From: Streptomyces globisporus
GTDB taxonomy: Bacteria > Actinomycetota > Actinomycetes > Streptomycetales > Streptomycetaceae
Direction of reading: 5' to 3'
Length of the DNA stretch: 64,000 nucleotides
NCBI GenBank assembly: GCA_014649555.1
Contig: BMTG01000002.1
Span: forward strand, 496,001-560,000
The position numbers were made by a program, and so were the translations under genes. Below the pieces are notes generated by a model. That model made no database searches. It saw only the letters and a program-made list of their open reading frames with translations, and had not been told where the DNA came from. Of the stretch, positions 1 to 64,000 are shown in pieces. Position 1 is the first letter of the stretch. Every line of letters begins with the position of its first letter.

Positions 1-344
1 GCGAGGCGGTCGGGTTCGGTCCAGTCCGGCCGGTAGACCCGGTATTTGACCTCGTCGGCGCCGAACCCTTCGTACGGGAAGCCGTTGAGGGTGACCACTT
101 CCAGGCCGCGGCTGTCGAGTTCGGAGCGCAGGGCGCGCAGTTCGGCAGGGTCGTTGATCAGGGTGCGGGCGGCGTCCCGGGCGAGCCAGAGGCCGATGCC
201 GAGCCGGTCCCGGCCGAGTCGACGGCGGACGGGTTCGCAGTGGTCGCGGAGCTGGGCGCGGACGCCGTCGAGGGTTTCGGCGGGGTGGACGTTGGTGCAG
301 TAGGCGAGGTGGACGGTGGAGCCGTCCGGGTGGCGGAAGCGCAT
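1..344 (-). CDS. eboE: Metabolite traffic protein EboE, N-terminal part
   Basis: Only the first about 114 residues are inside the window; the gene runs off the left edge. The protein begins MRFRHPDGSTVHLAYCTNVH, followed by HPAETLDGVRAQL and VVTLNGFPYEGFG. This matches the start of the xylose-isomerase-like TIM barrel proteins called EboE, which open with a strand carrying YCTNVHP and a second strand ending NGFPYG-like. The ATG at 342-344 lies 7 bases after the stop of the TatD-like gene, so it belongs to the same transcript. In cyanobacterial and Pseudomonas Ebo clusters this family helps process or move a small metabolite, but the reaction is not established. The function is inferred from the family and the neighbours; the catalytic half cannot be seen. 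Confidence 0.85.
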   Translation of the reverse strand, partial: MRFRHPDGSTVHLAYCTNVHPAETLDGVRAQLRDHCEPVRRRLGRDRLGIGLWLARDAARTLINDPAELRALRSELDSRGLEVVTLNGFPYEGFGADEVKYRVYRPDWTEPDRL

Positions 345-351
345 GGCCGCC

Positions 352-1200
352 TCACTCCCCGCCACGCAGGATGGAGTTGCCCTCGTGGAGCGGGTCGGGG
401 GTGAGCACGTCCAGCTGGAGGCGGCCGCTCTGGCCGTAGAAGGCGACCGGGTTGCGCCACAGGACCTGGTCGACGTCGTCCTCGGTGAAGCCGGCCTTCA
501 GCATGGCGTCGGCGACCTTGCGCGTCTTGAGGGGGTCGCTCTTGCCCCAGTCGGCGGCCGAGTTCACGAGGATCTTCTCGGTGCCGTGGTTCTGGAGGAT
601 GGTGACCATGCGGTCCTCGTCCATCTTGGTGTCCGGGTAGATGGAGAACCCGGCCCAGCAGCCGCTGTCAGTGGCGGCCTTTACGGTTGTTTCATTGAGG
701 TGGTCGAGCAGGACGAACTCCGGGGGGAGGTTCGATTCGCGGATGACGTCGATGGTGCGGTGGAGACCGGCGAGTTTGTCGCGGTGCGGGGTGTGGACGA
801 GCGCGGGCAGGCCGTGGTCGGCGGCGAGCTGGAGCTGAGCCGCGAGCGCGTGGTCCTCGGCCGGGGTCATGGAGTCGTAGCCGATCTCGCCGACGGCGAC
901 GACGGAGTCCTTCACGAGATAGCGGGGCAGCGCGTCCAGGACGGGGGTGCAGCGGGGGTCGTTCGCCTCCTTGGGGTTGAGGGCGAGGGTGCAGTGGTGG
1001 GCTATGCCGTATTGGGAGGCGCGGAAGGGCTCCCAGCCGAGCAGCGCGTCGAAGTAGTCGAAGAAGCTGGCGGGCGAGGTGCGGGGCTGGCCGAGCCAGA
1101 AGGAGGGTTCGACGAGCGCGCGGACGCCCGCGTCGTACATCGCCTGGTAGTCGTCGGTGGTGCGGGAGGTCATGTGGATGTGGGGGTCGAAGATGCGCAT
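352..1200 (-). CDS. eboB: TatD-like metal-dependent hydrolase (EboB type)
   Basis: A 282-residue amidohydrolase-fold protein. The start MRIFDPHIHM carries the HxH metal pair at residues 6-8. Further candidate metal ligands are the glutamate in VGEIGYDS, His in ALVHTPHRD and LLDHLNE, and the late Asp in NSAADWG. This is the layout of the TatD/urease superfamily, and the variant that sits in Ebo clusters. The ATG at 1198-1200 shares one base with the TGA of the EboA gene, so translation is coupled. A longer reading frame extends upstream to 1437, but that stretch is Arg/Pro-rich shadow of EboA and is not used. Substrate is unknown; acting on the same metabolite as EboE and EboC is inference. 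Confidence 0.88.
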   Translation of the reverse strand: MRIFDPHIHMTSRTTDDYQAMYDAGVRALVEPSFWLGQPRTSPASFFDYFDALLGWEPFRASQYGIAHHCTLALNPKEANDPRCTPVLDALPRYLVKDSVVAVGEIGYDSMTPAEDHALAAQLQLAADHGLPALVHTPHRDKLAGLHRTIDVIRESNLPPEFVLLDHLNETTVKAATDSGCWAGFSIYPDTKMDEDRMVTILQNHGTEKILVNSAADWGKSDPLKTRKVADAMLKAGFTEDDVDQVLWRNPVAFYGQSGRLQLDVLTPDPLHEGNSILRGGE

Positions 1201-1916
1201 CAGGACTCCTCCGTGGGGGCGGGGGCTGCGGGAGCTGCGGTCGGCCGGGCCGGGTGGTCGCCCTCGTCGGCCGGAGCCGTGAGGGCGAGAACCGTGCGCA
1301 GGTCCTCGGGGACGGGGCGGCCCGCCGCCGTGCGTTCGGCGGCGAAGTCGGTGAGCATGCGGGCGAGTTCGGCATCTCCGCGGGCGCGGTCGTCGAGCCG
1401 GGCCACGGCCGTGACGGGCACCTCGGTGAACAGGCACTTCAGTACGGCGTGCCGCCAGGCGTGCCGGTCCAGGTGGTCGGCGGCGTAGGGGCCGACAGCT
1501 GCCGCGACCAGCCGGGTGTCGTTGGCGCGCAGGGCGTCCTCGACGAGCGGGAGGGCGGTGTCGCCGAGGTCGAGGAGGTGCAGGGTGAGCAGGACGGCGC
1601 GGCGTTCGGCGGCGGTGCCCTGTTCGTAGAGCCGGGTGACGGAGGACAGGGAGGCGTGGGCCTCGACGAGGAGGAGGGAGCGTACGGAGTCGGCGTGCTC
1701 GGGTCCGCAGTGCCGGCCCGCGGCGGCGTAGCGCAGTTCCCAGGGCGGGGAGGCGTAGGAGCTGGCCTCCGGGCGGGGGGTGTCGGGGGTGGCTGTCGTG
1801 CGGGCCGCGTCGTGGGCGGCCTCCGCCAGGGCCTCGTCCAGCCAGGCGCGGGCGGCGCCGCCGAGTCCGGCGTCGAGTTCCTTGCGGGACTTGAGCGAGT
1901 TGGGGGACGTCAGCAC
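1200..1916 (-). CDS. eboA: EboA domain protein
   Basis: A 238-residue, mostly helical protein with no catalytic motif that I can see. The middle part (VTRLYEQGTAAERRAVLLTL, then LGDTALPLVEDALRANDTRL and YAADHLDRHAWRHAVLKCLF) is the typical EboA pattern of HEAT-like helix pairs. The last 30 residues are Pro/Ala-rich and probably disordered. The start is a GTG at 1914-1916, overlapping the previous gene by 7 bases, and the stop shares a base with the EboB start. EboA has no known reaction and may act as a scaffold or partner for the other Ebo proteins; that is a guess from its fold. Confidence 0.85.
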   Translation of the reverse strand: MLTSPNSLKSRKELDAGLGGAARAWLDEALAEAAHDAARTTATPDTPRPEASSYASPPWELRYAAAGRHCGPEHADSVRSLLLVEAHASLSSVTRLYEQGTAAERRAVLLTLHLLDLGDTALPLVEDALRANDTRLVAAAVGPYAADHLDRHAWRHAVLKCLFTEVPVTAVARLDDRARGDAELARMLTDFAAERTAAGRPVPEDLRTVLALTAPADEGDHPARPTAAPAAPAPTEES

Positions 1917-2815
1917 GGGGCGGCTCCCTTCGCCGTGGCGGTCTTGGCGGTCGCTGCGGTGCGCAGCCCCGCGTCCCTGGTCATGGCGTCGCGCAGGAAG
2001 TCGATCGAGGTGCGGGCCAGTTCGGGGCCGGCGTGGGAGTGGCGGGGCAGTTCGACGACGGTGAGGCCCCGGTAGTCCGAGGCGGCCAGGGCGGCGAGCA
2101 CGGGCGGGAAGTCGATCTCCCCGTCACCGAACGGCAGGTGCTCGTGGACTCCGCGCCGCATGTCCTCGATCTGGACGTGCCGGAGCCAGGGGGCGGAGTC
2201 CCTGATGCACTCCACGGGTGAGGCGTCCTCCAGGCACTGGCAGTGGCCGATGTCGAGGGTGAGGCCGAGCGGTCCCGGGTCGCCCAGGAGGCCGCGCAGG
2301 TGGTGGAAGTCGGCGAGGGTGGCGAGGAGGTGACCGGGTTCGGGTTCGATCGCGAGGGGGATGCCGGACCGGTCGGCGGCTTCGAGGACGGGGGTGAGCG
2401 ATTCGGTGAGCCGTTTCCACGCGGTGTCCGCCGTGGTGCCGGGCGGGGTGATGCCGCTGAAGCAGTGGACGGCGTGCGCGCCGAGTTCGGCCGCCACGTC
2501 GACGGCGCGGACCAGCAGCGCGGTGCGGGCGGCCCGGGCGTCGGGGTCGGGGTCGAGGAGGGAGGGGCCGTGCTTGCGGCGCGGGTCGAGGACATAGCGG
2601 GCGCCGGTCTCCACGGTGACCCGGAGCCCGAGGGAGGTGAGCCTGCGGCGGACCTGGCGGGTGCGCTCGGTGAGGTCCGGGGCCATCGGGTCCAGGTGCA
2701 TGTGGTCGAGGGTCAGGCCGACGCCCTCGTAACCGAGGTCGGCGAGCAGGCCGAGGGCGTCGTCGAGGCGGAGGTCGGTGAGCCCGTTGGTGCCGTATCC
2801 GAGGTGGAGGGTCAT
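1910..2815 (-). CDS. Sugar-phosphate isomerase/epimerase family TIM barrel in Ebo operon
   Basis: A 301-residue xylose-isomerase-like TIM barrel (AP endonuclease family 2). The start MTLHLGYGTNGLTD is followed by the family's acidic and His metal ligands: Glu in LAIEPEPGH, Asp and His in LTLDIGHCQC, HVQIEDMRRGVHEH, and Glu in TVVELPRHSH. The ATG overlaps the stop of the prenyltransferase gene by 4 bases (ATGA) and its own stop overlaps eboA, so it is firmly inside the operon. It is separate from EboE, giving the cluster two TIM-barrel isomerases. Classical Ebo clusters carry a dehydroquinate-synthase-like EboD instead, so this gene may fill another step. The substrate is unknown. Confidence 0.82.
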   Translation of the reverse strand: MTLHLGYGTNGLTDLRLDDALGLLADLGYEGVGLTLDHMHLDPMAPDLTERTRQVRRRLTSLGLRVTVETGARYVLDPRRKHGPSLLDPDPDARAARTALLVRAVDVAAELGAHAVHCFSGITPPGTTADTAWKRLTESLTPVLEAADRSGIPLAIEPEPGHLLATLADFHHLRGLLGDPGPLGLTLDIGHCQCLEDASPVECIRDSAPWLRHVQIEDMRRGVHEHLPFGDGEIDFPPVLAALAASDYRGLTVVELPRHSHAGPELARTSIDFLRDAMTRDAGLRTAATAKTATAKGAAPC

Positions 2816-4500
2816 GTGAGGCTCACCTTCCGGGCGAGGCTGCGGGCGAGGGGGACGAGCCCCATGACGGCGAGACCGGTGACGGGTGATCCGGCGCGGG
2901 CGGCGAGCGCGGCCTGGAGCGGGATCATGGCCCGGATACCGCCGCCGACCGCCCGCTGGGTCAGGGGCGGCGACGGGTTCAGCGCGGCGTGCAGGAGGGG
3001 TGGTCCGGCGGTGCGGAGGTAGGCGCCGGTGAGCGCGAGGGTCAGGAGGCGGGTGGGGTCGGCGGCGGTCCTGCCGAGCAGGCTTTCGACGCGTGCAACG
3101 GGACCCGGGCCTGCGCCGGGGCCGGCCGGGGCCCAGCCGGGGAGGCCGCTCCCGAGCGTGCCCTCGGGCCGCGAGGCCGCACCGGGCGCCGCGGACTGTC
3201 CGGGGAGGCCGCCCCCGGACTGCGGGGCCGCGCCGAGGGCGGCGGCCCACCCGGGGAGGCCCTCGAGGGGCAATGCTCGTCCCGGGCCTGCGCCGGAGTC
3301 GAGGGCTCGGGTGAGGCGGGCCTCCGGGTGCGGGGCGGCCCCGGCGAAGGCTGGGCTCGTCGTGGTGAGGCCGACCGGCCCCTGCCCCGAGCGACCCCAG
3401 CGCCCCCACCTCTCCCCCAGCACCGCAGCCGCGAGTGCCGTCGTCGTGGCGAGCACCGCCAGCGGCGTGCCCGTGGAGCCGCCCTGCGTCTCGTGGCGCG
3501 ATACGGCGGTGACGCCGTACGTGTGCGCCCCGAGCACCAGGGCGGCGGGCAGCGCGGGCAGGGCCCCGGTCAGGCCGCCGCGCGCCGGGGGCGGCAGGAT
3601 GGCCGCCGCCGGTCCGGCGGTGCGTATCGCGCCCGCCGTCGCCTTCGGCCCGGCAACGTTGTCGGGCCGACCGCCTCCACCCGACGCACCGGCACCCGTA
3701 CCCCTGGCCGTGCCTGTCGCCGCAGCCGTCGCCCCCAGCAGCAGGTCCAGCGAGCGGGCCGCCGCCATGGCCGCCGGGCCCGCCTTCGTGTGCTTCAGGT
3801 GCAGGTCGTAGGCCCAGACCGTGGCGGCCAGGCCCGTGGCGACCGTCAGTGCGGGGCGGCCCGCCCGGGCCGCCAGGGCAAGGCCCGCGGCGGTCAGGGC
3901 CCCGGCCGCGCCCAGGGCCGCCGCCGGGCTGATGCGGCCCGAGGGGATCGGGCGGTGCGGGCGGTCGACGGCGTCCTCGTCGCGGTCGGCCCAGTCGTTG
4001 AGGGCCATCCCGGCCTCGTACAGGCAGAGCGACGCGCCGATCGCCAGCGCGGTGCCCCGGCCGGGCCGACGGCCCACCGCGGCCGCGCCCGCCAGGGCGT
4101 CCCCGGGCACGGAGAACAGGGCGGAGACGCGCAGCAGTTCCGCCCAGGCCCGCAGGCGCTGCCGGGGCCCGCCCGGGCCGGTACCCGCTCCGGCAACCGA
4201 GCCACTGCCGGGTCCGGCAACCGAGCCGGCACCCGCCCCCGTGCCCGAGCCGGCACCCGGCCCTGAGGCCGCGTCCGGTCGGCCCGGGCCTGCGTCCGCG
4301 CCCTGTTCCCCGTTCCGGCCCGTGGGGGGCGGTCCGGGCCTGTCCGGTGCGGGCGCAGTCCCACCCGCGCCGGACAGGCTGTCATGGGTCACGGCGTCCT
4401 TCCGCACGCCGTGAGCAAAATCGTTCCGTCGCCCGGGCCCCGCCGGGAGGGCCGCCAGGGCCGCGACCAGGGCCGGAAGGGCGCGTCCTCGCCACCTCAC
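2812..4500 (-). CDS. eboC: UbiA-type prenyltransferase (EboC / SCO3242 family) with low-complexity insertions
   Basis: A 562-residue integral membrane protein. The UbiA signature is ALNDWADRDEDAVDRPHRP at about residues 167-185, carrying the first Mg2+-prenyl diphosphate motif (NDxxDxxxD type). A second conserved loop is WAYDLHLKHTKAGP. The family is normally about 280-300 residues; here the extra length is a Gly/Ala/Pro-rich N-terminal 110 residues and two internal low-complexity stretches, one with repeated GLPGW units. The GTG at 4498-4500 overlaps the upstream stop by 4 bases (GTGA), supporting the long start, though an internal GTG near 4387 is possible. It should prenylate an unknown small acceptor at the membrane. 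Confidence 0.85.
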   Translation of the reverse strand: MRWRGRALPALVAALAALPAGPGRRNDFAHGVRKDAVTHDSLSGAGGTAPAPDRPGPPPTGRNGEQGADAGPGRPDAASGPGAGSGTGAGAGSVAGPGSGSVAGAGTGPGGPRQRLRAWAELLRVSALFSVPGDALAGAAAVGRRPGRGTALAIGASLCLYEAGMALNDWADRDEDAVDRPHRPIPSGRISPAAALGAAGALTAAGLALAARAGRPALTVATGLAATVWAYDLHLKHTKAGPAAMAAARSLDLLLGATAAATGTARGTGAGASGGGGRPDNVAGPKATAGAIRTAGPAAAILPPPARGGLTGALPALPAALVLGAHTYGVTAVSRHETQGGSTGTPLAVLATTTALAAAVLGERWGRWGRSGQGPVGLTTTSPAFAGAAPHPEARLTRALDSGAGPGRALPLEGLPGWAAALGAAPQSGGGLPGQSAAPGAASRPEGTLGSGLPGWAPAGPGAGPGPVARVESLLGRTAADPTRLLTLALTGAYLRTAGPPLLHAALNPSPPLTQRAVGGGIRAMIPLQAALAARAGSPVTGLAVMGLVPLARSLARKVSLT

Positions 4501-5753
4501 GCCTGGTCCCGCAGCCGCTCGGCGAAGGTGAGCAAGGTGGCGTACTGCTCGGCGAGTGCCGCCGATGTGCCGCCGTCCGGGTCCTTGAAGTAGAAGCCCA
4601 GCTCCGGCAGGGGGCCGCTGATCCCGGTCTCATGGGCGCGGGCGAGCAGTCGTGCCAGGTCCAGGACCAGCGGGGCGGCGAGGGCCGAGTCGCAGCCCTG
4701 CCAGATGGTCTGGAGGATCATGCGGGAGCCGAGGAAGCCGTCGAAGGCGATGTGGTCCCAGGCGGTCTTCCAGTCGCCCATGGCGGGCACGTCGTCGATG
4801 TGCACCTCGCCCTCGGGGGCGGTGCCGAAGGTGTCGGCGAGCACGCGTTCCTTGCCCGCGTTCTTGGCTGCGGCCGCCGCCGGATCGGCCAGCGCCGCCC
4901 CGTCCCCGCCGCCCAGGAGGTTCGACCCGGACCACGCCCGTACGGCGAGGGCGCGCTGGAGGAACATCGGGGCGAGCACGGAGCGGAGCAGCGTCTGGCC
5001 GGTCTTCCCGTCGCGTCCGGCATGGGGAAGTCCGCTGGAGGCGACGGTGTCGGTGAGCGCGGGGGTGCGCAGTCCGGTGGACGGGGTGAAGTTCGCGTAG
5101 GAGCATCCGGCGCGGAGGGCGGCGGCCGCGTAGAGGGAGCTGGCGGGCAGCCGGGGGTCGCCGGGTCCTGGGGCGGGTTCGGTGGAGGCGACGTTGATCA
5201 CGACGGTGCGGGCCAGGTCGTGGCGGTGGGCGAAGTCGGTGAGGTCGGCGGCGAACGCGGAGATGAGTTCCTGGTCGGTGCGGGTGTCTCCGGGGAGGGG
5301 GCCGCCGGGGCGGATCTCGGCGTCGGCGGCGTCGAGTTCGGCGCGTACGGCCGAGGGCAGCCCGTGCGGGAGGACGCCGCCGTCGGCCAGCGCCTCGGCC
5401 CGCTTCGACAGCGGGCAATCGAGGGTGTCGTGGCCGCCGAAGACCAGGTCGGTCAGGGCGGGCAGCCCGCTGTCGGCGAAGGGGGGCGTCTCGGTGACCA
5501 TGCCGGTCGGCGGGTGGAGGCCCGCGGCGATGGCGGCGCAGCCCGCGGTGGCAGTGGTCGCCACGGAGCCGCGTGCTCCGATGAACCAGACGCCGGTGCG
5601 GCCCGCGACCTGCGCACGGTCCTCGGCACCGGCCAGGCCCATGGCCTCCGGACGGCCCGCGGTCCCCGCGAGGCCGGGGGCCCCGAAGGTGAGCGGCGCG
5701 TCGGTGCGGCCTGGGGCGTCGGTTCGGCCTTCACGATCGGCGTGTGCGGTCAC
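4497..5753 (-). CDS. ino1: Inositol-3-phosphate synthase
   Basis: A 418-residue NAD-dependent myo-inositol-phosphate synthase family member, which turns glucose-6-phosphate into inositol-3-phosphate. Visible motifs are the Rossmann segment GVWFIGARGSVATTATAGCA, the NVASTEP strand, NFTPSTGLRTPAL, GRDGKTGQTLLRSVLAPMF, and DHIAFDGFLGSRM. The first 50 residues are extra and poorly conserved. The start is GTG at 5751-5753 behind a clear AGGAGG box. It is the first gene of the operon and its stop overlaps the prenyltransferase start by 4 bases. A role in making an inositol-containing Ebo metabolite is inferred; it could equally be a divergent family member with another sugar phosphate. Confidence 0.88.
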   Translation of the reverse strand: MTAHADREGRTDAPGRTDAPLTFGAPGLAGTAGRPEAMGLAGAEDRAQVAGRTGVWFIGARGSVATTATAGCAAIAAGLHPPTGMVTETPPFADSGLPALTDLVFGGHDTLDCPLSKRAEALADGGVLPHGLPSAVRAELDAADAEIRPGGPLPGDTRTDQELISAFAADLTDFAHRHDLARTVVINVASTEPAPGPGDPRLPASSLYAAAALRAGCSYANFTPSTGLRTPALTDTVASSGLPHAGRDGKTGQTLLRSVLAPMFLQRALAVRAWSGSNLLGGGDGAALADPAAAAAKNAGKERVLADTFGTAPEGEVHIDDVPAMGDWKTAWDHIAFDGFLGSRMILQTIWQGCDSALAAPLVLDLARLLARAHETGISGPLPELGFYFKDPDGGTSAALAEQYATLLTFAERLRDQA

Positions 5754-5788
5754 GGGGCTGCCTCCTGGGGGGATGGGTCGGGGTGGAG

Positions 5789-5831
5789 GACGACGGGCGG
5801 GGGAAGGCGCGTGCTTCCCCCGCCCGTCGTC
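5789..5831 (-). terminator. Strong hairpin terminator
   Basis: A perfect 18-bp stem (5789-5806 pairing with 5814-5831) around a 7-base loop, lying 17 bases past the stop of the large secreted protein and before the ribosome site of ino1. It should stop transcripts from the 5848-9567 gene and isolate the Ebo operon from read-through. There is no U-tract, as is usual in Streptomyces. Confidence 0.8.
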
Positions 5832-5847
5832 GGCAGAGGCGGCTGCC

Positions 5848-8800
5848 CTACTTCGAGGGCAGCTCCTTCAGTTGGATGTTGCGGAAGGACACCTGGTCGT
5901 CGGCTCCGTGGTTCTGGAGACCGATGTAGCCGTCCTTCAGACTGCGGGCGGGGTCGGTGTTGGTGAAGTCGTTGATCTTCGCTCCGTTGAGGAAGATCTG
6001 CAGACGTTCACCCTGAACCTTGATCTCGTAGCTGTTCCACTGTCCCGGCGGCCGCAGGACGCGGTCGCGAGCCTTGATGTTGGCGGATTTGAAGGTGTAG
6101 ACGGCGCCGGTGGTGCGGTCGGCGGCGTCGGTGGCGTCGATCTGGATCTCGTACCCGTTGTTGACCGCCGACCAGGGGTCGTCGGACTCCGGGAAGCCCA
6201 CGAAGATGCCGGAGTTGTCGTCGCCGGCCATCTTCCAGTCGAGCTTCAGCGAGTACGACTTCAGCTCCTTGGCCTGGTAGGTGAGGAGACCCATGCCGCC
6301 CTCGGAGTGCAGGGCGCCGTCACTGACGGAGAACTTCCCCGGGCCCGCCTGCTTCCACCCCTCCAGCGTCTTGCCGTTGAAGATCGGCCGATAGTCGGTG
6401 TCCGGCTTGCAGTCGGCCTTGACCTGGCCGGTGGCGTAGCGCAGCCCGCCCAGGACGTGGCTGCGGAAGGCCGGTTCGGCGTAGGACTCCTTGGTGTGGC
6501 CGAGGCCGGTGTAGAAGGAGCGGCCGCCCTGGTAGGTCTGGCACCAGGAGATCGGGTGGTCGCCCTTCATGTTGCCGCCGGTGTAGGTGGTCTCGTCGAG
6601 TGTGGCGAGAACCTTGGCCTTGTCCCGGGGGTTGGTGCGGTAGTTGTACCACTCGTCGGTGCGCTCCCACTCCTCGTCCAGATGGGCGGTGGCGGGGTGG
6701 TCGTGGTCCTCGACGCGGACGGTCGCGGGCTGGATCTGCGGGTGCGAGTCGAAGTAGGCGCCGACGAGGCCGCCGTAGAACTCCCAGTCGTACTCGGTGT
6801 CGGCGGCCGCGTGGATGCCGACGTAACCGCCGCCGGTGGCCACGTAGTTCTCGAACGCCTTCTGCTGTTCGGCGTTGAGCACGTCACCGGTGGTGGAGAG
6901 GAACGCGACGGCGTCGTAGCGGGCCAGGTTGCTGGTGGTGAACTGGGCGGCGGACTCGGTGGAGTCGACCGTGATGTTGGTGTCCTTGCCGATCTCCTTC
7001 AGGGCCTCGATGCCCGCGGGGATCGAGTCGTGGCGGAAGCCGGCGGTCTTGGAGAAGACCAGGACGCGCTTGGCGGTCTTGTCGACCGGGGTGTTGGACA
7101 GTTCGAAGTCGTCGACGTCGTAGAGCGCTCCGTCGCCGCCCTTGAAGACGAGGAAGAGTTCGGTCTGCTTCTTGGGGGCGCCGCGCAGCGGGATGTCGAC
7201 GTCCTGGAAGGTGTCCCAGCTGCCGGTCACCGGGACGGGCCCGGAGCCGAGGATCTTGCCGGTGGGCGATCCCGCGCGGACTTCGAGGAAGCCGCCGGAG
7301 CCGGCCGAGGAGATCCGAGCGGTGAGCTTGGTGGAGTTGCCGAGGACGTAGGTGTCGAAGGAGATCCAGTCGTCGTTGTGGATGTCGCCGACGGTCTTTC
7401 CGCCGTGCGCGCTGGACTTGCTCGGCGTGGTGACGCCGGAGGAGTCGTCGAAGTGCTCGGCCTGCCGGTGCTTGGGCTGGAGCCGGGAGGCGTCCTTGCC
7501 GGTCAGCTTGGCCTGGCCGCCACCGCCGTTGTCTAGGTACGAGGCCGAAATGCCGCCGTAGATATTGGCGTTGGGGTCGTGGCCGCCTTCCATGGCGGTC
7601 TTGATGGTGCCTTCACAGCCGTGCTCGGTGGTGATGTCGTGGCCGTGGCTGTCGTGGCCCAGGGTGAACTTGACCTCGACCTTGGTGCAGTCGATGGTGC
7701 CGTCCTCCGGGTCGCTGACGTTCACCTTGAACGGCACGGAGTCGCCGAACTCGAAGAGCTGCCCGTCCTCGGGGAGCACCAGCTCCACGGTCGGGGCGGT
7801 GTTGCCGACGGTGACGTGGACGCTGGCGGAGCCGGTGCGGCCCGTCGGGTCCTCGGCGGTCAGGGTCGCGGTGTACGTGCCGTTCTTCTTGTACGTGTAC
7901 GTCGGGTTGGCGGCGGTGGAGGTGCCGCCGTCACCGAAGTCCCAGGAGTAGGTCAGCGGGTCGCCGTCGCCGTCCGCCGTGCCGGCCGAGGAGAACTTCA
8001 CCTTCAGCGGCGCGGTGCCCGACGTCTTGTTCGCCGAGGCCTCGGCGATGGGCGAGCGGCCTCCGGTGGCGTTCTCGATGCGGTAGAGCGCGGAGTTCTC
8101 GTCGCCGCCGAACCAGGCGAGGCCGTAGTCGAGGACGTACAGCGCCCCGTCCGGGCCGAAGGCCATGTCCATGATCTGGGTACCGGACCACGGCACCTCG
8201 TTGATGGACTGGACGGCGCCGTCGGCGTCCTGCTCGATGCGCTTGATCCACTGGCGGCCGAACTCACCGGCGAAGAAGTCGCCGTCGTAGGCCTCGGGGA
8301 ACTTGACCGGGGAGTCGAGGTCCGCGTCGTAGCGGTAGACGGGTCCGCCCATCGGGGACTCGGAGCCGGAGCCGAACTCGGGCACCGAGCCGCCGTCGTA
8401 CGGGATCCACGCGGCCTCGGCAGGCGGCAGGTCGACGAGTCCGGTGTTGTGCGGCGACTCGTTCTTCGGGGCGGCGCAGTCGAATGCCGCGCCCGATGCC
8501 TTGGTGGCGAAGTCGTAGTCGATGTACGGCTCGTTGTCGCCGACGCAGAACGGCCAGCCGAAGTTGGCGGCCTTCGTCACGCGGGCGAACTCGACCTTGC
8601 CCGCCGGTCCGCGCTTGGGGTCGGCCGCGCCCGCGTCGGGGCCGTAGTCGCCGACGTACACGGTGCCGGTGGCCTGGTCGACGGAGAAGCGGAAGGGGTT
8701 GCGGAAGCCCATCGCGTAGATCTCGGGGCGGGTCTTGTCCGTGCCCGGCTCGAAGAGGTTGCCCTCGGGGACGGTGTACGAGCCGTCGTCGGCAACCTTG

Positions 8801-9567
8801 ATGCGCAGGATCTTGCCGCGCAGGTCGTTGGTGTTGCCCGAGGTGCGGCGGGCGTCGAACGCCGGGTTGCGGTCGGGGCGTTCGTCGATCGGGGTGAAGC
8901 CGTCGGAGGCGAAGGGGTTGGTGTCGTCGCCGGTCGAGAGGTAGAGGTTGCCGTCCTTGTCGAAGTCGATGTCACCGCCGACGTGGCAGCAGATGCCGCG
9001 CGAGGTGGGGACGTCCAGGACCTTCTTCTCGCTGGCGGTGTCGAGGGTGCCGTCCTCGTTGAGGACGAAGCGGGAGAGCCGGTTGACGCCGTCGAACTTC
9101 GCGAAGTCGGCGGCGGTGCCGGTCTCCGGGGCGTCGCCCGCCGGGGTGTCCATCGGGGGCGCGTAGAAGAGGTAGATCGCCCGGTTCTCGGCGAAGTCCG
9201 GGTCGACGCCGACGCCTTGGAGGCCTTCCTCGTCGTGCGTGTACACGGGGAGGGTGCCGGAGATCCTGGTGTTGCCGGCGCTGTCGGTGATCCGCAGCTC
9301 GCCGCCGCGCGAGGTGTGCAGCACGCTGCGGTCGGGGAGGACGGCGAGCGACATGGGCTCGCCGGTCTCCTCGGCGCCCTTGGCGAGGGTGACTTGCTGA
9401 AAGTCCTCCGCCAAGGGCTCCTCGTGCCCGGGGTGCCCCGGGTGGGCGGTGGCGCCGGGCGCGGAGCCGAGGGTCAGGGTCGCGGCGGCGAGCAGGCCGC
9501 CGGTGAACAGCGCGAGGGTCTTTCGGACGCGGGTCCGGGCCAGGAGCCGCTTTCTGGTTCTGTGCAC
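5848..9567 (-). CDS. Secreted multidomain protein: sorbosone/glucose dehydrogenase-like, PKD, CBM, ThuA, DUF1080
   Basis: A 1239-residue exported protein. A basic start and hydrophobic run (TLALFTGGLLAAATLTLG) end in a likely signal peptidase site near residue 36. Domains in order: a six-bladed propeller of the PQQ-type sugar dehydrogenase family (about 50-510, with SRGICCHVGGDIDFDKDGNL and SGNTNDLRGKILRI); a PKD domain (about 520-590, YSWDFGDGGTST); a carbohydrate-binding-like domain (about 705-825); a ThuA domain (about 827-1050, GYVGIHAAADTEYDWEFYGG); and a C-terminal DUF1080/3-keto-disaccharide hydrolase jelly roll (1056-1239, FNGKTLEGWK). The GTG at 9565-9567 is behind CCGGAGGACC; frames upstream to 9831 are not needed. 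It likely oxidises or cleaves sugars outside the cell. Confidence 0.9.
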   Translation of the reverse strand: MHRTRKRLLARTRVRKTLALFTGGLLAAATLTLGSAPGATAHPGHPGHEEPLAEDFQQVTLAKGAEETGEPMSLAVLPDRSVLHTSRGGELRITDSAGNTRISGTLPVYTHDEEGLQGVGVDPDFAENRAIYLFYAPPMDTPAGDAPETGTAADFAKFDGVNRLSRFVLNEDGTLDTASEKKVLDVPTSRGICCHVGGDIDFDKDGNLYLSTGDDTNPFASDGFTPIDERPDRNPAFDARRTSGNTNDLRGKILRIKVADDGSYTVPEGNLFEPGTDKTRPEIYAMGFRNPFRFSVDQATGTVYVGDYGPDAGAADPKRGPAGKVEFARVTKAANFGWPFCVGDNEPYIDYDFATKASGAAFDCAAPKNESPHNTGLVDLPPAEAAWIPYDGGSVPEFGSGSESPMGGPVYRYDADLDSPVKFPEAYDGDFFAGEFGRQWIKRIEQDADGAVQSINEVPWSGTQIMDMAFGPDGALYVLDYGLAWFGGDENSALYRIENATGGRSPIAEASANKTSGTAPLKVKFSSAGTADGDGDPLTYSWDFGDGGTSTAANPTYTYKKNGTYTATLTAEDPTGRTGSASVHVTVGNTAPTVELVLPEDGQLFEFGDSVPFKVNVSDPEDGTIDCTKVEVKFTLGHDSHGHDITTEHGCEGTIKTAMEGGHDPNANIYGGISASYLDNGGGGQAKLTGKDASRLQPKHRQAEHFDDSSGVTTPSKSSAHGGKTVGDIHNDDWISFDTYVLGNSTKLTARISSAGSGGFLEVRAGSPTGKILGSGPVPVTGSWDTFQDVDIPLRGAPKKQTELFLVFKGGDGALYDVDDFELSNTPVDKTAKRVLVFSKTAGFRHDSIPAGIEALKEIGKDTNITVDSTESAAQFTTSNLARYDAVAFLSTTGDVLNAEQQKAFENYVATGGGYVGIHAAADTEYDWEFYGGLVGAYFDSHPQIQPATVRVEDHDHPATAHLDEEWERTDEWYNYRTNPRDKAKVLATLDETTYTGGNMKGDHPISWCQTYQGGRSFYTGLGHTKESYAEPAFRSHVLGGLRYATGQVKADCKPDTDYRPIFNGKTLEGWKQAGPGKFSVSDGALHSEGGMGLLTYQAKELKSYSLKLDWKMAGDDNSGIFVGFPESDDPWSAVNNGYEIQIDATDAADRTTGAVYTFKSANIKARDRVLRPPGQWNSYEIKVQGERLQIFLNGAKINDFTNTDPARSLKDGYIGLQNHGADDQVSFRNIQLKELPSK

Positions 9568-9801
9568 GTTGGTCCTCCGGAGAGTGCCGGTTGTACGGGC
9601 GGGTGTAGCCGTGCCGTGCCGCGCGGGGACTGCCGCGCGTGCGTCACCGGAGACGGGAGTGACCCCGGTGACGCGAGTCATGTCGTGTACACGTGGTGGA
9701 CGGTAGACCTGTTCGTCCTCGACGGAAAGCCCTTGTGCAACAGGTAAGTCGAACTTCTGCTTCCGGCAGGACAAAGAGATTTCCGGGCAGGACGAGGCAG
9801 C

Positions 9802-9840
9802 CCCGGGGGCGGGAGTGGTGCCGTGCACCATGCCCCCGGG
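9802..9840 (-). terminator. Hairpin at the end of the sugar operon
   Basis: A 9-bp GC stem (CCCGGGGGC at 9802-9810 with GCCCCCGGG at 9832-9840). Its 21-base loop can fold again through GGTG/CACC. It lies 16 bases past the stop of the isomerase gene on the minus strand, so it marks the end of the 17246-9856 transcript and separates it from the large secreted protein. Confidence 0.6.
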
Positions 9841-9855
9841 ACTTGGCAGTCCGTC

Positions 9856-10860
9856 CTAGTCGCCGCCGCCGAAGGCCGCGTCGAAGGAGGCGGACGGCGG
9901 GTCGAAGTCGAACCGCTTGAGGCTGGCAAGCGCTTCCGGGGCGCCGGTCAGCCGGTCCATCCCGGCGTCCTCCCACTCGACCGAGACCGGCCCTTCGTAG
10001 CCGATGGACCGGAGCATCCGGAAGACGTCCTCCCAGGGGACGTCGCCGTGGCCGGCGGAGACGAAGTCCCAGCCGCGCCGGGGGTCACCCCACGGCAGAT
10101 GCGAGCCGAGGCGGCCGTTGCGGCCGTCGAGGCGCTTGCGGGCCTCCTTGCAGTCCACGTGGTAGATCCGGTCCCGGAAGTCGTAGAGGAAGCCGACCGG
10201 GTCGAGGTCCTGCCAGACGAAGTGGCTCGGGTCGAAGTTCAGCCCGAACGCGGGCCGGTGGTCCACCGCTTCGAGCGCGCGCTTGGTGGTCCAGTAGTCG
10301 TACGCGATCTCGCTCGGGTGCACCTCGTGGGCGAAGCGCACCCCCTCGGCGTCGAAGACGTCCAGGATCGGGTTCCAGCGCTCGGCGAAGTCCTCGTAGC
10401 CGCGTTCGATCATGTGCGGCGGGACGGGCGGGAACATCGCGACGAGGTGCCAGATCGAGGAGCCGGTGAACCCGATGACCGTGTCGACCCCGAAGGCGGC
10501 GGCGGCCCGCGCGGTGTCGGCGATCTCGGCGGCGGCCCGCTGCCGTACGCCTTCGGGCTCCCCGTCGCCCCAGATGCGGGCGGGCAGGATGCCCTGGTGG
10601 CGTTCGTCGATCGGGTTGTCGCAGACGGCCTGCCCGACGAGGTGGTTGGAGATCGCGAAGCACTTCAGCCCGTACTTGTCGAGCAGTTGGTGCCGGGTGT
10701 CCAGGTAGCCGGGGTCGGCCAGTGCCTTGTCGACCTCGAAGTGGTCTCCCCAGCAGGCGAGTTCGAGCCCGTCGTAGCCGAAGTCCCGGGCGTGCTTGCA
10801 GACCTCCTCCAGCGGGAGGTCGGCCCACTGGCCGGTGAAGAGGGTGAAGGGGCGGGGCAT
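9856..10860 (-). CDS. Sugar phosphate isomerase/epimerase
   Basis: A 334-residue TIM barrel of the xylose-isomerase-like family. It opens [20 protein letters not shown] and shows [52 protein letters not shown] and [13 protein letters not shown], which supply the Glu, Asp, His and Glu ligands of the family's metal site. An AGGAGG sits 10 bases before the ATG. It is the last gene of the operon running from the ROK regulator, 13 bases after the dehydrogenase gene. In comparable operons it isomerises or dehydrates a keto-sugar or keto-inositol made by the Gfo/Idh partner; the exact substrate cannot be read from sequence. Confidence 0.88.
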
Positions 10861-10873
10861 GGGCGGCAGCCTC

Positions 10874-12109
10874 CTAGGACGAGGACGGGACCGGGGTGTG
10901 GACGGAGTTCTTGGCGGCGCTCTCCTCGACGGCGGCGAGCACCCGCTGCACCTGGAGGCCGTCCGCGAACGACGGTACGGGCGTGGTCCTTTCGGCGATC
11001 GTGCGGACCACGTCGCGGGCCTGGTGGACGAAGGTGTGCTCGTAGCCGAGCCCGTGGCCCGGCGGCCACCAGGCCTCCAGGTAGGGGTGCTCGGGTTCGG
11101 TGACGAGGATGCGGCGGAAGCCCGCGGTGGCGGCGGGTTCGGTGTGGTCGTGGAAGGACAGCTCGTTGAGCCGCTCCAGATCGAAGGCGAGCGAGCCGAG
11201 CTCCCCGTTGATCTCCAGGCGCAGGGCGTTCTTGCGCCCGGCGGCCATCCGGGTCGCCTCGAAGGAGGCGAGAGCGCCGGAGGCGAGGCGGCCGGTGAAG
11301 ATCGCCGCGTCGTCGACGGTCACCTCGCCCCGCTCCACCGTGTCGGCGCTGCCGGAGAGCCCGGCCGACGCCCCGGCGAGCAGGGGACGTTCGCGTACGA
11401 AGGTCTCACTGACGGCGGAGACCCCGGTCAGCAGCTCGCCCGCGAGGTACTGGGCGAGGTCGACGATGTGCGCCCCGAGGTCGCCGAGCGCACCGGAGCC
11501 GGCGTGCTCGCGCTTGAGCCGCCAGGTGAGCGGGGAGGCCGGATCGACCAGCCAGTCCTGGAGGTAGGTCGCCCGCACATGGCGCAGGGGGCCGAGCCGG
11601 CCCTCGGCGATGAGCTGCCGGGCGTAGGAGATCGCGGGAACCTTGCGGTAGTTGAAGCCCACCATCGCCACCTGGCCGCGGGCGGCGGCCGCTTCGGCGG
11701 CGCGGACCATGGCCTCGGCCTCGGCGACGTTATTGGCGAGCGGCTTCTCGCACAGGACGTGCTTGCCCGCCTCCAGAGCGGCGATGGCGATCTCCGCGTG
11801 GCTGTCGCCGGGGGTGCAGATGTCGATCAGCTGGACGTCGTCCCGGGCGATCAGGGCCCGCCAGTCGGTCTCCGCCGCCGCCCAGCCGTGCCGGGCGGCG
11901 GCGGCGTCGACCGCCGCACGGTCGCGTCCGCAGATCGCGGCGAGAGCGGGCCGCAGCGGCAGGTCGAAGACGTGTCCTGCGGTGCGCCACCCCTGGGAGT
12001 GGGCGGCGCCCATGAACGCGTATCCGACCATGCCGACCCCGAGTGTTCCCGGCGCCTGCCGCGGCGGCGGTGCTGGGGTTCGCGTTTCCGTCTCTTGACT
12101 ACGGGCCAT
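10874..12109 (-). CDS. Gfo/Idh/MocA family oxidoreductase
   Basis: A 411-residue NAD(P)-dependent sugar dehydrogenase. The N-terminal Rossmann fold shows [18 protein letters not shown] at about residues 24-41, followed by the family motif CEKPLANN and the C-terminal sheet with [19 protein letters not shown]. The ATG at 12107-12109 is preceded by GAGGAGGAAG at good spacing; the frame continues upstream but only as a shadow of the transporter gene. It lies between the binding protein and the isomerase. The pairing suggests that an imported sugar or cyclitol is oxidised to a keto form and then rearranged. Confidence 0.9.
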
Positions 12110-12143
12110 GCGGACTTCCTCCTCATCGGTGTGCGGTAACGGG

Positions 12144-12172
12144 CCGGGGGACGCGCTCGCCGCCTCCCCCGG
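12144..12172 (-). other. Small hairpin between binding-protein and dehydrogenase genes
   Basis: An 8-bp perfect stem (12144-12151 with 12165-12172) with a 13-base loop, just past the stop of the sugar-binding lipoprotein. In many importers a hairpin here lets more binding protein be made than downstream enzymes by protecting or partly ending the transcript. That role is inference. Confidence 0.35.
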
Positions 12173-12180
12173 AGTCCCGG

Positions 12181-13215
12181 TCAGTTGAAGCCCGTCGGCA
12201 GGTACTGGTCGATGTTGTCCTTCGTCACGACCGCGGAGTACAGGGTCAGGGAGGTCGGGATCTCCATCTCGGAGAGCCCGCTGACGCCCTTGGACTGGCC
12301 GAGCGCCCGGGCCAGGTCGATGGCGGAAGCGGCCATCGTCGGCGGGTAGAGGACGGTCGCCTTGATGACCGAGTTGTCGGCCTTGATGGCGTCCATCGCG
12401 GACTTGGCGCCGGCGCCGCCGACCATGATGAACTCGTCGCGGCCCGCCTGCTTGATGGCGCGCAGCGCACCGACGCCCTGGTCGTCGTCGTGGTTCCACA
12501 GGGCGTCGAACTGCTTCTGCGCCTGGAGGAGTTGGGCCATCTTCGCCTGGCCGGACTCGACGGTGAAGTCGGCTGCCTGACGGGCCACCAGCTTGATGTT
12601 GGAGTAGTTCTTGAGGGCGTCGGCGAAGCCCTGGCTGCGCTGCTTGGTCAGCTCCAGGTTGTCGATCCCGGCGAGCTCGACGACCTTGGCGTTCGGCTTG
12701 TCCTTGAGCTGTTCGCCGATGTAGTGGCCGGCGTTGAGGCCCATGCCGTAGTTGTCGCCGCCGACCCAGCAGCGGTACGCCTGCGGGGAGGCGAAGATGC
12801 GGTCCAGGTTGACGACGGGGATGCCCGCCTTCATCGCTTCCAGACCGACCTGGGTGAGCGCCTTGCCGTCGGCGGGGAGGATGACGAGGACGTCGACCTT
12901 CTTGTTGATGAGGGTCTTGACCTGGCCGATCTGGGCGGCGGTGTCGTTGGAGCCCTCGGTGATCTCCAGCGTGACGTCGGAGTACGTCTCCGCCCGGGAC
13001 TTGGCGTTCACGTTGATCGCGTTCAGCCAGCCGTGGTCGGCCTGCGGTCCGGCGAAGCCGATGGTGACGGCCTTGCCGGGCTTGTCGTCGGCGGGGGCGC
13101 TGTTGGCCGCGGACTCGGTCTTCTTCGGCTCGTTGCTGGTACAGGCGGTGAGGAGCGCGCCCGCGGAGACGGCGGCGGTTCCGAACAGCAGCCCTCTGCG
13201 GCTGGTTTCTGGCAT
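12181..13215 (-). CDS. Sugar ABC transporter substrate-binding lipoprotein
   Basis: About 344 residues, a periplasmic-binding-protein-like sugar binder of the ribose/galactose type. The start MPETSRRGLLFG has a twin-arginine-like motif and the signal ends in the lipobox LLTAC, so the mature protein is a lipoprotein with Cys about residue 25. Features of the family follow: VTIGFAGPQADHGWLNAINV, DVLVILPADGKALTQVG, GIPVVNLDRIF and ALWNHDDDQGVGALRAI. An ATG six codons earlier (13233) is also possible; I chose 13215 because GAAGGG lies upstream of it. It is the third transporter gene of the operon. Ligand is unknown. Confidence 0.9.
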   Translation of the reverse strand: MPETSRRGLLFGTAAVSAGALLTACTSNEPKKTESAANSAPADDKPGKAVTIGFAGPQADHGWLNAINVNAKSRAETYSDVTLEITEGSNDTAAQIGQVKTLINKKVDVLVILPADGKALTQVGLEAMKAGIPVVNLDRIFASPQAYRCWVGGDNYGMGLNAGHYIGEQLKDKPNAKVVELAGIDNLELTKQRSQGFADALKNYSNIKLVARQAADFTVESGQAKMAQLLQAQKQFDALWNHDDDQGVGALRAIKQAGRDEFIMVGGAGAKSAMDAIKADNSVIKATVLYPPTMAASAIDLARALGQSKGVSGLSEMEIPTSLTLYSAVVTKDNIDQYLPTGFN

Positions 13216-13306
13216 GACGGTCTGACCCTTCATCCGGTGGGTGCGTACGAGGTGCGGGTGCGGGGGGTTCGTATCGGTGCCGGGGGTGTCCGGTCGGTCG
13301 GGGCCG

Positions 13307-14359
13307 TCAGGTCTCCCGGCCGCGCATGGTGCGGCCCTGGACGAGGACGGCGGCGACGATGATGGCGCCCTTGGCGATCTGCTGGACGTCGCTCTGGAGG
13401 TTGTTGAGCGCGAAGATGTTGGTGATCGTGGTGAAGATCAGGACGCCGAGGACGGAGCCGACGATGGTGCCCCGGCCGCCGCTGAGCAGGGTTCCGCCGA
13501 TGATCGCGGCGGCGATGGCGTCGAGTTCGTACAGGTTGCCGTTGGTGTTCTGGCCGGACCCGGCCAGCACGATCAGCATGAAGGCGGCGATACCGCAGCA
13601 GAGCCCGGACAGCAGGTAGAGGTACAGGCGCTGGCGGCGGACGTCGATCCCGGCGAGCCGGGCGGCCTCCGCGTTACCGCCGACGGCGACCGTGCGGCGG
13701 CCGAAGGTGGTCCGGTTGAGGATCAGCCAGCCGACGATGACGACCACCGCGAACATGATGACCAGCGGCGGGATCCCGAGGATGTAGGAGTCGGGCAGGC
13801 CGAGGTCCAGGACCGAGTCGACGGTCACGATCTGGGTCTTGCCGTCGGTGATCTGGAGGGCGAGTCCGCGGGCCGAGGCGAGCATGGCCAGCGTCGCGAT
13901 GAACGGGACCATGTTCCCGTACGCGATGAGGACTCCGTTCACGAGTCCGGCGGCGAGGCCGACGATCACCGCGGTGAACGCGATGCCCGCGAAGCCGTAC
14001 TCCTGGGTGGCCAGGGTCGTCGCCCACACCGAGGCGAGGGCGACCATCGCCCCGACGGAGAGGTCGATGCCTCCGCTGATGATGACGAAGGTCATGCCGA
14101 CGGTGACGACGCCGATGACGGACGCCTGGGTCAGGATCAGCTGGAGGTTCCCGGTGTCCAGGAAGGCGTCCGGTTCGGTGATGCCACCGACCAGGACCAG
14201 CGCGGCGAGGACGCCGAGCAGGGACAGGATCCGGACGTCGAGCCGCAGACCGAGGGCCGGCATGCCCCCGCCCGACTTCGAGGGCGGCGTGTCGGAGGGG
14301 GCGGCGAGCGCCCCCTTGTCCGGCCCGTTGTGCTGCGCCGACGGGGCGGGCTGTGTCAT
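13307..14359 (-). CDS. Sugar ABC transporter permease (RbsC-like)
   Basis: A 350-residue permease with about ten hydrophobic segments, including LSLLGVLAALVLVGGI near the start and repeated Gly-rich helices. The family loop SGGIDLSVGAMVALASVWA and the later LSGGRGTIVGSVLGVLIF are typical of ribose-type permeases. A Pro/Gly/Ser-rich cytoplasmic N-terminus of about 45 residues precedes the first helix. The ATG overlaps the ATPase stop by 4 bases, so the subunits are translationally coupled. Confidence 0.92.
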   Translation of the reverse strand: MTQPAPSAQHNGPDKGALAAPSDTPPSKSGGGMPALGLRLDVRILSLLGVLAALVLVGGITEPDAFLDTGNLQLILTQASVIGVVTVGMTFVIISGGIDLSVGAMVALASVWATTLATQEYGFAGIAFTAVIVGLAAGLVNGVLIAYGNMVPFIATLAMLASARGLALQITDGKTQIVTVDSVLDLGLPDSYILGIPPLVIMFAVVVIVGWLILNRTTFGRRTVAVGGNAEAARLAGIDVRRQRLYLYLLSGLCCGIAAFMLIVLAGSGQNTNGNLYELDAIAAAIIGGTLLSGGRGTIVGSVLGVLIFTTITNIFALNNLQSDVQQIAKGAIIVAAVLVQGRTMRGRET

Positions 14360-15879
14360 GGCGTCGGGCTCCCTTCCATCACGAGGTCGAGTACGCGGTG
14401 CTCGTCGAGCTCCTGGGCGGGGGCCGTGTGGACCACTGCGCCCTCGCGGAGGACCAGCACCCGGTCGGCGAGGCCCAGGACTTCGGGCACTTCGCTGGAG
14501 ACGAGCAGGACGGCGAGGCCTTCGTCGGCCAGCCGGCGGATCACGGCGTAGAGCTCGGCGCGGGCGCCGACGTCGACGCCACGGGTGGGTTCGTCCAGCA
14601 GCAGGACCCGGCAGCCGCGCAGCAGCCAGCGGGCGAGGACGGCTTTCTGCTGGTTGCCGCCGGAGAGGGTGCGGACGGCGGCGTCCGGGTTGTCGGGCCG
14701 CATCTGCAGTTCCCGGGTGGCGCTCTGCGCGGCCTTCCGCTCCCCTCCCCGGTCGATCCAGCCGATCCGGGCGAAGCGGGAGAGGGAGGAGACGGAGACG
14801 TTACGGGTGACCGACTCGGTCATCAGCAGGGCCTGCGCCTTGCGTTCCTCGGGGGCGAGGCCGATCCCGGCGGCGACGGCGGCGCGGACGCTGCCGGGGC
14901 GGAGCTGCTTGCCCGCGACGGTGACGGTTCCGGTGCTCGCCTTGCGGGCCCCGTAGATCGTCTCAAGGATCTCGGAGCGGCCCGAGCCGACGAGTCCGGC
15001 CAGGCCGACGATCTCGCCGGGCCGCAGTTCGAGGTCGACGGGGGCGAACTCGCCCTTGCGGGAGAGGCCTTGGACCCGGAGCACCGGTTCGCCGGTGGTG
15101 GCGGCCGGCTCCTCGGGGCGGGGCGGGAAGACGTAGGCGACGTCGCGGCCGGTCATCATGGCAACGATGTCGCGGGTGGGCGTGTCCGCCGCGGGCAGTC
15201 CGACGGCCACGGTCCGGCCGTCCTTGATGACGGTGACCCGGTCGCCGATCCGGCGGATCTCCTCGAGACGGTGCGAGATGTAGACGACGGCCACACCGTC
15301 GGCGGTGAGGCCCTCGACGATGCGGAAGAGGTTGTCGACCTCGTCGGGGTCGAGGGCGGCGGAGGGCTCGTCCATCACGATGAGCCGGACCTCGTGGGAG
15401 AGCGCCCGCGCCATGGAGACGATCTGCTGCTGGGCGGCGGAGAGGTCGCCGACGTGCCGGGCCGGGTCGATCTCCGGGTGCCCGAGGCGGGCCAGCAGCG
15501 CCTTGGCGGCCGCGCGCCCCTCGCCCGTACGGACGATGAAGCCGGCGCTGGTCGGCTCGTGGCCGAGGAAGACGTTCTCGGCGACCGAGAGGTCCTCGAC
15601 CAGGTCGAGTTCCTGGTAGATGGTGGCGATGCCCAGGCGCATGGCGGCGATCGGCGACTTGAGCTGGACCTTCTCGCCGCGCCAGGTGATTGCGCCGTCG
15701 TTGGGCTGGTGGGCTCCGGCGAGCACCTTGATGAGGGTGGACTTGCCCGCACCGTTCTGGCCGAGGAGGCAGTGGACCTCGCCGGCCTGGACCTCCAGGT
15801 CGACGCCGTCCAGGGCGCGGACGCCCGGGAAGAGCTTGGTGATGCCGGACATGGTGAGCAGGGGTGGTTCTGGTGCCAT
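14356..15879 (-). CDS. Sugar ABC transporter ATP-binding protein (RbsA-like)
   Basis: A 507-residue double ATPase. The first nucleotide-binding half has Walker A GQNGAGKST, signature LSAAQQQIVSMARAL and Walker B LIVMDEPSAAL. The second half has a degenerate P-loop (GLVGSGRSEILETIYG), the signature LSGGNQQKAVLARWL and Walker B LLLDEPTRGVDVGA. Length and layout match RbsA/MglA proteins. The ATG has GAGGGG upstream and starts the transporter part of the operon 176 bases after the ROK gene. Confidence 0.93.
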   Translation of the reverse strand: MAPEPPLLTMSGITKLFPGVRALDGVDLEVQAGEVHCLLGQNGAGKSTLIKVLAGAHQPNDGAITWRGEKVQLKSPIAAMRLGIATIYQELDLVEDLSVAENVFLGHEPTSAGFIVRTGEGRAAAKALLARLGHPEIDPARHVGDLSAAQQQIVSMARALSHEVRLIVMDEPSAALDPDEVDNLFRIVEGLTADGVAVVYISHRLEEIRRIGDRVTVIKDGRTVAVGLPAADTPTRDIVAMMTGRDVAYVFPPRPEEPAATTGEPVLRVQGLSRKGEFAPVDLELRPGEIVGLAGLVGSGRSEILETIYGARKASTGTVTVAGKQLRPGSVRAAVAAGIGLAPEERKAQALLMTESVTRNVSVSSLSRFARIGWIDRGGERKAAQSATRELQMRPDNPDAAVRTLSGGNQQKAVLARWLLRGCRVLLLDEPTRGVDVGARAELYAVIRRLADEGLAVLLVSSEVPEVLGLADRVLVLREGAVVHTAPAQELDEHRVLDLVMEGSPTP

Positions 15880-16055
15880 GACGAATCCCCTCGGCGAATG
15901 GGGTCTCCCCTGCTCGGGCGGGTGCCGAGGGCCGGGGAGGGCCGGTGAGCGGACAGGGCGCAGGGCTGGAGGTGCCGTGGAGCCGGCGGCACCGCGAACG
16001 GCTGCTGACGGGGGTCGTTCCGTGGTGCGTGGAGCGGGGTGCGTACGGCCTGGGG

Positions 16056-17246
16056 TCAGGCCGGGGAGAAGAGGTGGTCGCTGATGAGCCGGGCCGCGCC
16101 GATCACTCCGGCGGTGGGCCCCAACTCGCCCAGGACGATGGGGAGGTTGCCGGTGGCCAGGGGCAGGGACTGCTTGTAGACCTGCGTGCGGACACTGGCG
16201 AGGAGGTTGTGACCGAGGCCGGTGACCCCGCCGCCGATCACCACCAGACCGGGATTGAAGAAGCTGACCAGGCTCGCGATCACCTGGCCGAGCCGGTTGC
16301 CGCCTTCGCGGATGAGGTCGAGCGCCGCGGCGTCCCCGGCCGCGGCGGCGGCCGCCACGTCGGCCGCGGTGAGGCGGCCCGCCGCCTCCAGCCGGACGGC
16401 GAGTTCGGGTGAGCGGCCCTCCCGGGCGGCGTCCTCCGCGTCGCGGGCGAGCGCCGCGCCGCTGAAGTGGGCTTCCAGGCAGCCCTTGTTGCCGCAGGCG
16501 CAGGGCCGGCCGTCGGGGTCGACCTGGATGTGCCCGATGTCCCCCGCGCTGCCGGTCGTACCGCGGTAGACCTCTCCGCCGACGACGATGCCGCAGCCGA
16601 TACCCGTACCGATCTTGACGCAGAGGAAGTCGCCCACGGAGCGGGCCACGCCCGCGTGCTGCTCCCCCATCGCCATGAGGTTCACGTCGTTGTCGACCAT
16701 GACGGGGCAGCCCAGCTCCTGGCTGAGCGCCTCGCGGACCGGGAACCCGTCCCAGCCGGGCATGATCGGCGGCGCGACCGGCACGCCCTCGGGGAAGCGG
16801 ACGGGGCCGGGGACCCCGATGCCCGCGCCGTCGAAGCCTTCGGCGAGCCCGGAGGCCCGCAGTTTGGCGGCGAGTGACAGAACCTGCTCGAAGACGGCGA
16901 CGGGCCCTTCGCGCACGTCCATCGGGTGGTTGAGGTGTCCCAGTACCTCCAGCTCCGCGTTGGTGACGGCCACATCGACCGAGGTGGCGCCGATGTCGAC
17001 GCCGAGGAAGCGCAGTTCGGGGGCGAGCCGGATGTTGTGCGAGCGGCGCCCGCCGCGCGATGCGGCGAGTCCGTCGGCCACCACCAGACCGGTCTCCAAG
17101 AGCCGGTCCACCTCGACGGCGAGCTTCGAGCGCGACAGATCGACCTGATCACCCAGCTGCGCACGGGAGTTGGGACCCCCGTCACGCAACAGCCGGAGCA
17201 GCCGCGCCTGATGCGCGTTCGCGGGTCGTGCCGTCATACGTCTCAC
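16056..17246 (-). CDS. ROK family transcriptional regulator
   Basis: A 396-residue regulator with an N-terminal winged helix (about residues 10-75, LRLLRDGGPNSRAQLGDQVD and SRSKLAVEVDRLLETGLVV). A ROK sugar-kinase-like domain follows: LGVDIGATSVDVAV phosphate loop, VDNDVNLMAMGE, KIGTGIGCGIVVGGEVYRG, and the zinc-binding run CACGNKGCLEAH. It is the first gene of the operon, so it most likely represses the importer and enzymes until the sugar or its phosphate binds. An inverted repeat 72-108 bases upstream (17318-17354) is a candidate site. ATG at 17246 or three codons inside (17237). Confidence 0.9.
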   Translation of the reverse strand: MRRMTARPANAHQARLLRLLRDGGPNSRAQLGDQVDLSRSKLAVEVDRLLETGLVVADGLAASRGGRRSHNIRLAPELRFLGVDIGATSVDVAVTNAELEVLGHLNHPMDVREGPVAVFEQVLSLAAKLRASGLAEGFDGAGIGVPGPVRFPEGVPVAPPIMPGWDGFPVREALSQELGCPVMVDNDVNLMAMGEQHAGVARSVGDFLCVKIGTGIGCGIVVGGEVYRGTTGSAGDIGHIQVDPDGRPCACGNKGCLEAHFSGAALARDAEDAAREGRSPELAVRLEAAGRLTAADVAAAAAAGDAAALDLIREGGNRLGQVIASLVSFFNPGLVVIGGGVTGLGHNLLASVRTQVYKQSLPLATGNLPIVLGELGPTAGVIGAARLISDHLFSPA

Positions 17247-17317
17247 GCGTCCCTCCCCGCCACATCGGCCAGTCCGTCGGGCTTTCGAGGGGAACGTAGC
17301 AGCGCTTTCCCGGAGTG

Positions 17318-17354
17318 GGAAGAAGTTGCGCAGGAATCCGCCCCAACTTTTTCC
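17318..17354. promoter_or_regulatory. Inverted repeat, candidate ROK operator
   Basis: GGAAGAAGTTG (17318-17328) and CAACTTTTTCC (17344-17354) form 11-bp arms with one mismatch and a 15-base spacer. It is noticeably A/T-rich against the surroundings and sits upstream of the ROK gene. ROK regulators often bind such spaced repeats to control themselves and their sugar operon. Binding is inferred. Confidence 0.5.
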
Positions 17355-17374
17355 ACACTCAGGACAAAGGTCGG

Positions 17375-17436
17375 CGGGGAGGGCTCACGGGACCCGGGAG
17401 GGAGGGGTCACGGAGACCGGCGGGGAGGGGTCACGT
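17375..17436. repeat. Three imperfect copies of a GGGAGGG-TCACG unit
   Basis: Three runs resembling GGGGAGGGGTCACG occur between the ROK and KAS III genes, spaced about 20-25 bases. They look like local duplication in intergenic DNA. No function is proposed. Confidence 0.45.
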
Positions 17437-17453
17437 AGATCTGCGGAGGGCGG

Positions 17454-18413
17454 TCAGGGGCAGCGGATGACCTGACCCGCGTAGGAAAGGTTTCCGCCGA
17501 ATCCGAAGAGCAGGACGGGCGCGCCGGAGGCGACCTCGCCGCGCTCGACCAGCTTGGACAGGGCCATCGGGATGGAGGCGGCGGAGGTGTTGCCGGAGTC
17601 CACGACGTCCCGCGCGATGACGGCGTTGACCGCGCCGATCTTGCGGGCGACCGGCTCGATGATCCGCAGGTTGGCCTGGTGCAGGACGACCGCGCCCAGG
17701 TCCTCCGGGGCGATGCCGGCCTTCTCGCAGACCCGGCGGGCGATCGGGGGGAGCTGGGTGGTGGCCCAGCGGTAGACGGACTGCCCCTCCTGCGCGAAGC
17801 GCGGCGGCGTCCCCTCGATGCGGACGGCGTTGCCCATCTCCGGCACGGAACCCCACAGCACCGGTCCGATGCCGGGCCCGCCCGGGGCGTCGTCGGCGGA
17901 CGGGTCGGCGGTGACGACCGCGGCGCCCGCGCCGTCGCCGAGCAGGACGCAGGTGGAGCGGTCGGTCCAGTCCGCGATGTCGGCCATCTTGTCGGCGCCG
18001 ATGACCAGCGCCCGGGTCGCCGCACCGGCCCGGATCGCGTGGTCGGCGGTGGCCAGCGCGTGCGTGAAGCCGGAGCACACGACGTTGATGTCCATGACGG
18101 CGGGCGAGCCCATGCCGAGCCGGGCCGCGACCCGGGCCGCCATGCTCGGGGACCGGTCGATGGCGGTGGAGGTGGCCACGAGGACCAGATCGATGTCCGA
18201 GGGCCCGAGACCGGCCGTGGCCAGCGCCTTGGCTCCCGCGTGCGCGGCCATCTCGTCCACCGGCTCGTCGGGCCCGCCCACGTGACGGGTCTTGATGCCG
18301 ACCCGGCTGGTGATCCACTCGTCGCTGGTGTCGACCATCGCCGCGAGATCGTCGTTGGTGAGCACCTTGGCGGGCTGGTAGTGGCCGAGCGCCACGACAC
18401 GTGAGCCGGTCAT
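17454..18413 (-). CDS. 3-oxoacyl-ACP synthase III (KAS III) family protein
   Basis: A 319-residue thiolase-fold enzyme. The catalytic triad is Cys113 (INVVCSGFTHA), the His in VVLHQANLRIIEP and the Asn in SGNTSAASIP. The glycine-rich end is LLFGFGGNLSYAGQVI. This family joins an acyl-CoA to malonyl-ACP, or carries out related acyl transfers in secondary metabolism. It is not next to fabD or an acyl carrier protein, so it is not the housekeeping fatty-acid gene and may be a dedicated priming or acyl-transfer enzyme. ATG at 18411-18413 chosen because homologous sequence starts there; an ATG at 18425 is possible. Confidence 0.88.
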   Translation of the reverse strand: MTGSRVVALGHYQPAKVLTNDDLAAMVDTSDEWITSRVGIKTRHVGGPDEPVDEMAAHAGAKALATAGLGPSDIDLVLVATSTAIDRSPSMAARVAARLGMGSPAVMDINVVCSGFTHALATADHAIRAGAATRALVIGADKMADIADWTDRSTCVLLGDGAGAAVVTADPSADDAPGGPGIGPVLWGSVPEMGNAVRIEGTPPRFAQEGQSVYRWATTQLPPIARRVCEKAGIAPEDLGAVVLHQANLRIIEPVARKIGAVNAVIARDVVDSGNTSAASIPMALSKLVERGEVASGAPVLLFGFGGNLSYAGQVIRCP

Positions 18414-18521
18414 ACGGGTTCCCATCGTCGGGTGGGGGCAGGAAACAAACACAGTCTTGGTCGCTACCGCCGGGTACGAGGGCACGTGATCCCACAGGAA
18501 ACGGGCCCACACGTTGGAGCA

Positions 18522-18550
18522 TTGACAACAGCCTGGTCAGCGTGCTGAAC
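18522..18550 (+). promoter_or_regulatory. Possible promoter for fdhD
   Basis: A consensus TTGACA at 18522-18527, then 17 bases to a weak -10 (CTGAAC). It points at fdhD, about 87 bases downstream. The -10 is poor, so this is tentative. Confidence 0.3.
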
Positions 18551-18636
18551 GGCTCGCTGCGACACGCCGGTGCGCGTGCCGGACAATGTCCCGGGGAAAC
18601 CAACAGCCGCACACGGACAGAATCGGGTTCAGCTCT

Positions 18637-19485
18637 ATGGGACGGGTCACCGAACGCCGCCGCACCCTCCGGATCCGGGACGGTGCCGTCTCCTCCCGGC
18701 CGGACACCCTGGTGGCGGAGGAGCCCCTGGAGATCAGGCTGAACGGCAAGCCGCTGGCCATCACCATGCGGACGCCGGGCGACGACTTCGCGCTGGCCGC
18801 GGGCTTCCTGGTCAGCGAGGGGGTGATAGCCGAGAGGGACGAGGTCCAGTCGATCGTCTACTGCGCCGGGGCGACGGCGGACGGCGTGAACACCTACAAC
18901 GTGGTGGACGTGAAGCTCGCGCCCGGGGTCCCGGTCCCCGACATCACGCTGGAGCGGAACGTCTACACGACCTCCTCGTGCGGCCTGTGCGGCAAGGCGA
19001 GCCTGGACGCGGTGCGCACCACGACCCGGCACCCGGTGGCCGACGCTCCCCCGGTGCGGATCACGCCCGAGCTGCTGTCCGCCCTCCCGGACCGGTTGCG
19101 GGCCTCGCAGCGGGTCTTCGACCGGACGGGCGGCCTGCACGCCGCCGCGCTGTTCTCCGAGGAGGGCGAGCTGCTGGACGTACGGGAGGACGTCGGCCGG
19201 CACAACGCGGTCGACAAGCTGGTGGGCCGGGCGCTGACGGACGGGCGGCTGCCCCTGTCGCGGGCGGTGCTGCTGGTGTCGGGGCGGGCCTCGTTCGAGC
19301 TGGCGCAGAAGGCCGTGATGGCGGGGATCCCGGTGCTCGCGGCGGTCTCGGCACCGTCGTCGCTGGCCGTGGACCTGGCAGCGGAGAGCGGACTGACGCT
19401 GGTGGGCTTCCTGCGCGGACCCTCGATGAACGTGTACGCCGGTGAGCACCGGATCGCGCTGGAGGCGGCGGCCCCGCGGGGCTGA
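18637..19485 (+). CDS. fdhD: Formate dehydrogenase accessory sulfurtransferase FdhD
   Basis: A 282-residue protein that passes sulfur from cysteine desulfurase to the molybdenum cofactor of formate dehydrogenase. The persulfide-carrying pair is seen as TSSCGLCGK (Cys115 and Cys118). Other family blocks are [30 protein letters not shown] and [15 protein letters not shown]. The ATG at 18637 begins MGRVTERR; the frame is open from 18586, but the earlier part is not conserved-looking. No formate dehydrogenase gene is within the window, so the partner must lie elsewhere. It is transcribed away from the KAS III gene. Confidence 0.93.
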
Positions 19486-19498
19486 GCCCGGGGCCGCC
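19467..19498. terminator. Hairpin at end of fdhD
   Basis: A 10-bp stem (GGCGGCCCCG at 19467-19476 with CGGGGCCGCC at 19489-19498) spans the fdhD stop codon. As the next gene is convergent, it may end transcripts from both sides. Confidence 0.45.
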
Positions 19499-19528
19499 CG
19501 CACGCGGGTCGTCGTACGGGGCCCTCGC

Positions 19529-19744
19529 TCACTCCCCCGCGAAGGCCAGGCCCTCGGCGGCCAGCGCCTCGCGGAGAACCCGGATCGCCTTCGGGCCGAC
19601 CCCGTGGAGGGCGAGCAGCTCCGCCGCGGTCACGGTGGTGAGCTCGGCGAGGCGGGTGTAGCCCGCCGCGCGCAGAGCGCCGCGGGCCGGGTTGCCCGCC
19701 CCGTGCGGAAAGTCGTCGGCAGGCGTCCCGCCCTGGTCGCTCAT
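19529..19744 (-). CDS. Small helix-hairpin-helix protein
   Basis: A 71-residue protein whose C-terminal half is a helix-hairpin-helix motif: LTTVTAAELLALHGVGPK followed by AIRVLREALAAEGLAF. The hairpin HGVGPK is the usual DNA-backbone contact. The family of short proteins has this motif alone and no known partner. It probably binds DNA or RNA non-specifically. The ATG at 19744 is followed by a Gly/Asp-rich flexible stretch. It sits alone between two convergent or tandem genes. Confidence 0.8.
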   Translation of the reverse strand: MSDQGGTPADDFPHGAGNPARGALRAAGYTRLAELTTVTAAELLALHGVGPKAIRVLREALAAEGLAFAGE

Positions 19745-19773
19745 GGCACGTCCTCGCTGTGGGGTCCTACCGG

Positions 19774-20829
19774 CTACCGGCTCACCGTAACGGCTGGGTC
19801 GGACAGTGGGCCGGAGGCGGCGGCCCCTGCCGGGTCGTCCCGGGCCGGCGGCTCCTCGGGGTCACGCGCACGGCGCTTGGCGATCACGGCGCAGACCATC
19901 AGCTGCATCTGGTGGAACAGCATCAGCGGCAGCACGGCCAGGCTCGCGTGCGCACCGAAGATCACGCTCGCCATCGGCAGCCCGGCCGCCAGGCTCTTCT
20001 TCGACCCGGCGAACTGGATGGCGATCCGGTCCGCCCGGCCGAACCCGAGCCTCCGTGCCCCGTACCAGCTCAGGGTGAGCATCAGCGCCAGCAGGACCGC
20101 CTCGGCGGCGAGCAGCGCGCCGAGCCGGGCGGGGGTGACCTGGTGCCAGACGCCGGCGACCATGCCCTCGCTGAACGCGGTGTAGACGACGAGCAGGATC
20201 GAACCCCGGTCGACCAGGCCGAGCACCTTCTTGTGCCGGCCGAGGAAACCGCCGACCCAGCGGCGCAGGAGCTGTCCGGCCAGGAACGGGACGAGCAGCT
20301 GGAACACGATCTTCAGCAGGGAGTCCACGGAGAACCCACCCCCGGTGGACCCGAGGAGCAGGGCGGCGAGCAGCGGGGTCACCAGGATCCCGGCGAGGCT
20401 GGAGAAGGAACCGGCGCAGATCGCGGCGGGCACGTTGCCCCGGGCGATCGAGGTGAAGGCGATGGAGGACTGGATCGTGGACGGGACCAGGCACAGGAAG
20501 AGGAAGCCCGCCTGGAGCTCGGGCGTCAGCACGTACGGCACCAGCCCGCCGCTCGCCAGCCCCAGCAGCGGGAAGACGACGAAGGTGCAGGCCAGGACGG
20601 TGAGGTGGAGGCGCCAGTGCTTGAGCCCGTCGAGCGCCTCGGCCGTGGAGAGCCGCGCCCCGTAGAGGAAGAACAGCAGGGCGACGGCGCCGGTGGAGGC
20701 CCCGCCCGCCACGTCGGCGGCGGTGCCGCGGGCGGGCAGCAGTGCCGCGAGGGCCACGGTGGCGGCCAGCGCCAGGAGGTAGGCGTCGAACGGCAGCCAG
20801 GACGGCAGACGCGGGATACGGCGGGACAT
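19774..20829 (-). CDS. Bile acid:sodium symporter (BASS) family transporter
   Basis: A 351-residue membrane protein with about nine or ten helices. The segments AVALLFFLYGARLSTAEAL, LVPSTIQSSIAFTSIARGN and FSSLAGILVTPLLAALLL match the sodium-binding crossover of BASS proteins, and AIQFAGSKKSLAAGLP is also characteristic of the bacterial YfeH-like branch. It should take up or export an organic anion with sodium. It is divergent from a LysR gene with a 120-base gap, the usual sign that the regulator controls it. Confidence 0.9.
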   Translation of the reverse strand: MSRRIPRLPSWLPFDAYLLALAATVALAALLPARGTAADVAGGASTGAVALLFFLYGARLSTAEALDGLKHWRLHLTVLACTFVVFPLLGLASGGLVPYVLTPELQAGFLFLCLVPSTIQSSIAFTSIARGNVPAAICAGSFSSLAGILVTPLLAALLLGSTGGGFSVDSLLKIVFQLLVPFLAGQLLRRWVGGFLGRHKKVLGLVDRGSILLVVYTAFSEGMVAGVWHQVTPARLGALLAAEAVLLALMLTLSWYGARRLGFGRADRIAIQFAGSKKSLAAGLPMASVIFGAHASLAVLPLMLFHQMQLMVCAVIAKRRARDPEEPPARDDPAGAAASGPLSDPAVTVSR

Positions 20830-20949
20830 GTGCGGGGGCGCTCCGGCGGTCGGGGATCCGTTTCGGCGTCCATCCTGCTCCCGTACGACGCCATCGGGAA
20901 TCCCGCACACCGCTCTGACTGTCATCACGAATCCCGATAACGTGCAGCC

Positions 20950-21891
20950 ATGAACAACGCGGACAGGGCGAGCGCGGACCGGATGAACGTGCACCGGATG
21001 GACACCACGTACGACCCCGCCCAGCTGCGGACCTTCCTCGCCGTCGCCCAGACGCTGAGCTTCACGCAGGCCGCGCGCAGGCTCGGAATCCGCCAGTCCA
21101 CGGTCAGCCAGCATGTGCGGCGGCTGGAGGAGGCGGCCGGGCGGCAGCTGTTCGCCCGGGACACCCATCGCGTCGACCTCACGGACGACGGCGAGGCGAT
21201 GCTCGGCTTCGCGGGATCCATCCTGTCGGCCCACGAGCGGGCCGCGGCGTTCTTCGCGGGCACCCGGCTGCGCGGGCGGCTGCGGTTCGGGGCTTCCGAG
21301 GACTTCGTGCTGACCCGGCTCCCCGAGATCCTGGAGTCCTTCCGCCGGGACCACCCCGAGGTCGAGCTCCAGCTCACCGTGGAGCTGTCCGGGATGCTGC
21401 ACCGGCAGCTCGCGGCGGGCCGGCTGGACCTGGTGCTGGCCAAGCGGCGGACCGGGGACACCCACGGCGAACTGATGTGGCAGGACGCCCTGGACTGGAT
21501 CGGCGCACCGCAGCTGCGCCTCGATCCGGAGCGCCCCGTACCGCTGGTCGTCTTTCCGCCACCGGCCATCACCCGGGCCCGCGCCCTGGAGGTGCTGGAG
21601 GAGCACGGGCGGACCTGGCGGATCGCCTGTACGAGTACGAGCCTGAGCGGCCTGGTCGCGGCGGCCCGGGCGGGCCTGGGGGTGATGGCGCACTCCCGGG
21701 GGATGATCCCGCCGGGTCTGGTGCCGGTTCCGGCCAGGGCGGGGCTGCCGGAGCTCGGCGGGGTCGACTTCGTCCTGCTCCACGGGAACCGGCGGGGCGC
21801 GGCCCAGGACGCGGCGGACGCCCTGGCCTCCGCGATCCTGGCGGGCGGCGACCGGCTGCACCGCGGAACGGGCGGCGTGGAGGGGCCGTAG
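20950..21891 (+). CDS. LysR family transcriptional regulator
   Basis: A 313-residue LysR regulator. The helix-turn-helix is visible in AVAQTLSFTQAARRLGIRQ and STVSQHVRRLEEAAGRQLF. The effector domain starts near GRLRFGASEDFVLTRLPEI. The conserved DNA-binding part starts soon after MDTTYDPAQLRTFLAV at 20998, so that ATG is an alternative start; neither has a clear ribosome site. It is divergent from the BASS transporter and probably controls it. Confidence 0.9.
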   Translation: MNNADRASADRMNVHRMDTTYDPAQLRTFLAVAQTLSFTQAARRLGIRQSTVSQHVRRLEEAAGRQLFARDTHRVDLTDDGEAMLGFAGSILSAHERAAAFFAGTRLRGRLRFGASEDFVLTRLPEILESFRRDHPEVELQLTVELSGMLHRQLAAGRLDLVLAKRRTGDTHGELMWQDALDWIGAPQLRLDPERPVPLVVFPPPAITRARALEVLEEHGRTWRIACTSTSLSGLVAAARAGLGVMAHSRGMIPPGLVPVPARAGLPELGGVDFVLLHGNRRGAAQDAADALASAILAGGDRLHRGTGGVEGP

Positions 21892-22203
21892 CGGCTTCCC
21901 GGACCACTGGTGGCTGCCGTGGCGGGACCGGCGGCGGCACAGCCCGGCGCTGCCGGGCCCCGGCCGCTCCCCGGACCGGCACCGCCCCGGGTGCTCGCGG
22001 CGGTCGGATTCGGTGGAGATTCCGGCGCGAGCCGCTTACCCCTCCGGCAGAACTGGGCCCCCGCACGCCCGAGCCTTGCCCATCTGGCCGGATTTCGACG
22101 GTTGACCTGGGGGCTCGTCCTGGTGTGCGGAGGTTCCGGACCTCTCCCGCCGGGCCCCCGCTTGGGGTAGCGTCGCGGCGCTGTGCGGAGCGCCACGAGG
22201 AGC
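21892..22203. other. Intergenic region before the acyl-CoA synthetase
   Basis: 312 bases without a supported gene. It contains a TTGACC at 22102-22107 that could be a -35 element for the next gene, but no good -10 follows. A GAGGAG ribosome site lies just before 22204. Confidence 0.5.
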
Positions 22204-24033
22204 ATGTCATTGCGCGAATTCACTGTCCCACCCATGGCGGCGCCGCCTCAGGTCGGCGGTCTGGCCGATGTGGTCTTCGACCACGCGGAGGATGATCCGC
22301 ACCGCGTCGCGCTCGGCCGCAAGGACGCCGGGGGCCAGTGGCGCGATGTGACCTCCGGGGAGTTCCGCGATGCTGTGCTGGCGCTGGCCAAGGGGCTGAT
22401 CGCGCACGGCGTGCGGTTCGGGGACCGGGTCGCGCTGATGTCCCGTACGCGCTACGAGTGGACGCTCTTCGACTTCGCGCTCTGGACCGTCGGGGCCCAG
22501 TCGGTGCCCATCTATCCGACCTCCTCCGCCGAGCAGGTCCTGTGGATGCTGCACGACGCCGAGGTGGTGGCGGTGATGGTCGAGCACGAGGACCACGCCA
22601 TGACGGTCGGATCGGTGATCGACCGGCTGCCGCATCTGAAGCGGCTGTGGCAGCTGGACGCCGGGGCGGTGGACGAGCTGCTCGGGGCGGGCGTGGGCAT
22701 CGACGACGAGGTGGTGCAGCGGCACCGGCGCGCGGTGACGCCCGACTCCGTGGCGACCGTCATCTACACCTCGGGGACGACGGGCCGCCCCAAGGGGTGT
22801 GTGATCACCCACGCGAGCTTCATGTTCGAGAGCGACACGATGGTCACGCGCTGGGAGCCGGTGTTCCATTCCAAGCCCGGCGACGAGGCGGCCACGCTTC
22901 TCTTCCTGCCGCTGGCCCATGTCTTCGGGCGGATGGTCGAGATCGCCGCGGTCCGCGGCCGGGTCAAGCTCGGCCATCAGCCGGAGCTGTCGGCGAACGC
23001 GCTGATGCCGGACCTGCTGTCGTTCCGGCCGACGTTCATCCTGGCGGTGCCGTACATCTTCGAGAAGGTGTTCAACGGGGCCCGGCGCAAGGCCGAGACG
23101 GAGGGGCGGGCCGGGCCGTTCGACAAGGCCGTCGACATCGCGGTGAAGTACGCCGAGGCCATGGAGCTCAAGGCGTTCGGGGACGGTCCCGGCCCGTCGG
23201 CCGGGCTGCGGATGCAGCACCAGTTCTTCGACAAGGTCGTGTACAAGAAGGTCCGCGACGCGATGGGCGGCCGGGTGCGGCACGCGATGTCGGGCGGCTC
23301 CGGCATGGACCGCCGGCTCGGGCTGTTCTTCGCGGGCGCCGGGGTGACGGTCTTCGAGGGGTACGGGCTGACCGAGTCGACCGCAGCGGCGACGGCGAAC
23401 CCGCCCGAGCGCACCCGGTACGGGACGGTCGGGCAGCCGATTCCGGGGACCTCGGTGCACATCGCGGACGACGGTGAGGTGTGGGTGCACGGGCCGAACG
23501 TGTTCTCCGGCTATCTGAGCAACCCCGAGGCCACCCGGGCGGTGCTCCAGGACGGCTGGCTGGCGACCGGGGATCTCGGTTCGCTGGACGAGGACGGCTA
23601 TCTGACGATCACCGGACGGAAGAAGGAGATCCTGGTGACGTCCGGCGGCAAGAGCGTCTCCCCGGCCGGTCTGGAGGAGCGCGTACGGGCGCATCCGCTG
23701 GTGGCGCAGTGCATCGTCGTCGGCAACGACCGCCCGTACATCGCGGCGCTCGTCACCGTGGACCAGGAGTCCGTGGACCACTGGCTCTCCATGCAGGGCC
23801 GCTCCCCGCTCGGCCCGGCCGAGCTGGTGCGGGACCCGGACCTGGAGATGGAGGTCCGCCGCGCGGTGGTGGCCGCCAACACGGCCGTGTCCCAGGCCGA
23901 GTCCATCCGTACGTTCCGGATTCTGGCCCATCCCTTCACCGAGGACCTCGGGCTGCTGACGCCCTCGCTGAAGCTGAAGCGGAAGGCGATCGAGACGGCC
24001 TACGCGGTCGAGGTCGACGCGCTCTACCACTGA
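22204..24033 (+). CDS. Long-chain fatty acid--CoA ligase (AMP-forming)
   Basis: A 609-residue FadD15-like enzyme that activates fatty acids to acyl-CoA through an acyl-adenylate. The ATP loop is YTSGTTGRPKG; other adenylation motifs are GYGLTESTAAATANP, DGWLATGDLGSLDEDGYL and GRKKEILVTSGGKSVSP. The ATG at 22204 follows GAGGAGC; a start at 22183 has no such site. It is monocistronic-looking, with about 80 bases to the following reductase gene. Confidence 0.92.
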   Translation: MSLREFTVPPMAAPPQVGGLADVVFDHAEDDPHRVALGRKDAGGQWRDVTSGEFRDAVLALAKGLIAHGVRFGDRVALMSRTRYEWTLFDFALWTVGAQSVPIYPTSSAEQVLWMLHDAEVVAVMVEHEDHAMTVGSVIDRLPHLKRLWQLDAGAVDELLGAGVGIDDEVVQRHRRAVTPDSVATVIYTSGTTGRPKGCVITHASFMFESDTMVTRWEPVFHSKPGDEAATLLFLPLAHVFGRMVEIAAVRGRVKLGHQPELSANALMPDLLSFRPTFILAVPYIFEKVFNGARRKAETEGRAGPFDKAVDIAVKYAEAMELKAFGDGPGPSAGLRMQHQFFDKVVYKKVRDAMGGRVRHAMSGGSGMDRRLGLFFAGAGVTVFEGYGLTESTAAATANPPERTRYGTVGQPIPGTSVHIADDGEVWVHGPNVFSGYLSNPEATRAVLQDGWLATGDLGSLDEDGYLTITGRKKEILVTSGGKSVSPAGLEERVRAHPLVAQCIVVGNDRPYIAALVTVDQESVDHWLSMQGRSPLGPAELVRDPDLEMEVRRAVVAANTAVSQAESIRTFRILAHPFTEDLGLLTPSLKLKRKAIETAYAVEVDALYH

Positions 24034-24114
24034 CCGGCGGCAACGGGAATGCCTGGACCCGCCCGGTCGTTGTCGTGGGGAATCACCAACCGACGACGTT
24101 AGGATCGACCGCTC

Positions 24115-24951
24115 GTGAGCAAGGTCCCCTCCCTCACCCTCAACAACGGCCTCGACATGCCGCAGCTCGGTTTCGGTGTCTGGCAGGTGCCGGACGACGA
24201 GGCGGAGAAGGCGGTCGCCACGGCCATCGAGACCGGGTACCGGAGCATCGACACCGCCGCGGTCTACGAGAACGAGACGGGCACCGGCAAGGCCATCGCC
24301 GCCTCCGGCGTCGCGCGCGACGAGCTCTTCGTCACCACGAAGCTGTGGAACAGCGAGCAGGGCCACGACAGCACGCTGCGCGCCTTCGACGCCTCGCTCG
24401 ACAAGCTCGGCCTGGACTACGTCGACCTGTACCTGATCCACTGGCCGGTCCCGGCGAAGGACGCGTACACCGACACGTACAAGGCCTTCGAGAAGATCCT
24501 CGCCGACGGCCGCGCGAAGGCCATCGGTGTGTCGAACTTCCACCCCGAGCACCTGAAGCGGCTGCTCGCCGAGACCTCCGTGGTCCCCGCCGTCAACCAG
24601 ATCGAGCTGCACCCGCAGCTCCAGCAGGCCGAGGCCCGCGCCTTCCACGCAGATCACGGCATCGCCACCGAGGCCTGGTCGCCGCTGGGCCAGGGCAAGG
24701 GCCTGCTGGAGGTGCCGACGGTCGTCGCCGTCTCCCAGAAGCACGGCCGCACCCCCGCCCAGGTGGTGCTGCGCTGGCATCTGCAGACCGGCAACATCGT
24801 GATCCCGAAGTCCGTGACCCCGTCGCGGATCAAGGAGAACCTGGACGTGTTCGACTTCGAGCTGGACGCCGACGACCTCGCCGCCTTCGCGGCCCTGGAC
24901 GAGGGCAAGCGCCTCGGCCCGGACCCGGCGGAGTTCAGCGCCGGCGCCTGA
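24115..24951 (+). CDS. Aldo/keto reductase
   Basis: A 278-residue NADPH-dependent reductase with TIM-barrel fold. The catalytic tetrad is seen as Asp and Tyr in YRSIDTAAVYENE, Lys in VTTKLWN and His in YLIHWPVP. The cofactor loop is NIVIPKSVTPSRIKENL. This matches the 2,5-diketo-gluconate reductase/AKR5 group. The GTG at 24115 gives the normal family start (SKVPSLTLNNGLDMPQ). Substrate in vivo is unknown. Confidence 0.93.
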   Translation: MSKVPSLTLNNGLDMPQLGFGVWQVPDDEAEKAVATAIETGYRSIDTAAVYENETGTGKAIAASGVARDELFVTTKLWNSEQGHDSTLRAFDASLDKLGLDYVDLYLIHWPVPAKDAYTDTYKAFEKILADGRAKAIGVSNFHPEHLKRLLAETSVVPAVNQIELHPQLQQAEARAFHADHGIATEAWSPLGQGKGLLEVPTVVAVSQKHGRTPAQVVLRWHLQTGNIVIPKSVTPSRIKENLDVFDFELDADDLAAFAALDEGKRLGPDPAEFSAGA

Positions 24952-24970
24952 GCGCACCCGGCCGACAACG

Positions 24971-25002
24971 GGCGCCCCCACCGCAAGCACGGTGGGGGCG
25001 CC
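24971..25002 (+). terminator. Perfect hairpin terminator after the aldo/keto reductase
   Basis: A perfect 13-bp stem (24971-24983 with 24990-25002) and a 6-base loop, 19 bases past the stop codon. It is among the cleanest terminators in the window. Confidence 0.85.
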
Positions 25003-25062
25003 GTCGTCGGCACCTGGACGGGCGGCAGCCCGCATCACGCATCCATCGGGGAGACTGGAACC

Positions 25063-25530
25063 ATGAGCGGCGAACTCGCGCCTGTCGTCGAGGCGGGCCC
25101 GTACCGTCTGCGCAACGTCGGCAGCAAGCTGTTGCTGGAGGTGTACGGCGCGGCGAAGGGCAGCGGGGCCCGGGTCCAGCAGGGCGCGGACGACGGGACG
25201 GCCGCGCAGGTGTGGCGGCTGTCCCCGGTGCACGAGGGCGCGGCCCTCTTCCACCTGGTCAACGAGCACAGCGGGAAGCGGCTGGACGTGGCGAACGCCG
25301 ACACGTCGAACGGCACCCGGATCCAGCAGTGGAAGGCCAACAACTTCGGTGCCCAGGAGTGGCTGATCGAGCAGCATCCGGAGACGCCCGGGACGGTGAC
25401 GCTGGTGAGTTTCATCAGCGGGCTGGCCATGGAGGTCGCGGACGGTTCCACCGAGGCCGGGGGCGCGGTTCAGCAGTGGGAGGACACCGACTCCCCGTTC
25501 CAGTGGTGGCAGTTGGAGCCGGTGACGTAG
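25063..25530 (+). CDS. Ricin-type beta-trefoil lectin domain protein
   Basis: A 155-residue protein that is almost entirely one beta-trefoil. The three repeats carry the QxW-like cores: QVWRLSPV, EWLIEQHP with IQQWKANNFG, and QQWEDTD with QWWQLEP. Such domains bind sugars. Unlike most Streptomyces ricin domains it has no signal peptide and no attached hydrolase, so it may work in the cytoplasm or be exported another way. The ATG at 25063 lies 60 bases after the terminator hairpin. Confidence 0.85.
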   Translation: MSGELAPVVEAGPYRLRNVGSKLLLEVYGAAKGSGARVQQGADDGTAAQVWRLSPVHEGAALFHLVNEHSGKRLDVANADTSNGTRIQQWKANNFGAQEWLIEQHPETPGTVTLVSFISGLAMEVADGSTEAGGAVQQWEDTDSPFQWWQLEPVT

Positions 25531-25586
25531 GTCCCGGGAAGCCGGTGGCGCAGGTCCGGCGGAGCAGCCCGGGCGGTGTCGCCCGC

Positions 25587-26471
25587 TCAGCCCCTGCGGC
25601 CCAGATGCACCGTGCGGGCGGCGAGCAGGTGGACGTCGGGGCGGTGGTGCAGCCCTTCGGGGTCCTCGGGGTCCAGCAGCCGGTCCAGTACGGCGCTGTC
25701 CTCGGCCGTCAGCAGGTCGCCGAGCACCTCGCGCTCCCGGGTGATGCTCGCGACGACGTGGTCGCGGACCGGGCGGGAGACGGGGGCGGGCAGGTCGAGG
25801 AGGAAGCTGCGGGTGCCCTGCGGGACGAGGCCGACCGCGGTGAAGAGCGCGGCCCAGTCCTCGATCTCCCTCTTCGCGCCCGGGAGTTCGGAGCGCATGT
25901 GCTCGAAGCGGGTGGCGGCGGCCGCGCCCATCCGGGCCTCCAGGCCGGGCTCTCCGATACCGATGTCGCGGGGCAACCTCCGGGTGGGCAGGCCGCCTTC
26001 GACGAGCGCGACCGTTCCGCCGGCCCGCAGGAGCCCGGCGAAGCCCGCCAGCGCGGCGCGCTGGTCACCCAGGTGATGCAGGGAGTTGCCCGCCCAGATC
26101 AGATCGGCCTCGCCCAACCGGTCGAAGTCTGCCGGGAGTTCCGCCTCAAGCGTCATGAAGCGGTCGATCACCCCGAGGCGGCGCGCACGGTTCCTCGCGC
26201 GTTCCAGGAGCGCTGGTGTGGCGTCCACGGCCACCACCTCGGCCTCCGGAAAGACCTCGGCCAGCAGGCAGGAGACGACCCCGGGACCGCTCCCGATGTC
26301 GAGGATCCGGCGGACCTCGGGCGCGGTGGGCAGGGCGGCGATCCAGCGGGCCGCCTCCTCGTACTGCCTACCGTTGAGTTCGGCTTCCTGCTCCAACAGG
26401 GGACCCAGGACGTCCCAGTCGATGTCGGCGGTGTGCGTGTCGTGGTGGCCGTGACCGGCGTGGCTGCTCAT
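25587..26471 (-). CDS. SAM-dependent methyltransferase
   Basis: A 294-residue class I methyltransferase. SAM-binding motifs are ILDIGSGPGVVSCLLAEVFP (motif I), VVAVDATPALLERAR (acidic residue at the end of strand 2) and ADLIWAGNSLHHLGD. A His-rich N-terminus (SSHAGHGHHDTHT) precedes the domain. Substrate is not visible. It is convergent with the lectin gene and lies 67 bases downstream of the AraC regulator on the same strand. Confidence 0.87.
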   Translation of the reverse strand: MSSHAGHGHHDTHTADIDWDVLGPLLEQEAELNGRQYEEAARWIAALPTAPEVRRILDIGSGPGVVSCLLAEVFPEAEVVAVDATPALLERARNRARRLGVIDRFMTLEAELPADFDRLGEADLIWAGNSLHHLGDQRAALAGFAGLLRAGGTVALVEGGLPTRRLPRDIGIGEPGLEARMGAAAATRFEHMRSELPGAKREIEDWAALFTAVGLVPQGTRSFLLDLPAPVSRPVRDHVVASITREREVLGDLLTAEDSAVLDRLLDPEDPEGLHHRPDVHLLAARTVHLGRRG

Positions 26472-26538
26472 GGGGCCAGCTTCCTCATCGGCCGGTCACG
26501 CGGCAAGGTTCGTTGCCGATCCGGCAAACCGGGAGGTC

Positions 26539-27519
26539 CTACGGCGGACCGAGGGAGTCCCCCGGCGTGTCCAGCGGATCCCCCGGCGTACCGACGCGGT
26601 ACTCCTGCGGGCTCACTCCCCGCACCCTCTTGAAAGCAGCGCTGAAGGCGAAGGGGGCGCTGTAGCCGACCTTCCGGGCCACGGCCTCCACCGTGGCGTC
26701 GCTCTCGCGCAGCAGGTCGGCCGCGACGGCGAGACGCCAGCCGGTGAGGTACGCCATCGGCGGCTCACCGACCAGTTCGGCGAACCGGCGGGCCAGGCCG
26801 GCCCGGGACACCCCGGCGCGGGCGGCGAGCGACGCGACGGTCCAGGGGTACGCCGGGTCGTCCTGGAGCAGCCGCAGCGCCACGCCCACGACCGGGTCGC
26901 CCATCGCGCGGTACCAGGCGGGCGCGTCGGCCCCGGGCCGGGCGAACCAGGCGCGGAGCACCGCGATGAGCAGCAGGTCCAGCAGCCGGTCCAGGACGAC
27001 GCGCTGGCCCGGCTCGTCCTGCGCGATCTCCGCGTCGAGCAGGTCCAGCAGCGGCCGGGTCCGCGCGTCGGCGGGGACCGTGAGGAGCGGGGGCAAGGCA
27101 TCCAGCAGCCGGCTGCTGATCTCCCCGTCCAGGAGGTAGGTGCCGACGAGGACGGCCGTACCGCCGTCGGCCGCGTTCCCCCAGGTCCGTACGTTCAGAC
27201 CCATGTCCTGGGCGAGCGGGCGGCCGTGGAGCGTGGTGCAGACACCGCCGGGTCCGACGAGCGCGTGGGGTGTCGTTCCCGGCACGTCGGCGACGGTGTA
27301 CGGGTCGGGGCCGCGGACCACCGCGATGTCCCCGGGGCCGAGGCGGACCGGTTCGCCTCCGCCGGACGGGACGATGCAGGCCGCGCCGCGCCGGACCGAC
27401 ATGAGGCAGATCGGCGCCCGGTCCTCGATCCGTACCGCCCAGGGCGGCTCCATCACCATGCGGAGCAGAAACGCGCCCCGGGCCCGGGGTCCGTCCAGAA
27501 GTCCGGCGAGAGCGTCCAT
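26539..27519 (-). CDS. AraC family regulator with cupin domain
   Basis: A 326-residue regulator. The first about 190 residues form a cupin sensor (LGPGDIAVVRGPDPYTVADV). The C-terminal two helix-turn-helix motifs are in VASLAARAGVSRAGLARRF and ARKVGYSAPFAFSAAFKRV, ending RGVSPQEYRVG. It is divergent from the NmrA-type reductase gene, which is its most likely target. Confidence 0.9.
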   Translation of the reverse strand: MDALAGLLDGPRARGAFLLRMVMEPPWAVRIEDRAPICLMSVRRGAACIVPSGGGEPVRLGPGDIAVVRGPDPYTVADVPGTTPHALVGPGGVCTTLHGRPLAQDMGLNVRTWGNAADGGTAVLVGTYLLDGEISSRLLDALPPLLTVPADARTRPLLDLLDAEIAQDEPGQRVVLDRLLDLLLIAVLRAWFARPGADAPAWYRAMGDPVVGVALRLLQDDPAYPWTVASLAARAGVSRAGLARRFAELVGEPPMAYLTGWRLAVAADLLRESDATVEAVARKVGYSAPFAFSAAFKRVRGVSPQEYRVGTPGDPLDTPGDSLGPP

Positions 27520-27684
27520 GGCCCGTCAGCGTAGACGCGTGGACGCACGCGTAGGTGGCTGAGTCTTTCGAGCATGTCCCGGCGGGCGCGGCCACGGAAG
27601 TCTGGAGACATGACGGAGAACGCGTACACACGACGACACGACAGCAGCAGCAGCGGTGACGGCGACGGACGGGGCGTAGGACGG

Positions 27685-28512
27685 ATGACGGGCACGGTTC
27701 TGGTGACGAGCGGCACGGGCAAGACAGGACGGCGGGTGGTGGAGCGGCTGGCCGCCCTCGGTGTGCCGGTCCGCTCGGGGTCACGCTCGGGCGGAGTGCC
27801 GTTCGACTGGCAGGACGACACAGGGTGGGAGGCCGCGTTGCGCGGCACGGAGGCCGCCTATGTGGCGTACTACCCGGACCTGGCGGTGCCCGGGGCGGCG
27901 GAGGCGATGGCCGCCTTCGGGCGGACCGCGGCGGCGTGCGGGGTGCGCAGGGTGGTCCTGCTGTCGGGGCGCGGCGAGCCGCAGGCGGTCGTCGCCGAGG
28001 AGGCGCTGCGCGGGGCCGCGGGGGCGGTGGAGGTCACGGTCGTCCGGGCGGCGTTCTTCGCGCAGAACTTCAGCGAGGGGGCGCTGCTGGACGGGGTGAT
28101 CGGCGGCGAGCTGGTCTTCCCCGCGGGCACGACGGCGGAACCGTTCCTGGACCTCGACGACCTGGCCGACGTGGTGGTGGCCACGCTGACCGGGGACGGG
28201 CACGCGGGGGCGGTGTACGAGCTGACGGGCCCCCGGTCCCTGACCTTCGAGCAGGCGGCCGAGGAGCTGGGCCGGGCGGCGGGCCGGCCCGTGCGGTACG
28301 TGCCGGTGACCGGGCCCGCGTACGCCTCGCTGCTGGAGGAGTTCGGGGTGTCCGAGGCAGAGGCCGGATTCCTGGCCGAGCTGTTCGCCACCCTGCTGGA
28401 CGGTCACAACGCGGCGACGACGGACGGGGTGAAGCGGGTGCTGGGGCGGGAGCCGAAGGGCTTCGCCGACTTCGCCCGCGAGGCCGCCCGGGACGGCGCC
28501 TGGCACGGCTGA
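27685..28512 (+). CDS. NmrA-like NAD(P)-binding protein
   Basis: A 275-residue short-chain-reductase-fold protein. The Rossmann loop is VLVTSGTGKTGRRVVERLAA; later blocks are RRVVLLSGRGEPQ, VTVVRAAFFAQNFSEG and FLDLDDLADVVVATL, typical of the NmrA/azoreductase group that acts as redox sensor or quinone/nitrogen reductase. ATG at 27685 follows AGGACGG; a longer start at 27610 (GGAGAC upstream) adds 25 Ser/Gly-rich residues. It is divergent from the AraC gene. Confidence 0.87.
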   Translation: MTGTVLVTSGTGKTGRRVVERLAALGVPVRSGSRSGGVPFDWQDDTGWEAALRGTEAAYVAYYPDLAVPGAAEAMAAFGRTAAACGVRRVVLLSGRGEPQAVVAEEALRGAAGAVEVTVVRAAFFAQNFSEGALLDGVIGGELVFPAGTTAEPFLDLDDLADVVVATLTGDGHAGAVYELTGPRSLTFEQAAEELGRAAGRPVRYVPVTGPAYASLLEEFGVSEAEAGFLAELFATLLDGHNAATTDGVKRVLGREPKGFADFAREAARDGAWHG

Positions 28513-28524
28513 ACCGGAACGTCG

Positions 28525-28547
28525 CGCCGGGCCGGTCGGGCCCGGCG
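28525..28547 (+). terminator. Hairpin after the NmrA-like gene
   Basis: A perfect 9-bp stem (28525-28533 with 28539-28547) and 5-base loop, 13 bases after the stop. Likely terminator. Confidence 0.55.
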
Positions 28548-28629
28548 GCGTACGGGCCGTGTACACCGACCGAACGGTAGGCGGAGCACGCATATTGCCG
28601 GGGTGCTCCGGGGGCCATAACTTGCCCTT

Positions 28630-29592
28630 ATGGAGCTGGAGTTGCGCCATCTGCGAACGGTCCGTGCGATAGCCGACACGGGCAGCCTGACCAAGGCCGC
28701 CGCCACCCTGGGGCTTGCCCAGCCCGCTCTCAGCGCTCAGCTGCGGCGGATCGAGAAGGCCCTCGGCGGCGCTCTCTTCGACCGCGACCACACCGGAGCC
28801 CGTGCCACGCCGCTCGGCGAACTGGTGCTGGAGCGGGCCCGGGTGGTGCTGCCCGCGGTCAGTGAACTGCAGGCCGAGGCCGTGCGGTTCGCCAATGCGC
28901 GGGGGGCACTGGACCGGTTCCGGCTGGGCGGCACGCACGGTCCGCTGCTCGGCGGTCTGGTGGACCGGATGGCGGCCGCGCACCCGTCGGCGGCGGTGTC
29001 GACGTACACCTCGTGGTCGGTGGACGAGATCGCCTCGCTGGTGATCGACGGGCGGCTGGACTTCGCGCTGATCGGGACGTGCGGCGAGAGCCCGCCGCCG
29101 CTGGCGGACCGGCTCGTCTGGGAGGTCGTCGGAGTGGACCCGGTCTTCGTGATGCTGCCGGAGAACCACCCTCTGGCCGCCGAAGCGGAATTGGATCTGG
29201 CCGCCCTCGCGGACGAGAGCTGGGCGGATGTGCCGGGCGACGGCTGCTTCGCGGACTGCTTCACCGCGGCCTGCGCGCGGTCGGGCTTCACCCCGGTGTC
29301 GGTGTTCGAGACGGACACCTCGTCCGTCGTCCATCTGGTGCAGGTGGGGCGGGCGATCGGGCTGTGCCGGGCGACGTTCCCGCCGACGCCGGGCGTGGTG
29401 ACCCGACCGCTGGCGGGCGCCCCGCTCAGCTGGCGTCATCTGGTGGGCTGGCATCCGCACTCCCCCGCCGCCGACGCGGCGGCGGGGACGGTGGCGGGGG
29501 CGACCCGCGAGGCGTACGCGGAGGCGGTGTCGCGCAGTCCGGGCTACGCGCGGTGGCTCGGCGCGCACCCCCGGTTCGGCACGGTGGCCTGA
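28630..29592 (+). CDS. LysR family transcriptional regulator
   Basis: A 320-residue LysR protein. The DNA-binding helices lie in AIADTGSLTKAAATLGLAQ and PALSAQLRRIEKALGGALF, followed by DRDHTGARATPLGELVLERA. The effector domain starts at FRLGGTHGPLLGGLVDRM. There is no divergent partner: it follows the NmrA-like gene on the same strand after a hairpin, so its targets are unclear. Confidence 0.9.
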   Translation: MELELRHLRTVRAIADTGSLTKAAATLGLAQPALSAQLRRIEKALGGALFDRDHTGARATPLGELVLERARVVLPAVSELQAEAVRFANARGALDRFRLGGTHGPLLGGLVDRMAAAHPSAAVSTYTSWSVDEIASLVIDGRLDFALIGTCGESPPPLADRLVWEVVGVDPVFVMLPENHPLAAEAELDLAALADESWADVPGDGCFADCFTAACARSGFTPVSVFETDTSSVVHLVQVGRAIGLCRATFPPTPGVVTRPLAGAPLSWRHLVGWHPHSPAADAAAGTVAGATREAYAEAVSRSPGYARWLGAHPRFGTVA

Positions 29593-29623
29593 GCGGGAAG
29601 GGGCGGGTGGGCCGTTCCGCCGA

Positions 29624-29694
29624 CCGGTGGCTGTTCGGTCCCGTGGCCGGTGGCTGTTCGGCTCCGCGGGCCGGTGGCTATTCGGCTCCGTGGG
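29624..29694. repeat. Three 23-24-base tandem repeats
   Basis: Three copies of CCGGTGGCTGTTCGGCTCCG plus GGG-like ends at 29624-29646, 29647-29670 and 29671-29694. The third copy holds the stop and last codons of the pterin dehydratase gene, so duplication of that gene's 3' end seems to have made the array. Confidence 0.85.
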
Positions 29695-29983
29695 CCGGGG
29701 CGGCGGCCGCCACCCGGGCGGCGAGCGTCAGGTCCTTCTCGGTGATCGCGCCGCCCGCGGAGTGCGTGTGGACGGCGAGGGCCACCGTGTTGTAGCCGAG
29801 CGTCAGATCGGAGTGGTGGTTCAGCTCGTCCTGGATCTGCGCGATGTGGACCGTCAGCGCGGCGGCGGCGAAGTGGGAGGGCAGCCGGAAGGTCCGGGTG
29901 ATCCGGTCCCCTTCGAGCGTCCAGCCGGGCAGGCTCTCCAGCCGGATCTCGGTCTCGGACGGCGACAGCGGTTCGGCGCTCAT
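29678..29983 (-). CDS. 4a-hydroxytetrahydrobiopterin dehydratase
   Basis: A 101-residue pterin-4a-carbinolamine dehydratase. The family signature appears as QIQDELNHHSDLTLGYNTV, with the two adjacent His of the active site; AALTVHIAQIQ precedes it. It removes water from 4a-hydroxy-tetrahydropterin made by aromatic amino-acid hydroxylases. No such hydroxylase is in the window. The stop codon lies in the third unit of a tandem repeat, which may have altered the C-terminus. Confidence 0.93.
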   Translation of the reverse strand: MSAEPLSPSETEIRLESLPGWTLEGDRITRTFRLPSHFAAAALTVHIAQIQDELNHHSDLTLGYNTVALAVHTHSAGGAITEKDLTLAARVAAAAPAHGAE

Positions 29984-30088
29984 GGGACGGCTCCCGTGGG
30001 TCTCGGTGGGTCGGCGTGGGCGTCACGGCGGGCCGGGCGGCCCGTACCGGCACCGTGACCGGCCCGCCGGTGACGTTACGGTCTGGGC

Positions 30089-30955
30089 ATGACGACTGTC
30101 TTGCCCGACACGGAAGTGGGGCCGCTGCTGCGGGACTGGCGGGAACAGCGCCGCATCAGCCAGCTGGAGCTGGCCCTGCGCGCGGACTCCTCGGCCCGCC
30201 ACATCTCGTTCATCGAGACGGGCCGCTCCCGGCCCAGCGAGGACATGGTCCTGCGGCTGGCCGAGCACCTGGACATCCCGGTCCGGGAACGCAACGCCCT
30301 CCTCGTGATCGCCGGTTACGCGCCCCGCTACCCGCAGACCTCCCTCGACGACCCCGCGATGGCCTCCCTGCGCGAGAGCCTGGAGCGGCTGCTCGCGGCG
30401 TACGAGCCGTATCCGGCGCTCGTGGTGGACGGCACCTACGGGGTGGTGGCGGCCAACCGCGGGGTGGCGCTGCTGCTGGAAGGCGTACCGGAGATGCTGC
30501 TGGCCCCGCCGCTGAACGCCATGCGGCTCACCCTCCACCCGGAGGGGCTCGCCCCGCGCATCGTGAACCTCCCCGAGTGGCGGGCGGACCTGCTGGCGCA
30601 GATGGACCGTCAGATCGCCCTCGTACGCTCACCGGCTCTGCGCGAGCTGTACGACGAGGTGGCCGCCTATCCGGCCCCCGCCCGGGCCGGCGGCACGGAC
30701 CGCACCGCCGAGGGGACGGGCGGTGCGGTCCCGGTCGCCGGCCGGGCGGACCGTGCGGGGCGGGAGCGGGACCGGGCCGCCGCGTTCGCGCTGCCGATGC
30801 TGCTCGAACACGGGGGCCGGGTCCTGTCGTTCGTGTCGTCGATCGCGACGTTCAACACGCCGATGGACGTGACGGTGGCCGAGCTGGCCATCGAGACGTT
30901 CCTCCCGGCGGACCGGGAGACCGCCGCCTATCTGCACGCCCACGTCCCGTCCTGA
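30089..30955 (+). CDS. XRE family regulator with MmyB-like ligand domain
   Basis: A 288-residue regulator. The N-terminal helix-turn-helix is WREQRRISQLELALRADSS with ARHISFIETGRSRPS, and the C-terminal two thirds are an MmyB-like domain (ALVVDGTYGVVAANRGVAL, FNTPMDVTVAELAIETFLP). In this family the C-terminal pocket is thought to hold a fatty acid or similar ligand. An Ala/Gly/Arg-rich insert interrupts the domain at about residues 190-230. It converges on secDF with only 21 bases between. Confidence 0.9.
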   Translation: MTTVLPDTEVGPLLRDWREQRRISQLELALRADSSARHISFIETGRSRPSEDMVLRLAEHLDIPVRERNALLVIAGYAPRYPQTSLDDPAMASLRESLERLLAAYEPYPALVVDGTYGVVAANRGVALLLEGVPEMLLAPPLNAMRLTLHPEGLAPRIVNLPEWRADLLAQMDRQIALVRSPALRELYDEVAAYPAPARAGGTDRTAEGTGGAVPVAGRADRAGRERDRAAAFALPMLLEHGGRVLSFVSSIATFNTPMDVTVAELAIETFLPADRETAAYLHAHVPS

Positions 30956-30976
30956 CCCGGCCCCTGTCCGCTCCCC

Positions 30977-33307
30977 TCAGACGCGGGCCCCGTTGTCGAG
31001 CGGGTCGCGGCGTGCCGCACGGGTCTTTCCGCGCGGTGCGCCCTTCCCCTTCCCCGGTACGGGCGGCGGCGGGGCCTTGGCGCTGCGCTCCAGGGCGAGG
31101 GCCCCGGGTACGGCGGTGAACACCGAGGACCAGGTGCCGACGACGATGCCGATGAGCAGGGCGAGCGCGAAGTCGGCCAGCGAATCGCCGCCCAGCACCG
31201 CGAGGGCGGCCAGGATGAACAGGGCGCCCATCCCGGTGTTCACCGTACGGGGGACGGTCTGCAGGACGGCCCGGCGGGCGATGGTGTCCAGCGGGGTCCG
31301 CCGGTTCGCCCCCCACAGCTCCCGGACCCGGTCGAAGACCACCACCGAGTCGTTGACCGAGTAGCCGATCACGGTGAGCAGGGCGGCCAGGAAGACCCCG
31401 TCGACCGGCCGCCCCAGCCAGGCGAAGGCTCCCACCACCAGGATCACGTCGTGCACCATCGCCACGACGGACGCCACCGCGAACGTCCAGCGGAACCGGA
31501 CCGCCAGGTAGGCCAGTTGCACGGCCACCGCGACCCCCAGGGCGATCAGCGCGTTGCGGCGCAGTTCGTCGCCGAGGCTCGGGCCGATCAGCTCGTCCCG
31601 TACCTTCGTCGTCTCGCCGCCCTCTTCGGCGAGGGCGGCGCGCAGGGCGTGTTCGCCGTCGTTGTCGAGCTTCCCCGTGCGGACGGACAGGTCGCCGTCG
31701 CCCGCCGTGGTGACCTCGGCGTCCCCGAACCCGGCGGCGGCGATGCTGTCCCGGGCCGTCTCCACGTCGACCGGGCGGCTGGTGGAGTACTCGACCAGCC
31801 GGCCCCCGGTGAACTCGACGCCCAGATCGACCCCGCGCACCACGATCCCGGCCACCGCGACGACGACCAGCGCCGCCGAGACGACGAGCCACCGGGCCGA
31901 TCTCCGGAAGAGCTTCGGATCCTTGCGGACCAGCCATGTGCGTACGGCACCGGGTCGCGCGATGCCGTTGACGCCCCGGTAGTCGCCGACGAAGCGCGAG
32001 TTCGCCGCGATCTCGGTGAACGCGCGGGCGATGACCAGGGCGGAGAACATCGAGGCGACGACCCCGATGGCGAGCGTGACACCGAAGCCCTTGACCGGGC
32101 CCGAGCCCAGGAAGAAGAGCAGTCCGGCCGCGATCAGCGTGGTCGCGTTGGAGTCGGCGACCGCGCTCCACGCTTTCTGGAACCCGGTGGTGAGCGCGGC
32201 GCGCAGGGAGCGTGTCGGCCGGTCGGCGCACTCCTCCCTGGCCCGTTCGAAGACCAGGACGTTCGCGTCGACCGCCATCCCGATCGCGAGGACGAACCCG
32301 GCGAGCCCGGGAAGGGTCAGCGTGACGCCGAGGGCGACGAGCGCGGCGTACGAAATCACTCCGTACGCGCCCAGCGCCACGGCGGCCAGCGCGCCGAAGA
32401 GTCGGTAGACGACGGTGATGAAGAGCGCGGTGGCGGCGGCTCCGATGAGGGCCGCCTGCGCACTCGCGTCGATGGCCGCCGCGCCGAGCGTCGGGCCGAC
32501 GGTCCGCTGCTCGACGATCTCGACGGGCACGGGCAGGGCCCCGCCCTTGATGAGCAGCGCCAGGTCACGCGCTTCGTCCGCGCTGAACGATCCGGTGATC
32601 TGGGTGGCCCCGGACGGCAGTCCGACCCGGCAGCCGACCGAGGGGTCGACCTGCGGCGAGGAGATGACCTTCTCGTCGAGGACGATGGCGACCCTCCGCC
32701 GGTCGTCCCCGGCGGGGTGGCAGGCGGCCTCGCCGGTGAGCTTCTTCCAGTCCTGCCCGGCGCCCTTGCGGAACTCCAGCGATACGGTCCAGCCCGCTCC
32801 TCCCTGCGAGTCGAACGCGGCGGTGGCGTCCTCGACGCCCGCGCCGGAGAGCCGGGGTTCGCCGAGGGCGAGCGACCTGCCCTGCTCGTCGGGGAGCGTC
32901 AGTCGGTCCGAGTCGGGGTCGGTGTCCGGGGTCTTCTCCTCCGGCTGGTCGGTGCCCGGCCCCTCGACCGCGTGGAAGGTGAGTTGGGCGGTCCTGCCGA
33001 TCACCTCGGCGGCCTGGCGCGGATCCTGCACGTCGGGCAGTTCGACGATGATCCGGTCCTCGCCGGAACGGGTCAGGGTCGGTTCGGCGACGCCCAGCGA
33101 GTCGATCCGCTGTCGCAGCACCTCCAGGGTGCGGTCGGTGGTCTCCCGGTCCGCCTCGACGGTGGCGGTGTCCCGGGCCTGGAGCACGATACGGGTGCCG
33201 CCCTGGAGATCGAGGCCGAGTCTGGGCGACATGGTCAGGGTGATGAAGACGGAGGCGAGCAGCACGGCGACAGCCAGAACCGCTCGCACCGCGGTGGCGC
33301 GAGTCAT
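30977..33307 (-). CDS. secDF: Protein translocase SecDF fusion
   Basis: A 776-residue fusion of SecD and SecF, which use the proton gradient to help proteins leave the SecYEG channel. The SecD part shows LGLDLQGGTRIVLQARDT, DRIIVELPDVQDP and a periplasmic domain; the SecF part shows GVDLGVEFTGGRLVEYST. About twelve membrane helices are expected. Streptomyces normally keep separate secD and secF near ruvABC, so this is likely the additional fused copy. GGAGGATCTCC lies before the ATG. It is 35 bases downstream of the His-rich secreted gene and probably cotranscribed. Confidence 0.94.
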   Translation of the reverse strand: MTRATAVRAVLAVAVLLASVFITLTMSPRLGLDLQGGTRIVLQARDTATVEADRETTDRTLEVLRQRIDSLGVAEPTLTRSGEDRIIVELPDVQDPRQAAEVIGRTAQLTFHAVEGPGTDQPEEKTPDTDPDSDRLTLPDEQGRSLALGEPRLSGAGVEDATAAFDSQGGAGWTVSLEFRKGAGQDWKKLTGEAACHPAGDDRRRVAIVLDEKVISSPQVDPSVGCRVGLPSGATQITGSFSADEARDLALLIKGGALPVPVEIVEQRTVGPTLGAAAIDASAQAALIGAAATALFITVVYRLFGALAAVALGAYGVISYAALVALGVTLTLPGLAGFVLAIGMAVDANVLVFERAREECADRPTRSLRAALTTGFQKAWSAVADSNATTLIAAGLLFFLGSGPVKGFGVTLAIGVVASMFSALVIARAFTEIAANSRFVGDYRGVNGIARPGAVRTWLVRKDPKLFRRSARWLVVSAALVVVAVAGIVVRGVDLGVEFTGGRLVEYSTSRPVDVETARDSIAAAGFGDAEVTTAGDGDLSVRTGKLDNDGEHALRAALAEEGGETTKVRDELIGPSLGDELRRNALIALGVAVAVQLAYLAVRFRWTFAVASVVAMVHDVILVVGAFAWLGRPVDGVFLAALLTVIGYSVNDSVVVFDRVRELWGANRRTPLDTIARRAVLQTVPRTVNTGMGALFILAALAVLGGDSLADFALALLIGIVVGTWSSVFTAVPGALALERSAKAPPPPVPGKGKGAPRGKTRAARRDPLDNGARV

Positions 33308-33342
33308 GGAGATCCTCCGGTGGGGCGTCGAGCGCCCTCACC

Positions 33343-34011
33343 TCAGCGAGGACGCGACGCCGGAACGGCAGAACAGGACGGTGGATGACCGGTCGTGGGA
33401 CCGGTGGTCCTGCCCGGAGGTCCGCGGACACCGGGAAGCGCGCCCCGGCGGCTGCCCGGTGCGTCGAAGGAGTCCGCGGCGACGTACTGGACGCCGCCGC
33501 GCGGCTCGGCCGTCCCCGGCGCAGCGGGGGTCAGCGCGTCGTGCGGCGGCGGTGGCGCGTGGAGGAGCAGGTAGGCCCGGCCGGTGCCCGCCCGGGGAGC
33601 CTGCGCCGGATCGGCCGCCGCCGTGGGCTGCTCGTGCGTGGCCTGCGCCGCGAGATGCCGGACGTCGTGCGCGGTGCCGTGACCGGCCTGGTGCGGGACG
33701 TCGTGTGTGATGCCGTGCCCGGCCTGGTGCCGGGAGTCGAGTGCCCCGTTGTGGCAGGCGCGGTGCCGGGACGCCGGTGCGCTGTCGTGCCCTGCGCGAT
33801 GCGCGGTTCCGGGGATCTGGGGTGCGACGGGCGGCGGAGCGGTGGCGACCGTGACGGCGGGCGGGAGGCGTGGGGTGGCCAGGGCGGCGGGCGCGGCCCC
33901 GTTCGCCGTGGCCGCACCGCCGACCAGGGTGAGGACGGCGAGGAGCAGTGTGGCGAGCACACACCGCACCCGGTGCGTGTGCGTCCGGGGTTGTCCCCGG
34001 TACGGCGTCAC
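33343..34011 (-). CDS. Secreted His/Pro/Ala-rich protein of unknown function
   Basis: A 222-residue protein that I do not recognise. From GTG at 34009-34011 it has a basic start, a hydrophobic stretch (VLATLLLAVLTLVGGAATANG) and a likely cleavage site. The rest is rich in His, Ala and Pro with repeated short units such as HQAGHGITHDV and HQAGHGTAHDV, then DSFDAPGSRRGALPGVRG. Its GTGA start overlaps the MreB-like stop by 4 bases, which strongly supports it as a real, coupled gene. Metal binding by the His-rich part is a guess. A longer frame to 34242 lies over the MreB-like gene and is rejected. Confidence 0.7.
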   Translation of the reverse strand: MTPYRGQPRTHTHRVRCVLATLLLAVLTLVGGAATANGAAPAALATPRLPPAVTVATAPPPVAPQIPGTAHRAGHDSAPASRHRACHNGALDSRHQAGHGITHDVPHQAGHGTAHDVRHLAAQATHEQPTAAADPAQAPRAGTGRAYLLLHAPPPPHDALTPAAPGTAEPRGGVQYVAADSFDAPGSRRGALPGVRGPPGRTTGPTTGHPPSCSAVPASRPR

Positions 34012-35096
34012 CTCGGGTGGCCGGATCGCTCGGGCGGCGCCGGCCGGTGGCGGAGCACGGAGCTGAGGATCTGTCCGGCGCCTCGGACGACCGTGGTCGA
34101 CGGGTCGTCGGCCAGCCGCACCCGGGTGCCGAGGCAGCGGGCGAGGTGCTCGGTGACGTCGGACCGCAGCGCGCCGCCGCCCGCGAGCACGGGGCCCTTG
34201 CGCAGGGCGCCCCGGATCGCGCCGTGCCGGTCGTGCCGCCACATGGACGTGATCATGTCGAGCACCGTGCGGCCGAGGACGGTGGGAAGCGTCGCCGGAT
34301 CGAGGCCGTCGAGGTCGTCGAGTCCGCTCTCGGCCTGCCGGGCGTCGGCGACCAGACCGCCCACGAGGAGCGTGACCTCGGTCAGCTCGGCTCCCATGTC
34401 GACGACGAGAAGGGGGCCCGTCTCCCTCGGTCCCGCGTACGCGGCGGCGGCCCGGGCGCTGCTGAGGACCAGAACGCGCGTCGTCCCGAGACCGGCGAGC
34501 AGGGCGCGCGCGGCGGTGCGGTGTTCGGCGCCGGCGAGCACGGGGTGGCTGAGCACGATCACGCTGTCGCTGCGGTCGGGGCCCAGGGCCGCGTCGGCGA
34601 TCCGGCCGAGCAGCCGGCCACAGGACTCGGGGTCGACGATGCGCCCACGCCGGACCGGTCGCTCGGCGCTCCCGTGCGGGCCGGAGCCGGGGAAGGGGTC
34701 GAGGAGCAGCCCTCGGCCGGGCACCCAGGCCCGGGTGCGGGAGCTGCCGAGGTCCAGGGCCAGTCCCCGCGCGACCGGGGCACCGTTCCCTGCGCCCTGG
34801 TGCTGGTTCTGGTGACGCGTTCGAAGGCCCCCTCGGGAGTCTCCGGTGCGTCCCGCCCCGAACGCCCCGGCACCGCTTCCGTCACGAAGCGGTCCGGGGC
34901 CCTTCCCCCATGGGCCCGCCCCCGGGTGAAACGGCCCTCGCCGCTCGCCGGTTGCGGAAGTGATCGGCACGGTCGGAGCAGGAGCACGGTGGGGCGGGGA
35001 GAGGACAGTGGCACTCAGGGCAGGAACGTTCCGGGCGGGTCCGGACGACGGGGAGACGGCGCGACCCGGTCGCTGTCCGTCGTGCACAGAACGCAT
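34008..35096 (-). CDS. MreB-like actin-fold protein, short type
   Basis: An actin/Hsp70-fold ATPase. Motifs: phosphate-1 LALDLGSSRTRAWV, phosphate-2 LLVVDMGAELTEVTLL, and adenosine loop VLAGGGALRSD. Between these the protein is much shorter than MreB: only about 25 residues separate phosphate-1 from GRIVDPES, and the segment after phosphate-2 lacks about 80 residues. This looks like loss of subdomains IB and IIB, as reported for the third, atypical MreB of S. coelicolor. The first about 110 residues are Pro/Arg/Gly-rich; the start may be inside (GTG near 34970). It may polymerise poorly; role unknown. Confidence 0.8.
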   Translation of the reverse strand: MRSVHDGQRPGRAVSPSSGPARNVPALSATVLSPPHRAPAPTVPITSATGERRGPFHPGAGPWGKGPGPLRDGSGAGAFGAGRTGDSRGGLRTRHQNQHQGAGNGAPVARGLALDLGSSRTRAWVPGRGLLLDPFPGSGPHGSAERPVRRGRIVDPESCGRLLGRIADAALGPDRSDSVIVLSHPVLAGAEHRTAARALLAGLGTTRVLVLSSARAAAAYAGPRETGPLLVVDMGAELTEVTLLVGGLVADARQAESGLDDLDGLDPATLPTVLGRTVLDMITSMWRHDRHGAIRGALRKGPVLAGGGALRSDVTEHLARCLGTRVRLADDPSTTVVRGAGQILSSVLRHRPAPPERSGHPR

Positions 35097-35151
35097 CGTC
35101 CCTCACCCCCGGCCGGCCGTCTCCGCCGCCCACGCACCCGTCGGCCCACTG

Positions 35152-35180
35152 ATAGTGAGGCACGACCGAGCCCTCACTAT
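35152..35180. promoter_or_regulatory. Inverted repeat upstream of the MreB-like gene
   Basis: ATAGTGAGG (35152-35160) and CCTCACTAT (35172-35180) form perfect 9-bp arms 11 bases apart. It is A/T-rich for this genome and lies 55 bases before the MreB-like start. It could be an operator or a ligase terminator. Confidence 0.45.
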
Positions 35181-35257
35181 GCAATACGGGGTGGTGGAAC
35201 GCCACTTCCTCGCTGATTCACAGGCGCGCCGAGACGCCCTGCACGGCGGTCACCGGC

Positions 35258-37375
35258 TCAGGTGTCCTCCCCCGCCGCCAGGAACGCGCCGACGAGCTCT
35301 GCGAACTCCTCCGGCACCGCGATCCGGACCCCCAGATCCTCCGCCTTGGTGCGCTTGGATCCGGCCTTGTCCCCGGCGACCAGCAGGCTCGTGCGCTGGG
35401 AGACGCTGGAGGACGACTTGCCGCCCGCCCGCTCGATCAGCTCGTTCATCTGGTTGCGCGACAGCTTCTCCAGCGCTCCGGACATCGCACCCGTCACCAC
35501 CACGGTCATCCCCGCCAGCGGCAGCGTGGAGCCGGTGCCACCGACAGCCTCCGCGCCAGCCCCCGCCGCCGCTTCCTCCTCCGTCCCGGGCTCCGGGGGC
35601 GGGGTGGCGCCCGGCTCGGTCATCGTCACCCCGGCCGCGACGAGCTTGTCGATCAGCGGTGCCAGCTCCACCAGCTCGGCGACCACCGCTGCGGCCTTCT
35701 CCTTGCCTATGCCGTCCACCCGCTGGAGCGTCTCCACGTCGGCGGCGACGATCCGGTCCATCGTGGCGAAATACCGGGCGATCCGGCGTGACATGGAGCG
35801 CCCCGTGCCGCGTACGCCCAAGGCGCAGAAGACCCGGGAGAGCGGCCGGGTGCGGGCGGTCTCGATGGCCGCCAGGAGATTGTCCGTGGAGGTCTCGCCC
35901 ATCCGGTCGAGGGCGAGCAACTGCTCGCGCTCCAGGGTGAAGAGATCGGCGAAGTCCGCGACGAGACCCGCGTCGACGAGCTGGACGACCCGGGTGGCGC
36001 CGAGGCCCTCGATGTCGAGCTGATCGCGACCCGCCGCATACGAGACGGAGGCGACGAGGCGGCAGTTGCGGCCCCGGGTGCAGCGCCAGCGCTGTTCGCT
36101 CGTGTCGATGCCGGAGCCGCACTGCGGGCAGCTCTCGGGGAAGTCGATGGGCGTCTCGTCGCCGGTGCGCAGGTGGACGACGGGGGCCTCGATGCGCGGG
36201 ATGATGTCGCCGGCCTTGTAGACCATGACCTGGTCCCCCAGCCGCAGGTCGCGCCGGGTGATGTCGGCCGGGTTGTGCAGGGTGGCGTAACCGACGGTGG
36301 AGCCGTCGATCTCCACGGGCTCCAGGACGGCACGCGGCGCGATGATGCCCGTGCGCCCGACGTTCCACTCGACGGCCAGCAGGCGGGTGATCTTCTCCAC
36401 GGCGGGCAGCTTGTAGGCGATGGCCCAGCGGGGCGCGCGGGTGCCGGAGCCCGCCTCGCGCTGGTCGGCCGCCAGGTCGGCCTTGATCACGATCCCGTCG
36501 ATGCCGAACGGCAGCTCGGCGCGGAGGGAGCCTATGGCGTCCACCCGCACCTGGACCTCCTCGACCGTGGCGGCCAGGACCGGCGCGACGTCGGTGCCCG
36601 CGGCCGTGTGCACGCCGAGGCCGGCGACGTACGACAGGACCTCGCTGTGGGGCAGTTCGGCGAGGGTCTCGCCCAGCTCCCCGGAATCGGGCAGCGGCAG
36701 CGCGCCGTAGGCGAAGAAGGTCGTCTCCACCCGGTAGGCGCGGTCCTTGGCGCGCAGGGTGCCGGCCGCCCCGTTGCGCGGGTTGGCGAAGGGGGCGCCG
36801 CCGTGTTCCGTACGGGTCGCGTTGCCCTGGTCGAACTGGTCGTTCGTCATGAGGATCTCGCCGCGCACCTCGATGGTGACCGGTTCGGCCAGCCGCTCCG
36901 GCAGTCCGACGACGGCGCCCGCCGCATGCGAGACGTCCTCGCCCGCCGTGCCGTCGCCCCGGGTGATGAGGCGCTCGAACCGGCCGTCGCGATAGCGCGC
37001 GGCGACCGCCAGACCGTCGAGCTTCGGCTCGACGCTCCACGCGGTCACCGGTCTGCCGATGCGCCGCTCCAGCGAGGCGGTCCAGGTCGCGAACTGCTCG
37101 GCCGAGAACACGTTGTCCAGCGAGAGCATGGGAACCGTGTGCGGCACGTCGCCGACAGCGGCCCCGCCCGCGACCTTGCCCGTCGGCGAGGCGGCGAGCA
37201 CCTCCTCCGGATGGTCCGCCTCGTACGCGGCTATGCCGCGCGCCAGCCGGTCGTAGGCGTCGTCGTCCAACGCGCTCTCGCCCGTGGCGTAGTACGCGGC
37301 GGCGGCGACGGAGGCCTGTTCCACGGCGGCGGCGTAGGCGGCGGCATCGGCGAGCACAGCGGCTGAGTTCGTCAT
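35258..37375 (-). CDS. ligA: NAD-dependent DNA ligase LigA
   Basis: A 705-residue ligase. The adenylated lysine is Lys118 in [11 protein letters not shown]. The N-terminal NMN domain has [20 protein letters not shown]. Further domains: OB fold ([28 protein letters not shown]), zinc finger (SCPQCGS ... [10 protein letters not shown]), helix-hairpin-helix ([31 protein letters not shown]) and a C-terminal BRCT ([20 protein letters not shown]). All parts are present, so it should be active. The ATG at 37373-37375 begins MTNSAAV; upstream frame to 37516 is shadow. Two ligases are frequent in Streptomyces, so this may be the second copy. Confidence 0.93.
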
Positions 37376-37436
37376 GGCCACCATTCTTCCGCCCACCACT
37401 GACAACGGCCCCGATCGCCTTCCCACCCCTCTCCAA

Positions 37437-37450
37437 GGAGAGCGCTCTCC
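37437..37450. promoter_or_regulatory. Perfect 14-bp palindrome, upstream operator candidate
   Basis: GGAGAGCGCTCTCC, a LacI-family-type operator, 108 bases (centre to centre) from a second very similar palindrome at 37545. It lies between ligA and the DUF1996 gene. Confidence 0.65.
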
Positions 37451-37509
37451 CTCGTGACAGAAGACAACTCGCCCTCCATCGTGCGGATTTACCGAGGCCG
37501 CGCGATCCC

Positions 37510-37538
37510 TTGACATGCACAGGAGGCACTTCTACGTT
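37510..37538 (+). promoter_or_regulatory. Vegetative promoter of the DUF1996 gene
   Basis: TTGACA at 37510-37515, a 17-base spacer, and TACGTT at 37533-37538, which fits the TAnnnT -10 pattern. Transcription would begin near 37545, directly in a palindrome. This is the best promoter seen in the window. Confidence 0.65.
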
Positions 37539-37544
37539 CCTTCG

Positions 37545-37558
37545 AGAGAGCGCTCTCT
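37545..37558. promoter_or_regulatory. Perfect 14-bp palindrome over the predicted transcription start
   Basis: AGAGAGCGCTCTCT, sharing the GAGAGCGCTCTC core with the 37437 site. It lies 6 bases after the -10 element, the position where a repressor blocks RNA polymerase. The LacI gene at 39303 is the obvious candidate. Confidence 0.7.
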
Positions 37559-37599
37559 GACTAACCCAGGAATCCCCCACTTCCCCGAACAGGAGTGCC

Positions 37600-38538
37600 G
37601 TGCTCTTCCGTCACCGACGCAACCCCGACCACCGCCGCCAACGATCCCTGCCGTCCTGGCGGTACAGAATCGCCGGGCTCGCCGCGGCCGCCCTCGCCCT
37701 CTCCTTCCTCCAGACCAACGTCGGCAACGCCGCGGGCGAGCGGGCCGCCGCGGACGCCGCGCCGAAGGCCGCCGCGGATGTCGTGCGGGTGGCCGAGTTC
37801 CTCGCCGAGTGCCCGTACACCCACCGGCTCCCCGACGACCCGATCGTCTTCCCCGGGCTGCCGGGCGCCTCCCACATGCACAGCTTCTTCGGCAACGACA
37901 CCACGCACGCCGGCTCCGACCTGGCCTCCCTGGAGAGGGGCCGTACGTCGTGCTCCCCCGACACCGACCTGTCGTCGTACTGGGTGCCCACCCTCTACGA
38001 CGGCGACAAGGAGGTGGAGCCCACCGGGACCACCTTCTACTACCTGGGCGAGGGCGTGAGCGACGACGTCATCCGCCAGATCAAGCCCTTCCCCCGGGGC
38101 CTGCGCATCGTGGCGGGCAACGCGAAGGCGACCGGCCCGCAGGACAACACGATCGCCCGCTGGTCGTGCCTGCACGCCGGTGAGGTGAACCCCTCGCAGA
38201 ACTTCGTGAACTGTCCGCCCGGCACGATGATGGAGTCCTACCTGGACTTCCCGCAGTGCTGGAACGGTACGGACCTCGACTCCCCCGACCACAAGAGCCA
38301 CATGGCCTACCCCGTCAACGGCGGCTGCCCGTCCACCCACCCGGTGCCGGTGCCCAAGCTCCGGCAGGTGCTGCGCTACCCGGTGAACGGTGACCCGGCC
38401 CGCTTCCGGCTGGCGTCCGGGCCCGGCTACACCATGCACGGCGACTTCTTCAACGTATGGCCGGAGGAGGAGATGGCGCAGCGCGTCCGCGACTGCATCA
38501 ACGCGATCATCAAGTGCGGTTTCGACGGCAAGCCCTGA
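37600..38538 (+). CDS. Secreted DUF1996 protein
   Basis: A 312-residue exported protein of the DUF1996 family, common in Streptomyces and fungi, of unknown reaction. After a basic start and signal (YRIAGLAAAALALSFL, cleavage near NVGNAAG), family blocks follow: ECPYTHRLPDDPIVFPG, GASHMHSFFGNDTTHAG, DFPQCWNGTDLDSPDHKSHM and YTMHGDFFNVWP. The His-rich motifs HMHSF and MHGDF suggest a metal site. The GTG at 37600 has AGGAG upstream. Expression is likely under the palindrome-flanked promoter. It may act on plant or fungal wall material, by analogy only. Confidence 0.88.
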   Translation: MLFRHRRNPDHRRQRSLPSWRYRIAGLAAAALALSFLQTNVGNAAGERAAADAAPKAAADVVRVAEFLAECPYTHRLPDDPIVFPGLPGASHMHSFFGNDTTHAGSDLASLERGRTSCSPDTDLSSYWVPTLYDGDKEVEPTGTTFYYLGEGVSDDVIRQIKPFPRGLRIVAGNAKATGPQDNTIARWSCLHAGEVNPSQNFVNCPPGTMMESYLDFPQCWNGTDLDSPDHKSHMAYPVNGGCPSTHPVPVPKLRQVLRYPVNGDPARFRLASGPGYTMHGDFFNVWPEEEMAQRVRDCINAIIKCGFDGKP

Positions 38539-38583
38539 CCGACCGTCACCACCGCGCTCGACCCACCCCCACGCACCACCGTG

Positions 38584-38613
38584 TCCGCCCCGGGGCGCCG
38601 GCTCCGGGGCGGA
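38584..38613 (+). terminator. Hairpin between DUF1996 and DUF305 genes
   Basis: A perfect 10-bp stem (38584-38593 with 38604-38613), 10-base loop, 46 bases past the DUF1996 stop. It may end or weaken the transcript before the lipoprotein gene. Confidence 0.5.
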
Positions 38614-38644
38614 GACCCTCCCCCTCCCCTTACGAGGACACCCC

Positions 38645-39268
38645 ATGAACCCCATCGACCTCGCGCCGCTCCGCCGGGCCACCGGCCTCGTCCTGCTCGG
38701 CGCGCTGGTTCTCGGCGGCACGGCCGGCTGTTCCCCGACGGCTGATTCCGCGCCCCGTACGGCGCAGGCACGGAAGTCCCCACCGGCCGGCGCACCCACG
38801 GTCACCTCGACCGCCACCGATGTCGGCTGGGTCCAGCTGATGACCCCCATGAATCAGCAGGCGGTGAAGCTCCTGGCCCTGGCCGCCGAGCGGGCGGGCG
38901 AACCGCGTGTGCGTGACTTCGCGGAGCGGCTGCGCACCGGGCAGGAGGCCGAACTCGTCCGTCTACGAGCCCTGTTGACCCGCATGGGGCTGCCCGGGAC
39001 CGATGTGCACGCGGGGCACGACATGCCCGGCATGGTGACGGTACGGGACCTGGAGGCGGCCCGCGCCGCCGGGGGGCCCGCGTTCGACCGGCTCGTCCTC
39101 GTGCAGATCCGGGACCATCTGCGGCAGTCCGCGCAGGTGTCGCGTTCCGAGATCACCTCGGGCGGCCGGGCGGACGCCCGCGAGCTGGCCGCCGCCCTCG
39201 TGACGGCGCGCGAGACGTCCCTCGCCGAGCTGGAACGGCTGCCGGGCGCGGTGCGGGCCCTCGGCTGA
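38645..39268 (+). CDS. DUF305-type lipoprotein
   Basis: A 207-residue lipoprotein: signal VLLGALVLGGTAGCS with a lipobox Cys at about residue 29. The mature part is a DUF305 four-helix, ferritin-like fold. The family usually carries MxxHHxxA and a second MI.HH motif for metal; here the positions read LMTPMNQQAVKLLALAAER and LVLVQIRDHLRQSAQVSRS, so both HH pairs are missing or reduced to single His. GHDMPGM is kept. It may have lost metal binding. A GAGGACACCCC ribosome site precedes the ATG. Confidence 0.82.
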   Translation: MNPIDLAPLRRATGLVLLGALVLGGTAGCSPTADSAPRTAQARKSPPAGAPTVTSTATDVGWVQLMTPMNQQAVKLLALAAERAGEPRVRDFAERLRTGQEAELVRLRALLTRMGLPGTDVHAGHDMPGMVTVRDLEAARAAGGPAFDRLVLVQIRDHLRQSAQVSRSEITSGGRADARELAAALVTARETSLAELERLPGAVRALG

Positions 39269-39302
39269 ACAGGGCGGCCTGCCTGCGGGTATAAAGGGCT
39301 GC

Positions 39303-40355
39303 ATGACAGCCGAAGTGCCGCAGCCCGTACGCCCCACGACCCTGGAGGACGTGGCGGCCGTGGCCGGTGTGTCACGGGCGACGGTCTCCCGGGTGATCAA
39401 CGGGGCGACCACGGTGGACCCGGCGCTGCGCACCGTCGTCGAGCAGGCGGTGGCGACCACCGGCTATGTGCCCAACCGGGCCGCGCGTTCGCTCGTGACG
39501 CGGCGGACCGACTCGGTGGCCCTGGTGGTCTCCGAGCGGGAACGGCGGCCGATGTCCGAGCCGTTCGTCGGCCGGATGTTCTCCGACCCGTACTTCGGGC
39601 GGGTCGTCAGCGGGCTGCTGGAAGTGCTGCGCCCGGCGGGCATCCAGATGGTCGTGATGCTGGCCGACGACGAGGCGTCCCGCGGCCAGTTGCTCTCCTA
39701 TCTGCGGCACGGCCATGTCGACGGGGTCGTGCTGATCACGACGCACGCCGACGATCCGCTGCCCGGGCTGCTCCAGGAGACGCGGATGCCCGCCGTCCTC
39801 GCCGGCCGTCCGCACAAGCCGTCGCCGCTGGCCTATGTGGAGGTGGACCAGCACGCCGGGGCGCGGCTGGCGGCCGATCACCTGGCCGCACAGGGGCGGC
39901 GGCGGATCGGCACGATCACGGGACCGCAGGACATGCCCGCAGGACAGGTCCGGCTGACTGGTTTCCTGGAGGCCTGCGCCGCCCACGGCATCGAGGACGT
40001 GGCCTGCGCCGAGGGGGACTTCACGCATCTGGGCGGGGCTGCGGCGATGCGCCGACTGCTGGCTGACCGCCCGGATCTGGACGGGGTGTTCATCGCCTCC
40101 GACCTGATGGCGCTGGGGGCCCTGCCGGTGCTGCTCCGGGCCGGTCGCGACGTGCCGTCCGACGTCGCGGTGGTCGGCTTCGACGACAGCAGTGCCGCCG
40201 CCGCCTGCGACCCGCCGCTGACGACGGTCCGGCAGCCGGTGGAGGAGATGGCGGCGGAGATGGCCCGGTTGCTGCTGAAGCAGATCGGTGAGCCGGGCGG
40301 CCCGTCGCCCTCGGTGCTCTTCCCGGCGGCGCTGGTACGGCGGCAGTCGGCCTGA
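39303..40355 (+). CDS. LacI family transcriptional regulator
   Basis: A 350-residue LacI regulator. The DNA-binding start is LEDVAAVAGVSRATVSRVIN, followed by hinge VPNRAARSLVTRRTDSVALV and a sugar-binding domain (DGVVLITTHADDPLPGL, VFIASDLMALGALPVL, VAVVGFDDSSAAAACDPPL). AAAGGG lies 4 bases before the ATG. It is on the same strand behind the DUF1996 and DUF305 genes, and is a likely reader of the GAGAGCGCTCTC sites. Confidence 0.92.
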   Translation: MTAEVPQPVRPTTLEDVAAVAGVSRATVSRVINGATTVDPALRTVVEQAVATTGYVPNRAARSLVTRRTDSVALVVSERERRPMSEPFVGRMFSDPYFGRVVSGLLEVLRPAGIQMVVMLADDEASRGQLLSYLRHGHVDGVVLITTHADDPLPGLLQETRMPAVLAGRPHKPSPLAYVEVDQHAGARLAADHLAAQGRRRIGTITGPQDMPAGQVRLTGFLEACAAHGIEDVACAEGDFTHLGGAAAMRRLLADRPDLDGVFIASDLMALGALPVLLRAGRDVPSDVAVVGFDDSSAAAACDPPLTTVRQPVEEMAAEMARLLLKQIGEPGGPSPSVLFPAALVRRQSA

Positions 40356-40413
40356 GCCGCGAGGCCTCCCGGAGGGGCCGGTGGCCGTCGGGGCGGGCGG
40401 CACGAGCGCTCGG

Positions 40414-42699
40414 TCAGGCCGTCGTGTCCGGCCTGTCCGGCACAGGAGCCTCCGTCGTCGCCGGGACCGCAGTGTCCGCCGGGACCGGAGTGTCCGCCGG
40501 GACCGGAGTGTCCGCCGGGACCGGAGTGTCCGCCGGAGCCGGAGTGTCCGCCGGGAACGGCTCGTCCGCCAGGCCCGCCCCGGCGAAGCCCTCCGCACGC
40601 ACCGGGACCTGGGGGCCCGAGGACTCCTGGAGCCAGCGGGTGAGCACCCGGTGGACCGTTTCGGCACCCACCAGACCGCCGCCCGGCGGCGGAGGCGCAC
40701 CCTCCGCGGTCTCGGCGGCCACGATGTCGAGGGGGTCCGTGAGCCCGCGCGGCCAGAGCAGGAACGGCCGGGACTGTTCGCCGCCGAGGCCGCCGTGCGA
40801 GCCGATCTGCTCCTCGAAGGCGTGCACGGTGCCGGTGCCGGGGTCGTACATGGAGTTGACCATGACGTCGGCGACGTGCGGGAAGGTGTCCGTACGGCGT
40901 ACGGCGTCGGCCGCCCCGGTGTCGAAGCCCGCGAGCGGTCCCTCGCCGTCCGTCAGTTCGGCGACCGGAACCCGGGCGCCGCCGCGCCCGAGCACCACCG
41001 AGCCGTCCTCCCCGCCGACGAGGAGGAAGCCGATCCCCGGGTGGTTGGCGAGCGTGGAGAGCAGCGCCGGGTGGCGGTGCTCGATCTGTTCGCGGGAGGC
41101 GCGGCCCTCGATGTCGGGGAAGGAGATGAGCCCGAGGTTGCCGGAGGCCAGCACGATCGGGTCGGAGAGCTTGGCCGGGTGCTCGTCCTGCTGCCCCTCG
41201 ACGGGGCGGTGCAGCGCGATGCGCACCGCGTCACGGGCCTCGGAGGCGCTGCGGGTGCGCTGGGCCCGGCGGGGCACGGGCAGCCCGCAGCCCGCCCGGA
41301 CGAGGTCCTTGAGCGTGAGCCCGTACTTCCCCGCGAAGGTCTCCCCGGGGCTCTGGCCGTGGTCGGAGAGGAGCACGATCCGGTAGGCGCGCGGGGTGTG
41401 GTCGGCGATCTTGGCGATCAGGGCGAGGGAGCGGTCGAGGCGTACGAGGACCTTCTCGGCGTCGCGGCTGCGGGGCCCCGAGTGGTGGGCGACCTCGTCG
41501 TAGGCGACGAGGTCGGCGTAGACGGCGGTGCGTCCGGCGAACATGTCGCCGAGGACGGCGGCGACGACCACGTCGCGTTCCACGACCGTGGCGAAGGCGC
41601 GGATGAAGGGGTAGAGCCCGCCGCGCTTGATCCGGGGGGTGACCTTCCGGGCGCGGGCCCGGGTCGACTGGCCGATCTCGCGGAGGACCTCGGCGACGAA
41701 GGAGAGGGCGGTGCGGGTGGCGTTGGCCGGGTCGGAGAAGTAGGCGAAGTATCCGGCGCGGGAGCGGCGGCCCTTGCCGCGCCGGGCGGCCATGGAGAGC
41801 ACCAGCGCGAGCTGGCCCGCGCCGCCGCTGAAGAGGTTGCCCCGGCTCGCCCCGTCGACGGTGAGGAGGCCGCCGTCGTGGGTGCGGCGGATGGCCCGCC
41901 GTTGCATTTCGAGGGCACTCGCGGGGCGGCTGGAGACCATGACGGTGCGGGTCTCCTTCTCGTACCAGCGGAATGCGGGCACGTCGTGGTTGCTGCCGTG
42001 CAGGATGGCGAGCTGGCTGGCGCCGGTCTGGCTGGACCAGTCGGTACGCCACGGGGTGAGGCGGTGTCCGGAGGAGTCGGCGAGCCATCCGGCGACGGTC
42101 GGCATGAGCCCGTCGGCCGCCGCCTTGACCAGGACGTCGTGGCCGACGCCGTCGAGCTGGAGGAAGACCGTGCCGGGCGGTCCGTCGCGGCCGGGCTCGG
42201 CCGGGTCCGGCGATCTGCCGCGTCTGCGCCGTCGGTCGGCGAGCCGGGACAGCCTGCGGCGGTAGGCCTCGTCGTCGCGGACGGCGAGGGCGGTGGAGGT
42301 GGCGGAGGCGACGGCGGACATCACGGCGGCGACGACGACCGCGGTCTCCGGCGCGGCGTCACCGCGCCCGTCCGGGATCAGGCGCAGCGCTATCAGCAGC
42401 AGCGAACCGTTGAGGAAGAAGACCAGCGCGCCGAGGACCAGCGCGGGCACGATGAGCAGGGACCGGACGAGGACGGGCCACACCAGGGCGGAGAGCAGGC
42501 CGAACGCGCCCGCGCCCCACGCCGCGGTGAACGCCGTCTTGGTGATCGAGTCGCCGTCGTCGGACTGGAGCTGGAAGTCGGGCAGGGCGCCGGCCAGCAC
42601 GAGCATGGTGAGGGTGGACACCGCCCAGACCGCGATCACCCGCATCAGGGCCCTGCCCGCCGTACGCCACTTCCCGTCACCCACGCCGGTCCACCTCAC
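40414..42699 (-). CDS. Membrane alkaline phosphatase/phosphodiesterase-like protein with holin-like helices
   Basis: A 761-residue protein. Residues 15-130 hold four membrane helices (VIAVWAVSTLTMLVLAGALP, LIVPALVLGALVFFLNGSLL) of the phage-holin-like DUF group. Then comes an alkaline phosphatase-fold domain: VFLQLDGVGHDVL (metal Asp), QTGASQLAILHGSNH (nucleophile Thr/Ser region), YADLVAYDEVAHHSG, VLLSDHGQSPGE, and late IGSHGGLGGEQ. These supply the Asp/His ligands of a two-metal site. The C-terminus is a PADTPV repeat tail. GTG at 42697-42699 is behind GGAGAGGGC. Substrate may be a lipid or sugar phosphate; unproven. Confidence 0.88.
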   Translation of the reverse strand: MRWTGVGDGKWRTAGRALMRVIAVWAVSTLTMLVLAGALPDFQLQSDDGDSITKTAFTAAWGAGAFGLLSALVWPVLVRSLLIVPALVLGALVFFLNGSLLLIALRLIPDGRGDAAPETAVVVAAVMSAVASATSTALAVRDDEAYRRRLSRLADRRRRRGRSPDPAEPGRDGPPGTVFLQLDGVGHDVLVKAAADGLMPTVAGWLADSSGHRLTPWRTDWSSQTGASQLAILHGSNHDVPAFRWYEKETRTVMVSSRPASALEMQRRAIRRTHDGGLLTVDGASRGNLFSGGAGQLALVLSMAARRGKGRRSRAGYFAYFSDPANATRTALSFVAEVLREIGQSTRARARKVTPRIKRGGLYPFIRAFATVVERDVVVAAVLGDMFAGRTAVYADLVAYDEVAHHSGPRSRDAEKVLVRLDRSLALIAKIADHTPRAYRIVLLSDHGQSPGETFAGKYGLTLKDLVRAGCGLPVPRRAQRTRSASEARDAVRIALHRPVEGQQDEHPAKLSDPIVLASGNLGLISFPDIEGRASREQIEHRHPALLSTLANHPGIGFLLVGGEDGSVVLGRGGARVPVAELTDGEGPLAGFDTGAADAVRRTDTFPHVADVMVNSMYDPGTGTVHAFEEQIGSHGGLGGEQSRPFLLWPRGLTDPLDIVAAETAEGAPPPPGGGLVGAETVHRVLTRWLQESSGPQVPVRAEGFAGAGLADEPFPADTPAPADTPVPADTPVPADTPVPADTAVPATTEAPVPDRPDTTA
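40472..40561. repeat. Five 18-bp tandem repeats inside the phosphatase-like gene
   Basis: Copies of GTGTCCGCCGGGACCGGA at 40472, 40490, 40508, then variants at 40526 and 40544. In the coding (minus) frame they give a repeated Pro-Ala-Asp-Thr-Pro-Val tail. Copy number may vary between strains. Confidence 0.9.
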
Positions 42700-42968
42700 G
42701 CCCTCTCCGCCCCCGGGCCCGGTGCGTCCGGGGCCCGCCCTTCAGCTTTTCACAGCGTCGCTCCCGGTCAGCGGCTTCGGCGGCAGGCCCAAGGCCCGGC
42801 GCAAGGGTACGGGGGGCGCATAGGCTCGTACCGGCAGCGCACCCGGTCACGGGCCACGCGGGCAGTACACCGGGGGGCGCGGGGATCGGACGAGGACCGG
42901 GCGGGGGCAGGATGAGGACCGACCGGAACCGGGCAGGAACCGGACGGGGACCGAGCGAGGAGGCGGAT

Positions 42969-43751
42969 GTGCCGGTGGAGGTCACCTGGTGGGGTCATGC
43001 CACCTGCACGATCGAGGACTCGGGGGTGCGGGTGCTGACCGACCCCCTGTTCGTACGGCGCTTCGCGCATCTGCGCCGCCGCCGGGGCGAGGTGCCGCCG
43101 CCGGAGGCCGCGGTCGCCGAGGTGGTGCTGGTCTCCCATCTGCACTCCGACCATCTGCATCTGCCGTCGCTGGCCCGGCTGGCCCCGGGCAGTCGGCTGA
43201 TCGTGCCGAGCGGCGCGGTGGCGGCCGTGCCGGGGCTGCGGATGCTGCGGCGGGTGCGGCAGCTGCACATCACCGAGGTGCGGCCGGGGGACACCGTGCG
43301 GATCGGCGAGGTACGGGTACGGGCGGTCCCCGCGCTGCACGACGGGCGGCGGCTGCCGGTCGGCCCGCACCGGTCGCCCGCGCTCGGCTACGTCGTCGAG
43401 GGCGAGGCCCGGACGTACTTCGCCGGGGACACCGGGCTCTTCGACGCGATGGCCGACGCGGTGGGTCCGGTGGACGTGGCGCTGCTGCCGGTGGGCGGGT
43501 GGGGACCCTATCTGGGGCACAGCCATCTGGACCCGGTCCGGGCCGCCGAGGCGCTGGCCCGCCTCGCACCCCGGTCGGCGGTGCCGGTGCACTACGGGAC
43601 GTACTGGCCGATCGGCCTGGACGCGGTGCGCCCGCACGAGTTCCACGCACCGGGCGACGAGTTCGTCCGGCACGCGGCGAAGCGGGCACCGGAGGTGGCC
43701 GTGCATCTGCTGGGGCACGGCGAGCGGGTCAGACCGGAGGCCGGCCGGTGA
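42969..43751 (+). CDS. MBL-fold metal-dependent hydrolase (UlaG-like)
   Basis: A 260-residue metallo-beta-lactamase-fold protein. The metal motif is LVSHLHSDHLHLP; other ligand positions are TYFAGDTGLFDAM and VHYGTYWP. The start region VTWWGHATCTIEDSGVRVLT is typical of the UlaG/RomA group. The GTG at 42969 lies behind GAGGAGG with good spacing; an ATG frame from 42912 has none. Its stop overlaps the DedA gene start (GTGA), so both are one transcript, divergent from the phosphatase-like gene. Substrate unknown. Confidence 0.9.
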   Translation: MPVEVTWWGHATCTIEDSGVRVLTDPLFVRRFAHLRRRRGEVPPPEAAVAEVVLVSHLHSDHLHLPSLARLAPGSRLIVPSGAVAAVPGLRMLRRVRQLHITEVRPGDTVRIGEVRVRAVPALHDGRRLPVGPHRSPALGYVVEGEARTYFAGDTGLFDAMADAVGPVDVALLPVGGWGPYLGHSHLDPVRAAEALARLAPRSAVPVHYGTYWPIGLDAVRPHEFHAPGDEFVRHAAKRAPEVAVHLLGHGERVRPEAGR

Positions 43752-44386
43752 TCCAGGAGATCCAGCAGGTGGTGCGGGAGCTGCCCACCGAGTCGACCCA
43801 GCAGGCGGTCGGCTACCCGACGCTGTTCGCTCTGGTGTCGCTGGGGTCTCTGGTGCCCGTGGTGCCGACGGGGGCACTGGTGAGTTCGGCGGCTGTGGTG
43901 GCCTTCCACCAGACGTCACCGCTCGCCCTGCTCTTCGTGTTCCTGGTGGCGTCCTCAGCCGCGTTCCTCGGGGACGTCTGCCTGTACTGGCTGGGGCAGC
44001 GGGGGGTGCGATCGAATCACGGCTCGAAGTGGCTGGAGGCGATAACCCGCCGGGCCGCGCCGGAACGGCTGGCCCAGGCCCAGGAGAAGCTGGCGGAGCA
44101 CGGCGGGACGGTGCTGGTGCTGTCCCGGCTGGTGCCGGCCGGGCGGATCCCGGTGATGCTGGCGTGTCTGCTGGGCCGGATGCCGCTGCGGCAGTTCGCC
44201 CGGGGCGATGTTCCGGCGTGTCTGGCGTGGGCGGCGACGTACCAGCTGATCGGCATCCTGGGCGGTTCGCTCTTCCCGGAGCCGTGGCAGGGGGTGGTCG
44301 CGGCGGTCGCCCTGACGCTGTTGATCAGCGGGGCGCCGGCGGTGTGGCGGAGGCTGCGGGCGCGGTTCGGGCCCGCGTCGTCGTAG
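43748..44386 (+). CDS. DedA/VTT-family membrane protein
   Basis: A 212-residue membrane protein with about five helices (FALVSLGSLVPVVPTGALVS, LLFVFLVASSAAFLGDVCLYWLGQ). The family motif FLGDVCLYWLG and the amphipathic RLVPAGRIPVMLACLLG match DedA proteins, which take part in membrane homeostasis and lipid carrier flipping. The GTG overlaps the MBL gene stop by 4 bases. Confidence 0.9.
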   Translation: MIQEIQQVVRELPTESTQQAVGYPTLFALVSLGSLVPVVPTGALVSSAAVVAFHQTSPLALLFVFLVASSAAFLGDVCLYWLGQRGVRSNHGSKWLEAITRRAAPERLAQAQEKLAEHGGTVLVLSRLVPAGRIPVMLACLLGRMPLRQFARGDVPACLAWAATYQLIGILGGSLFPEPWQGVVAAVALTLLISGAPAVWRRLRARFGPASS

Positions 44387-44448
44387 CCGCCCCCGGCGGC
44401 CGTGATCAATGGCCGTACTCAGCGCAGCCGTAGTGGGCGCAGCCGGGC

Positions 44449-45903
44449 TCAGCACAGTTCGGAGAAGACCGCCGCGAAGCCGTCCAGGGCCCGCGCCACA
44501 TGCGGGAGCTCCAGGGGCTTCGCCGCGGCGAGGGACTCCGTCTGCTGCTGCGGCGTGGCCCCCAGCAGCGGACCGGTGCCCAGGCGTACGCGCAGGGCGC
44601 CCAACTCGTCGCCGAAGCGGTGTCCGCCCGGGGCCGGTGCGCCGAGCCGGTCGGTGAGGTACTCCTCCAGCTCCATGGAGTCCGTGACGCCCAGGTCCGC
44701 CAGCCGGGAGCGGAGGGGGCCGAGGTCGGCGTAGAGGTGGCGGCCCGCCTGCGGGGGGCGGGCCAGCGCGCCGGAGCCGAGGACCGCGCGGTGGGCGGCT
44801 GCGGCGACCTCGGTCTGGAGGGCCGCTGCCCGCCGGATCCGGTCGCGTACGGAGTCGGGCTCGCCCAGGGCGTGGGCGGCGGCGTGGGCGACCGGACCGG
44901 CGACGAGGGCGCCGAGTGCGGTGAGGATGTCCAGGGTGCGGGCGTGCCGGACGGCGGCGCGGGGGGTGTCGGGGAAGCGGGCGACGGCGACCGGCCAGGC
45001 GGCGGGTACGAGGGCCCCGGACAGGTCGGCGATCACCGTGACGTCGTCCGGGCACATCTCGGCCGGGCTGACCAGGACGGTGTCGCGCGGGCGGTGCACG
45101 GTGTCGCGCCAGGTCTCGTCGCTGATGATGTGCAGCCCCTCGTCGACGGCCGCCTCGCAGGCCTCACGGACCAGCTCGGGCGGGGCGACGGTGGCGGTGG
45201 GGTCGTCCACGACGGACAGCAGCAGCAGTTTCGGCCGCCCGCCCTCCGCACGGACCCGCCGGACGGTCTCCAGCAGGGCGTACGGGTCGGGGATGCCGCC
45301 GCATTCGGCCGGGGTGGGCACGTGGTAGGCGGGCCGGCCCAGCAGCCGGGCCTGCGGCATCCAGGCGGCGGGGCAGGGGCGCGGCATGAGGACGTCGCCG
45401 CCGTGTGCGCCGATGAGGGCCAGCAGGAGCGGCTGGGCCCCGGGTGCGGCGGCGATCCCGCCCGCCGTTCCGTGCAGCCCCCGCCGGTCCCAGTAACCGC
45501 GGGCCGCCTCACGCAGGGCCGGCCCGCCGCCGGGAGGCTCGGGCCGGGTCCGGGCGGAGCCGGCCGCGAGCACGGCGGCCAGCTCGGGAAGGACCGGCAG
45601 CCCGGGATCGGGGGCGGGCGGGCCGTAACGGACGGGGCCGTGGTCCTCGTGCGGCTGGGCAACGGGGTGGCCGGGCCGGCGGGCCTGGTCGCCCTGGGCT
45701 CGGGTTCGGTCCTGCCCGTGAGCCCGCTCGTTCTGCGCGCGGCCGGCACGGTTCCCCGCCCGGCGGGCCTGGTCGTCCTGGGCTCGGGTTCGGTCCTGCC
45801 CGCCGGCCGGATCCTGACCAGGCGCAACGCCCTCCGGCCCCCGAACCGGGTCCTGCCCGCCGACCCGCTCCCCCGCCGGGCCGGTGTCCTCGGTTCCCCG
45901 CAT
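44449..45903 (-). CDS. PLP-dependent aminotransferase with repeat-rich N-terminus
   Basis: A 484-residue fold-type I aminotransferase. The core begins about residue 100 (LPVLPELAAVLAAGSARTRP, GYWDRRGLHGTAGGIAAAPG). The aspartate that contacts the cofactor is in HIISDETWRDTVHRP, and the strand KLLLLSVVDDPTATV replaces the more usual NPNNPTG. The lysine normally found in SLSKG-like motifs is not obvious: the equivalent region reads VIADLSGALVPAAWP. So it may be a non-catalytic or unusual member. The first about 100 residues repeat GQDRTRAQxDQARRxG and are charged and disordered. True start uncertain. Confidence 0.8.
   Translation of the reverse strand: MRGTEDTGPAGERVGGQDPVRGPEGVAPGQDPAGGQDRTRAQDDQARRAGNRAGRAQNERAHGQDRTRAQGDQARRPGHPVAQPHEDHGPVRYGPPAPDPGLPVLPELAAVLAAGSARTRPEPPGGGPALREAARGYWDRRGLHGTAGGIAAAPGAQPLLLALIGAHGGDVLMPRPCPAAWMPQARLLGRPAYHVPTPAECGGIPDPYALLETVRRVRAEGGRPKLLLLSVVDDPTATVAPPELVREACEAAVDEGLHIISDETWRDTVHRPRDTVLVSPAEMCPDDVTVIADLSGALVPAAWPVAVARFPDTPRAAVRHARTLDILTALGALVAGPVAHAAAHALGEPDSVRDRIRRAAALQTEVAAAAHRAVLGSGALARPPQAGRHLYADLGPLRSRLADLGVTDSMELEEYLTDRLGAPAPGGHRFGDELGALRVRLGTGPLLGATPQQQTESLAAAKPLELPHVARALDGFAAVFSELC
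45676..45802. repeat. In-frame 43-bp direct repeat
   Basis: Two 43-base copies (45676-45718 and 45760-45802) with a single mismatch, 84 bases apart, which is 28 codons. They encode the repeated charged segment of the aminotransferase N-terminus. Confidence 0.9.
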
Positions 45904-45987
45904 CCGGGCCTCCTCCGCCGCTCATCGCTCCGCGTCTCCGCGTCTCCGCGTCCGGCCCCGCCGGACTCCCCCGCGCCCACGGTCCGG

Positions 45988-46047
45988 CTGCCCGGGAACC
46001 CGCGTCCCCGGGAATCCGGGGCCCCCGGGGTCCGGGTGCCCGGGCAG
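45988..46047. other. Large GC hairpin in a 315-base divergent intergenic region
   Basis: CTGCCCGGGAACCCG (45988-46002) pairs with 46033-46047 in a 15-bp stem with one mismatch; the loop holds further CCCCGGG runs that can pair. The region 45904-46218 separates two divergent genes and holds no other gene I can support. As a terminator would not be needed here, it may be regulatory or a leftover. Confidence 0.55.
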
Positions 46048-46218
46048 ACAGCCTCTGGCTTCTTTATACGGAGGTTCCGGGCGGCCCGCCCGCCCAATCG
46101 CGCGCCCGCGTCAGGGGGCGTCGACGCGTCGGCCCTTCCGTCGGCCGGTCGAGGCGCGTGGCCGGAGTCTCAGCGCGCCTGCTGGTTCAGCGTGGCCCCG
46201 GCGGGTATTCGCTGACCC

Positions 46219-47733
46219 ATGGCCACACCGAGAACCTCACCCACCGCCTCCTCCGCCCCCGCCGTCGCCCGGCTGCGCGGCTGGCTGCAGGGGCGCGACC
46301 TGGCCGTCTTCCGGAGCGTCGCCGACCGGCACTGGCCGGGAGCCGATCCGCTGCTGCCCCGGCTGAGCCGGAGCGCCAACCACGGGCTGCTCTGGTTCGG
46401 GACGGCGGCCGGGATCGCCGCCCTCGGCAGCAGCGCGCGGTCGCGCCGGGCCGCGCTGCGCGGGGTGGCGTCCCTCGCCGTGGCCTCGGCGGCGATCAAC
46501 ACGGTCGGCAAGGGCGCGGTGCGCCGTGACCGGCCGATCCTGGACGCGGTGCCGGTGATACGGCAGCTCAAGCGGCAGCCGGTCACCACCTCCTTCCCCT
46601 CCGGCCACGCGGCGTCGGCGGCCGCCTTCGCCACCGGGGTGGCCCTGGAGTCCAAGGGCTGGGGCGCGGTCGTGGCCCCGGTCGCGGCGGCCGTGGCGGC
46701 CTCCCGCGTCTACACCGGGGTCCACTATCCGAGCGACGTGCTCGCGGGCGCGGCGCTCGGCATAGGAGCCGCGTTCGCCCTGCGCGGGGTCGTCCCCACC
46801 CGGGGCCAGCTGCCCGCTCCCGGCCGCCCGCCCGGCGAGGCCCCGGCGCTCCCGGCCGGGAAGGACCTCGTCGTCGTGGTGAACCGGGAGTCCGGTACGG
46901 CGACCGCGACCGCGTCGCTGGTGCGCGAGGTGCTGCCGATGGCGACCGTCATGGAGGTCGCACCCGCCGATCTCCCGGCCGCCTTCGACGAGGCGGCCGG
47001 CCAGGGCCGGGCCCTGGGCGTCTGCGGCGGCGACGGCACGGTGAACCTGGCGGCCTCCGTCGCCGCGACGCACGGGATGCCCCTCGCGGTCTTCCCCGGC
47101 GGCACGCTCAACCACTTCGCCTACGACCTGGGCATCGAGACCGTCCACGACACCGCCACCGCTCTCACCTCGGGCGACGCCATCCGGGTGGACCTCGGCC
47201 GCTTCCGGCCGGGCCCCAAGGGCGCGGACGGAGCCGACGGGTACTTCCTCAACGCCTTCTCGCTGGGCGCCTACCCGGAACTGGTGCGCACCCGGGAACA
47301 CTGGTCGCCGCGGATCGGCGGCTGGCCCGCGGGCGTGCTCGCCGCGTTCCACGTGCTGCGCGGCCAGCGACCGCTGGAGGCCGAGTTCCAGGGCCGCAGG
47401 CGGCCGTTGTGGCTCGTCTTCGTCGGCAACGGGCTCTTCCGGCGTGTGGGCCCCAACCCTGGCCGACGCCATAACCTGGCGGACGGCCTGCTGGACGTCC
47501 GAGTGGTCCACGGCGGGCGGGGGCCCGCACTGCGCCTGCTGGCGGCGGCGGTGGCGGGACCGCTGACCCGCTCCCCCGTCCACGCCGCGGTGCGGCGGCG
47601 CCGGGTCCGGATCGGCGGACTGGCGCCGGGCACTCCGTACGCGTACGACGGCGAAGTGGCCCACTCCGGAACGGAGCTGATGATCGACAAGCTGCCGGAA
47701 GCGCTGACGGTCTACTGCCCGATGCCGGTCTGA
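46219..47733 (+). CDS. Bifunctional PAP2 phosphatase / lipid kinase
   Basis: A 504-residue fusion. The N-terminal PAP2 domain has the three acid-phosphatase motifs GKGAVRRDRP, TTSFPSGHAAS and RVYTGVHYPSDVLAG, with catalytic His residues. The C-terminal half (about 215-504) is a diacylglycerol kinase catalytic domain: VVVNRESGTATAT, GVCGGDGTVNLAASVA, PLAVFPGGTLNHFA and FLNAFSLGAYPELV. The two activities act oppositely on phosphatidic-acid-type lipids or undecaprenyl phosphate, suggesting lipid headgroup recycling at the membrane. Confidence 0.93.
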   Translation: MATPRTSPTASSAPAVARLRGWLQGRDLAVFRSVADRHWPGADPLLPRLSRSANHGLLWFGTAAGIAALGSSARSRRAALRGVASLAVASAAINTVGKGAVRRDRPILDAVPVIRQLKRQPVTTSFPSGHAASAAAFATGVALESKGWGAVVAPVAAAVAASRVYTGVHYPSDVLAGAALGIGAAFALRGVVPTRGQLPAPGRPPGEAPALPAGKDLVVVVNRESGTATATASLVREVLPMATVMEVAPADLPAAFDEAAGQGRALGVCGGDGTVNLAASVAATHGMPLAVFPGGTLNHFAYDLGIETVHDTATALTSGDAIRVDLGRFRPGPKGADGADGYFLNAFSLGAYPELVRTREHWSPRIGGWPAGVLAAFHVLRGQRPLEAEFQGRRRPLWLVFVGNGLFRRVGPNPGRRHNLADGLLDVRVVHGGRGPALRLLAAAVAGPLTRSPVHAAVRRRRVRIGGLAPGTPYAYDGEVAHSGTELMIDKLPEALTVYCPMPV

Positions 47734-47810
47734 GCACACGACAGACGCGCCGGTCCGCATAGCAAGACGCCCATCTCATCATTCGACATCGCGGCGTACG
47801 GTGGTTCCGT

Positions 47811-47832
47811 CGCCGCGCCCGTCGGCGCGGCG
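47811..47832. other. Small hairpin before the methyltransferase gene
   Basis: A 9-bp perfect stem (47811-47819 with 47824-47832) and 4-base loop, 78 bases past the stop of the PAP2/kinase gene and 27 bases before the methyltransferase ATG. It may be a terminator for the former. Confidence 0.4.
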
Positions 47833-47859
47833 CTTCCGGGAGAGGGAGGGCGTCACGTC

Positions 47860-48669
47860 ATGCCGAAGGAGACCGCCGTGTACACGCACGGCCACCACGA
47901 GTCCGTCCTGCGCTCGCACCGCTGGCGGACCGCCGCCAACTCGGCCGCCTATCTCCTCGACGAACTCCGCCCCGGTCTGGCCGTGCTGGACGTCGGCTGC
48001 GGCCCCGGGACCATCACCGCCGATCTGGCCGCACTGGTCGCACCGGGCCGGGTCACCGCGGTGGACGCCGCCACCGACATCCTGAACCAGGCCTCCGCGG
48101 TGGCGGACGAACGGGGCCTGGAGAACGTCGAGTTCGCCGTGGCCGACGTCCACGCCCTGGACTTCCCCGACGACTCCTTCGACGTGGTCCACGCCCACCA
48201 GGTGCTCCAGCACGTGGGCGACCCGGTCAGGGCGCTGCGCGAGATGCGGCGGGTCTGCCGGCCCGGCGGTGTGGTCGCGGCCCGGGACAGCGACTACGCC
48301 GCGATGACCTGGTATCCGGAGGCCCCCGGTCTCGGCACATGGCTGGAGGTGTACGGGCGGGTGGCGCGCGGCAACGGCGGCGAGCCCGACGCCGGCCGCA
48401 GGCTGCTGTCCTGGGCACGGCAGGCCGGGTTCACCGACATCACCCCGACCGCGGCCGCCTGGTGTTTCGCCACTCCGGAGAGCCGCGCCTGGTGGAGCGG
48501 CCTGTGGGCGGACCGTACGACGGACTCGGTCTACGCCGAGTTGGCGGTGGCGGGCGGCCATGCGAGCGCCGAGCAGCTCACGGAGATCGCCGGGGCGTGG
48601 CGCTCCTGGGGCGGGGAGGGCGACGGCTGGTTCATGGTCCCGCACGGTGAGGTGCTGTGCCGGGTGTGA
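47860..48669 (+). CDS. SAM-dependent methyltransferase (UbiE-like)
   Basis: A 269-residue class I methyltransferase. Motif I is AVLDVGCGPGTITADLAALV; then VTAVDAATDILNQA, VEFAVADVHALDFPDDSFDV and HQVLQHVGDPVRALREM. A Met/Val start at 47878 (GTG, behind GAAGGAG at 6-base spacing) is at least as likely as the ATG at 47860, and would give MYTHGHHESVLRSH. Substrate unknown; it shares the HGHHESV opening with other Streptomyces members. Confidence 0.88.
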   Translation: MPKETAVYTHGHHESVLRSHRWRTAANSAAYLLDELRPGLAVLDVGCGPGTITADLAALVAPGRVTAVDAATDILNQASAVADERGLENVEFAVADVHALDFPDDSFDVVHAHQVLQHVGDPVRALREMRRVCRPGGVVAARDSDYAAMTWYPEAPGLGTWLEVYGRVARGNGGEPDAGRRLLSWARQAGFTDITPTAAAWCFATPESRAWWSGLWADRTTDSVYAELAVAGGHASAEQLTEIAGAWRSWGGEGDGWFMVPHGEVLCRV

Positions 48670-48738
48670 GCTGAAGCGGGGCTCCGGCCCGCCCGGAATC
48701 GATCACACCGGTCGCGGCCGCCAACTACCCTCGTACGC

Positions 48739-49092
48739 ATGGAGATCCTCGGAACCACGCTGCGTATCTGCGTCGACGACCTGGAGGCCGCGGTGGCCTT
48801 CTACGAAGGGCTGACCGGCACGTCGGCCCTGCGCTTCGAGCGCGGTGGGGTGTCGGTGGCCGCGATCGGCTGCTTCCTGCTGATGAGCGGGCCGGAGTCG
48901 GAGCTTGAGGTGTTGCGGAAGGTGGGGGCGACCATCGCCGTCAAGGACGTCGACGAGGCGAACGAGGCGCTGACCCGGGCGGGCGCGCGGGTCATCGCGG
49001 GGCCGGTGCCGACTCCGGCGGGCCGCAACCTCATCGCGCTGCACCCGGACGGCTCGGTCTTCGAGTACGTGGACCGCAACGTCACCGTCTGA
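48739..49092 (+). CDS. VOC family protein (glyoxalase/bleomycin-resistance fold)
   Basis: A 117-residue protein with the paired beta-alpha-beta-beta-beta fold. The start LGTTLRICVDDLEAAVAFYE and the end NLIAHLPDG-like ALHPDGSVFEYVDRN are characteristic. The last Glu (FEYV) is a typical metal ligand; the other positions are less clear. It may bind or modify a small molecule. No partner suggests the substrate. Confidence 0.88.
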   Translation: MEILGTTLRICVDDLEAAVAFYEGLTGTSALRFERGGVSVAAIGCFLLMSGPESELEVLRKVGATIAVKDVDEANEALTRAGARVIAGPVPTPAGRNLIALHPDGSVFEYVDRNVTV

Positions 49093-49131
49093 ACCGTCGG
49101 AACCGTCCGACCGGCCACCCGGGCGCGTTGT

Positions 49132-51117
49132 TCACGCCCCCGGCGGGCTCATGCGGAAGTCGTAGGCGTCCGGCAGCGGCTCGTCGCTGACCAGCGCCCA
49201 CAGCTCACCGAGGATGCCGGCCCCTTCGCGCAGGTCGGCGACCTCGAATCCGGCGTCGAAGACGGCGCGGGCCGCCTCGGTGTCGCCCTCGGCGACCAGT
49301 GCCTGAGCCAGGAGCAGCCGGAAGCGTCCGCGCTCCCGGACCGTCCCCGGCAGCCCCGCGAGCAGCGACCGGGCCTCCCCGGGCCGGCCTGCGGACAGGT
49401 GCGCCTCGACGGTCTCGCGGGCCAGGGCGACCAGGAGCGCCCCGCCCGCTTCCGACGCGGCGAGGCCCGTCGCACCCGGGCCACCGAGGTCCGCGAAGGC
49501 CTCGGCGTACAGCTCGGCGGCGTGGTCCGGCCTGCCACCCTCCTGGGCGGCGACGGCGAGGCAGCGCAGCAGGGGCCAGCGCGGTACGGGGTCCTTCTCC
49601 AGTCCGCGTTCCCAGCTGCGGACGGCCTGGGCCCGGTCGTCGGCGTGCCACTGCGCGATGCCGAGGTGGTACTCGGTGTGCGGGTCGGCGTCGGCGGTCT
49701 CCAGCATGTCGCGCCAGGGCGGTGAGACCGGGGTCGGGCCGGGAATGCCGTCCGGGGCGGGCTTGGGCAGGGTGCCGTGCTCCAGCAACTCCCGCCAGGG
49801 TTGCTGCTGTTCACCGAGGGCGGCGGTGGGGAACGGGGTTCCGGGCAGCCGGTGGCCGCCCCGCAGCACCTCCAGCGCCCCCCAGCCGGAGCCGGTGGCG
49901 AGCACCTCGCCCGGTTCGGCGTCGGCGTACGGCAGCCAGGCCGCGTACGCCTCCTCCACCGCCGTGCGCGGCAGGGCCTCCTCCAGCCTTCCGGCGACCT
50001 CCCCCGTGGCGGTGGCCCAATCGCCGCCGTGCACGGCGGCCGGGTCGGCGGCGAGCGGGCCGTAGGACTCCAGCCAGCTGAACGCGGCGCCCGGTTCGAG
50101 GGGGACGTGTTCCAGCTGGGTGCGGGCGAGACCGGCCTGGATCTCCGCGTAGCCGCCGCCCTCGGGACCGTTCAGCCACTCCTGCCAACGGCGGCCGCCC
50201 TTCCCGTGGCCCCAGCGGAACAGCTTGCGGCCGCGCAGCAGGTCCGTGGAGGTCTGGACGAGCCCGTGGCCGTCCGCGTCCAGCGCGGCGATCCAGCGCC
50301 GGGCGCCGTCGGGCAGCTCGTAGAAGTGGTCGGCGGGGTACTCGGAGCGCAGCGGATAGGTGTGGTCGAGGCCGTCCGCCTCCGGGACGCCGACCCGGGT
50401 GAGGGCGTGGTCGTAGCCGAAGTGCCAGGCCTCGTCGGCCGGGACCAGGACCCGGGTGTCCGGCGTCTCGGGGATGGCGATGTTGGACCACCAGTAGACC
50501 GGCGCGCTCTGTTCGTGCGGGTTGCGTATCCGTACGCCGACGTGCAGGAAGTCGGAGTCGTCGGGAAGCCACAGGTCCACCTGGAAGGGCAGGTCGCGCA
50601 GCCGCTCCCACTCCCAGAGCCGCACCATCGTCCCGCCGTCGGGGGCGGGCACCAGCGCGGCGTGCAGGGGTGCGCAGGTCAGGGTGGTGTGGCCGGTGGC
50701 CCCGATGTTCCACTCGATCCCGCCGGAGAACCAGGCCCCGTTGAGGGCGAAGGCGGCGGGCTGCAGGACCGGGTTGCGGTGGAGCAGTTCGCGGCCGGTG
50801 GGCTTGTGGTGCAGGGAGTGGATCCGGCCGCCGAGCCCGGGGAGCACGGTGACGCGCAGCCGGTCGTTCTCGATGACGACGGCGTCGAGATCGGTGGGGG
50901 TGCGCTCGCGCCCGTAGCCGTCGAGCAGCCGGGTGGGCAGGAGGGTGCGCAGCGGCCGGTGGCCCAGTTGCCGGGCCATGTCGCGGGGCAGGCCGGCGCG
51001 TTCACGGGGGTCGAGCACGGGTGGCGGGGCCGGCGTCCGCAGGGGCGGGAGCGGGTTCTCCGGCCCGAGCGGCGCTGCGGGCAGGTTGAGCGCGGTACGT
51101 CGTACGGTCGTGGCCAA
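49132..51117 (-). CDS. DUF5107 sugar-mutarotase-like protein with TPR tail
   Basis: About 661 residues. The N-terminal half is a galactose-mutarotase-like beta-sandwich (VIENDRLRVTVLPGLGGRIH, HNPVL-like HRNPVLQPAAFAL, GGIEWNIGATGHTTL, YWWSNIAIPETPDTRVLV). The C-terminal part, from about residue 480, has TPR-like helix pairs (EYHLGIAQWHADDRAQAVRS, HAAELYAEAFADLG). I chose a TTG start at 51115-51117 because it lies behind GAGGG and gives the family-like ATTVRRTALNLPAAPLGPEN; a frame to 51174 is open. The family is thought to act on carbohydrates; the reaction is unknown. Confidence 0.82.
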   Translation of the reverse strand: MATTVRRTALNLPAAPLGPENPLPPLRTPAPPPVLDPRERAGLPRDMARQLGHRPLRTLLPTRLLDGYGRERTPTDLDAVVIENDRLRVTVLPGLGGRIHSLHHKPTGRELLHRNPVLQPAAFALNGAWFSGGIEWNIGATGHTTLTCAPLHAALVPAPDGGTMVRLWEWERLRDLPFQVDLWLPDDSDFLHVGVRIRNPHEQSAPVYWWSNIAIPETPDTRVLVPADEAWHFGYDHALTRVGVPEADGLDHTYPLRSEYPADHFYELPDGARRWIAALDADGHGLVQTSTDLLRGRKLFRWGHGKGGRRWQEWLNGPEGGGYAEIQAGLARTQLEHVPLEPGAAFSWLESYGPLAADPAAVHGGDWATATGEVAGRLEEALPRTAVEEAYAAWLPYADAEPGEVLATGSGWGALEVLRGGHRLPGTPFPTAALGEQQQPWRELLEHGTLPKPAPDGIPGPTPVSPPWRDMLETADADPHTEYHLGIAQWHADDRAQAVRSWERGLEKDPVPRWPLLRCLAVAAQEGGRPDHAAELYAEAFADLGGPGATGLAASEAGGALLVALARETVEAHLSAGRPGEARSLLAGLPGTVRERGRFRLLLAQALVAEGDTEAARAVFDAGFEVADLREGAGILGELWALVSDEPLPDAYDFRMSPPGA

Positions 51118-51239
51118 GGCACCCTCGTTCCCTCGCGGCGGGCCGCCGCAGGTCCGGGCGCCCCCGGTGACCATGGAACACGCAGGTGGCCGGGTGGACC
51201 AGAGTCCCGTCGGTCAGACTTGCGTACGCGCGGACCTCC

Positions 51240-52136
51240 TCACGCCTCCTTCAAGGCGCCGACGACGAGGTCGGCGAGCAGCGCGCCGGCCGTGCCGTCC
51301 GGGTCGAGATCGGGGTCGTAGATGGTGACGTTGAGTCCGACGCAGCGCGGGGAGGAGACCAACGTCCTCAGCAGCGGGGCGAGTTCGTCCGGGAGGAGGC
51401 CGCCGTCGTCCGGGCTGTCGACGGCGGGCATGCCGCTCGGGTCCAGGACGTCGGCGTCCAGGTGCACCCAGTAGCCGTCGAGGGCGGGCGTCTCCAGGCT
51501 CTCCACCGTGGCCCGCGCGAGGTCGGCCGCTCCCCACTCGCGGATCTGTCCGACGGTCGCGTTGGGGATCTTCAGCGCGGCCAGTTCCGCCTGGTCCTGG
51601 TCCTCGTCCCGCATGCCGAAGAGACGGACGTCCTCGTCCTTGAGGTAGGGGCCGAGCCCTTCGATGTCGCTGAGGTCCGCCTGTCCCCGGCCGGTGGCGA
51701 GGGCGAGCTCCTCGCCGCCCGCCGCGCCGATCCGGTCGCTGTTGCCGGTGTGCCGGAAGTCGGCGGAGCCGTCGACGGCGGCGAGACCGTACCGGCCGAT
51801 GCGGCGCAGGGCGAGGGCCGCGCCGAGCTGGATGGAGCAGTCGCCGCCGAGGACGAGGGCGAACTCACCGGCCCGTACGTGCCCTTCGATGCGGTCGGCG
51901 AGGGTGCGGGTGTAGCGGGCGATGGCGGCGGCGTTGAACACCCCGTCGCCTTCCTGCCAGTCGCCGAGGTCGTAGCGCGGCGGCACCACGACGCCGCCTT
52001 CGAGCGCGCCGAGGCGGGCCACGATCCGTTGCTCGCGCAGGGCGCCGGCCAGCTTGTAGCAGCCCGGGACGGTACCGGGCGCCGGGGGCCGCAGGCCGAG
52101 GTTGGACGGGGCGTCGAGGACCACGATCGTACGCAT
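51240..52136 (-). CDS. Arginase-family protein with altered metal ligands
   Basis: A 298-residue protein with the ureohydrolase fold. Motifs line up with arginase, but with changes: GGDHS is LGGDCSIQLG (Cys100 for His) and DAHAD is VDGSADFRHTG (Ser124 for His, with Asp122 and Asp126 kept); YWVHLDADVLDPSGMPAVD is intact. Two of the usual Mn2+ ligands are thus missing, so normal arginase or agmatinase activity is doubtful. A Cys in the first motif is seen in some relatives; Ser in the second seems less usual. ATG at 52136 fits, behind GAGGATG. Confidence 0.82.
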   Translation of the reverse strand: MRTIVVLDAPSNLGLRPPAPGTVPGCYKLAGALREQRIVARLGALEGGVVVPPRYDLGDWQEGDGVFNAAAIARYTRTLADRIEGHVRAGEFALVLGGDCSIQLGAALALRRIGRYGLAAVDGSADFRHTGNSDRIGAAGGEELALATGRGQADLSDIEGLGPYLKDEDVRLFGMRDEDQDQAELAALKIPNATVGQIREWGAADLARATVESLETPALDGYWVHLDADVLDPSGMPAVDSPDDGGLLPDELAPLLRTLVSSPRCVGLNVTIYDPDLDPDGTAGALLADLVVGALKEA

Positions 52137-52222
52137 GCGGATCATCCTCGTCGCAGCGGCGCACACCCCTCAAGCGGTTTCGCCGACAGCGTGCGGAGCC
52201 TGCAACGGCTCCGGGCTCGTCG

Positions 52223-52465
52223 TCACTTTCCCCGGCTGCGGCGGAAGAGGTAACCGCCGCAGCCGAGCCCGATGAGGAACATGGCGGCCAGCGCGGACCA
52301 CAGCGGCATCGTCACCTCGGGGATCAGCAGCCGGATGGTGACGTCGTTGGTGTTCACGCAGATGAACACGATGACGAGCACGACCACCACGCCGACAGCG
52401 ATGCGCCCCGGAGTGAGCCATCCTTGGGCGCGCCCGCTGTCGCTCGATACGTCCTTGGGGCTCAT
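52223..52465 (-). CDS. LapA-type small membrane protein
   Basis: An 80-residue protein with two membrane helices (IAVGVVVVLVIVFICVNTND and LWSALAAMFLIGLGCGGYLF) and a short basic end RRSRGK. The pattern, with NTNDVTIRLLIPEVTMPLW between, matches the LapA/DUF1049 family. Role in Streptomyces is unknown. The ATG at 52465 follows AAAGGG. Confidence 0.82.
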   Translation of the reverse strand: MSPKDVSSDSGRAQGWLTPGRIAVGVVVVLVIVFICVNTNDVTIRLLIPEVTMPLWSALAAMFLIGLGCGGYLFRRSRGK

Positions 52466-52605
52466 GGTCCGGCCCTTTCGCTCGTTCCTCGCCCGTCCGG
52501 CCCGCCGTCGTGCACGCGACCGCCCCCCGGGGTCCCAGCATGAGCGGATGCCGGGCCCGGGGGGCGGTGATGTTGCGCCGTTCGGGTGAACGGGAGGTTG
52601 GGGCG

Positions 52606-54384
52606 TCAGCCCGCCGGGACCACCGGGAGCTCCAGTACGCCGGTGTCCTCGGGGGCGTGGAGGACGGTGACGGGCTTGATGCCCCGGTTGCCGAAGTACG
52701 CGGTGTCGCTGGCGGCGATCACGAACTCCAGGCGGTGCCCCTTCTCGTACCGGTGGACGAGGCCGGGCAGCTCGACCGTGAAAGGTCGGGTGACGTCGGG
52801 GACCCGGACCGGGGAGACGAGCCGGTTCACCAGCTTCCGGCTGCCGTCGGGGGCGACGTCGTAGACCTTGGCGAACAGAACGAGCTTGTCGGAGGCGTCG
52901 CCGCTGTGCTGGACCCGCTCGGCCTTCGGCGAGACGACCTTCAGGGTGGCCTTCGGCGCGCCGACGACGTCGAGGGGTGCGGTAAGGGGTTCGCTGCGCC
53001 AGCCGAGGTAGGTGCCCTTCGTGTCGTACGGCTTCGGGTCGGGCAGTCCGATCAGCGGGGCGATGGAGCTCTCGGAGTGACTGGTGGGCACGAGCCAGTT
53101 CGTGTACTGGCGGCTGCCGCGCGCGACCTTGGAGCGGTTGTCGACGAGTTTGCCGTCGCCGGAGAGGTAGAGGGACTGCGAGAGGGCGGGGACTTCTGCT
53201 GCCGTGCCGTAGCCGCTCTGCCAGTCGCGGTAGTAGGAGAAGGCGGGTCCGGTGTCGGTGGCCGTGTTCTTGTGGAGGTAGCGGTCGAACCAGGCCAGCA
53301 CCCGCTGTCCGACGTGGCTGGTCTCCAGGTTGCCCTGGCTCAGGTCGAGTTCGCCGGGGACCTGACCGCCGCTGTGGCCCCAGGACTGCCAGATCATCTT
53401 GGTCTCGGTGCCCTGCGCCTTGAGCGTCCGGTAGGTGGCGGTGGCCTCGTTGAGGTTGAAGAGGCTGTCGGCCTGGCCCTGGACGATGAGGGTGGGGGCC
53501 TTGACCCGGTCGAGGTAGGAGACGGGCGAGACGCTGCGCGCGTACGCGAGCATCTCCTTCGCCTTGCCGGCCGGGTAGCGGCCGGAGTTGAGCAGCCGGA
53601 TCGTCTGGCAGGCGCGGGTGGCGAAGTGCAGGCAGTCGAGACGGTTGATCCGGGAGGGGTCCAGGCTCGGATTGAGGAGCGGCTGCCCTTCGCCGATCAG
53701 GTAGAAGCCGTTGGCCCACTGCCACTTGAAGACGCCGGGGGTGTCGGAGGTGACGCCGGTGCGCGCCCCGGTGTTGTTGGGGGCGAGGGCGTAGCCGAGG
53801 TCGTTCCAGGTGATCAGCGGGACGAGGGCGTCGACGCGGGGGTCGACGGCGGCGGTCGCCAGCTGGATCGCACCGCCGTAGGAGCCGCCGATCATCCCGA
53901 CGCGCGGGTCGCCGTCGGCGTCCTGGGTGACGTAGTCGGCCTTCGTCCCGTCGTCGGCCGCGCGAACTCCCCCGAGGAAGTCGAGGAGTTCGCTCGCGGC
54001 CTGGCCGTCGACAGCGGGGTCGTCGAGGGTGATCAGGCAGCCGGACTTGCCGAAGCCGAGGCCCGAGTAGACGAGCCCGACATAGCCGCGTTCGGCGAAG
54101 GCCTTGCCGATGGCGTCGGTGGAGCCGTCGGACTTGCTGCCGCCGAAGCCGTTGGTGGCGAGGACGGCGGGGGCCGGGTTCGCGGCGTCGGCCCCGGCGG
54201 GCCGGTAGAGATCGGCGTCCACCGTGCAGGTGCGGTCGCCCGCCTCGACCGTGAACGTCAGCGGGGTGACGGTGTACGGGGCGGCGTCGGCCCGGGCCGG
54301 GCCGGCGAGGACGAGGGGGGCGACGAGGGCCGCCCCGGCGACCGCGACGAGCGGGCCGCGCACTCTGGAAACAGCACCTGACAC
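52606..54384 (-). CDS. Secreted CocE/NonD-family hydrolase (X-Pro dipeptidyl-peptidase-like)
   Basis: About 592 residues. A signal peptide (LVAVAGAALVAPLVLAGPAR, then ADA) is followed by an alpha/beta hydrolase: nucleophile elbow MIGGSYGGAIQLATA, later VKAPTLIVQGQADSLFNLN (Asp) and SWGHSGG (His). The C-terminal jelly roll (PFTVELPGLVHRYEKGHRLE) is typical of this family, which cleaves X-Pro peptides or esters. The GTG at 54382-54384 is chosen because GGAGGTCTTC lies right before it; GTG at 54396 is also open. A TetR-type palindrome lies 24 bases upstream. Confidence 0.9.
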   Translation of the reverse strand: MSGAVSRVRGPLVAVAGAALVAPLVLAGPARADAAPYTVTPLTFTVEAGDRTCTVDADLYRPAGADAANPAPAVLATNGFGGSKSDGSTDAIGKAFAERGYVGLVYSGLGFGKSGCLITLDDPAVDGQAASELLDFLGGVRAADDGTKADYVTQDADGDPRVGMIGGSYGGAIQLATAAVDPRVDALVPLITWNDLGYALAPNNTGARTGVTSDTPGVFKWQWANGFYLIGEGQPLLNPSLDPSRINRLDCLHFATRACQTIRLLNSGRYPAGKAKEMLAYARSVSPVSYLDRVKAPTLIVQGQADSLFNLNEATATYRTLKAQGTETKMIWQSWGHSGGQVPGELDLSQGNLETSHVGQRVLAWFDRYLHKNTATDTGPAFSYYRDWQSGYGTAAEVPALSQSLYLSGDGKLVDNRSKVARGSRQYTNWLVPTSHSESSIAPLIGLPDPKPYDTKGTYLGWRSEPLTAPLDVVGAPKATLKVVSPKAERVQHSGDASDKLVLFAKVYDVAPDGSRKLVNRLVSPVRVPDVTRPFTVELPGLVHRYEKGHRLEFVIAASDTAYFGNRGIKPVTVLHAPEDTGVLELPVVPAG

Positions 54385-54407
54385 GAAGACCTCCACACCG
54401 AGGGCAC

Positions 54408-54423
54408 CTTACCGACCGGTAAG
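54408..54423. promoter_or_regulatory. Candidate TetR-family operator
   Basis: CTTACCGACCGGTAAG: perfect 6-bp arms (CTTACC/GGTAAG) around GACC. The TACCGACCGGTA core is a common TetR-family site in Streptomyces. It lies just upstream of the secreted hydrolase start, but no TetR gene is in the window. Confidence 0.55.
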
Positions 54424-54526
54424 TATTGGGTCGCGCTCATGCTGTGACACAGGTCATAGCCGTGTCAACGCATCGGACAGCGGTTCTTGACGGATGTTCA
54501 CGTTCCCCGCGCGAAAACACACAGGC

Positions 54527-54560
54527 CCGCGCCCGGGCGCCGGAGGCGGTGCGGGCGCGG
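54527..54560 (-). terminator. Hairpin at the end of the peptidase operon
   Basis: A 9-bp perfect stem (54527-54535 with 54552-54560) around 16 bases, 25 bases past the stop of the S66 gene on the minus strand. Possible terminator of the four-peptidase transcript. Confidence 0.4.
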
Positions 54561-54585
54561 ATCGGGGAGAAGCGGCCGAGGAGGC

Positions 54586-55548
54586 TCAGAGCAGGGCGGG
54601 CACCTCGACGGTGAGCGTGCAACGCCCGCCGTCCACCGGTGCGTCGAGCACCGCGGGCAGACCCAGGGGAATCGTCAGCGCGGTCGCCCCGTGGCCGAAC
54701 CCCAGCTCCTCGACCACGGGTATGCCCAGCGGGCCGATCCGGTCGGCGAGCACGGCGCGGATCTTCTCGTACGGCCCGCACTCGTGCCAGGAGCCGCAGG
54801 CCACTCCGGTGACCCCGGCCAGGGCCCCGGAGCGCAGGAGCCGGGTGAGGATGCCGTCGAGCCGGTAGGGCTCCTCCCCGGTGTCCTCGATCACCAGGAG
54901 GTTGCCCCGGGCGTGGGACCGGCCGCCCGGGGTACCGGTGTCGGCGGCGAGCAGGCTGACGCACCCGCCGTAGAGGACCCCTTCGGCCCGGCCGGGGACC
55001 AGGGCACCGGCCGATGCGAGGCCGAGGGTGCGCACGGTCTCCGGCTCGAAGAGGGTGGCGCGCAGATGCTCGCGGGTCGGCGCGTCCTTCAGGAACGTCT
55101 CGGTGGCGACCATCGGTCCGTGCAGGGTGGCGAACCCGGCCCGCAGGGCGAACGCCTCGTGCAGCACGGTGATGTCGCTGTAGCCGACGAACACCTTGGG
55201 CCCGGCGGCCCGGATCGCCGCCCAGTCGACCAGGTCGACCATCCGGTGTGCGCCGAAGCCGCCCCGCGCGCAGAGCACGGCCTCCACGGACGGGTCGCAC
55301 CACGCTGCCCGGAGGTCCGCCGCACGGTCCGCGTCCGTCCCCGCGAGGTAGTCCAACTCCGGGTGCGTGGAGCGGACATGCGGCCCGACGACGGGTTCGA
55401 GACCCCAGTCGCGCAGGACGGCGAGGCCCTCCTCCAGCCGGTCGGCGGGGACCGGCCCGCTGGGCGCGACGACGGCGACCCGGGAACCGGGGCGCAGCCG
55501 GGCCGGGCGGGCGAGCGGGGTGGCCGGGCCGTCGTCCTGGCGGGTCAC
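54586..55548 (-). CDS. LD-carboxypeptidase (peptidase family S66)
   Basis: A 320-residue serine carboxypeptidase of the LdcA/MccF family. The nucleophile Ser is in VFVGYSDITVLHEAF, the catalytic Glu in LLVIEDTGEEPYRLDG, and the His in VEELGFGHGATALT. Family members cut L,D bonds in muropeptides or inactivate microcin C. The GTG at 55546-55548 overlaps the S9 gene stop by 4 bases. As last gene of a peptidase operon it may act on small D-amino-acid peptides. Confidence 0.92.
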   Translation of the reverse strand: MTRQDDGPATPLARPARLRPGSRVAVVAPSGPVPADRLEEGLAVLRDWGLEPVVGPHVRSTHPELDYLAGTDADRAADLRAAWCDPSVEAVLCARGGFGAHRMVDLVDWAAIRAAGPKVFVGYSDITVLHEAFALRAGFATLHGPMVATETFLKDAPTREHLRATLFEPETVRTLGLASAGALVPGRAEGVLYGGCVSLLAADTGTPGGRSHARGNLLVIEDTGEEPYRLDGILTRLLRSGALAGVTGVACGSWHECGPYEKIRAVLADRIGPLGIPVVEELGFGHGATALTIPLGLPAVLDAPVDGGRCTLTVEVPALL

Positions 55549-57566
55549 GTGGTCAGCTCCAGGGGCGGTACATCGGACCGGTCGACGCCGAACGTCTGGG
55601 CGTAGAGGGAGAGTTCGGCCTCCAGGGCGCGGACCAGCGTCTCCGCGCGCCGGAATCCGTGGCTCTCCCCCGCGAAGGCGATGTAGGCGTGGGCGATGCC
55701 CCGGCCGGCCACGGCGGCGAGGAACCGCTCGCTCTGGGCGGGCGGGCAGATCACGTCGTCGAGGCCCTGGAGCAGCAGGAACGGGGTGTTCAGCCGGTCC
55801 GTACGGTTCATCGGGGAGCGTTCCCGGTAGCGTTCGGGCACCTCGGCGAACGGGCCGACGAGGGACTCCAGATACCGCGATTCGAAGTCGTGGGTCTCGT
55901 CGGTGGCCCACCCTTCGAGGTCCAGGATCGGGTAGAGGATCGTCCCGCAGGCGTAGAGGTCGGTGCTGGTCAGCGAGGCGGCGGTGGTCCAGCCGCCCGC
56001 GCTGCCGCCCCGGATCGCGAGCCGGTCCGGGTCGGCGCCCCCCTCCTCGACCAGGGCGGAGGCGACGGCCGCGCAGTCCGCCACGTCGACCAGGCCCCAT
56101 GCGCCGCGCAGCCGTTCGCGGTAGGCGCGTCCGTAGCCGGTGGAGCCGCCGTAGTTCACCTCGGCCACGCCGATGCCGCGCGAGGTGAAGTAGGCGATCT
56201 CCAGGTCGAGGACGAGCGGGGAGTGGCCGGTGGGGCCGCCGTGCGCCCAGACGACGTACGGGGGCTTCTCGCCCTCGGGGCCGGTGTGTTCGGGGTGGTG
56301 CGGCGGGTGGATGTGCGCGTGGATCTCCCGGCCGTCGGGGCCGGTGAAGGTCCGCTGCTCGGGCGCCGCGTAGTACGCGGGGTCGACCGCGTCCCGGTGG
56401 GGTGCGCCGATGGTGCGGGTGCGTCCGGTCGTGGTGTCCAGCTCGACGACCTCGGGGGCGCTGCGGGGGCTCGCCGCGACGCCGACGACCCGGCTGCCGT
56501 GCACGGTGAGCGTGTCGGACCAGGCGGTCCAGGGGCCCGGGGCGTCGGCGAGTTCGCCGGTCTCCGGGTCGAGGATGCCGAGGCGGTGGTCACCCTTGCC
56601 GTGCAGGACGGCGATCAGCCCGTTGTCCAGCGGGTGGAACCAGCGCAGCCCGATCTTCCAGAGCGGTCCGCCGAACTCCTCACCCCGGGGGGGCAGGAGG
56701 CGGCCGCTGGGGACCACACCGCCCGCGACGGCGTCGGGGCGGATGCGCTGGAGCTCCCACCAGCCGGAGAGGTCGGAGACGAACAGGAGGCTGCCGTCGC
56801 GGTCCCACTCCACCTGGCAGACCGATTCGTCGAGGCCCCCGACGAGCGGCCGGACGCCGGTGAACGCGCCCTCGTCGGTGATGTCGGCCTGCATGACCAC
56901 CGTGCCGTCCCAGGGCATCGCCGGGTGGTCCCAGGCGATCCAGGCGGCCCGCCGCCCGTCGTGGGAGACTCTGGGTCCGGTGACGAACCGGTGCCGGTCG
57001 CCGGAGAGTTCACGGATCGCCGTCCGGTCGTCGGCCGCCGAGCCGTCCAGCGGTACGGCGGCGACGACCCGTCGTACGTCGGTGGGGGCGGGTCCGGTGA
57101 ACTCCTCCAGCACGCACCAGACTTCGCCCGCCGCCCCCTGCTCCGGGCGCACCTGCGGGTCCACCCAGCGCAGCCCGCCGCCGACCTCGGAGAGGGGGGT
57201 GAGCGGCCAGGGGCCGTCCGGCCCGTCGGGGGCGTAGGCGTACAGCCGCTGGTCGGTGAAGTGGACGAACACCACGAGGAGTTCGCCGTCCGCGCGCACC
57301 GCGCCGGCCCAGGGCTGTCCGCCGTACTCGATCACCCGGCTGCGGGCGTTCCAGGGGGCGGGCAGCGCGGGTGCGGTGGTGCCGTCCGCGCGGCGGCGGA
57401 TCAGCGCGCGGCGGCCGCCCTCGGCGGGGCGCGGCTCGGTCCACCAGACCTCGTCGCCGACGGTGCCGAGGTGGTCGGGCCGCCCGTCGTGCGAGGCGGC
57501 GAGCGCCGCGTCGATCGGCGACGGCCAGGTGCCGTACGGCGCTGCTGCTGCGGGCACGGTGTTCAC
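55545..57566 (-). CDS. S9 family prolyl oligopeptidase
   Basis: A 673-residue serine peptidase. A beta-propeller occupies about residues 10-420 and the alpha/beta hydrolase the rest. Catalytic residues: Ser in IRGGSAGGWTTAAS, Asp in LQGLDDVICPPAQSE, and His in AGESHGFRRAETL. No signal peptide, so it works inside. The start is GTG at 57564-57566. Its stop overlaps the S66 gene, and it is 29 bases from the M20 gene. Confidence 0.93.
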   Translation of the reverse strand: MNTVPAAAAPYGTWPSPIDAALAASHDGRPDHLGTVGDEVWWTEPRPAEGGRRALIRRRADGTTAPALPAPWNARSRVIEYGGQPWAGAVRADGELLVVFVHFTDQRLYAYAPDGPDGPWPLTPLSEVGGGLRWVDPQVRPEQGAAGEVWCVLEEFTGPAPTDVRRVVAAVPLDGSAADDRTAIRELSGDRHRFVTGPRVSHDGRRAAWIAWDHPAMPWDGTVVMQADITDEGAFTGVRPLVGGLDESVCQVEWDRDGSLLFVSDLSGWWELQRIRPDAVAGGVVPSGRLLPPRGEEFGGPLWKIGLRWFHPLDNGLIAVLHGKGDHRLGILDPETGELADAPGPWTAWSDTLTVHGSRVVGVAASPRSAPEVVELDTTTGRTRTIGAPHRDAVDPAYYAAPEQRTFTGPDGREIHAHIHPPHHPEHTGPEGEKPPYVVWAHGGPTGHSPLVLDLEIAYFTSRGIGVAEVNYGGSTGYGRAYRERLRGAWGLVDVADCAAVASALVEEGGADPDRLAIRGGSAGGWTTAASLTSTDLYACGTILYPILDLEGWATDETHDFESRYLESLVGPFAEVPERYRERSPMNRTDRLNTPFLLLQGLDDVICPPAQSERFLAAVAGRGIAHAYIAFAGESHGFRRAETLVRALEAELSLYAQTFGVDRSDVPPLELTT

Positions 57567-57595
57567 GTAGGTCGTTCCCCCCGGGGACAGGTCGG

Positions 57596-58939
57596 TCAGG
57601 CCGTGCGCAGGTAGTGGTCGAGGACGCGGACGCCGAAGTGGAGGGCGTCGACGGGGACGCGCTCGTCGACGCCGTGGAAGAGCCGCTGGTAGTCGAAGCC
57701 GACGGGCAGCTTCAGCGGGGTGAAGCCGTAGCCGGTGATGCCGAGCCGGGAGAACTGCTTGGCGTCGGTGCCGCCCGACATGCAGTACGGGACGGTGTGC
57801 GCCCCCGGATCGAACCGCTCGACGGCGGCGCGCAGCTTGGCGTAGGTCGGTGAGTCGACCGGGGCCGTCAGGGCCGCTTCGCGGTGGTAGAACTCCCAGT
57901 CGACGAGCGGGCCGGTGAGCCGGTCCAGGGTGGCGTGGAACTCCTCGTCACCGCCGGGCACCATGCGTCCGTCGATGTAGGCGGTGGCGTGGCCGGGGAT
58001 GACGTTGACCTTGTAACCGGCGTCCAGCATCGTCGGGTTGCTGCTGTTGCGGACGGTGTTCTCGACGAGGGAGGCGGCCGGGCCGAGCTTCCCGAGGAGC
58101 TGGGCGACGTCGAAGCCGGGGTCCTCCAGGTCGGCGGTGATGCCGTGCAGGGCGGCGATCTCGGTGATCGCGGCCCGGACGGTCGGGGTGAGGCGGATGG
58201 GCCACTCGTGCTCGCCGATCCGGGCGACTGCGGCGGCCAGCGCGCTCACCGCGTTCTCCCGGTTGACCTTGGAGCCGTGCCCGGCCCGGCCCTCGGCGGT
58301 CAGCTTCAGCCAGCCGGTGCCGCGCTCACCCGCCGCGATCGGGTACAGCGAGAGGCCGTCGCCCGCGTGGAAGGTGAAGGCCCCGGACTCGCTGATCCCC
58401 TCCGTACAGCCCTCGAACAGGTCGGCGTGCTGCTCGGCGAGGAAGCCGGAGCCGTCGGCTGCGCTGTCCTCCTCGTCGGCGGTGTAGGCGATGACGATGT
58501 CGCGCGCCGGGCGGAAGCCCTCGCGGGCCCAGCCCCGTACGACGGAGAGGACCATCGCGTCCATGTTCTTCATGTCGACGGCGCCCCTCCCCCATACGAC
58601 GCCGTCGCGCACCTCGCCGGAGAAGGGGTGCACGGTCCAGTCGGCGGGCTCGGCGGGCACCACGTCGAGGTGGCCGTGGACGAGCAGTGCGTCGGCCGAG
58701 GGGTCGGTGCCGGGGATCCGGGCGACCACATTGGTCCGACCGGGGGTGCGCTCCAGCAGCGTCGGCTCAATCCCGGCGTCGGCGAGCCGCTCGGCGACGT
58801 ACTCGGCGGCCGGGCGCTCCCGGCAGTCGCCGCCGCCCCGGTTGGTGGTGTCGATCCGGATCAGCCCGGAGGTGAACGCCACCACTTCGTCGAGGGCCTG
58901 CCGGTCCACGGGTCCGGGCAGGTCGGGGGCCTCAGCCAT
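57596..58939 (-). CDS. M20/M25/M40 family metallopeptidase
   Basis: A 447-residue zinc exopeptidase. Metal ligands are His and Asp in LLVHGHLDVVP, Asp in VVWGRGAVDMKNMDA, and the Glu pair in AYTADEEDSAADGSGF, then Glu/His near the C-terminus (YCMSGGTDAKQF). A dimerisation domain occupies about residues 200-330. It overlaps the M55 gene by 8 bases. It likely removes amino acids from short peptides. Confidence 0.93.
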   Translation of the reverse strand: MAEAPDLPGPVDRQALDEVVAFTSGLIRIDTTNRGGGDCRERPAAEYVAERLADAGIEPTLLERTPGRTNVVARIPGTDPSADALLVHGHLDVVPAEPADWTVHPFSGEVRDGVVWGRGAVDMKNMDAMVLSVVRGWAREGFRPARDIVIAYTADEEDSAADGSGFLAEQHADLFEGCTEGISESGAFTFHAGDGLSLYPIAAGERGTGWLKLTAEGRAGHGSKVNRENAVSALAAAVARIGEHEWPIRLTPTVRAAITEIAALHGITADLEDPGFDVAQLLGKLGPAASLVENTVRNSSNPTMLDAGYKVNVIPGHATAYIDGRMVPGGDEEFHATLDRLTGPLVDWEFYHREAALTAPVDSPTYAKLRAAVERFDPGAHTVPYCMSGGTDAKQFSRLGITGYGFTPLKLPVGFDYQRLFHGVDERVPVDALHFGVRVLDHYLRTA

Positions 58940-59765
58940 ACTGTTCCTCCACAGCGGCCGACACGATCGTCGTCACCGCCTTGAACGTGCGAATTCCTTC
59001 GTACATCGTCGCGCTGGTGTAGGCGACGCGCCTCTCGCCGCTCGGCGCCACGCCGGGGACGACGGTCGCCGCCGCCGCCAGATGCTCGGCGTCGAACTCC
59101 AGCTCGATGGTGAACGTCTTTCCGGCGACGGGGGCACGACGCCCCGCGAGCGCGGTGGCCGCCTTCGCCGCCGCCCTGATGTCGGCGGCGGTACGGGCCG
59201 GGGTGCGGCAGACCGCGGCGTACCGGGAGACGTAGTCCTTCACGGCGACCTTCCGGGCACCGGGGGCGTACCCCTCGGCGTCCACGCAGGTCAGGTCGTC
59301 GCCGGTGACGAGGACGACGGGCACCCCGTACTCGGCGGCGACATGCGCGTTGAGCAGGCCCTCGCTGGCCCGGACACCGTCGAGCCAGACACCGGTGATG
59401 GAGTTGGCGAGGTAGGTGTGGGCGAGGACGCCCTCCGTACCGGCCCCCGTGTGGTAGCCGACGAAGGCCACCGCGTCCACGTCGCCGTGCTGGATGCCCT
59501 CCACCATGGACAGCGACTTGTGCTTGCCGGTCAGCATCTGGACCCGTTCGTCCATGTGCTCCAGCAACAGGTTGCGCATCGACCAGTGGGCCTCGTTCAC
59601 CAGGACCTCGTCGGCGCCGCCGTCGTAGAAGCCGAGCGCGGCGGCGTTCACGTCCGAGGTGAACATCGACCGGCAGCGCTCCCACTGCGGGGTCCCCGGC
59701 AGCACGTCGGCCGGCCAGGTGACTCCGGTGGCGCCTTCCATGTCGGCGCTGATGAGGATCTTCAT
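58932..59765 (-). CDS. M55 family D-aminopeptidase (DppA-like)
   Basis: A 277-residue zinc peptidase. The N-terminal motif is MKILISADMEGATGV (Asp8, Glu10), with VLVNEAHWSMRNLL, FVGYHTGAGTEG (His) and VRASEGLLNAHVA (Glu) giving further ligands. DppA cuts D-Ala-D-Ala and D-Ala-Gly-Gly. It is the first gene of the operon, divergent from the C15-like gene with a 170-base gap. It points to D-amino-acid peptides as the operon's substrate. Confidence 0.92.
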   Translation of the reverse strand: MKILISADMEGATGVTWPADVLPGTPQWERCRSMFTSDVNAAALGFYDGGADEVLVNEAHWSMRNLLLEHMDERVQMLTGKHKSLSMVEGIQHGDVDAVAFVGYHTGAGTEGVLAHTYLANSITGVWLDGVRASEGLLNAHVAAEYGVPVVLVTGDDLTCVDAEGYAPGARKVAVKDYVSRYAAVCRTPARTAADIRAAAKAATALAGRRAPVAGKTFTIELEFDAEHLAAAATVVPGVAPSGERRVAYTSATMYEGIRTFKAVTTIVSAAVEEQYG

Positions 59766-59935
59766 GCAGCCACACCGTACGCCCCGTGAGCGGCGCGGGC
59801 CAGGGAGGGGCGGGCGCGTCAGAGGTCCAGTCCGGTGACGCCTTACGAGCCCCTGCGCCGCAGTGCCCTATGGCATCGCCACCGGTCGTGCCGCGATACT
59901 GCGGGCCCCCACCCGGTGAAACGAAAGGGACCCGT

Positions 59936-61204
59936 GTGACCCACCAACTCCCCGCAACGGCCCGGATCGGTCTCGGCGGTATGGCGCTCCTGCTCGTCCT
60001 CGCGGGCTCCGCCCTGCCCGCCGCCGCCTCCCCCGCGGACGCCTCCCGCGCCCCCGCGGAGGCGACCGTCGAGGAGCAGCGCCTCGACCGGGCCGCCCCG
60101 CAGGAGGTCCTGCGGCGCAGCGGATTCGATGCCTTCGCCCCGCGATTCGAGCGAGCCCTGCAGCACGCGAAGAGCTACGCGCAGGCCGAGCGCACCGTGA
60201 CCCGCCACGCCTCGGCGCTGTGGCAGCGGGCCGTGGGCCGGGCTCAGGGGCGAGGGCCCGCCACGGGCGACCTGAGCCGGGGCGACGACCGCCCGCTGTA
60301 CTGGGCCCGGCTCGCGCTCAGCCGCGAGCTGCGCGCCTGGACGCCCCGGTTCAACCTCGACGACCAGCGGCGCGCAGCCCTGCGCTCCGCCCTGGAGACC
60401 GCGTCGCGCGGCCAGGGCGACATCCGCTACCCGGGCCATCGGGCGAAGCGGGTCCTGGTCACCGGATTCGACCCGTTCACGCTGGACCGGGACGTCCGGA
60501 TAGGCAACCCCTCGGGCGCGAGCGCCCTCGCGCTGGACGGCACCCTGGTGCAGACGCCCGACGGGCCGGCCCGGATCGAGACCGTCGTCTTCCCGGTGCG
60601 CTGGGCGGACTTCGCCGAGGGCGTCGTCGAGCGGGCCCTCGCCCGCCATCTGCCGCACCTGGATCTGTTCACCACAATCAGCCAGGGACGTCAGGGCCGC
60701 TTCGACGTGGAACGCACCAACGGGGCCTGGCGCGGCGGCTTCGCCGACAACGAGAACGCCTCCAGCACCGGGCTCGTCCCCGTCGCCGACCCGGCCACGC
60801 AGCCGCAGTGGACGTCCACGACCCTCCCGTACCGGCAGCTCGCCGAGGCGGACACGGGCCGGTTCCCGGTGTACGACAACACCGAGGTCACCGAGATCCC
60901 GGCGGGCGGCACCCAGCCCGTGACCCGGCCCGACGGCCCCACCCCGGGCTCGGCGGCGCGGGCCGGGGGTGGCGGCGACTACCTCTCCAACGAGATCGCG
61001 TACCGGGTCACCCTGCTGCGCGACCGGCTCCGTCTCCCGGACCTGCCGGGCGGCCATCTCCACACCCCGGTCCTCCAGTTCGGTGCGGAGAACACGAACC
61101 CGCAGACGGGCACGGTCACCGATCCGGCCTTCGAGCGCAACCGCGCCGACATCGTGGGCCAGGTGAGGGAGCTGGTGCGGACGGCGGTGACGGCCACCGG
61201 CTGA
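59936..61204 (+). CDS. Secreted pyroglutamyl-peptidase-like protein, Cys to Ser at the active site
   Basis: A 422-residue exported protein: signal GGMALLLVLAGSALPAAASP, a helical about 140-residue extra domain, then a C15-like domain from about residue 170 (VLVTGFDPFTLDRDVRIGNP). The family's Cys motif (YLCN) reads GGDYLSNEIAYRV, with Ser351 in place of Cys. His374/His376 in GGHLHTPVLQF can match the catalytic His, and RQGRFDVERTNG the Glu region. It may be inactive, a serine enzyme, or a binding protein. GTG at 59936 behind GAAAGGG. Confidence 0.82.
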   Translation: MTHQLPATARIGLGGMALLLVLAGSALPAAASPADASRAPAEATVEEQRLDRAAPQEVLRRSGFDAFAPRFERALQHAKSYAQAERTVTRHASALWQRAVGRAQGRGPATGDLSRGDDRPLYWARLALSRELRAWTPRFNLDDQRRAALRSALETASRGQGDIRYPGHRAKRVLVTGFDPFTLDRDVRIGNPSGASALALDGTLVQTPDGPARIETVVFPVRWADFAEGVVERALARHLPHLDLFTTISQGRQGRFDVERTNGAWRGGFADNENASSTGLVPVADPATQPQWTSTTLPYRQLAEADTGRFPVYDNTEVTEIPAGGTQPVTRPDGPTPGSAARAGGGGDYLSNEIAYRVTLLRDRLRLPDLPGGHLHTPVLQFGAENTNPQTGTVTDPAFERNRADIVGQVRELVRTAVTATG

Positions 61205-61415
61205 GCGAGGCTGCGAGCCGCGCCTCGGCATCCCGCTTCGGCGTCCCGGCGTGGCGGCAGACGGCGTGCGGTGCGGCGGCTCGCGGGCGAGTGGTGCGGG
61301 CCACCGGGGCGAACACTATGAACGCAATGCGCGCGGGGGTTCTCCCCCGGGTGCGGCGCTTCCTAGCATCCCGGCATCCCGGCGCACCCCGTGCCGGGGC
61401 AGCCGCACAGACCGT

Positions 61416-61449
61416 TCCGGTGGCAGCGCCCGCGAGCGCTGCCACCGGA
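61416..61449 (+). promoter_or_regulatory. Perfect hairpin in the leader of the alpha/beta hydrolase gene
   Basis: A 14-bp perfect stem (61416-61429 with 61436-61449) and 6-base loop, ending 11 bases before the AGGAG of the next gene. It is too far (over 200 bases) from the previous stop for an ordinary terminator, so it may act as an attenuator or protect the mRNA. Confidence 0.6.
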
Positions 61450-61472
61450 GCAGAACGCCAGGAGCCGCCGCC

Positions 61473-62960
61473 GTGAAGTCCCCCCATTCCCCCGTCCGGG
61501 CTCTGCCGCTGTACCGCCGCCACCGGCTGCGCTCCGCCGCGCTGGCCGCCACGGTCGCGGCCCTGCTCCTCGGATCGGCGGGCCGGGCCCCGGCGGCGCC
61601 CGCCCCGGCCGGAAGCCCGAACGGAACCCCGGCGGCCGCCCCGGTCGCCGCCGACTGCCCGGAGGCGCTGGCCGGAAAGGCGCGGTGCTACACGGGCCAG
61701 GACGGGAACGGGGCGCACTACGCGCTCGCCGTCCCGAACCGCTGGAACGGCTCCCTGGTGGTGCACGCGCACGGCGGGCCCGACCTGGGCGACGCGTCGG
61801 ACCCGGCCCGCTCGACCGAGGACCTGGAGCGCTGGTCCGTCATGGTCGAGGAGGGGTACGCCTGGGCGGGCTCCTCGTACCGGCGCGGCGGCTACGGGAC
61901 GCGGATGGCGGCGGCCGACACCGAGAGCGTGCGCCGGGTCTTCACCGACCGGTTCGGGAAGCCGGGGCGGACCTATCTGCACGGCCAGTCCTGGGGCGGG
62001 AACGTCGCCGCCAAGGTCGCGGAGACGTACGGCACGAAGCCCGGGGCGTACGACGGGGTGCTGCTCACCAACGGCGTCCTGGGCGGCGGTTCGCGCGGCT
62101 ACGACTACCGGGTCGACCTGCGCGTGGTCTACCAGTACTACTGCGGCAACCACCCGCGCCCCACCGAGCCGCAGTACCCGCTGTGGCAGGGGCTCCGTCC
62201 GGACTCCACGATGACGTCCGCCGGGCTGAGCGCCCGGCTGCGGGAGTGCACGGGGTTCGACGCCGACCCGGCCGCCCGGACCGCGCTCCAGCAGCGCAAC
62301 CTGGACGACATCCTGGCCGTCACCGGGATCCCGGAGCGGTCCCTGGAGTCGCATCTGCGGTTCGCGACGTTCACCTTCCGCGACATCGTCTCGACCCGGC
62401 TGGAGGGACGTAACCCCTTCTCCAACCGGGGCGTGCGGTATACCGGCTCGCACGACGACCGGGCGCTGAACGCGGGCGTGGAGCGGTTCTCGGCGGATCC
62501 GGCCGCGCGCCGCGACCTCTCGTGGGACAGCGACCTGACCGGGCGGGTGTCCCTGCCCGTCCTCACTCTGCACGCCATCGACGACCCGACGGCGTTCGTG
62601 GAGCACGAGGCCGCCTACCGGGCCACGCTGCGGGGCGCGGGCCGGGAGCACCGGCTCGTACAGTCCTTCACCCGCGAGAGCGAGCACAGCGGGCTGAGCA
62701 GCGCGGAGTACGCCAACTCCATTGATGCCCTTGATCGTTGGGCCCGCAGCGGCCGCAAGCCCACCGCGCGTTCGCTGGCCGACTCGTGCGCCGCCTTCGA
62801 CCGGACGTACGGCACGGGCTGCTTTTACGATCCGGGGTTCCTGCCCTCGTCGTACGCCTCCCGGGTGCTGCCCCGGCCGGGCGGTCTCCGCTGGCCGGCC
62901 ATGACCGCCGGCCAGGAGCGGGCCTGGAGCCGGATCGACGGGGTGGGCATCGCTCCCTGA
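61473..62960 (+). CDS. Secreted alpha/beta hydrolase
   Basis: A 495-residue exported hydrolase. The signal is RSAALAATVAALLLGSAGRA with cleavage near APAAPA. The nucleophile elbow is LHGQSWGGNVAAKVA, an acidic residue in LTLHAIDDPTAFVEHE, and a likely His in ESEHSGLSSAEY. The oxyanion strand is VVHAHGGPDLGD. It resembles proteins annotated as secreted peptidases or lipases; substrate is unknown. The GTG at 61473 has AGGAG upstream at 9 bases. Confidence 0.86.
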   Translation: MKSPHSPVRALPLYRRHRLRSAALAATVAALLLGSAGRAPAAPAPAGSPNGTPAAAPVAADCPEALAGKARCYTGQDGNGAHYALAVPNRWNGSLVVHAHGGPDLGDASDPARSTEDLERWSVMVEEGYAWAGSSYRRGGYGTRMAAADTESVRRVFTDRFGKPGRTYLHGQSWGGNVAAKVAETYGTKPGAYDGVLLTNGVLGGGSRGYDYRVDLRVVYQYYCGNHPRPTEPQYPLWQGLRPDSTMTSAGLSARLRECTGFDADPAARTALQQRNLDDILAVTGIPERSLESHLRFATFTFRDIVSTRLEGRNPFSNRGVRYTGSHDDRALNAGVERFSADPAARRDLSWDSDLTGRVSLPVLTLHAIDDPTAFVEHEAAYRATLRGAGREHRLVQSFTRESEHSGLSSAEYANSIDALDRWARSGRKPTARSLADSCAAFDRTYGTGCFYDPGFLPSSYASRVLPRPGGLRWPAMTAGQERAWSRIDGVGIAP

Positions 62961-63008
62961 GGCGCGGGCAGGAAACCGCCACCCTCCCGCACCCCCTGAC
63001 GACCTGTT

Positions 63009-63016
63009 GGTATACC
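63009..63016. promoter_or_regulatory. GGTATACC palindrome upstream of the permease
   Basis: An 8-bp palindrome, A/T-rich for this region, 63 bases before the permease start. GGTATACC cores are typical of GntR-family sites; it could also contain the -10 (TATACC). Tentative. Confidence 0.35.
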
Positions 63017-63078
63017 GTAACGCCGCCTTCACACCGGCCGTACGCGCGGGAAACGGCGGCTGCCTAGCGTCCCCCGCC

Positions 63079-64000
63079 ATGGATACCCGCACGCAGATCG
63101 CCGAACCGTCCCCGTCGGACCCCGCACCGCCCGCGGTCCCCGACGAACCCCAGGCGGTGCGGGAGACGCTGGAGGACTACACCCTCCGCTTCGCGCCGCG
63201 CAGTTACCGCCGCTGGACCCCGATGGTCGTCGCGACCACGGCACTCGGCGGCATCGCCTACATGGCCGACTTCTCCATCGGCGCCGGCATCGCCATGGCC
63301 CACGGCACCGGCAACGCCCTGGTCGCGATCACCGTCGCGGCGGCCCTCATCTTCATCACCGGCTTCCCGCTCGCCTACTACGCGGCCCGCTACAACATCG
63401 ACCTGGACCTGATCACCCGGGGCTCCGGCTTCGGCTACTACGGATCGGTACTCACCGGCGTCATCTTCGCCAGCTTCACCGTCATCTTCTTCGCCCTCGA
63501 AGGGGCGATCATGGCCCAGGGACTCAAGCTCGGCTTCGGGCTGCCGCTGTGGCTCGGCTACGCCGTCTCCACCCTCATGGTCATCCCCCTCGTCATCTAC
63601 GGGATGAAGGCGCTCAGCAAGCTCCAGGTGTGGACCACCCCCATCTGGCTGCTGCTGATGGTCGGCCCGCTGGTCTATCTGGTCGCGACCGACCCCGGCG
63701 CGGTCGACAGCTTCCTCGCCTACGCGGGCACCGACGGCGAGGGCAGCCTCAACACCGCGTCCGTGCTGCTCGGCGCGGGCGTCTGCCTCTCGCTCATCGC
63801 GCAGATCGGTGAGCAGATCGACTATCTGCGCTTCATGCCGCCCAAGACCGAGGCGAACCGGCGCAGTTGGTGGACGGCGATGGTCATGGCAGGGCCCGGC
63901 TGGGTGGTGCTCGGCGCGATCAAGCAGGCCATCGGGGTCTTCCTCGCCGTCTACATCCTCTCCGAGGTGGGTCCGGCCGCCGCGACCGAGCCGATCCAGC
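63079..64000 (+). CDS. NCS1 family cytosine/purine permease, N-terminal part
   Basis: The first about 307 residues; the gene runs off the right edge. After a Pro/Glu-rich start (MDTRTQIAEPSPSDPAPP) come ETLEDYTLRFAPRSYRRWTP and about seven hydrophobic helices, including VVATTALGGIAYMADFSIGAG, LIFITGFPLAYYAARYNIDL and GFGYYGSVLTGVIFASFTVI. This is the layout of cytosine/purine, uracil, thiamine or allantoin permeases. The frame is clear from the ATG at 63079. Substrate cannot be fixed. Confidence 0.88.
   Translation, partial: MDTRTQIAEPSPSDPAPPAVPDEPQAVRETLEDYTLRFAPRSYRRWTPMVVATTALGGIAYMADFSIGAGIAMAHGTGNALVAITVAAALIFITGFPLAYYAARYNIDLDLITRGSGFGYYGSVLTGVIFASFTVIFFALEGAIMAQGLKLGFGLPLWLGYAVSTLMVIPLVIYGMKALSKLQVWTTPIWLLLMVGPLVYLVATDPGAVDSFLAYAGTDGEGSLNTASVLLGAGVCLSLIAQIGEQIDYLRFMPPKTEANRRSWWTAMVMAGPGWVVLGAIKQAIGVFLAVYILSEVGPAAATEPIQ

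What the first reader, a model, noticed from the sequence alone, without database searches (positions are those of the whole stretch)
1..5753. Ebo-type metabolite cluster in an actinobacterium, led by inositol-phosphate synthase
Five genes match Ebo cluster families (EboE, TatD-like EboB, EboA, UbiA-type EboC and an isomerase) and are chained by 1-8-base junctions behind ino1. In cyanobacteria the Ebo cluster moves scytonemin precursor to the periplasm, and in Pseudomonas it gives anti-grazer activity. The streptomycete product is unknown. This is the best candidate here for an undescribed system.
Basis: partly seen in the sequence, partly recalled or inferred. Interest (0 to 1): 0.85.

Follow-up and report, generated by a model that had tools for sequence, protein, structure and literature searches.

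The report
Streptomyces Ebo cluster with inositol-phosphate synthase
This is a widely conserved Streptomyces version of a known but poorly understood bacterial gene cluster (Ebo), in which the usual ring-forming enzyme has been swapped for an inositol-phosphate synthase, a clue to what small molecule the cluster makes.

Summary
Window 1-5753 (minus strand) carries ino1-eboC-isomerase-eboA-eboB-eboE. Among 115 eboE loci compared, 92 have ino1 plus the extra isomerase, 8 have eboD, none has both, and none has ino1 without the isomerase. In 98 of 101 genus genomes this dedicated Ino1 and EboE are present or missing together. The Ino1 keeps the catalytic lysines (19 of 19). EboF, in 34 of 34 homologues from five phyla, differs at four metal-site positions of its superfamily, so it is probably not an ordinary phosphodiesterase. 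Apparently secreted beta-propeller enzymes recur next door. In 4 of 8 genomes with a second, type-II cluster, the ino1 cluster lacks eboC.

Best reading: an Ino1-type Ebo pathway making a prenylated inositol-derived lipid or cofactor that helps move a small molecule out of the cell. The cyclase swap is shown at sequence level; product and transport role are inferred, the latter by analogy with Nostoc scytonemin. New variant of a known kind. My searches found no paper describing the swap, but NCBI already names most of the genes.

The parts
4497..5753 (-). ebo-type ino1: inositol-1-phosphate-synthase-fold cyclase, 418 aa, in place of eboD
   Evidence: Pfam PF07994 + PF01658 over cut-off; best PDB relative 1u1i, E 1e-58; K297, K301, K329, K390 and N278 present in 19 of 19 cluster Ino1s aligned; NCBI model of mycothiol Ino1 only 25 bits, cut-off 638
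2812..4500 (-). eboC-type UbiA prenyltransferase (SCO3242 family); the ORF has a low-complexity N-terminal extension and insert, so the true start is uncertain
   Evidence: NF045897 375 bits, cut-off 260; NDxxDxxxD motif in 26 of 26, second acidic motif reduced to one Glu in 24 of 26
1910..2815 (-). xylose-isomerase-like TIM barrel (iso), accompanies ino1 in ebo clusters
   Evidence: PF01261 155 bits; present in 92 of 92 ino1-bearing eboE loci and in 0 of 8 eboD loci
1200..1916 (-). eboA
   Evidence: NF035938 EboA domain 160 bits, cut-off 50; all-helical model with mean pLDDT 92.8, no significant PDB match
352..1200 (-). eboB, TatD-like metal-dependent hydrolase
   Evidence: PF01026 over cut-off; H7, H9, E105, H136, H167, D217 in 27 of 27 sequences aligned
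1..344 (-). eboE, 5' part only; the gene continues to G000:C2:495169 outside the window and is followed by eboF (L003:9754-11172)
   Evidence: NF035939 430 bits, cut-off 250, for the whole gene
5848..9831 (-). GSDH + PKD + CBM6 + ThuA + 3-keto-disaccharide-hydrolase protein with a signal-peptide-like N-terminus (by eye), 94 bases upstream of ino1; recurrent neighbour, membership of the pathway inferred
   Evidence: Pfam domains; in the block ThuA-ino1-eboC-iso-eboA-eboB-eboE-eboF-tatIso in 61 of 116 loci; a relative lies within about 5 kb of eboE in 4 of the 7 other-genus EboE genomes that have one

Best explanation
This is an Ino1-type Ebo pathway. The dedicated Ino1 closes glucose 6-phosphate to an inositol phosphate (or a related cyclitol phosphate), replacing the sugar-phosphate cyclase EboD of other Ebo clusters. 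The isomerase, EboE and EboB then modify the ring. EboC, in the membrane, attaches an isoprenoid to it. EboA is a helical scaffold. EboF, an NPP-fold protein with a remodelled metal site, does something other than plain phosphodiester hydrolysis. The product is a prenylated cyclitol lipid or cofactor that helps carry a small molecule across the cytoplasmic membrane, where exported beta-propeller enzymes encoded next door can act on it. Shown at sequence level: gene content, the ino1/eboD exclusivity in the loci compared, co-inheritance, intact Ino1 residues, altered EboF residues, neighbours. Inferred: every reaction, the product, and the transport role (by analogy with Nostoc scytonemin, PMC6282210).
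For: 115 eboE loci (chosen by me from the lists): 92 ino1+iso, 12 iso without ino1 or eboD, 8 eboD only, 3 none of these (one broken, one cut, one lone eboE); none with both ino1 and eboD, none with ino1 but no iso. Presence/absence in 101 genus genomes, Ino1 counted as present at best E below 1e-12: both 71, neither 27, EboE alone 2, Ino1 alone 1 (fragments). Distances of Ino1 track EboE, EboF and EboB across 60 loci (r 0.94-0.96, 0 of 500 permutations as high). dN/dS of the window genes against S. parvus L094 is 0.05-0.24 except eboC 0.47. Catalytic lysines kept in 19 of 19. An ino1+iso Ebo cluster also occurs in Gemmatirosa, another phylum, beside a DUF7133/HEAT protein with a signal-like N-terminus. 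ScyD/ScyE-family genes sit directly upstream of ino1 in two Streptomyces plasmids. EboE's only PDB profile match is IolI, weak (E 2e-4). Type-II clusters (eboC-iso-eboA-B-E-F, mostly with a P450) lack ino1; 4 of 8 genomes with both types lack eboC in the ino1 cluster, against 0 of 69 other ino1 loci (Fisher p 5e-5). Three further named loci without eboC all have another eboC elsewhere in the genome.
Against: No product, reaction or transport is shown anywhere in this lineage. The best-assayed EboC homologues prenylate quinolines in vitro (PMC9235831); cyclitols are not among the results I read. Ino1-fold enzymes can make other cyclitol phosphates (6k96 is named a five-membered-cyclitol-phosphate synthase). 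Two genomes keep a type-II cluster with no ebo-Ino1 (G408, G460), so this Ino1 is not always needed, although each has a distant Ino1 match (E about 5e-6). EboC sequences do not split cleanly by cyclase type: three of seven eboD-type EboCs score slightly better as SCO3242 than as EboC. Linkage, shared ancestry and my choice of loci inflate the statistics; outside Actinomycetota only plasmid-borne clusters were seen. EboF may not be a hydrolase at all. GSDH/ThuA neighbours are lacking in several ino1-type loci (L046, L051, L053, L058, L064, L068, L086, L088, L181, L219).
Confidence: 0.45

Rival explanations
1. The cluster makes a free-standing prenylated cyclitol natural product (defence or anti-grazer compound) that is itself the end product, not a carrier.
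For: Pseudomonas EDB mutants in ebo genes become edible to nematodes (described in PMC6282210, section read). On Streptomyces plasmids the cluster or eboE appears in or beside biosynthetic genes. Ten of eleven type-II clusters carry a P450 match.
Against: Each of the Nostoc ebo mutants made accumulates the same scytonemin precursor rather than different intermediates (PMC6282210; eboD was not analysed there). 107 of 150 genus genomes carry EboE, broad for a specialised metabolite. The contexts are diverse, which fits an auxiliary function better.
Confidence: 0.3
2. In Streptomyces the genes have been recruited to sugar or inositol metabolism together with the flanking GSDH/ThuA/3-keto-disaccharide-hydrolase protein and the Tat-like isomerase, rather than to lipid or metabolite traffic.
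For: The flanking genes are carbohydrate enzymes by family and are conserved around the block in most core loci; three TIM-barrel isomerase-like proteins occur in one neighbourhood.
Against: A membrane prenyltransferase and EboA/B/E/F are kept under constraint, also in loci without the flanking genes (L046, L051, L053, L086, L088). The same seven genes appear beside apparent natural-product genes.
Confidence: 0.15
3. Nothing new: an ordinary Ebo cluster whose EboD happens to be encoded elsewhere, with ino1 only a chance neighbour.
For: Ebo clusters with scattered genes are in print (PMC5133447).
Against: No convincing EboD in the genome; ino1 in the cluster in 92 of 115 loci including one in another phylum; co-inheritance with EboE; no locus with both cyclases.
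Confidence: 0.05

Closest known systems
Ebo cluster eboABCDEF of cyanobacteria, Bacteroidota, other bacteria and eustigmatophyte plastids (PMC5133447)
   Same: Homologues of eboA, eboB, eboC, eboE and eboF in one tight cluster
   Different: No eboD; ino1 and an extra isomerase instead; EboC falls in the SCO3242 family by NCBI's model; gene order differs
Nostoc punctiforme ebo genes in scytonemin export (PMC6282210)
   Same: Same core proteins; ScyD/ScyE-family genes next to the cluster in two Streptomyces plasmids
   Different: The window's own neighbour is a GSDH/ThuA protein, not a ScyD/E one; export role not tested in Streptomyces
UbiA-297/EboC prenyltransferases (PMC9235831)
   Same: UbiA superfamily, NDxxDxxxD-type motif
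   Different: Those clusters are described with eboD; the acceptor here is unknown and predicted to be a cyclitol
SCO3242/SCO3243 of the S. coelicolor CDA region (PMC3610822, passages)
   Same: By name, an SCO3242 transferase next to a myo-inositol phosphate synthase
   Different: The S. coelicolor sequence itself was not fetched; the window cluster has the GSDH/ThuA neighbourhood

Membership tests
Ebo cluster (six-gene, eboA-F) | EboE present | tested here: met
   NF035939 430 bits, cut-off 250
Ebo cluster (six-gene, eboA-F) | EboA present | tested here: met
   EboA domain model 160 bits, cut-off 50; the stricter EboA-family model 62, cut-off 320, is not met
Ebo cluster (six-gene, eboA-F) | EboB (TatD-like) present | tested here: met
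   PF01026; expected metal-site residues in 27 of 27 sequences
Ebo cluster (six-gene, eboA-F) | EboC (UbiA) present | tested here: inconclusive
   UbiA Pfam and SCO3242 model met; NCBI EboC equivalog model 115 bits, cut-off 250, not met
Ebo cluster (six-gene, eboA-F) | EboD sugar-phosphate cyclase present | tested here: not met
   None in the cluster; own-genome PF01761 matches lie elsewhere. Hence filed as a variant, not as a canonical Ebo cluster
Ebo cluster (six-gene, eboA-F) | EboF present | tested here: met
   PF01663 232 bits, adjacent outside the window
Inositol-1-phosphate synthase | Fold and catalytic residues | tested here: met
   Pfam; residues aligned with 1u1i and with the mutant entries 3qvw, 3qvx, 3qw2; 19 of 19
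Inositol-1-phosphate synthase | Converts glucose 6-phosphate to inositol phosphate | not testable with these tools
   Needs an enzyme assay
NPP/alkaline-phosphatase-superfamily hydrolase (EboF) | Dinuclear metal site | tested here: not met
   In 34 of 34 EboF homologues the positions aligned with the NPP Asp, His, Asp, His are V/A, Q, E, Y; Thr, one Asp and the last His are kept. That these are the metal ligands is recalled
Small-molecule export function of Ebo | Loss stops export of a metabolite | not testable with these tools
   Known to me only from Nostoc (PMC6282210)

The most novel reading that the evidence does not exclude
Actinobacteria and at least one Gemmatimonadota run the Ebo pathway on inositol phosphate instead of an EboD product. 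The Ebo product is then a new class of isoprenoid-cyclitol lipid whose head group can be changed by swapping the cyclase, and which serves as a general carrier or cofactor for moving small molecules to exported beta-propeller enzymes. EboF is a repurposed phosphodiesterase fold.
Probability: 0.3. Interest if true: 0.85.

Novelty: new variant of a known kind. Interest (0 to 1): 0.58.

Why it matters
What the Ebo pathway makes has been an open question since it was named. A natural exchange of its cyclase (eboD for ino1 plus an isomerase) says which step is interchangeable and points to a cyclitol head group. It also moves the question into Streptomyces, where deletion and labelled-inositol feeding are routine. 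If the export role holds, it would be a lipid-assisted route for small molecules in one of the main antibiotic-producing genera. The altered EboF metal site casts doubt on the published guess that EboF is a phosphate-ester hydrolase.

Tried and rejected
Considered and rejected: (a) ino1 as a chance neighbour or a duplicate of the housekeeping gene: the distant Ino1 of these genomes is mostly 26-28% identical over part of its length and sits on a very long branch. (b) EboD elsewhere in the genome: none convincing. (c) A clean split of EboC into SCO3242 type with ino1 and EboC type with eboD: not supported by scores (one of the ten proteins sent, L066, was a wrong frame and gave no hit). (d) EboA identification by fold: a good model, but no significant PDB match; the best is HEAT-like smu.31/AlkD2 at E 0.4-0.9. 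(e) The EboF model is only moderate (mean pLDDT 68.8); its nearest folds are Xanthomonas NPP and phosphonoacetate hydrolase. The residue argument rests on the sequence-profile alignment, not on the model. One row (L114) of the 35 in A3 was a mis-extracted EboE; it was in the profile and was dropped before the 34-of-34 count. (f) Sigma-70 and terminator scan: none found. (g) Literature on ThuA/DUF1080 with isomerases: nothing useful in the listing. (h) ThuA dN/dS values against L139 and L085, and tatIso against L085, come from mis-extracted or non-orthologous genes and were not used. (i) Loci L151, L157 and L160 show no or almost no eboC, but in L151 and L160 the gap is a run of N and L157 has runs of N and a disordered order of genes, so they were not counted as deletions. 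(j) G513's ino1 locus (L267) has only partial eboC and eboF hits and was left out of the 8-genome count.
Full report
What is there. The window is G000:C2:496001-560000 of an 8.2-Mb genome. Its EboE is 98% identical to those of Streptomyces parvus and S. globisporus. On the minus strand lie ino1 (5753-4497), an SCO3242-type UbiA prenyltransferase (4500-2812), a xylose-isomerase-like gene (2815-1910), eboA (1916-1200), eboB (1200-352) and eboE, which runs off the window. Reading 12 kb further shows eboE ending in a 4-base overlap with eboF (472 aa, PF01663), then a sugar isomerase with a twin-arginine-like N-terminus (by eye) 66 bases on. Upstream of ino1, 94 bases away and on the same strand, is a 1327-aa ORF with GSDH, PKD, CBM6, ThuA and 3-keto-disaccharide-hydrolase domains and a signal-peptide-like stretch near its N-terminus (by eye; no predictor was run). 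Profile scores are given under the observation check.

What is missing. EboD, the sugar-phosphate cyclase of known Ebo clusters, is not in the cluster. PF01761 finds only a strong match elsewhere in the genome and a weak one below cut-off. The ino1 of this cluster is not the mycothiol-type enzyme (25 bits against a 638 cut-off). Its closest solved relative is 1u1i (E 1e-58), against 4e-5 for 1gr0 (that these are the archaeal A. fulgidus and the M. tuberculosis enzymes is recalled). Residues that align with K274, K278, K306, K367 and N255 of 1u1i are present in 19 of 19 cluster Ino1s aligned. Three of these are the positions changed in 3qvw, 3qvx and 3qw2, as the printed alignments show; their roles are recalled.

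Conservation. EboE is found in 19 of 396 genomes across the phylum (18 over cut-off) and in 107 of 150 of the genus (104 over cut-off). The genome scan returned the best 80 of at least 588 loci, so it is biased to close kin. Of these 80, 60 had enough flank and all 60 have matches to ino1, the isomerase, eboB, eboE and eboF; the other 20 are cut by contig ends. In 116 loci that I chose with eboE, the tally is: ino1 and iso without eboD 92; iso without ino1 or eboD 12; eboD without ino1 or iso 8; none of these 3 (L055 broken, L087 a lone eboE, L224 cut by a contig end). No locus has both cyclases, and none has ino1 without iso (tblastn E 1e-6). The eboD loci are Azospirillum, Mycetohabitans, Ketogulonicigenium, Salipiger, two Deinococcus, Aureibacter and one genome of the window's own phylum, G381. 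One ino1+iso cluster is outside the phylum: Gemmatirosa kalamazoonensis, confirmed by Pfam. Eleven of the 12 iso-only loci are a second kind of cluster (type II), eboC-iso-eboA-eboB-eboE-eboF, ten of them with a P450 match; in seven an inositol-monophosphatase-family gene and an FAD oxidoreductase lie upstream (Pfam checked on three P450s and one of each of the others). The twelfth, L063, is a nested duplication whose ino1 side was not covered.

Co-inheritance. In 101 genus genomes searched with the cluster Ino1 (present if best E is below 1e-12, fragments included), EboE and Ino1 are both present in 71 and both absent in 27. EboE alone occurs in 2 (G408, G460, which have type II only) and Ino1 fragments alone in 1 (G480). 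Pairwise distances of Ino1 and EboE, EboF and EboB over 60 loci correlate at 0.94-0.96, as EboE and EboF do with each other (0.96), with 0 of 500 permutations reaching the value. Linkage and common descent contribute to both results. dN/dS against S. parvus (L094) is 0.05-0.24 for the block except eboC (0.47, partly low-complexity sequence).

Sharing of eboC between clusters. In the genus sample, 77 loci have ino1. Four lack eboC (ino1-iso gap 207-710 bases against a median of 1235; L061 keeps a 39-residue remnant), and all four genomes also hold a type-II cluster with eboC. With a type-II partner 4 of 8 lack eboC; of the other ino1 loci 0 of 69 do (Fisher p 5e-5; G513 left out). I then tested the idea on named genomes. 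Six eboC-less named loci (L103, L114, L130, L135, L157, L160) and ten loci that I picked as controls were searched. L114, L130 and L135 each have another over-cut-off SCO3242 gene elsewhere in the genome. L157 and L160 have assembly gaps there and cannot be judged; the control L151 likewise. Of the other nine controls, eight have one over-cut-off SCO3242 gene and one (L117) has two. The two cluster kinds therefore probably share EboC activity; simple decay of a redundant copy would look the same, and eboF is also reduced or missing in L073, L114 and L135.

EboF. The HMM alignment of 35 rows to 2gsn (NPP) and 1ei6 (phosphonoacetate hydrolase) places EboF V26, Q215, E254 and Y255 where those enzymes have Asp, His, Asp and His, while T59, D211 and H431 align with kept residues. 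After dropping one mis-extracted row, these states hold in 34 of 34 sequences from five phyla (V or A at the first position). That these are the metal ligands is recalled knowledge of the superfamily. The published view of EboF as a hydrolase of a phosphate-containing substrate (PMC5133447, section 14) is therefore doubtful.

Other proteins. EboB keeps the residues expected of TatD metal sites in 27 of 27 sequences. EboC keeps NDxxDxxxD in 26 of 26, but its second acidic motif is reduced to one Glu (24 of 26). EboA is modelled as an all-helical protein with high confidence and has no significant structural match. EboE's only PDB profile hit at E up to 0.01 is IolI, weak.

Neighbours. The GSDH-type protein was counted in the 10 other-genus genomes with EboE. 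Seven have such a gene at E up to 1e-20, and in four (G204, G162, G051, G075; two of one genus) one lies within about 5 kb of EboE; in G268, G097 and G279 none does. From copy numbers and genome sizes I estimate about 0.07 expected by chance (my arithmetic). Gemmatirosa has a DUF7133/HEAT protein and a sugar isomerase near its cluster. Two Streptomyces plasmids have a ScyD/ScyE-family gene directly upstream of ino1 and a multicopper oxidase downstream; two of the 60 full named loci have a match to it downstream of eboF. Salipiger has a PQQ-dependent dehydrogenase near its eboD-type cluster. That these families are beta-propellers is recalled. In Nostoc, Ebo is needed to bring the scytonemin monomer to the periplasm, where ScyE is thought to act (PMC6282210, read). 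These parallels are the basis for the export reading; none is proof, and ten ino1 loci show no such neighbour among the queries used.

Literature. PMC5133447 (outline, passages, part 1 of sections 12 and 14, sections 18 and 21) proposed an isoprenoid-cyclitol product from eboD and eboC and noted actinobacterial fusions of EboA with a xylose-isomerase-like domain. PMC6282210: outline, part 1 of section 6, section 8. PMC9235831 (outline, sections 5 and 7) reports farnesylation of quinolines by EboC homologues. PMC3610822 (passages) lists SCO3242, a putative transferase, and SCO3243, a myo-inositol phosphate synthase, in the CDA region. Searches for EboA with inositol-3-phosphate synthase (0 papers), for ebo terms (114 papers, 30 listed, many unrelated) and for NCBI family names (8 papers) showed no description of the ino1/eboD exchange in the listings; the library lacks most subscription journals and all preprints.

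Verdict. A real, common and constrained cluster, best called an Ino1-type variant of the Ebo cluster. The cyclase exchange and the EboF site are the new points. The prenylated-inositol product and its export role are inference.

Noticed in passing
window 2812-4500 and loci L151, L160 and the contig-cut loci: eboC has low-complexity extensions and inserts in this lineage. In 10 of the 20 contig-cut loci the first gene left is eboC, and in L151 and L160 most or all of eboC lies in runs of N, so the gene is often missing from assemblies.
   Followed up: partly
L063 (G456:C78:4500-24000): Two ebo clusters appear nested: iso-eboA-eboB-eboE, then eboA-eboB-eboE-eboF from a divergent type, then another eboF and the Tat-like isomerase of the first.
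   Followed up: no
L087 (Streptomyces sp. NBC_01244 plasmid): A lone eboE sits inside what is annotated like a type II polyketide cluster, with no other ebo gene in the 19 kb.
   Followed up: no
L086 (Streptomyces sp. AMCC400023 plasmid): The seven-gene cluster lies beside glutamine synthetase, amidase, adenylosuccinate lyase and GNAT genes and flavin monooxygenases, reminiscent (from recall) of kinamycin-type diazo biosynthesis.
   Followed up: no
L092 and L215: A hypothetical and a ferritin-like protein precede eboD-type clusters in Mycetohabitans and Aureibacter, two different phyla.
   Followed up: no
L056, L059, L062, L184, L187, L222, L225: Type-II ebo clusters have an inositol-monophosphatase-family gene and an FAD oxidoreductase upstream (Pfam checked in L056 only).
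   Followed up: partly
L223 (G480): An ebo-type ino1 fragment and a Tat-isomerase match remain in a genome without an EboE hit, probably a decayed cluster.
   Followed up: no
G000:C2:322038-322292 (L005): A weak 3-dehydroquinate-synthase-family match below cut-off, away from the cluster.
   Followed up: no
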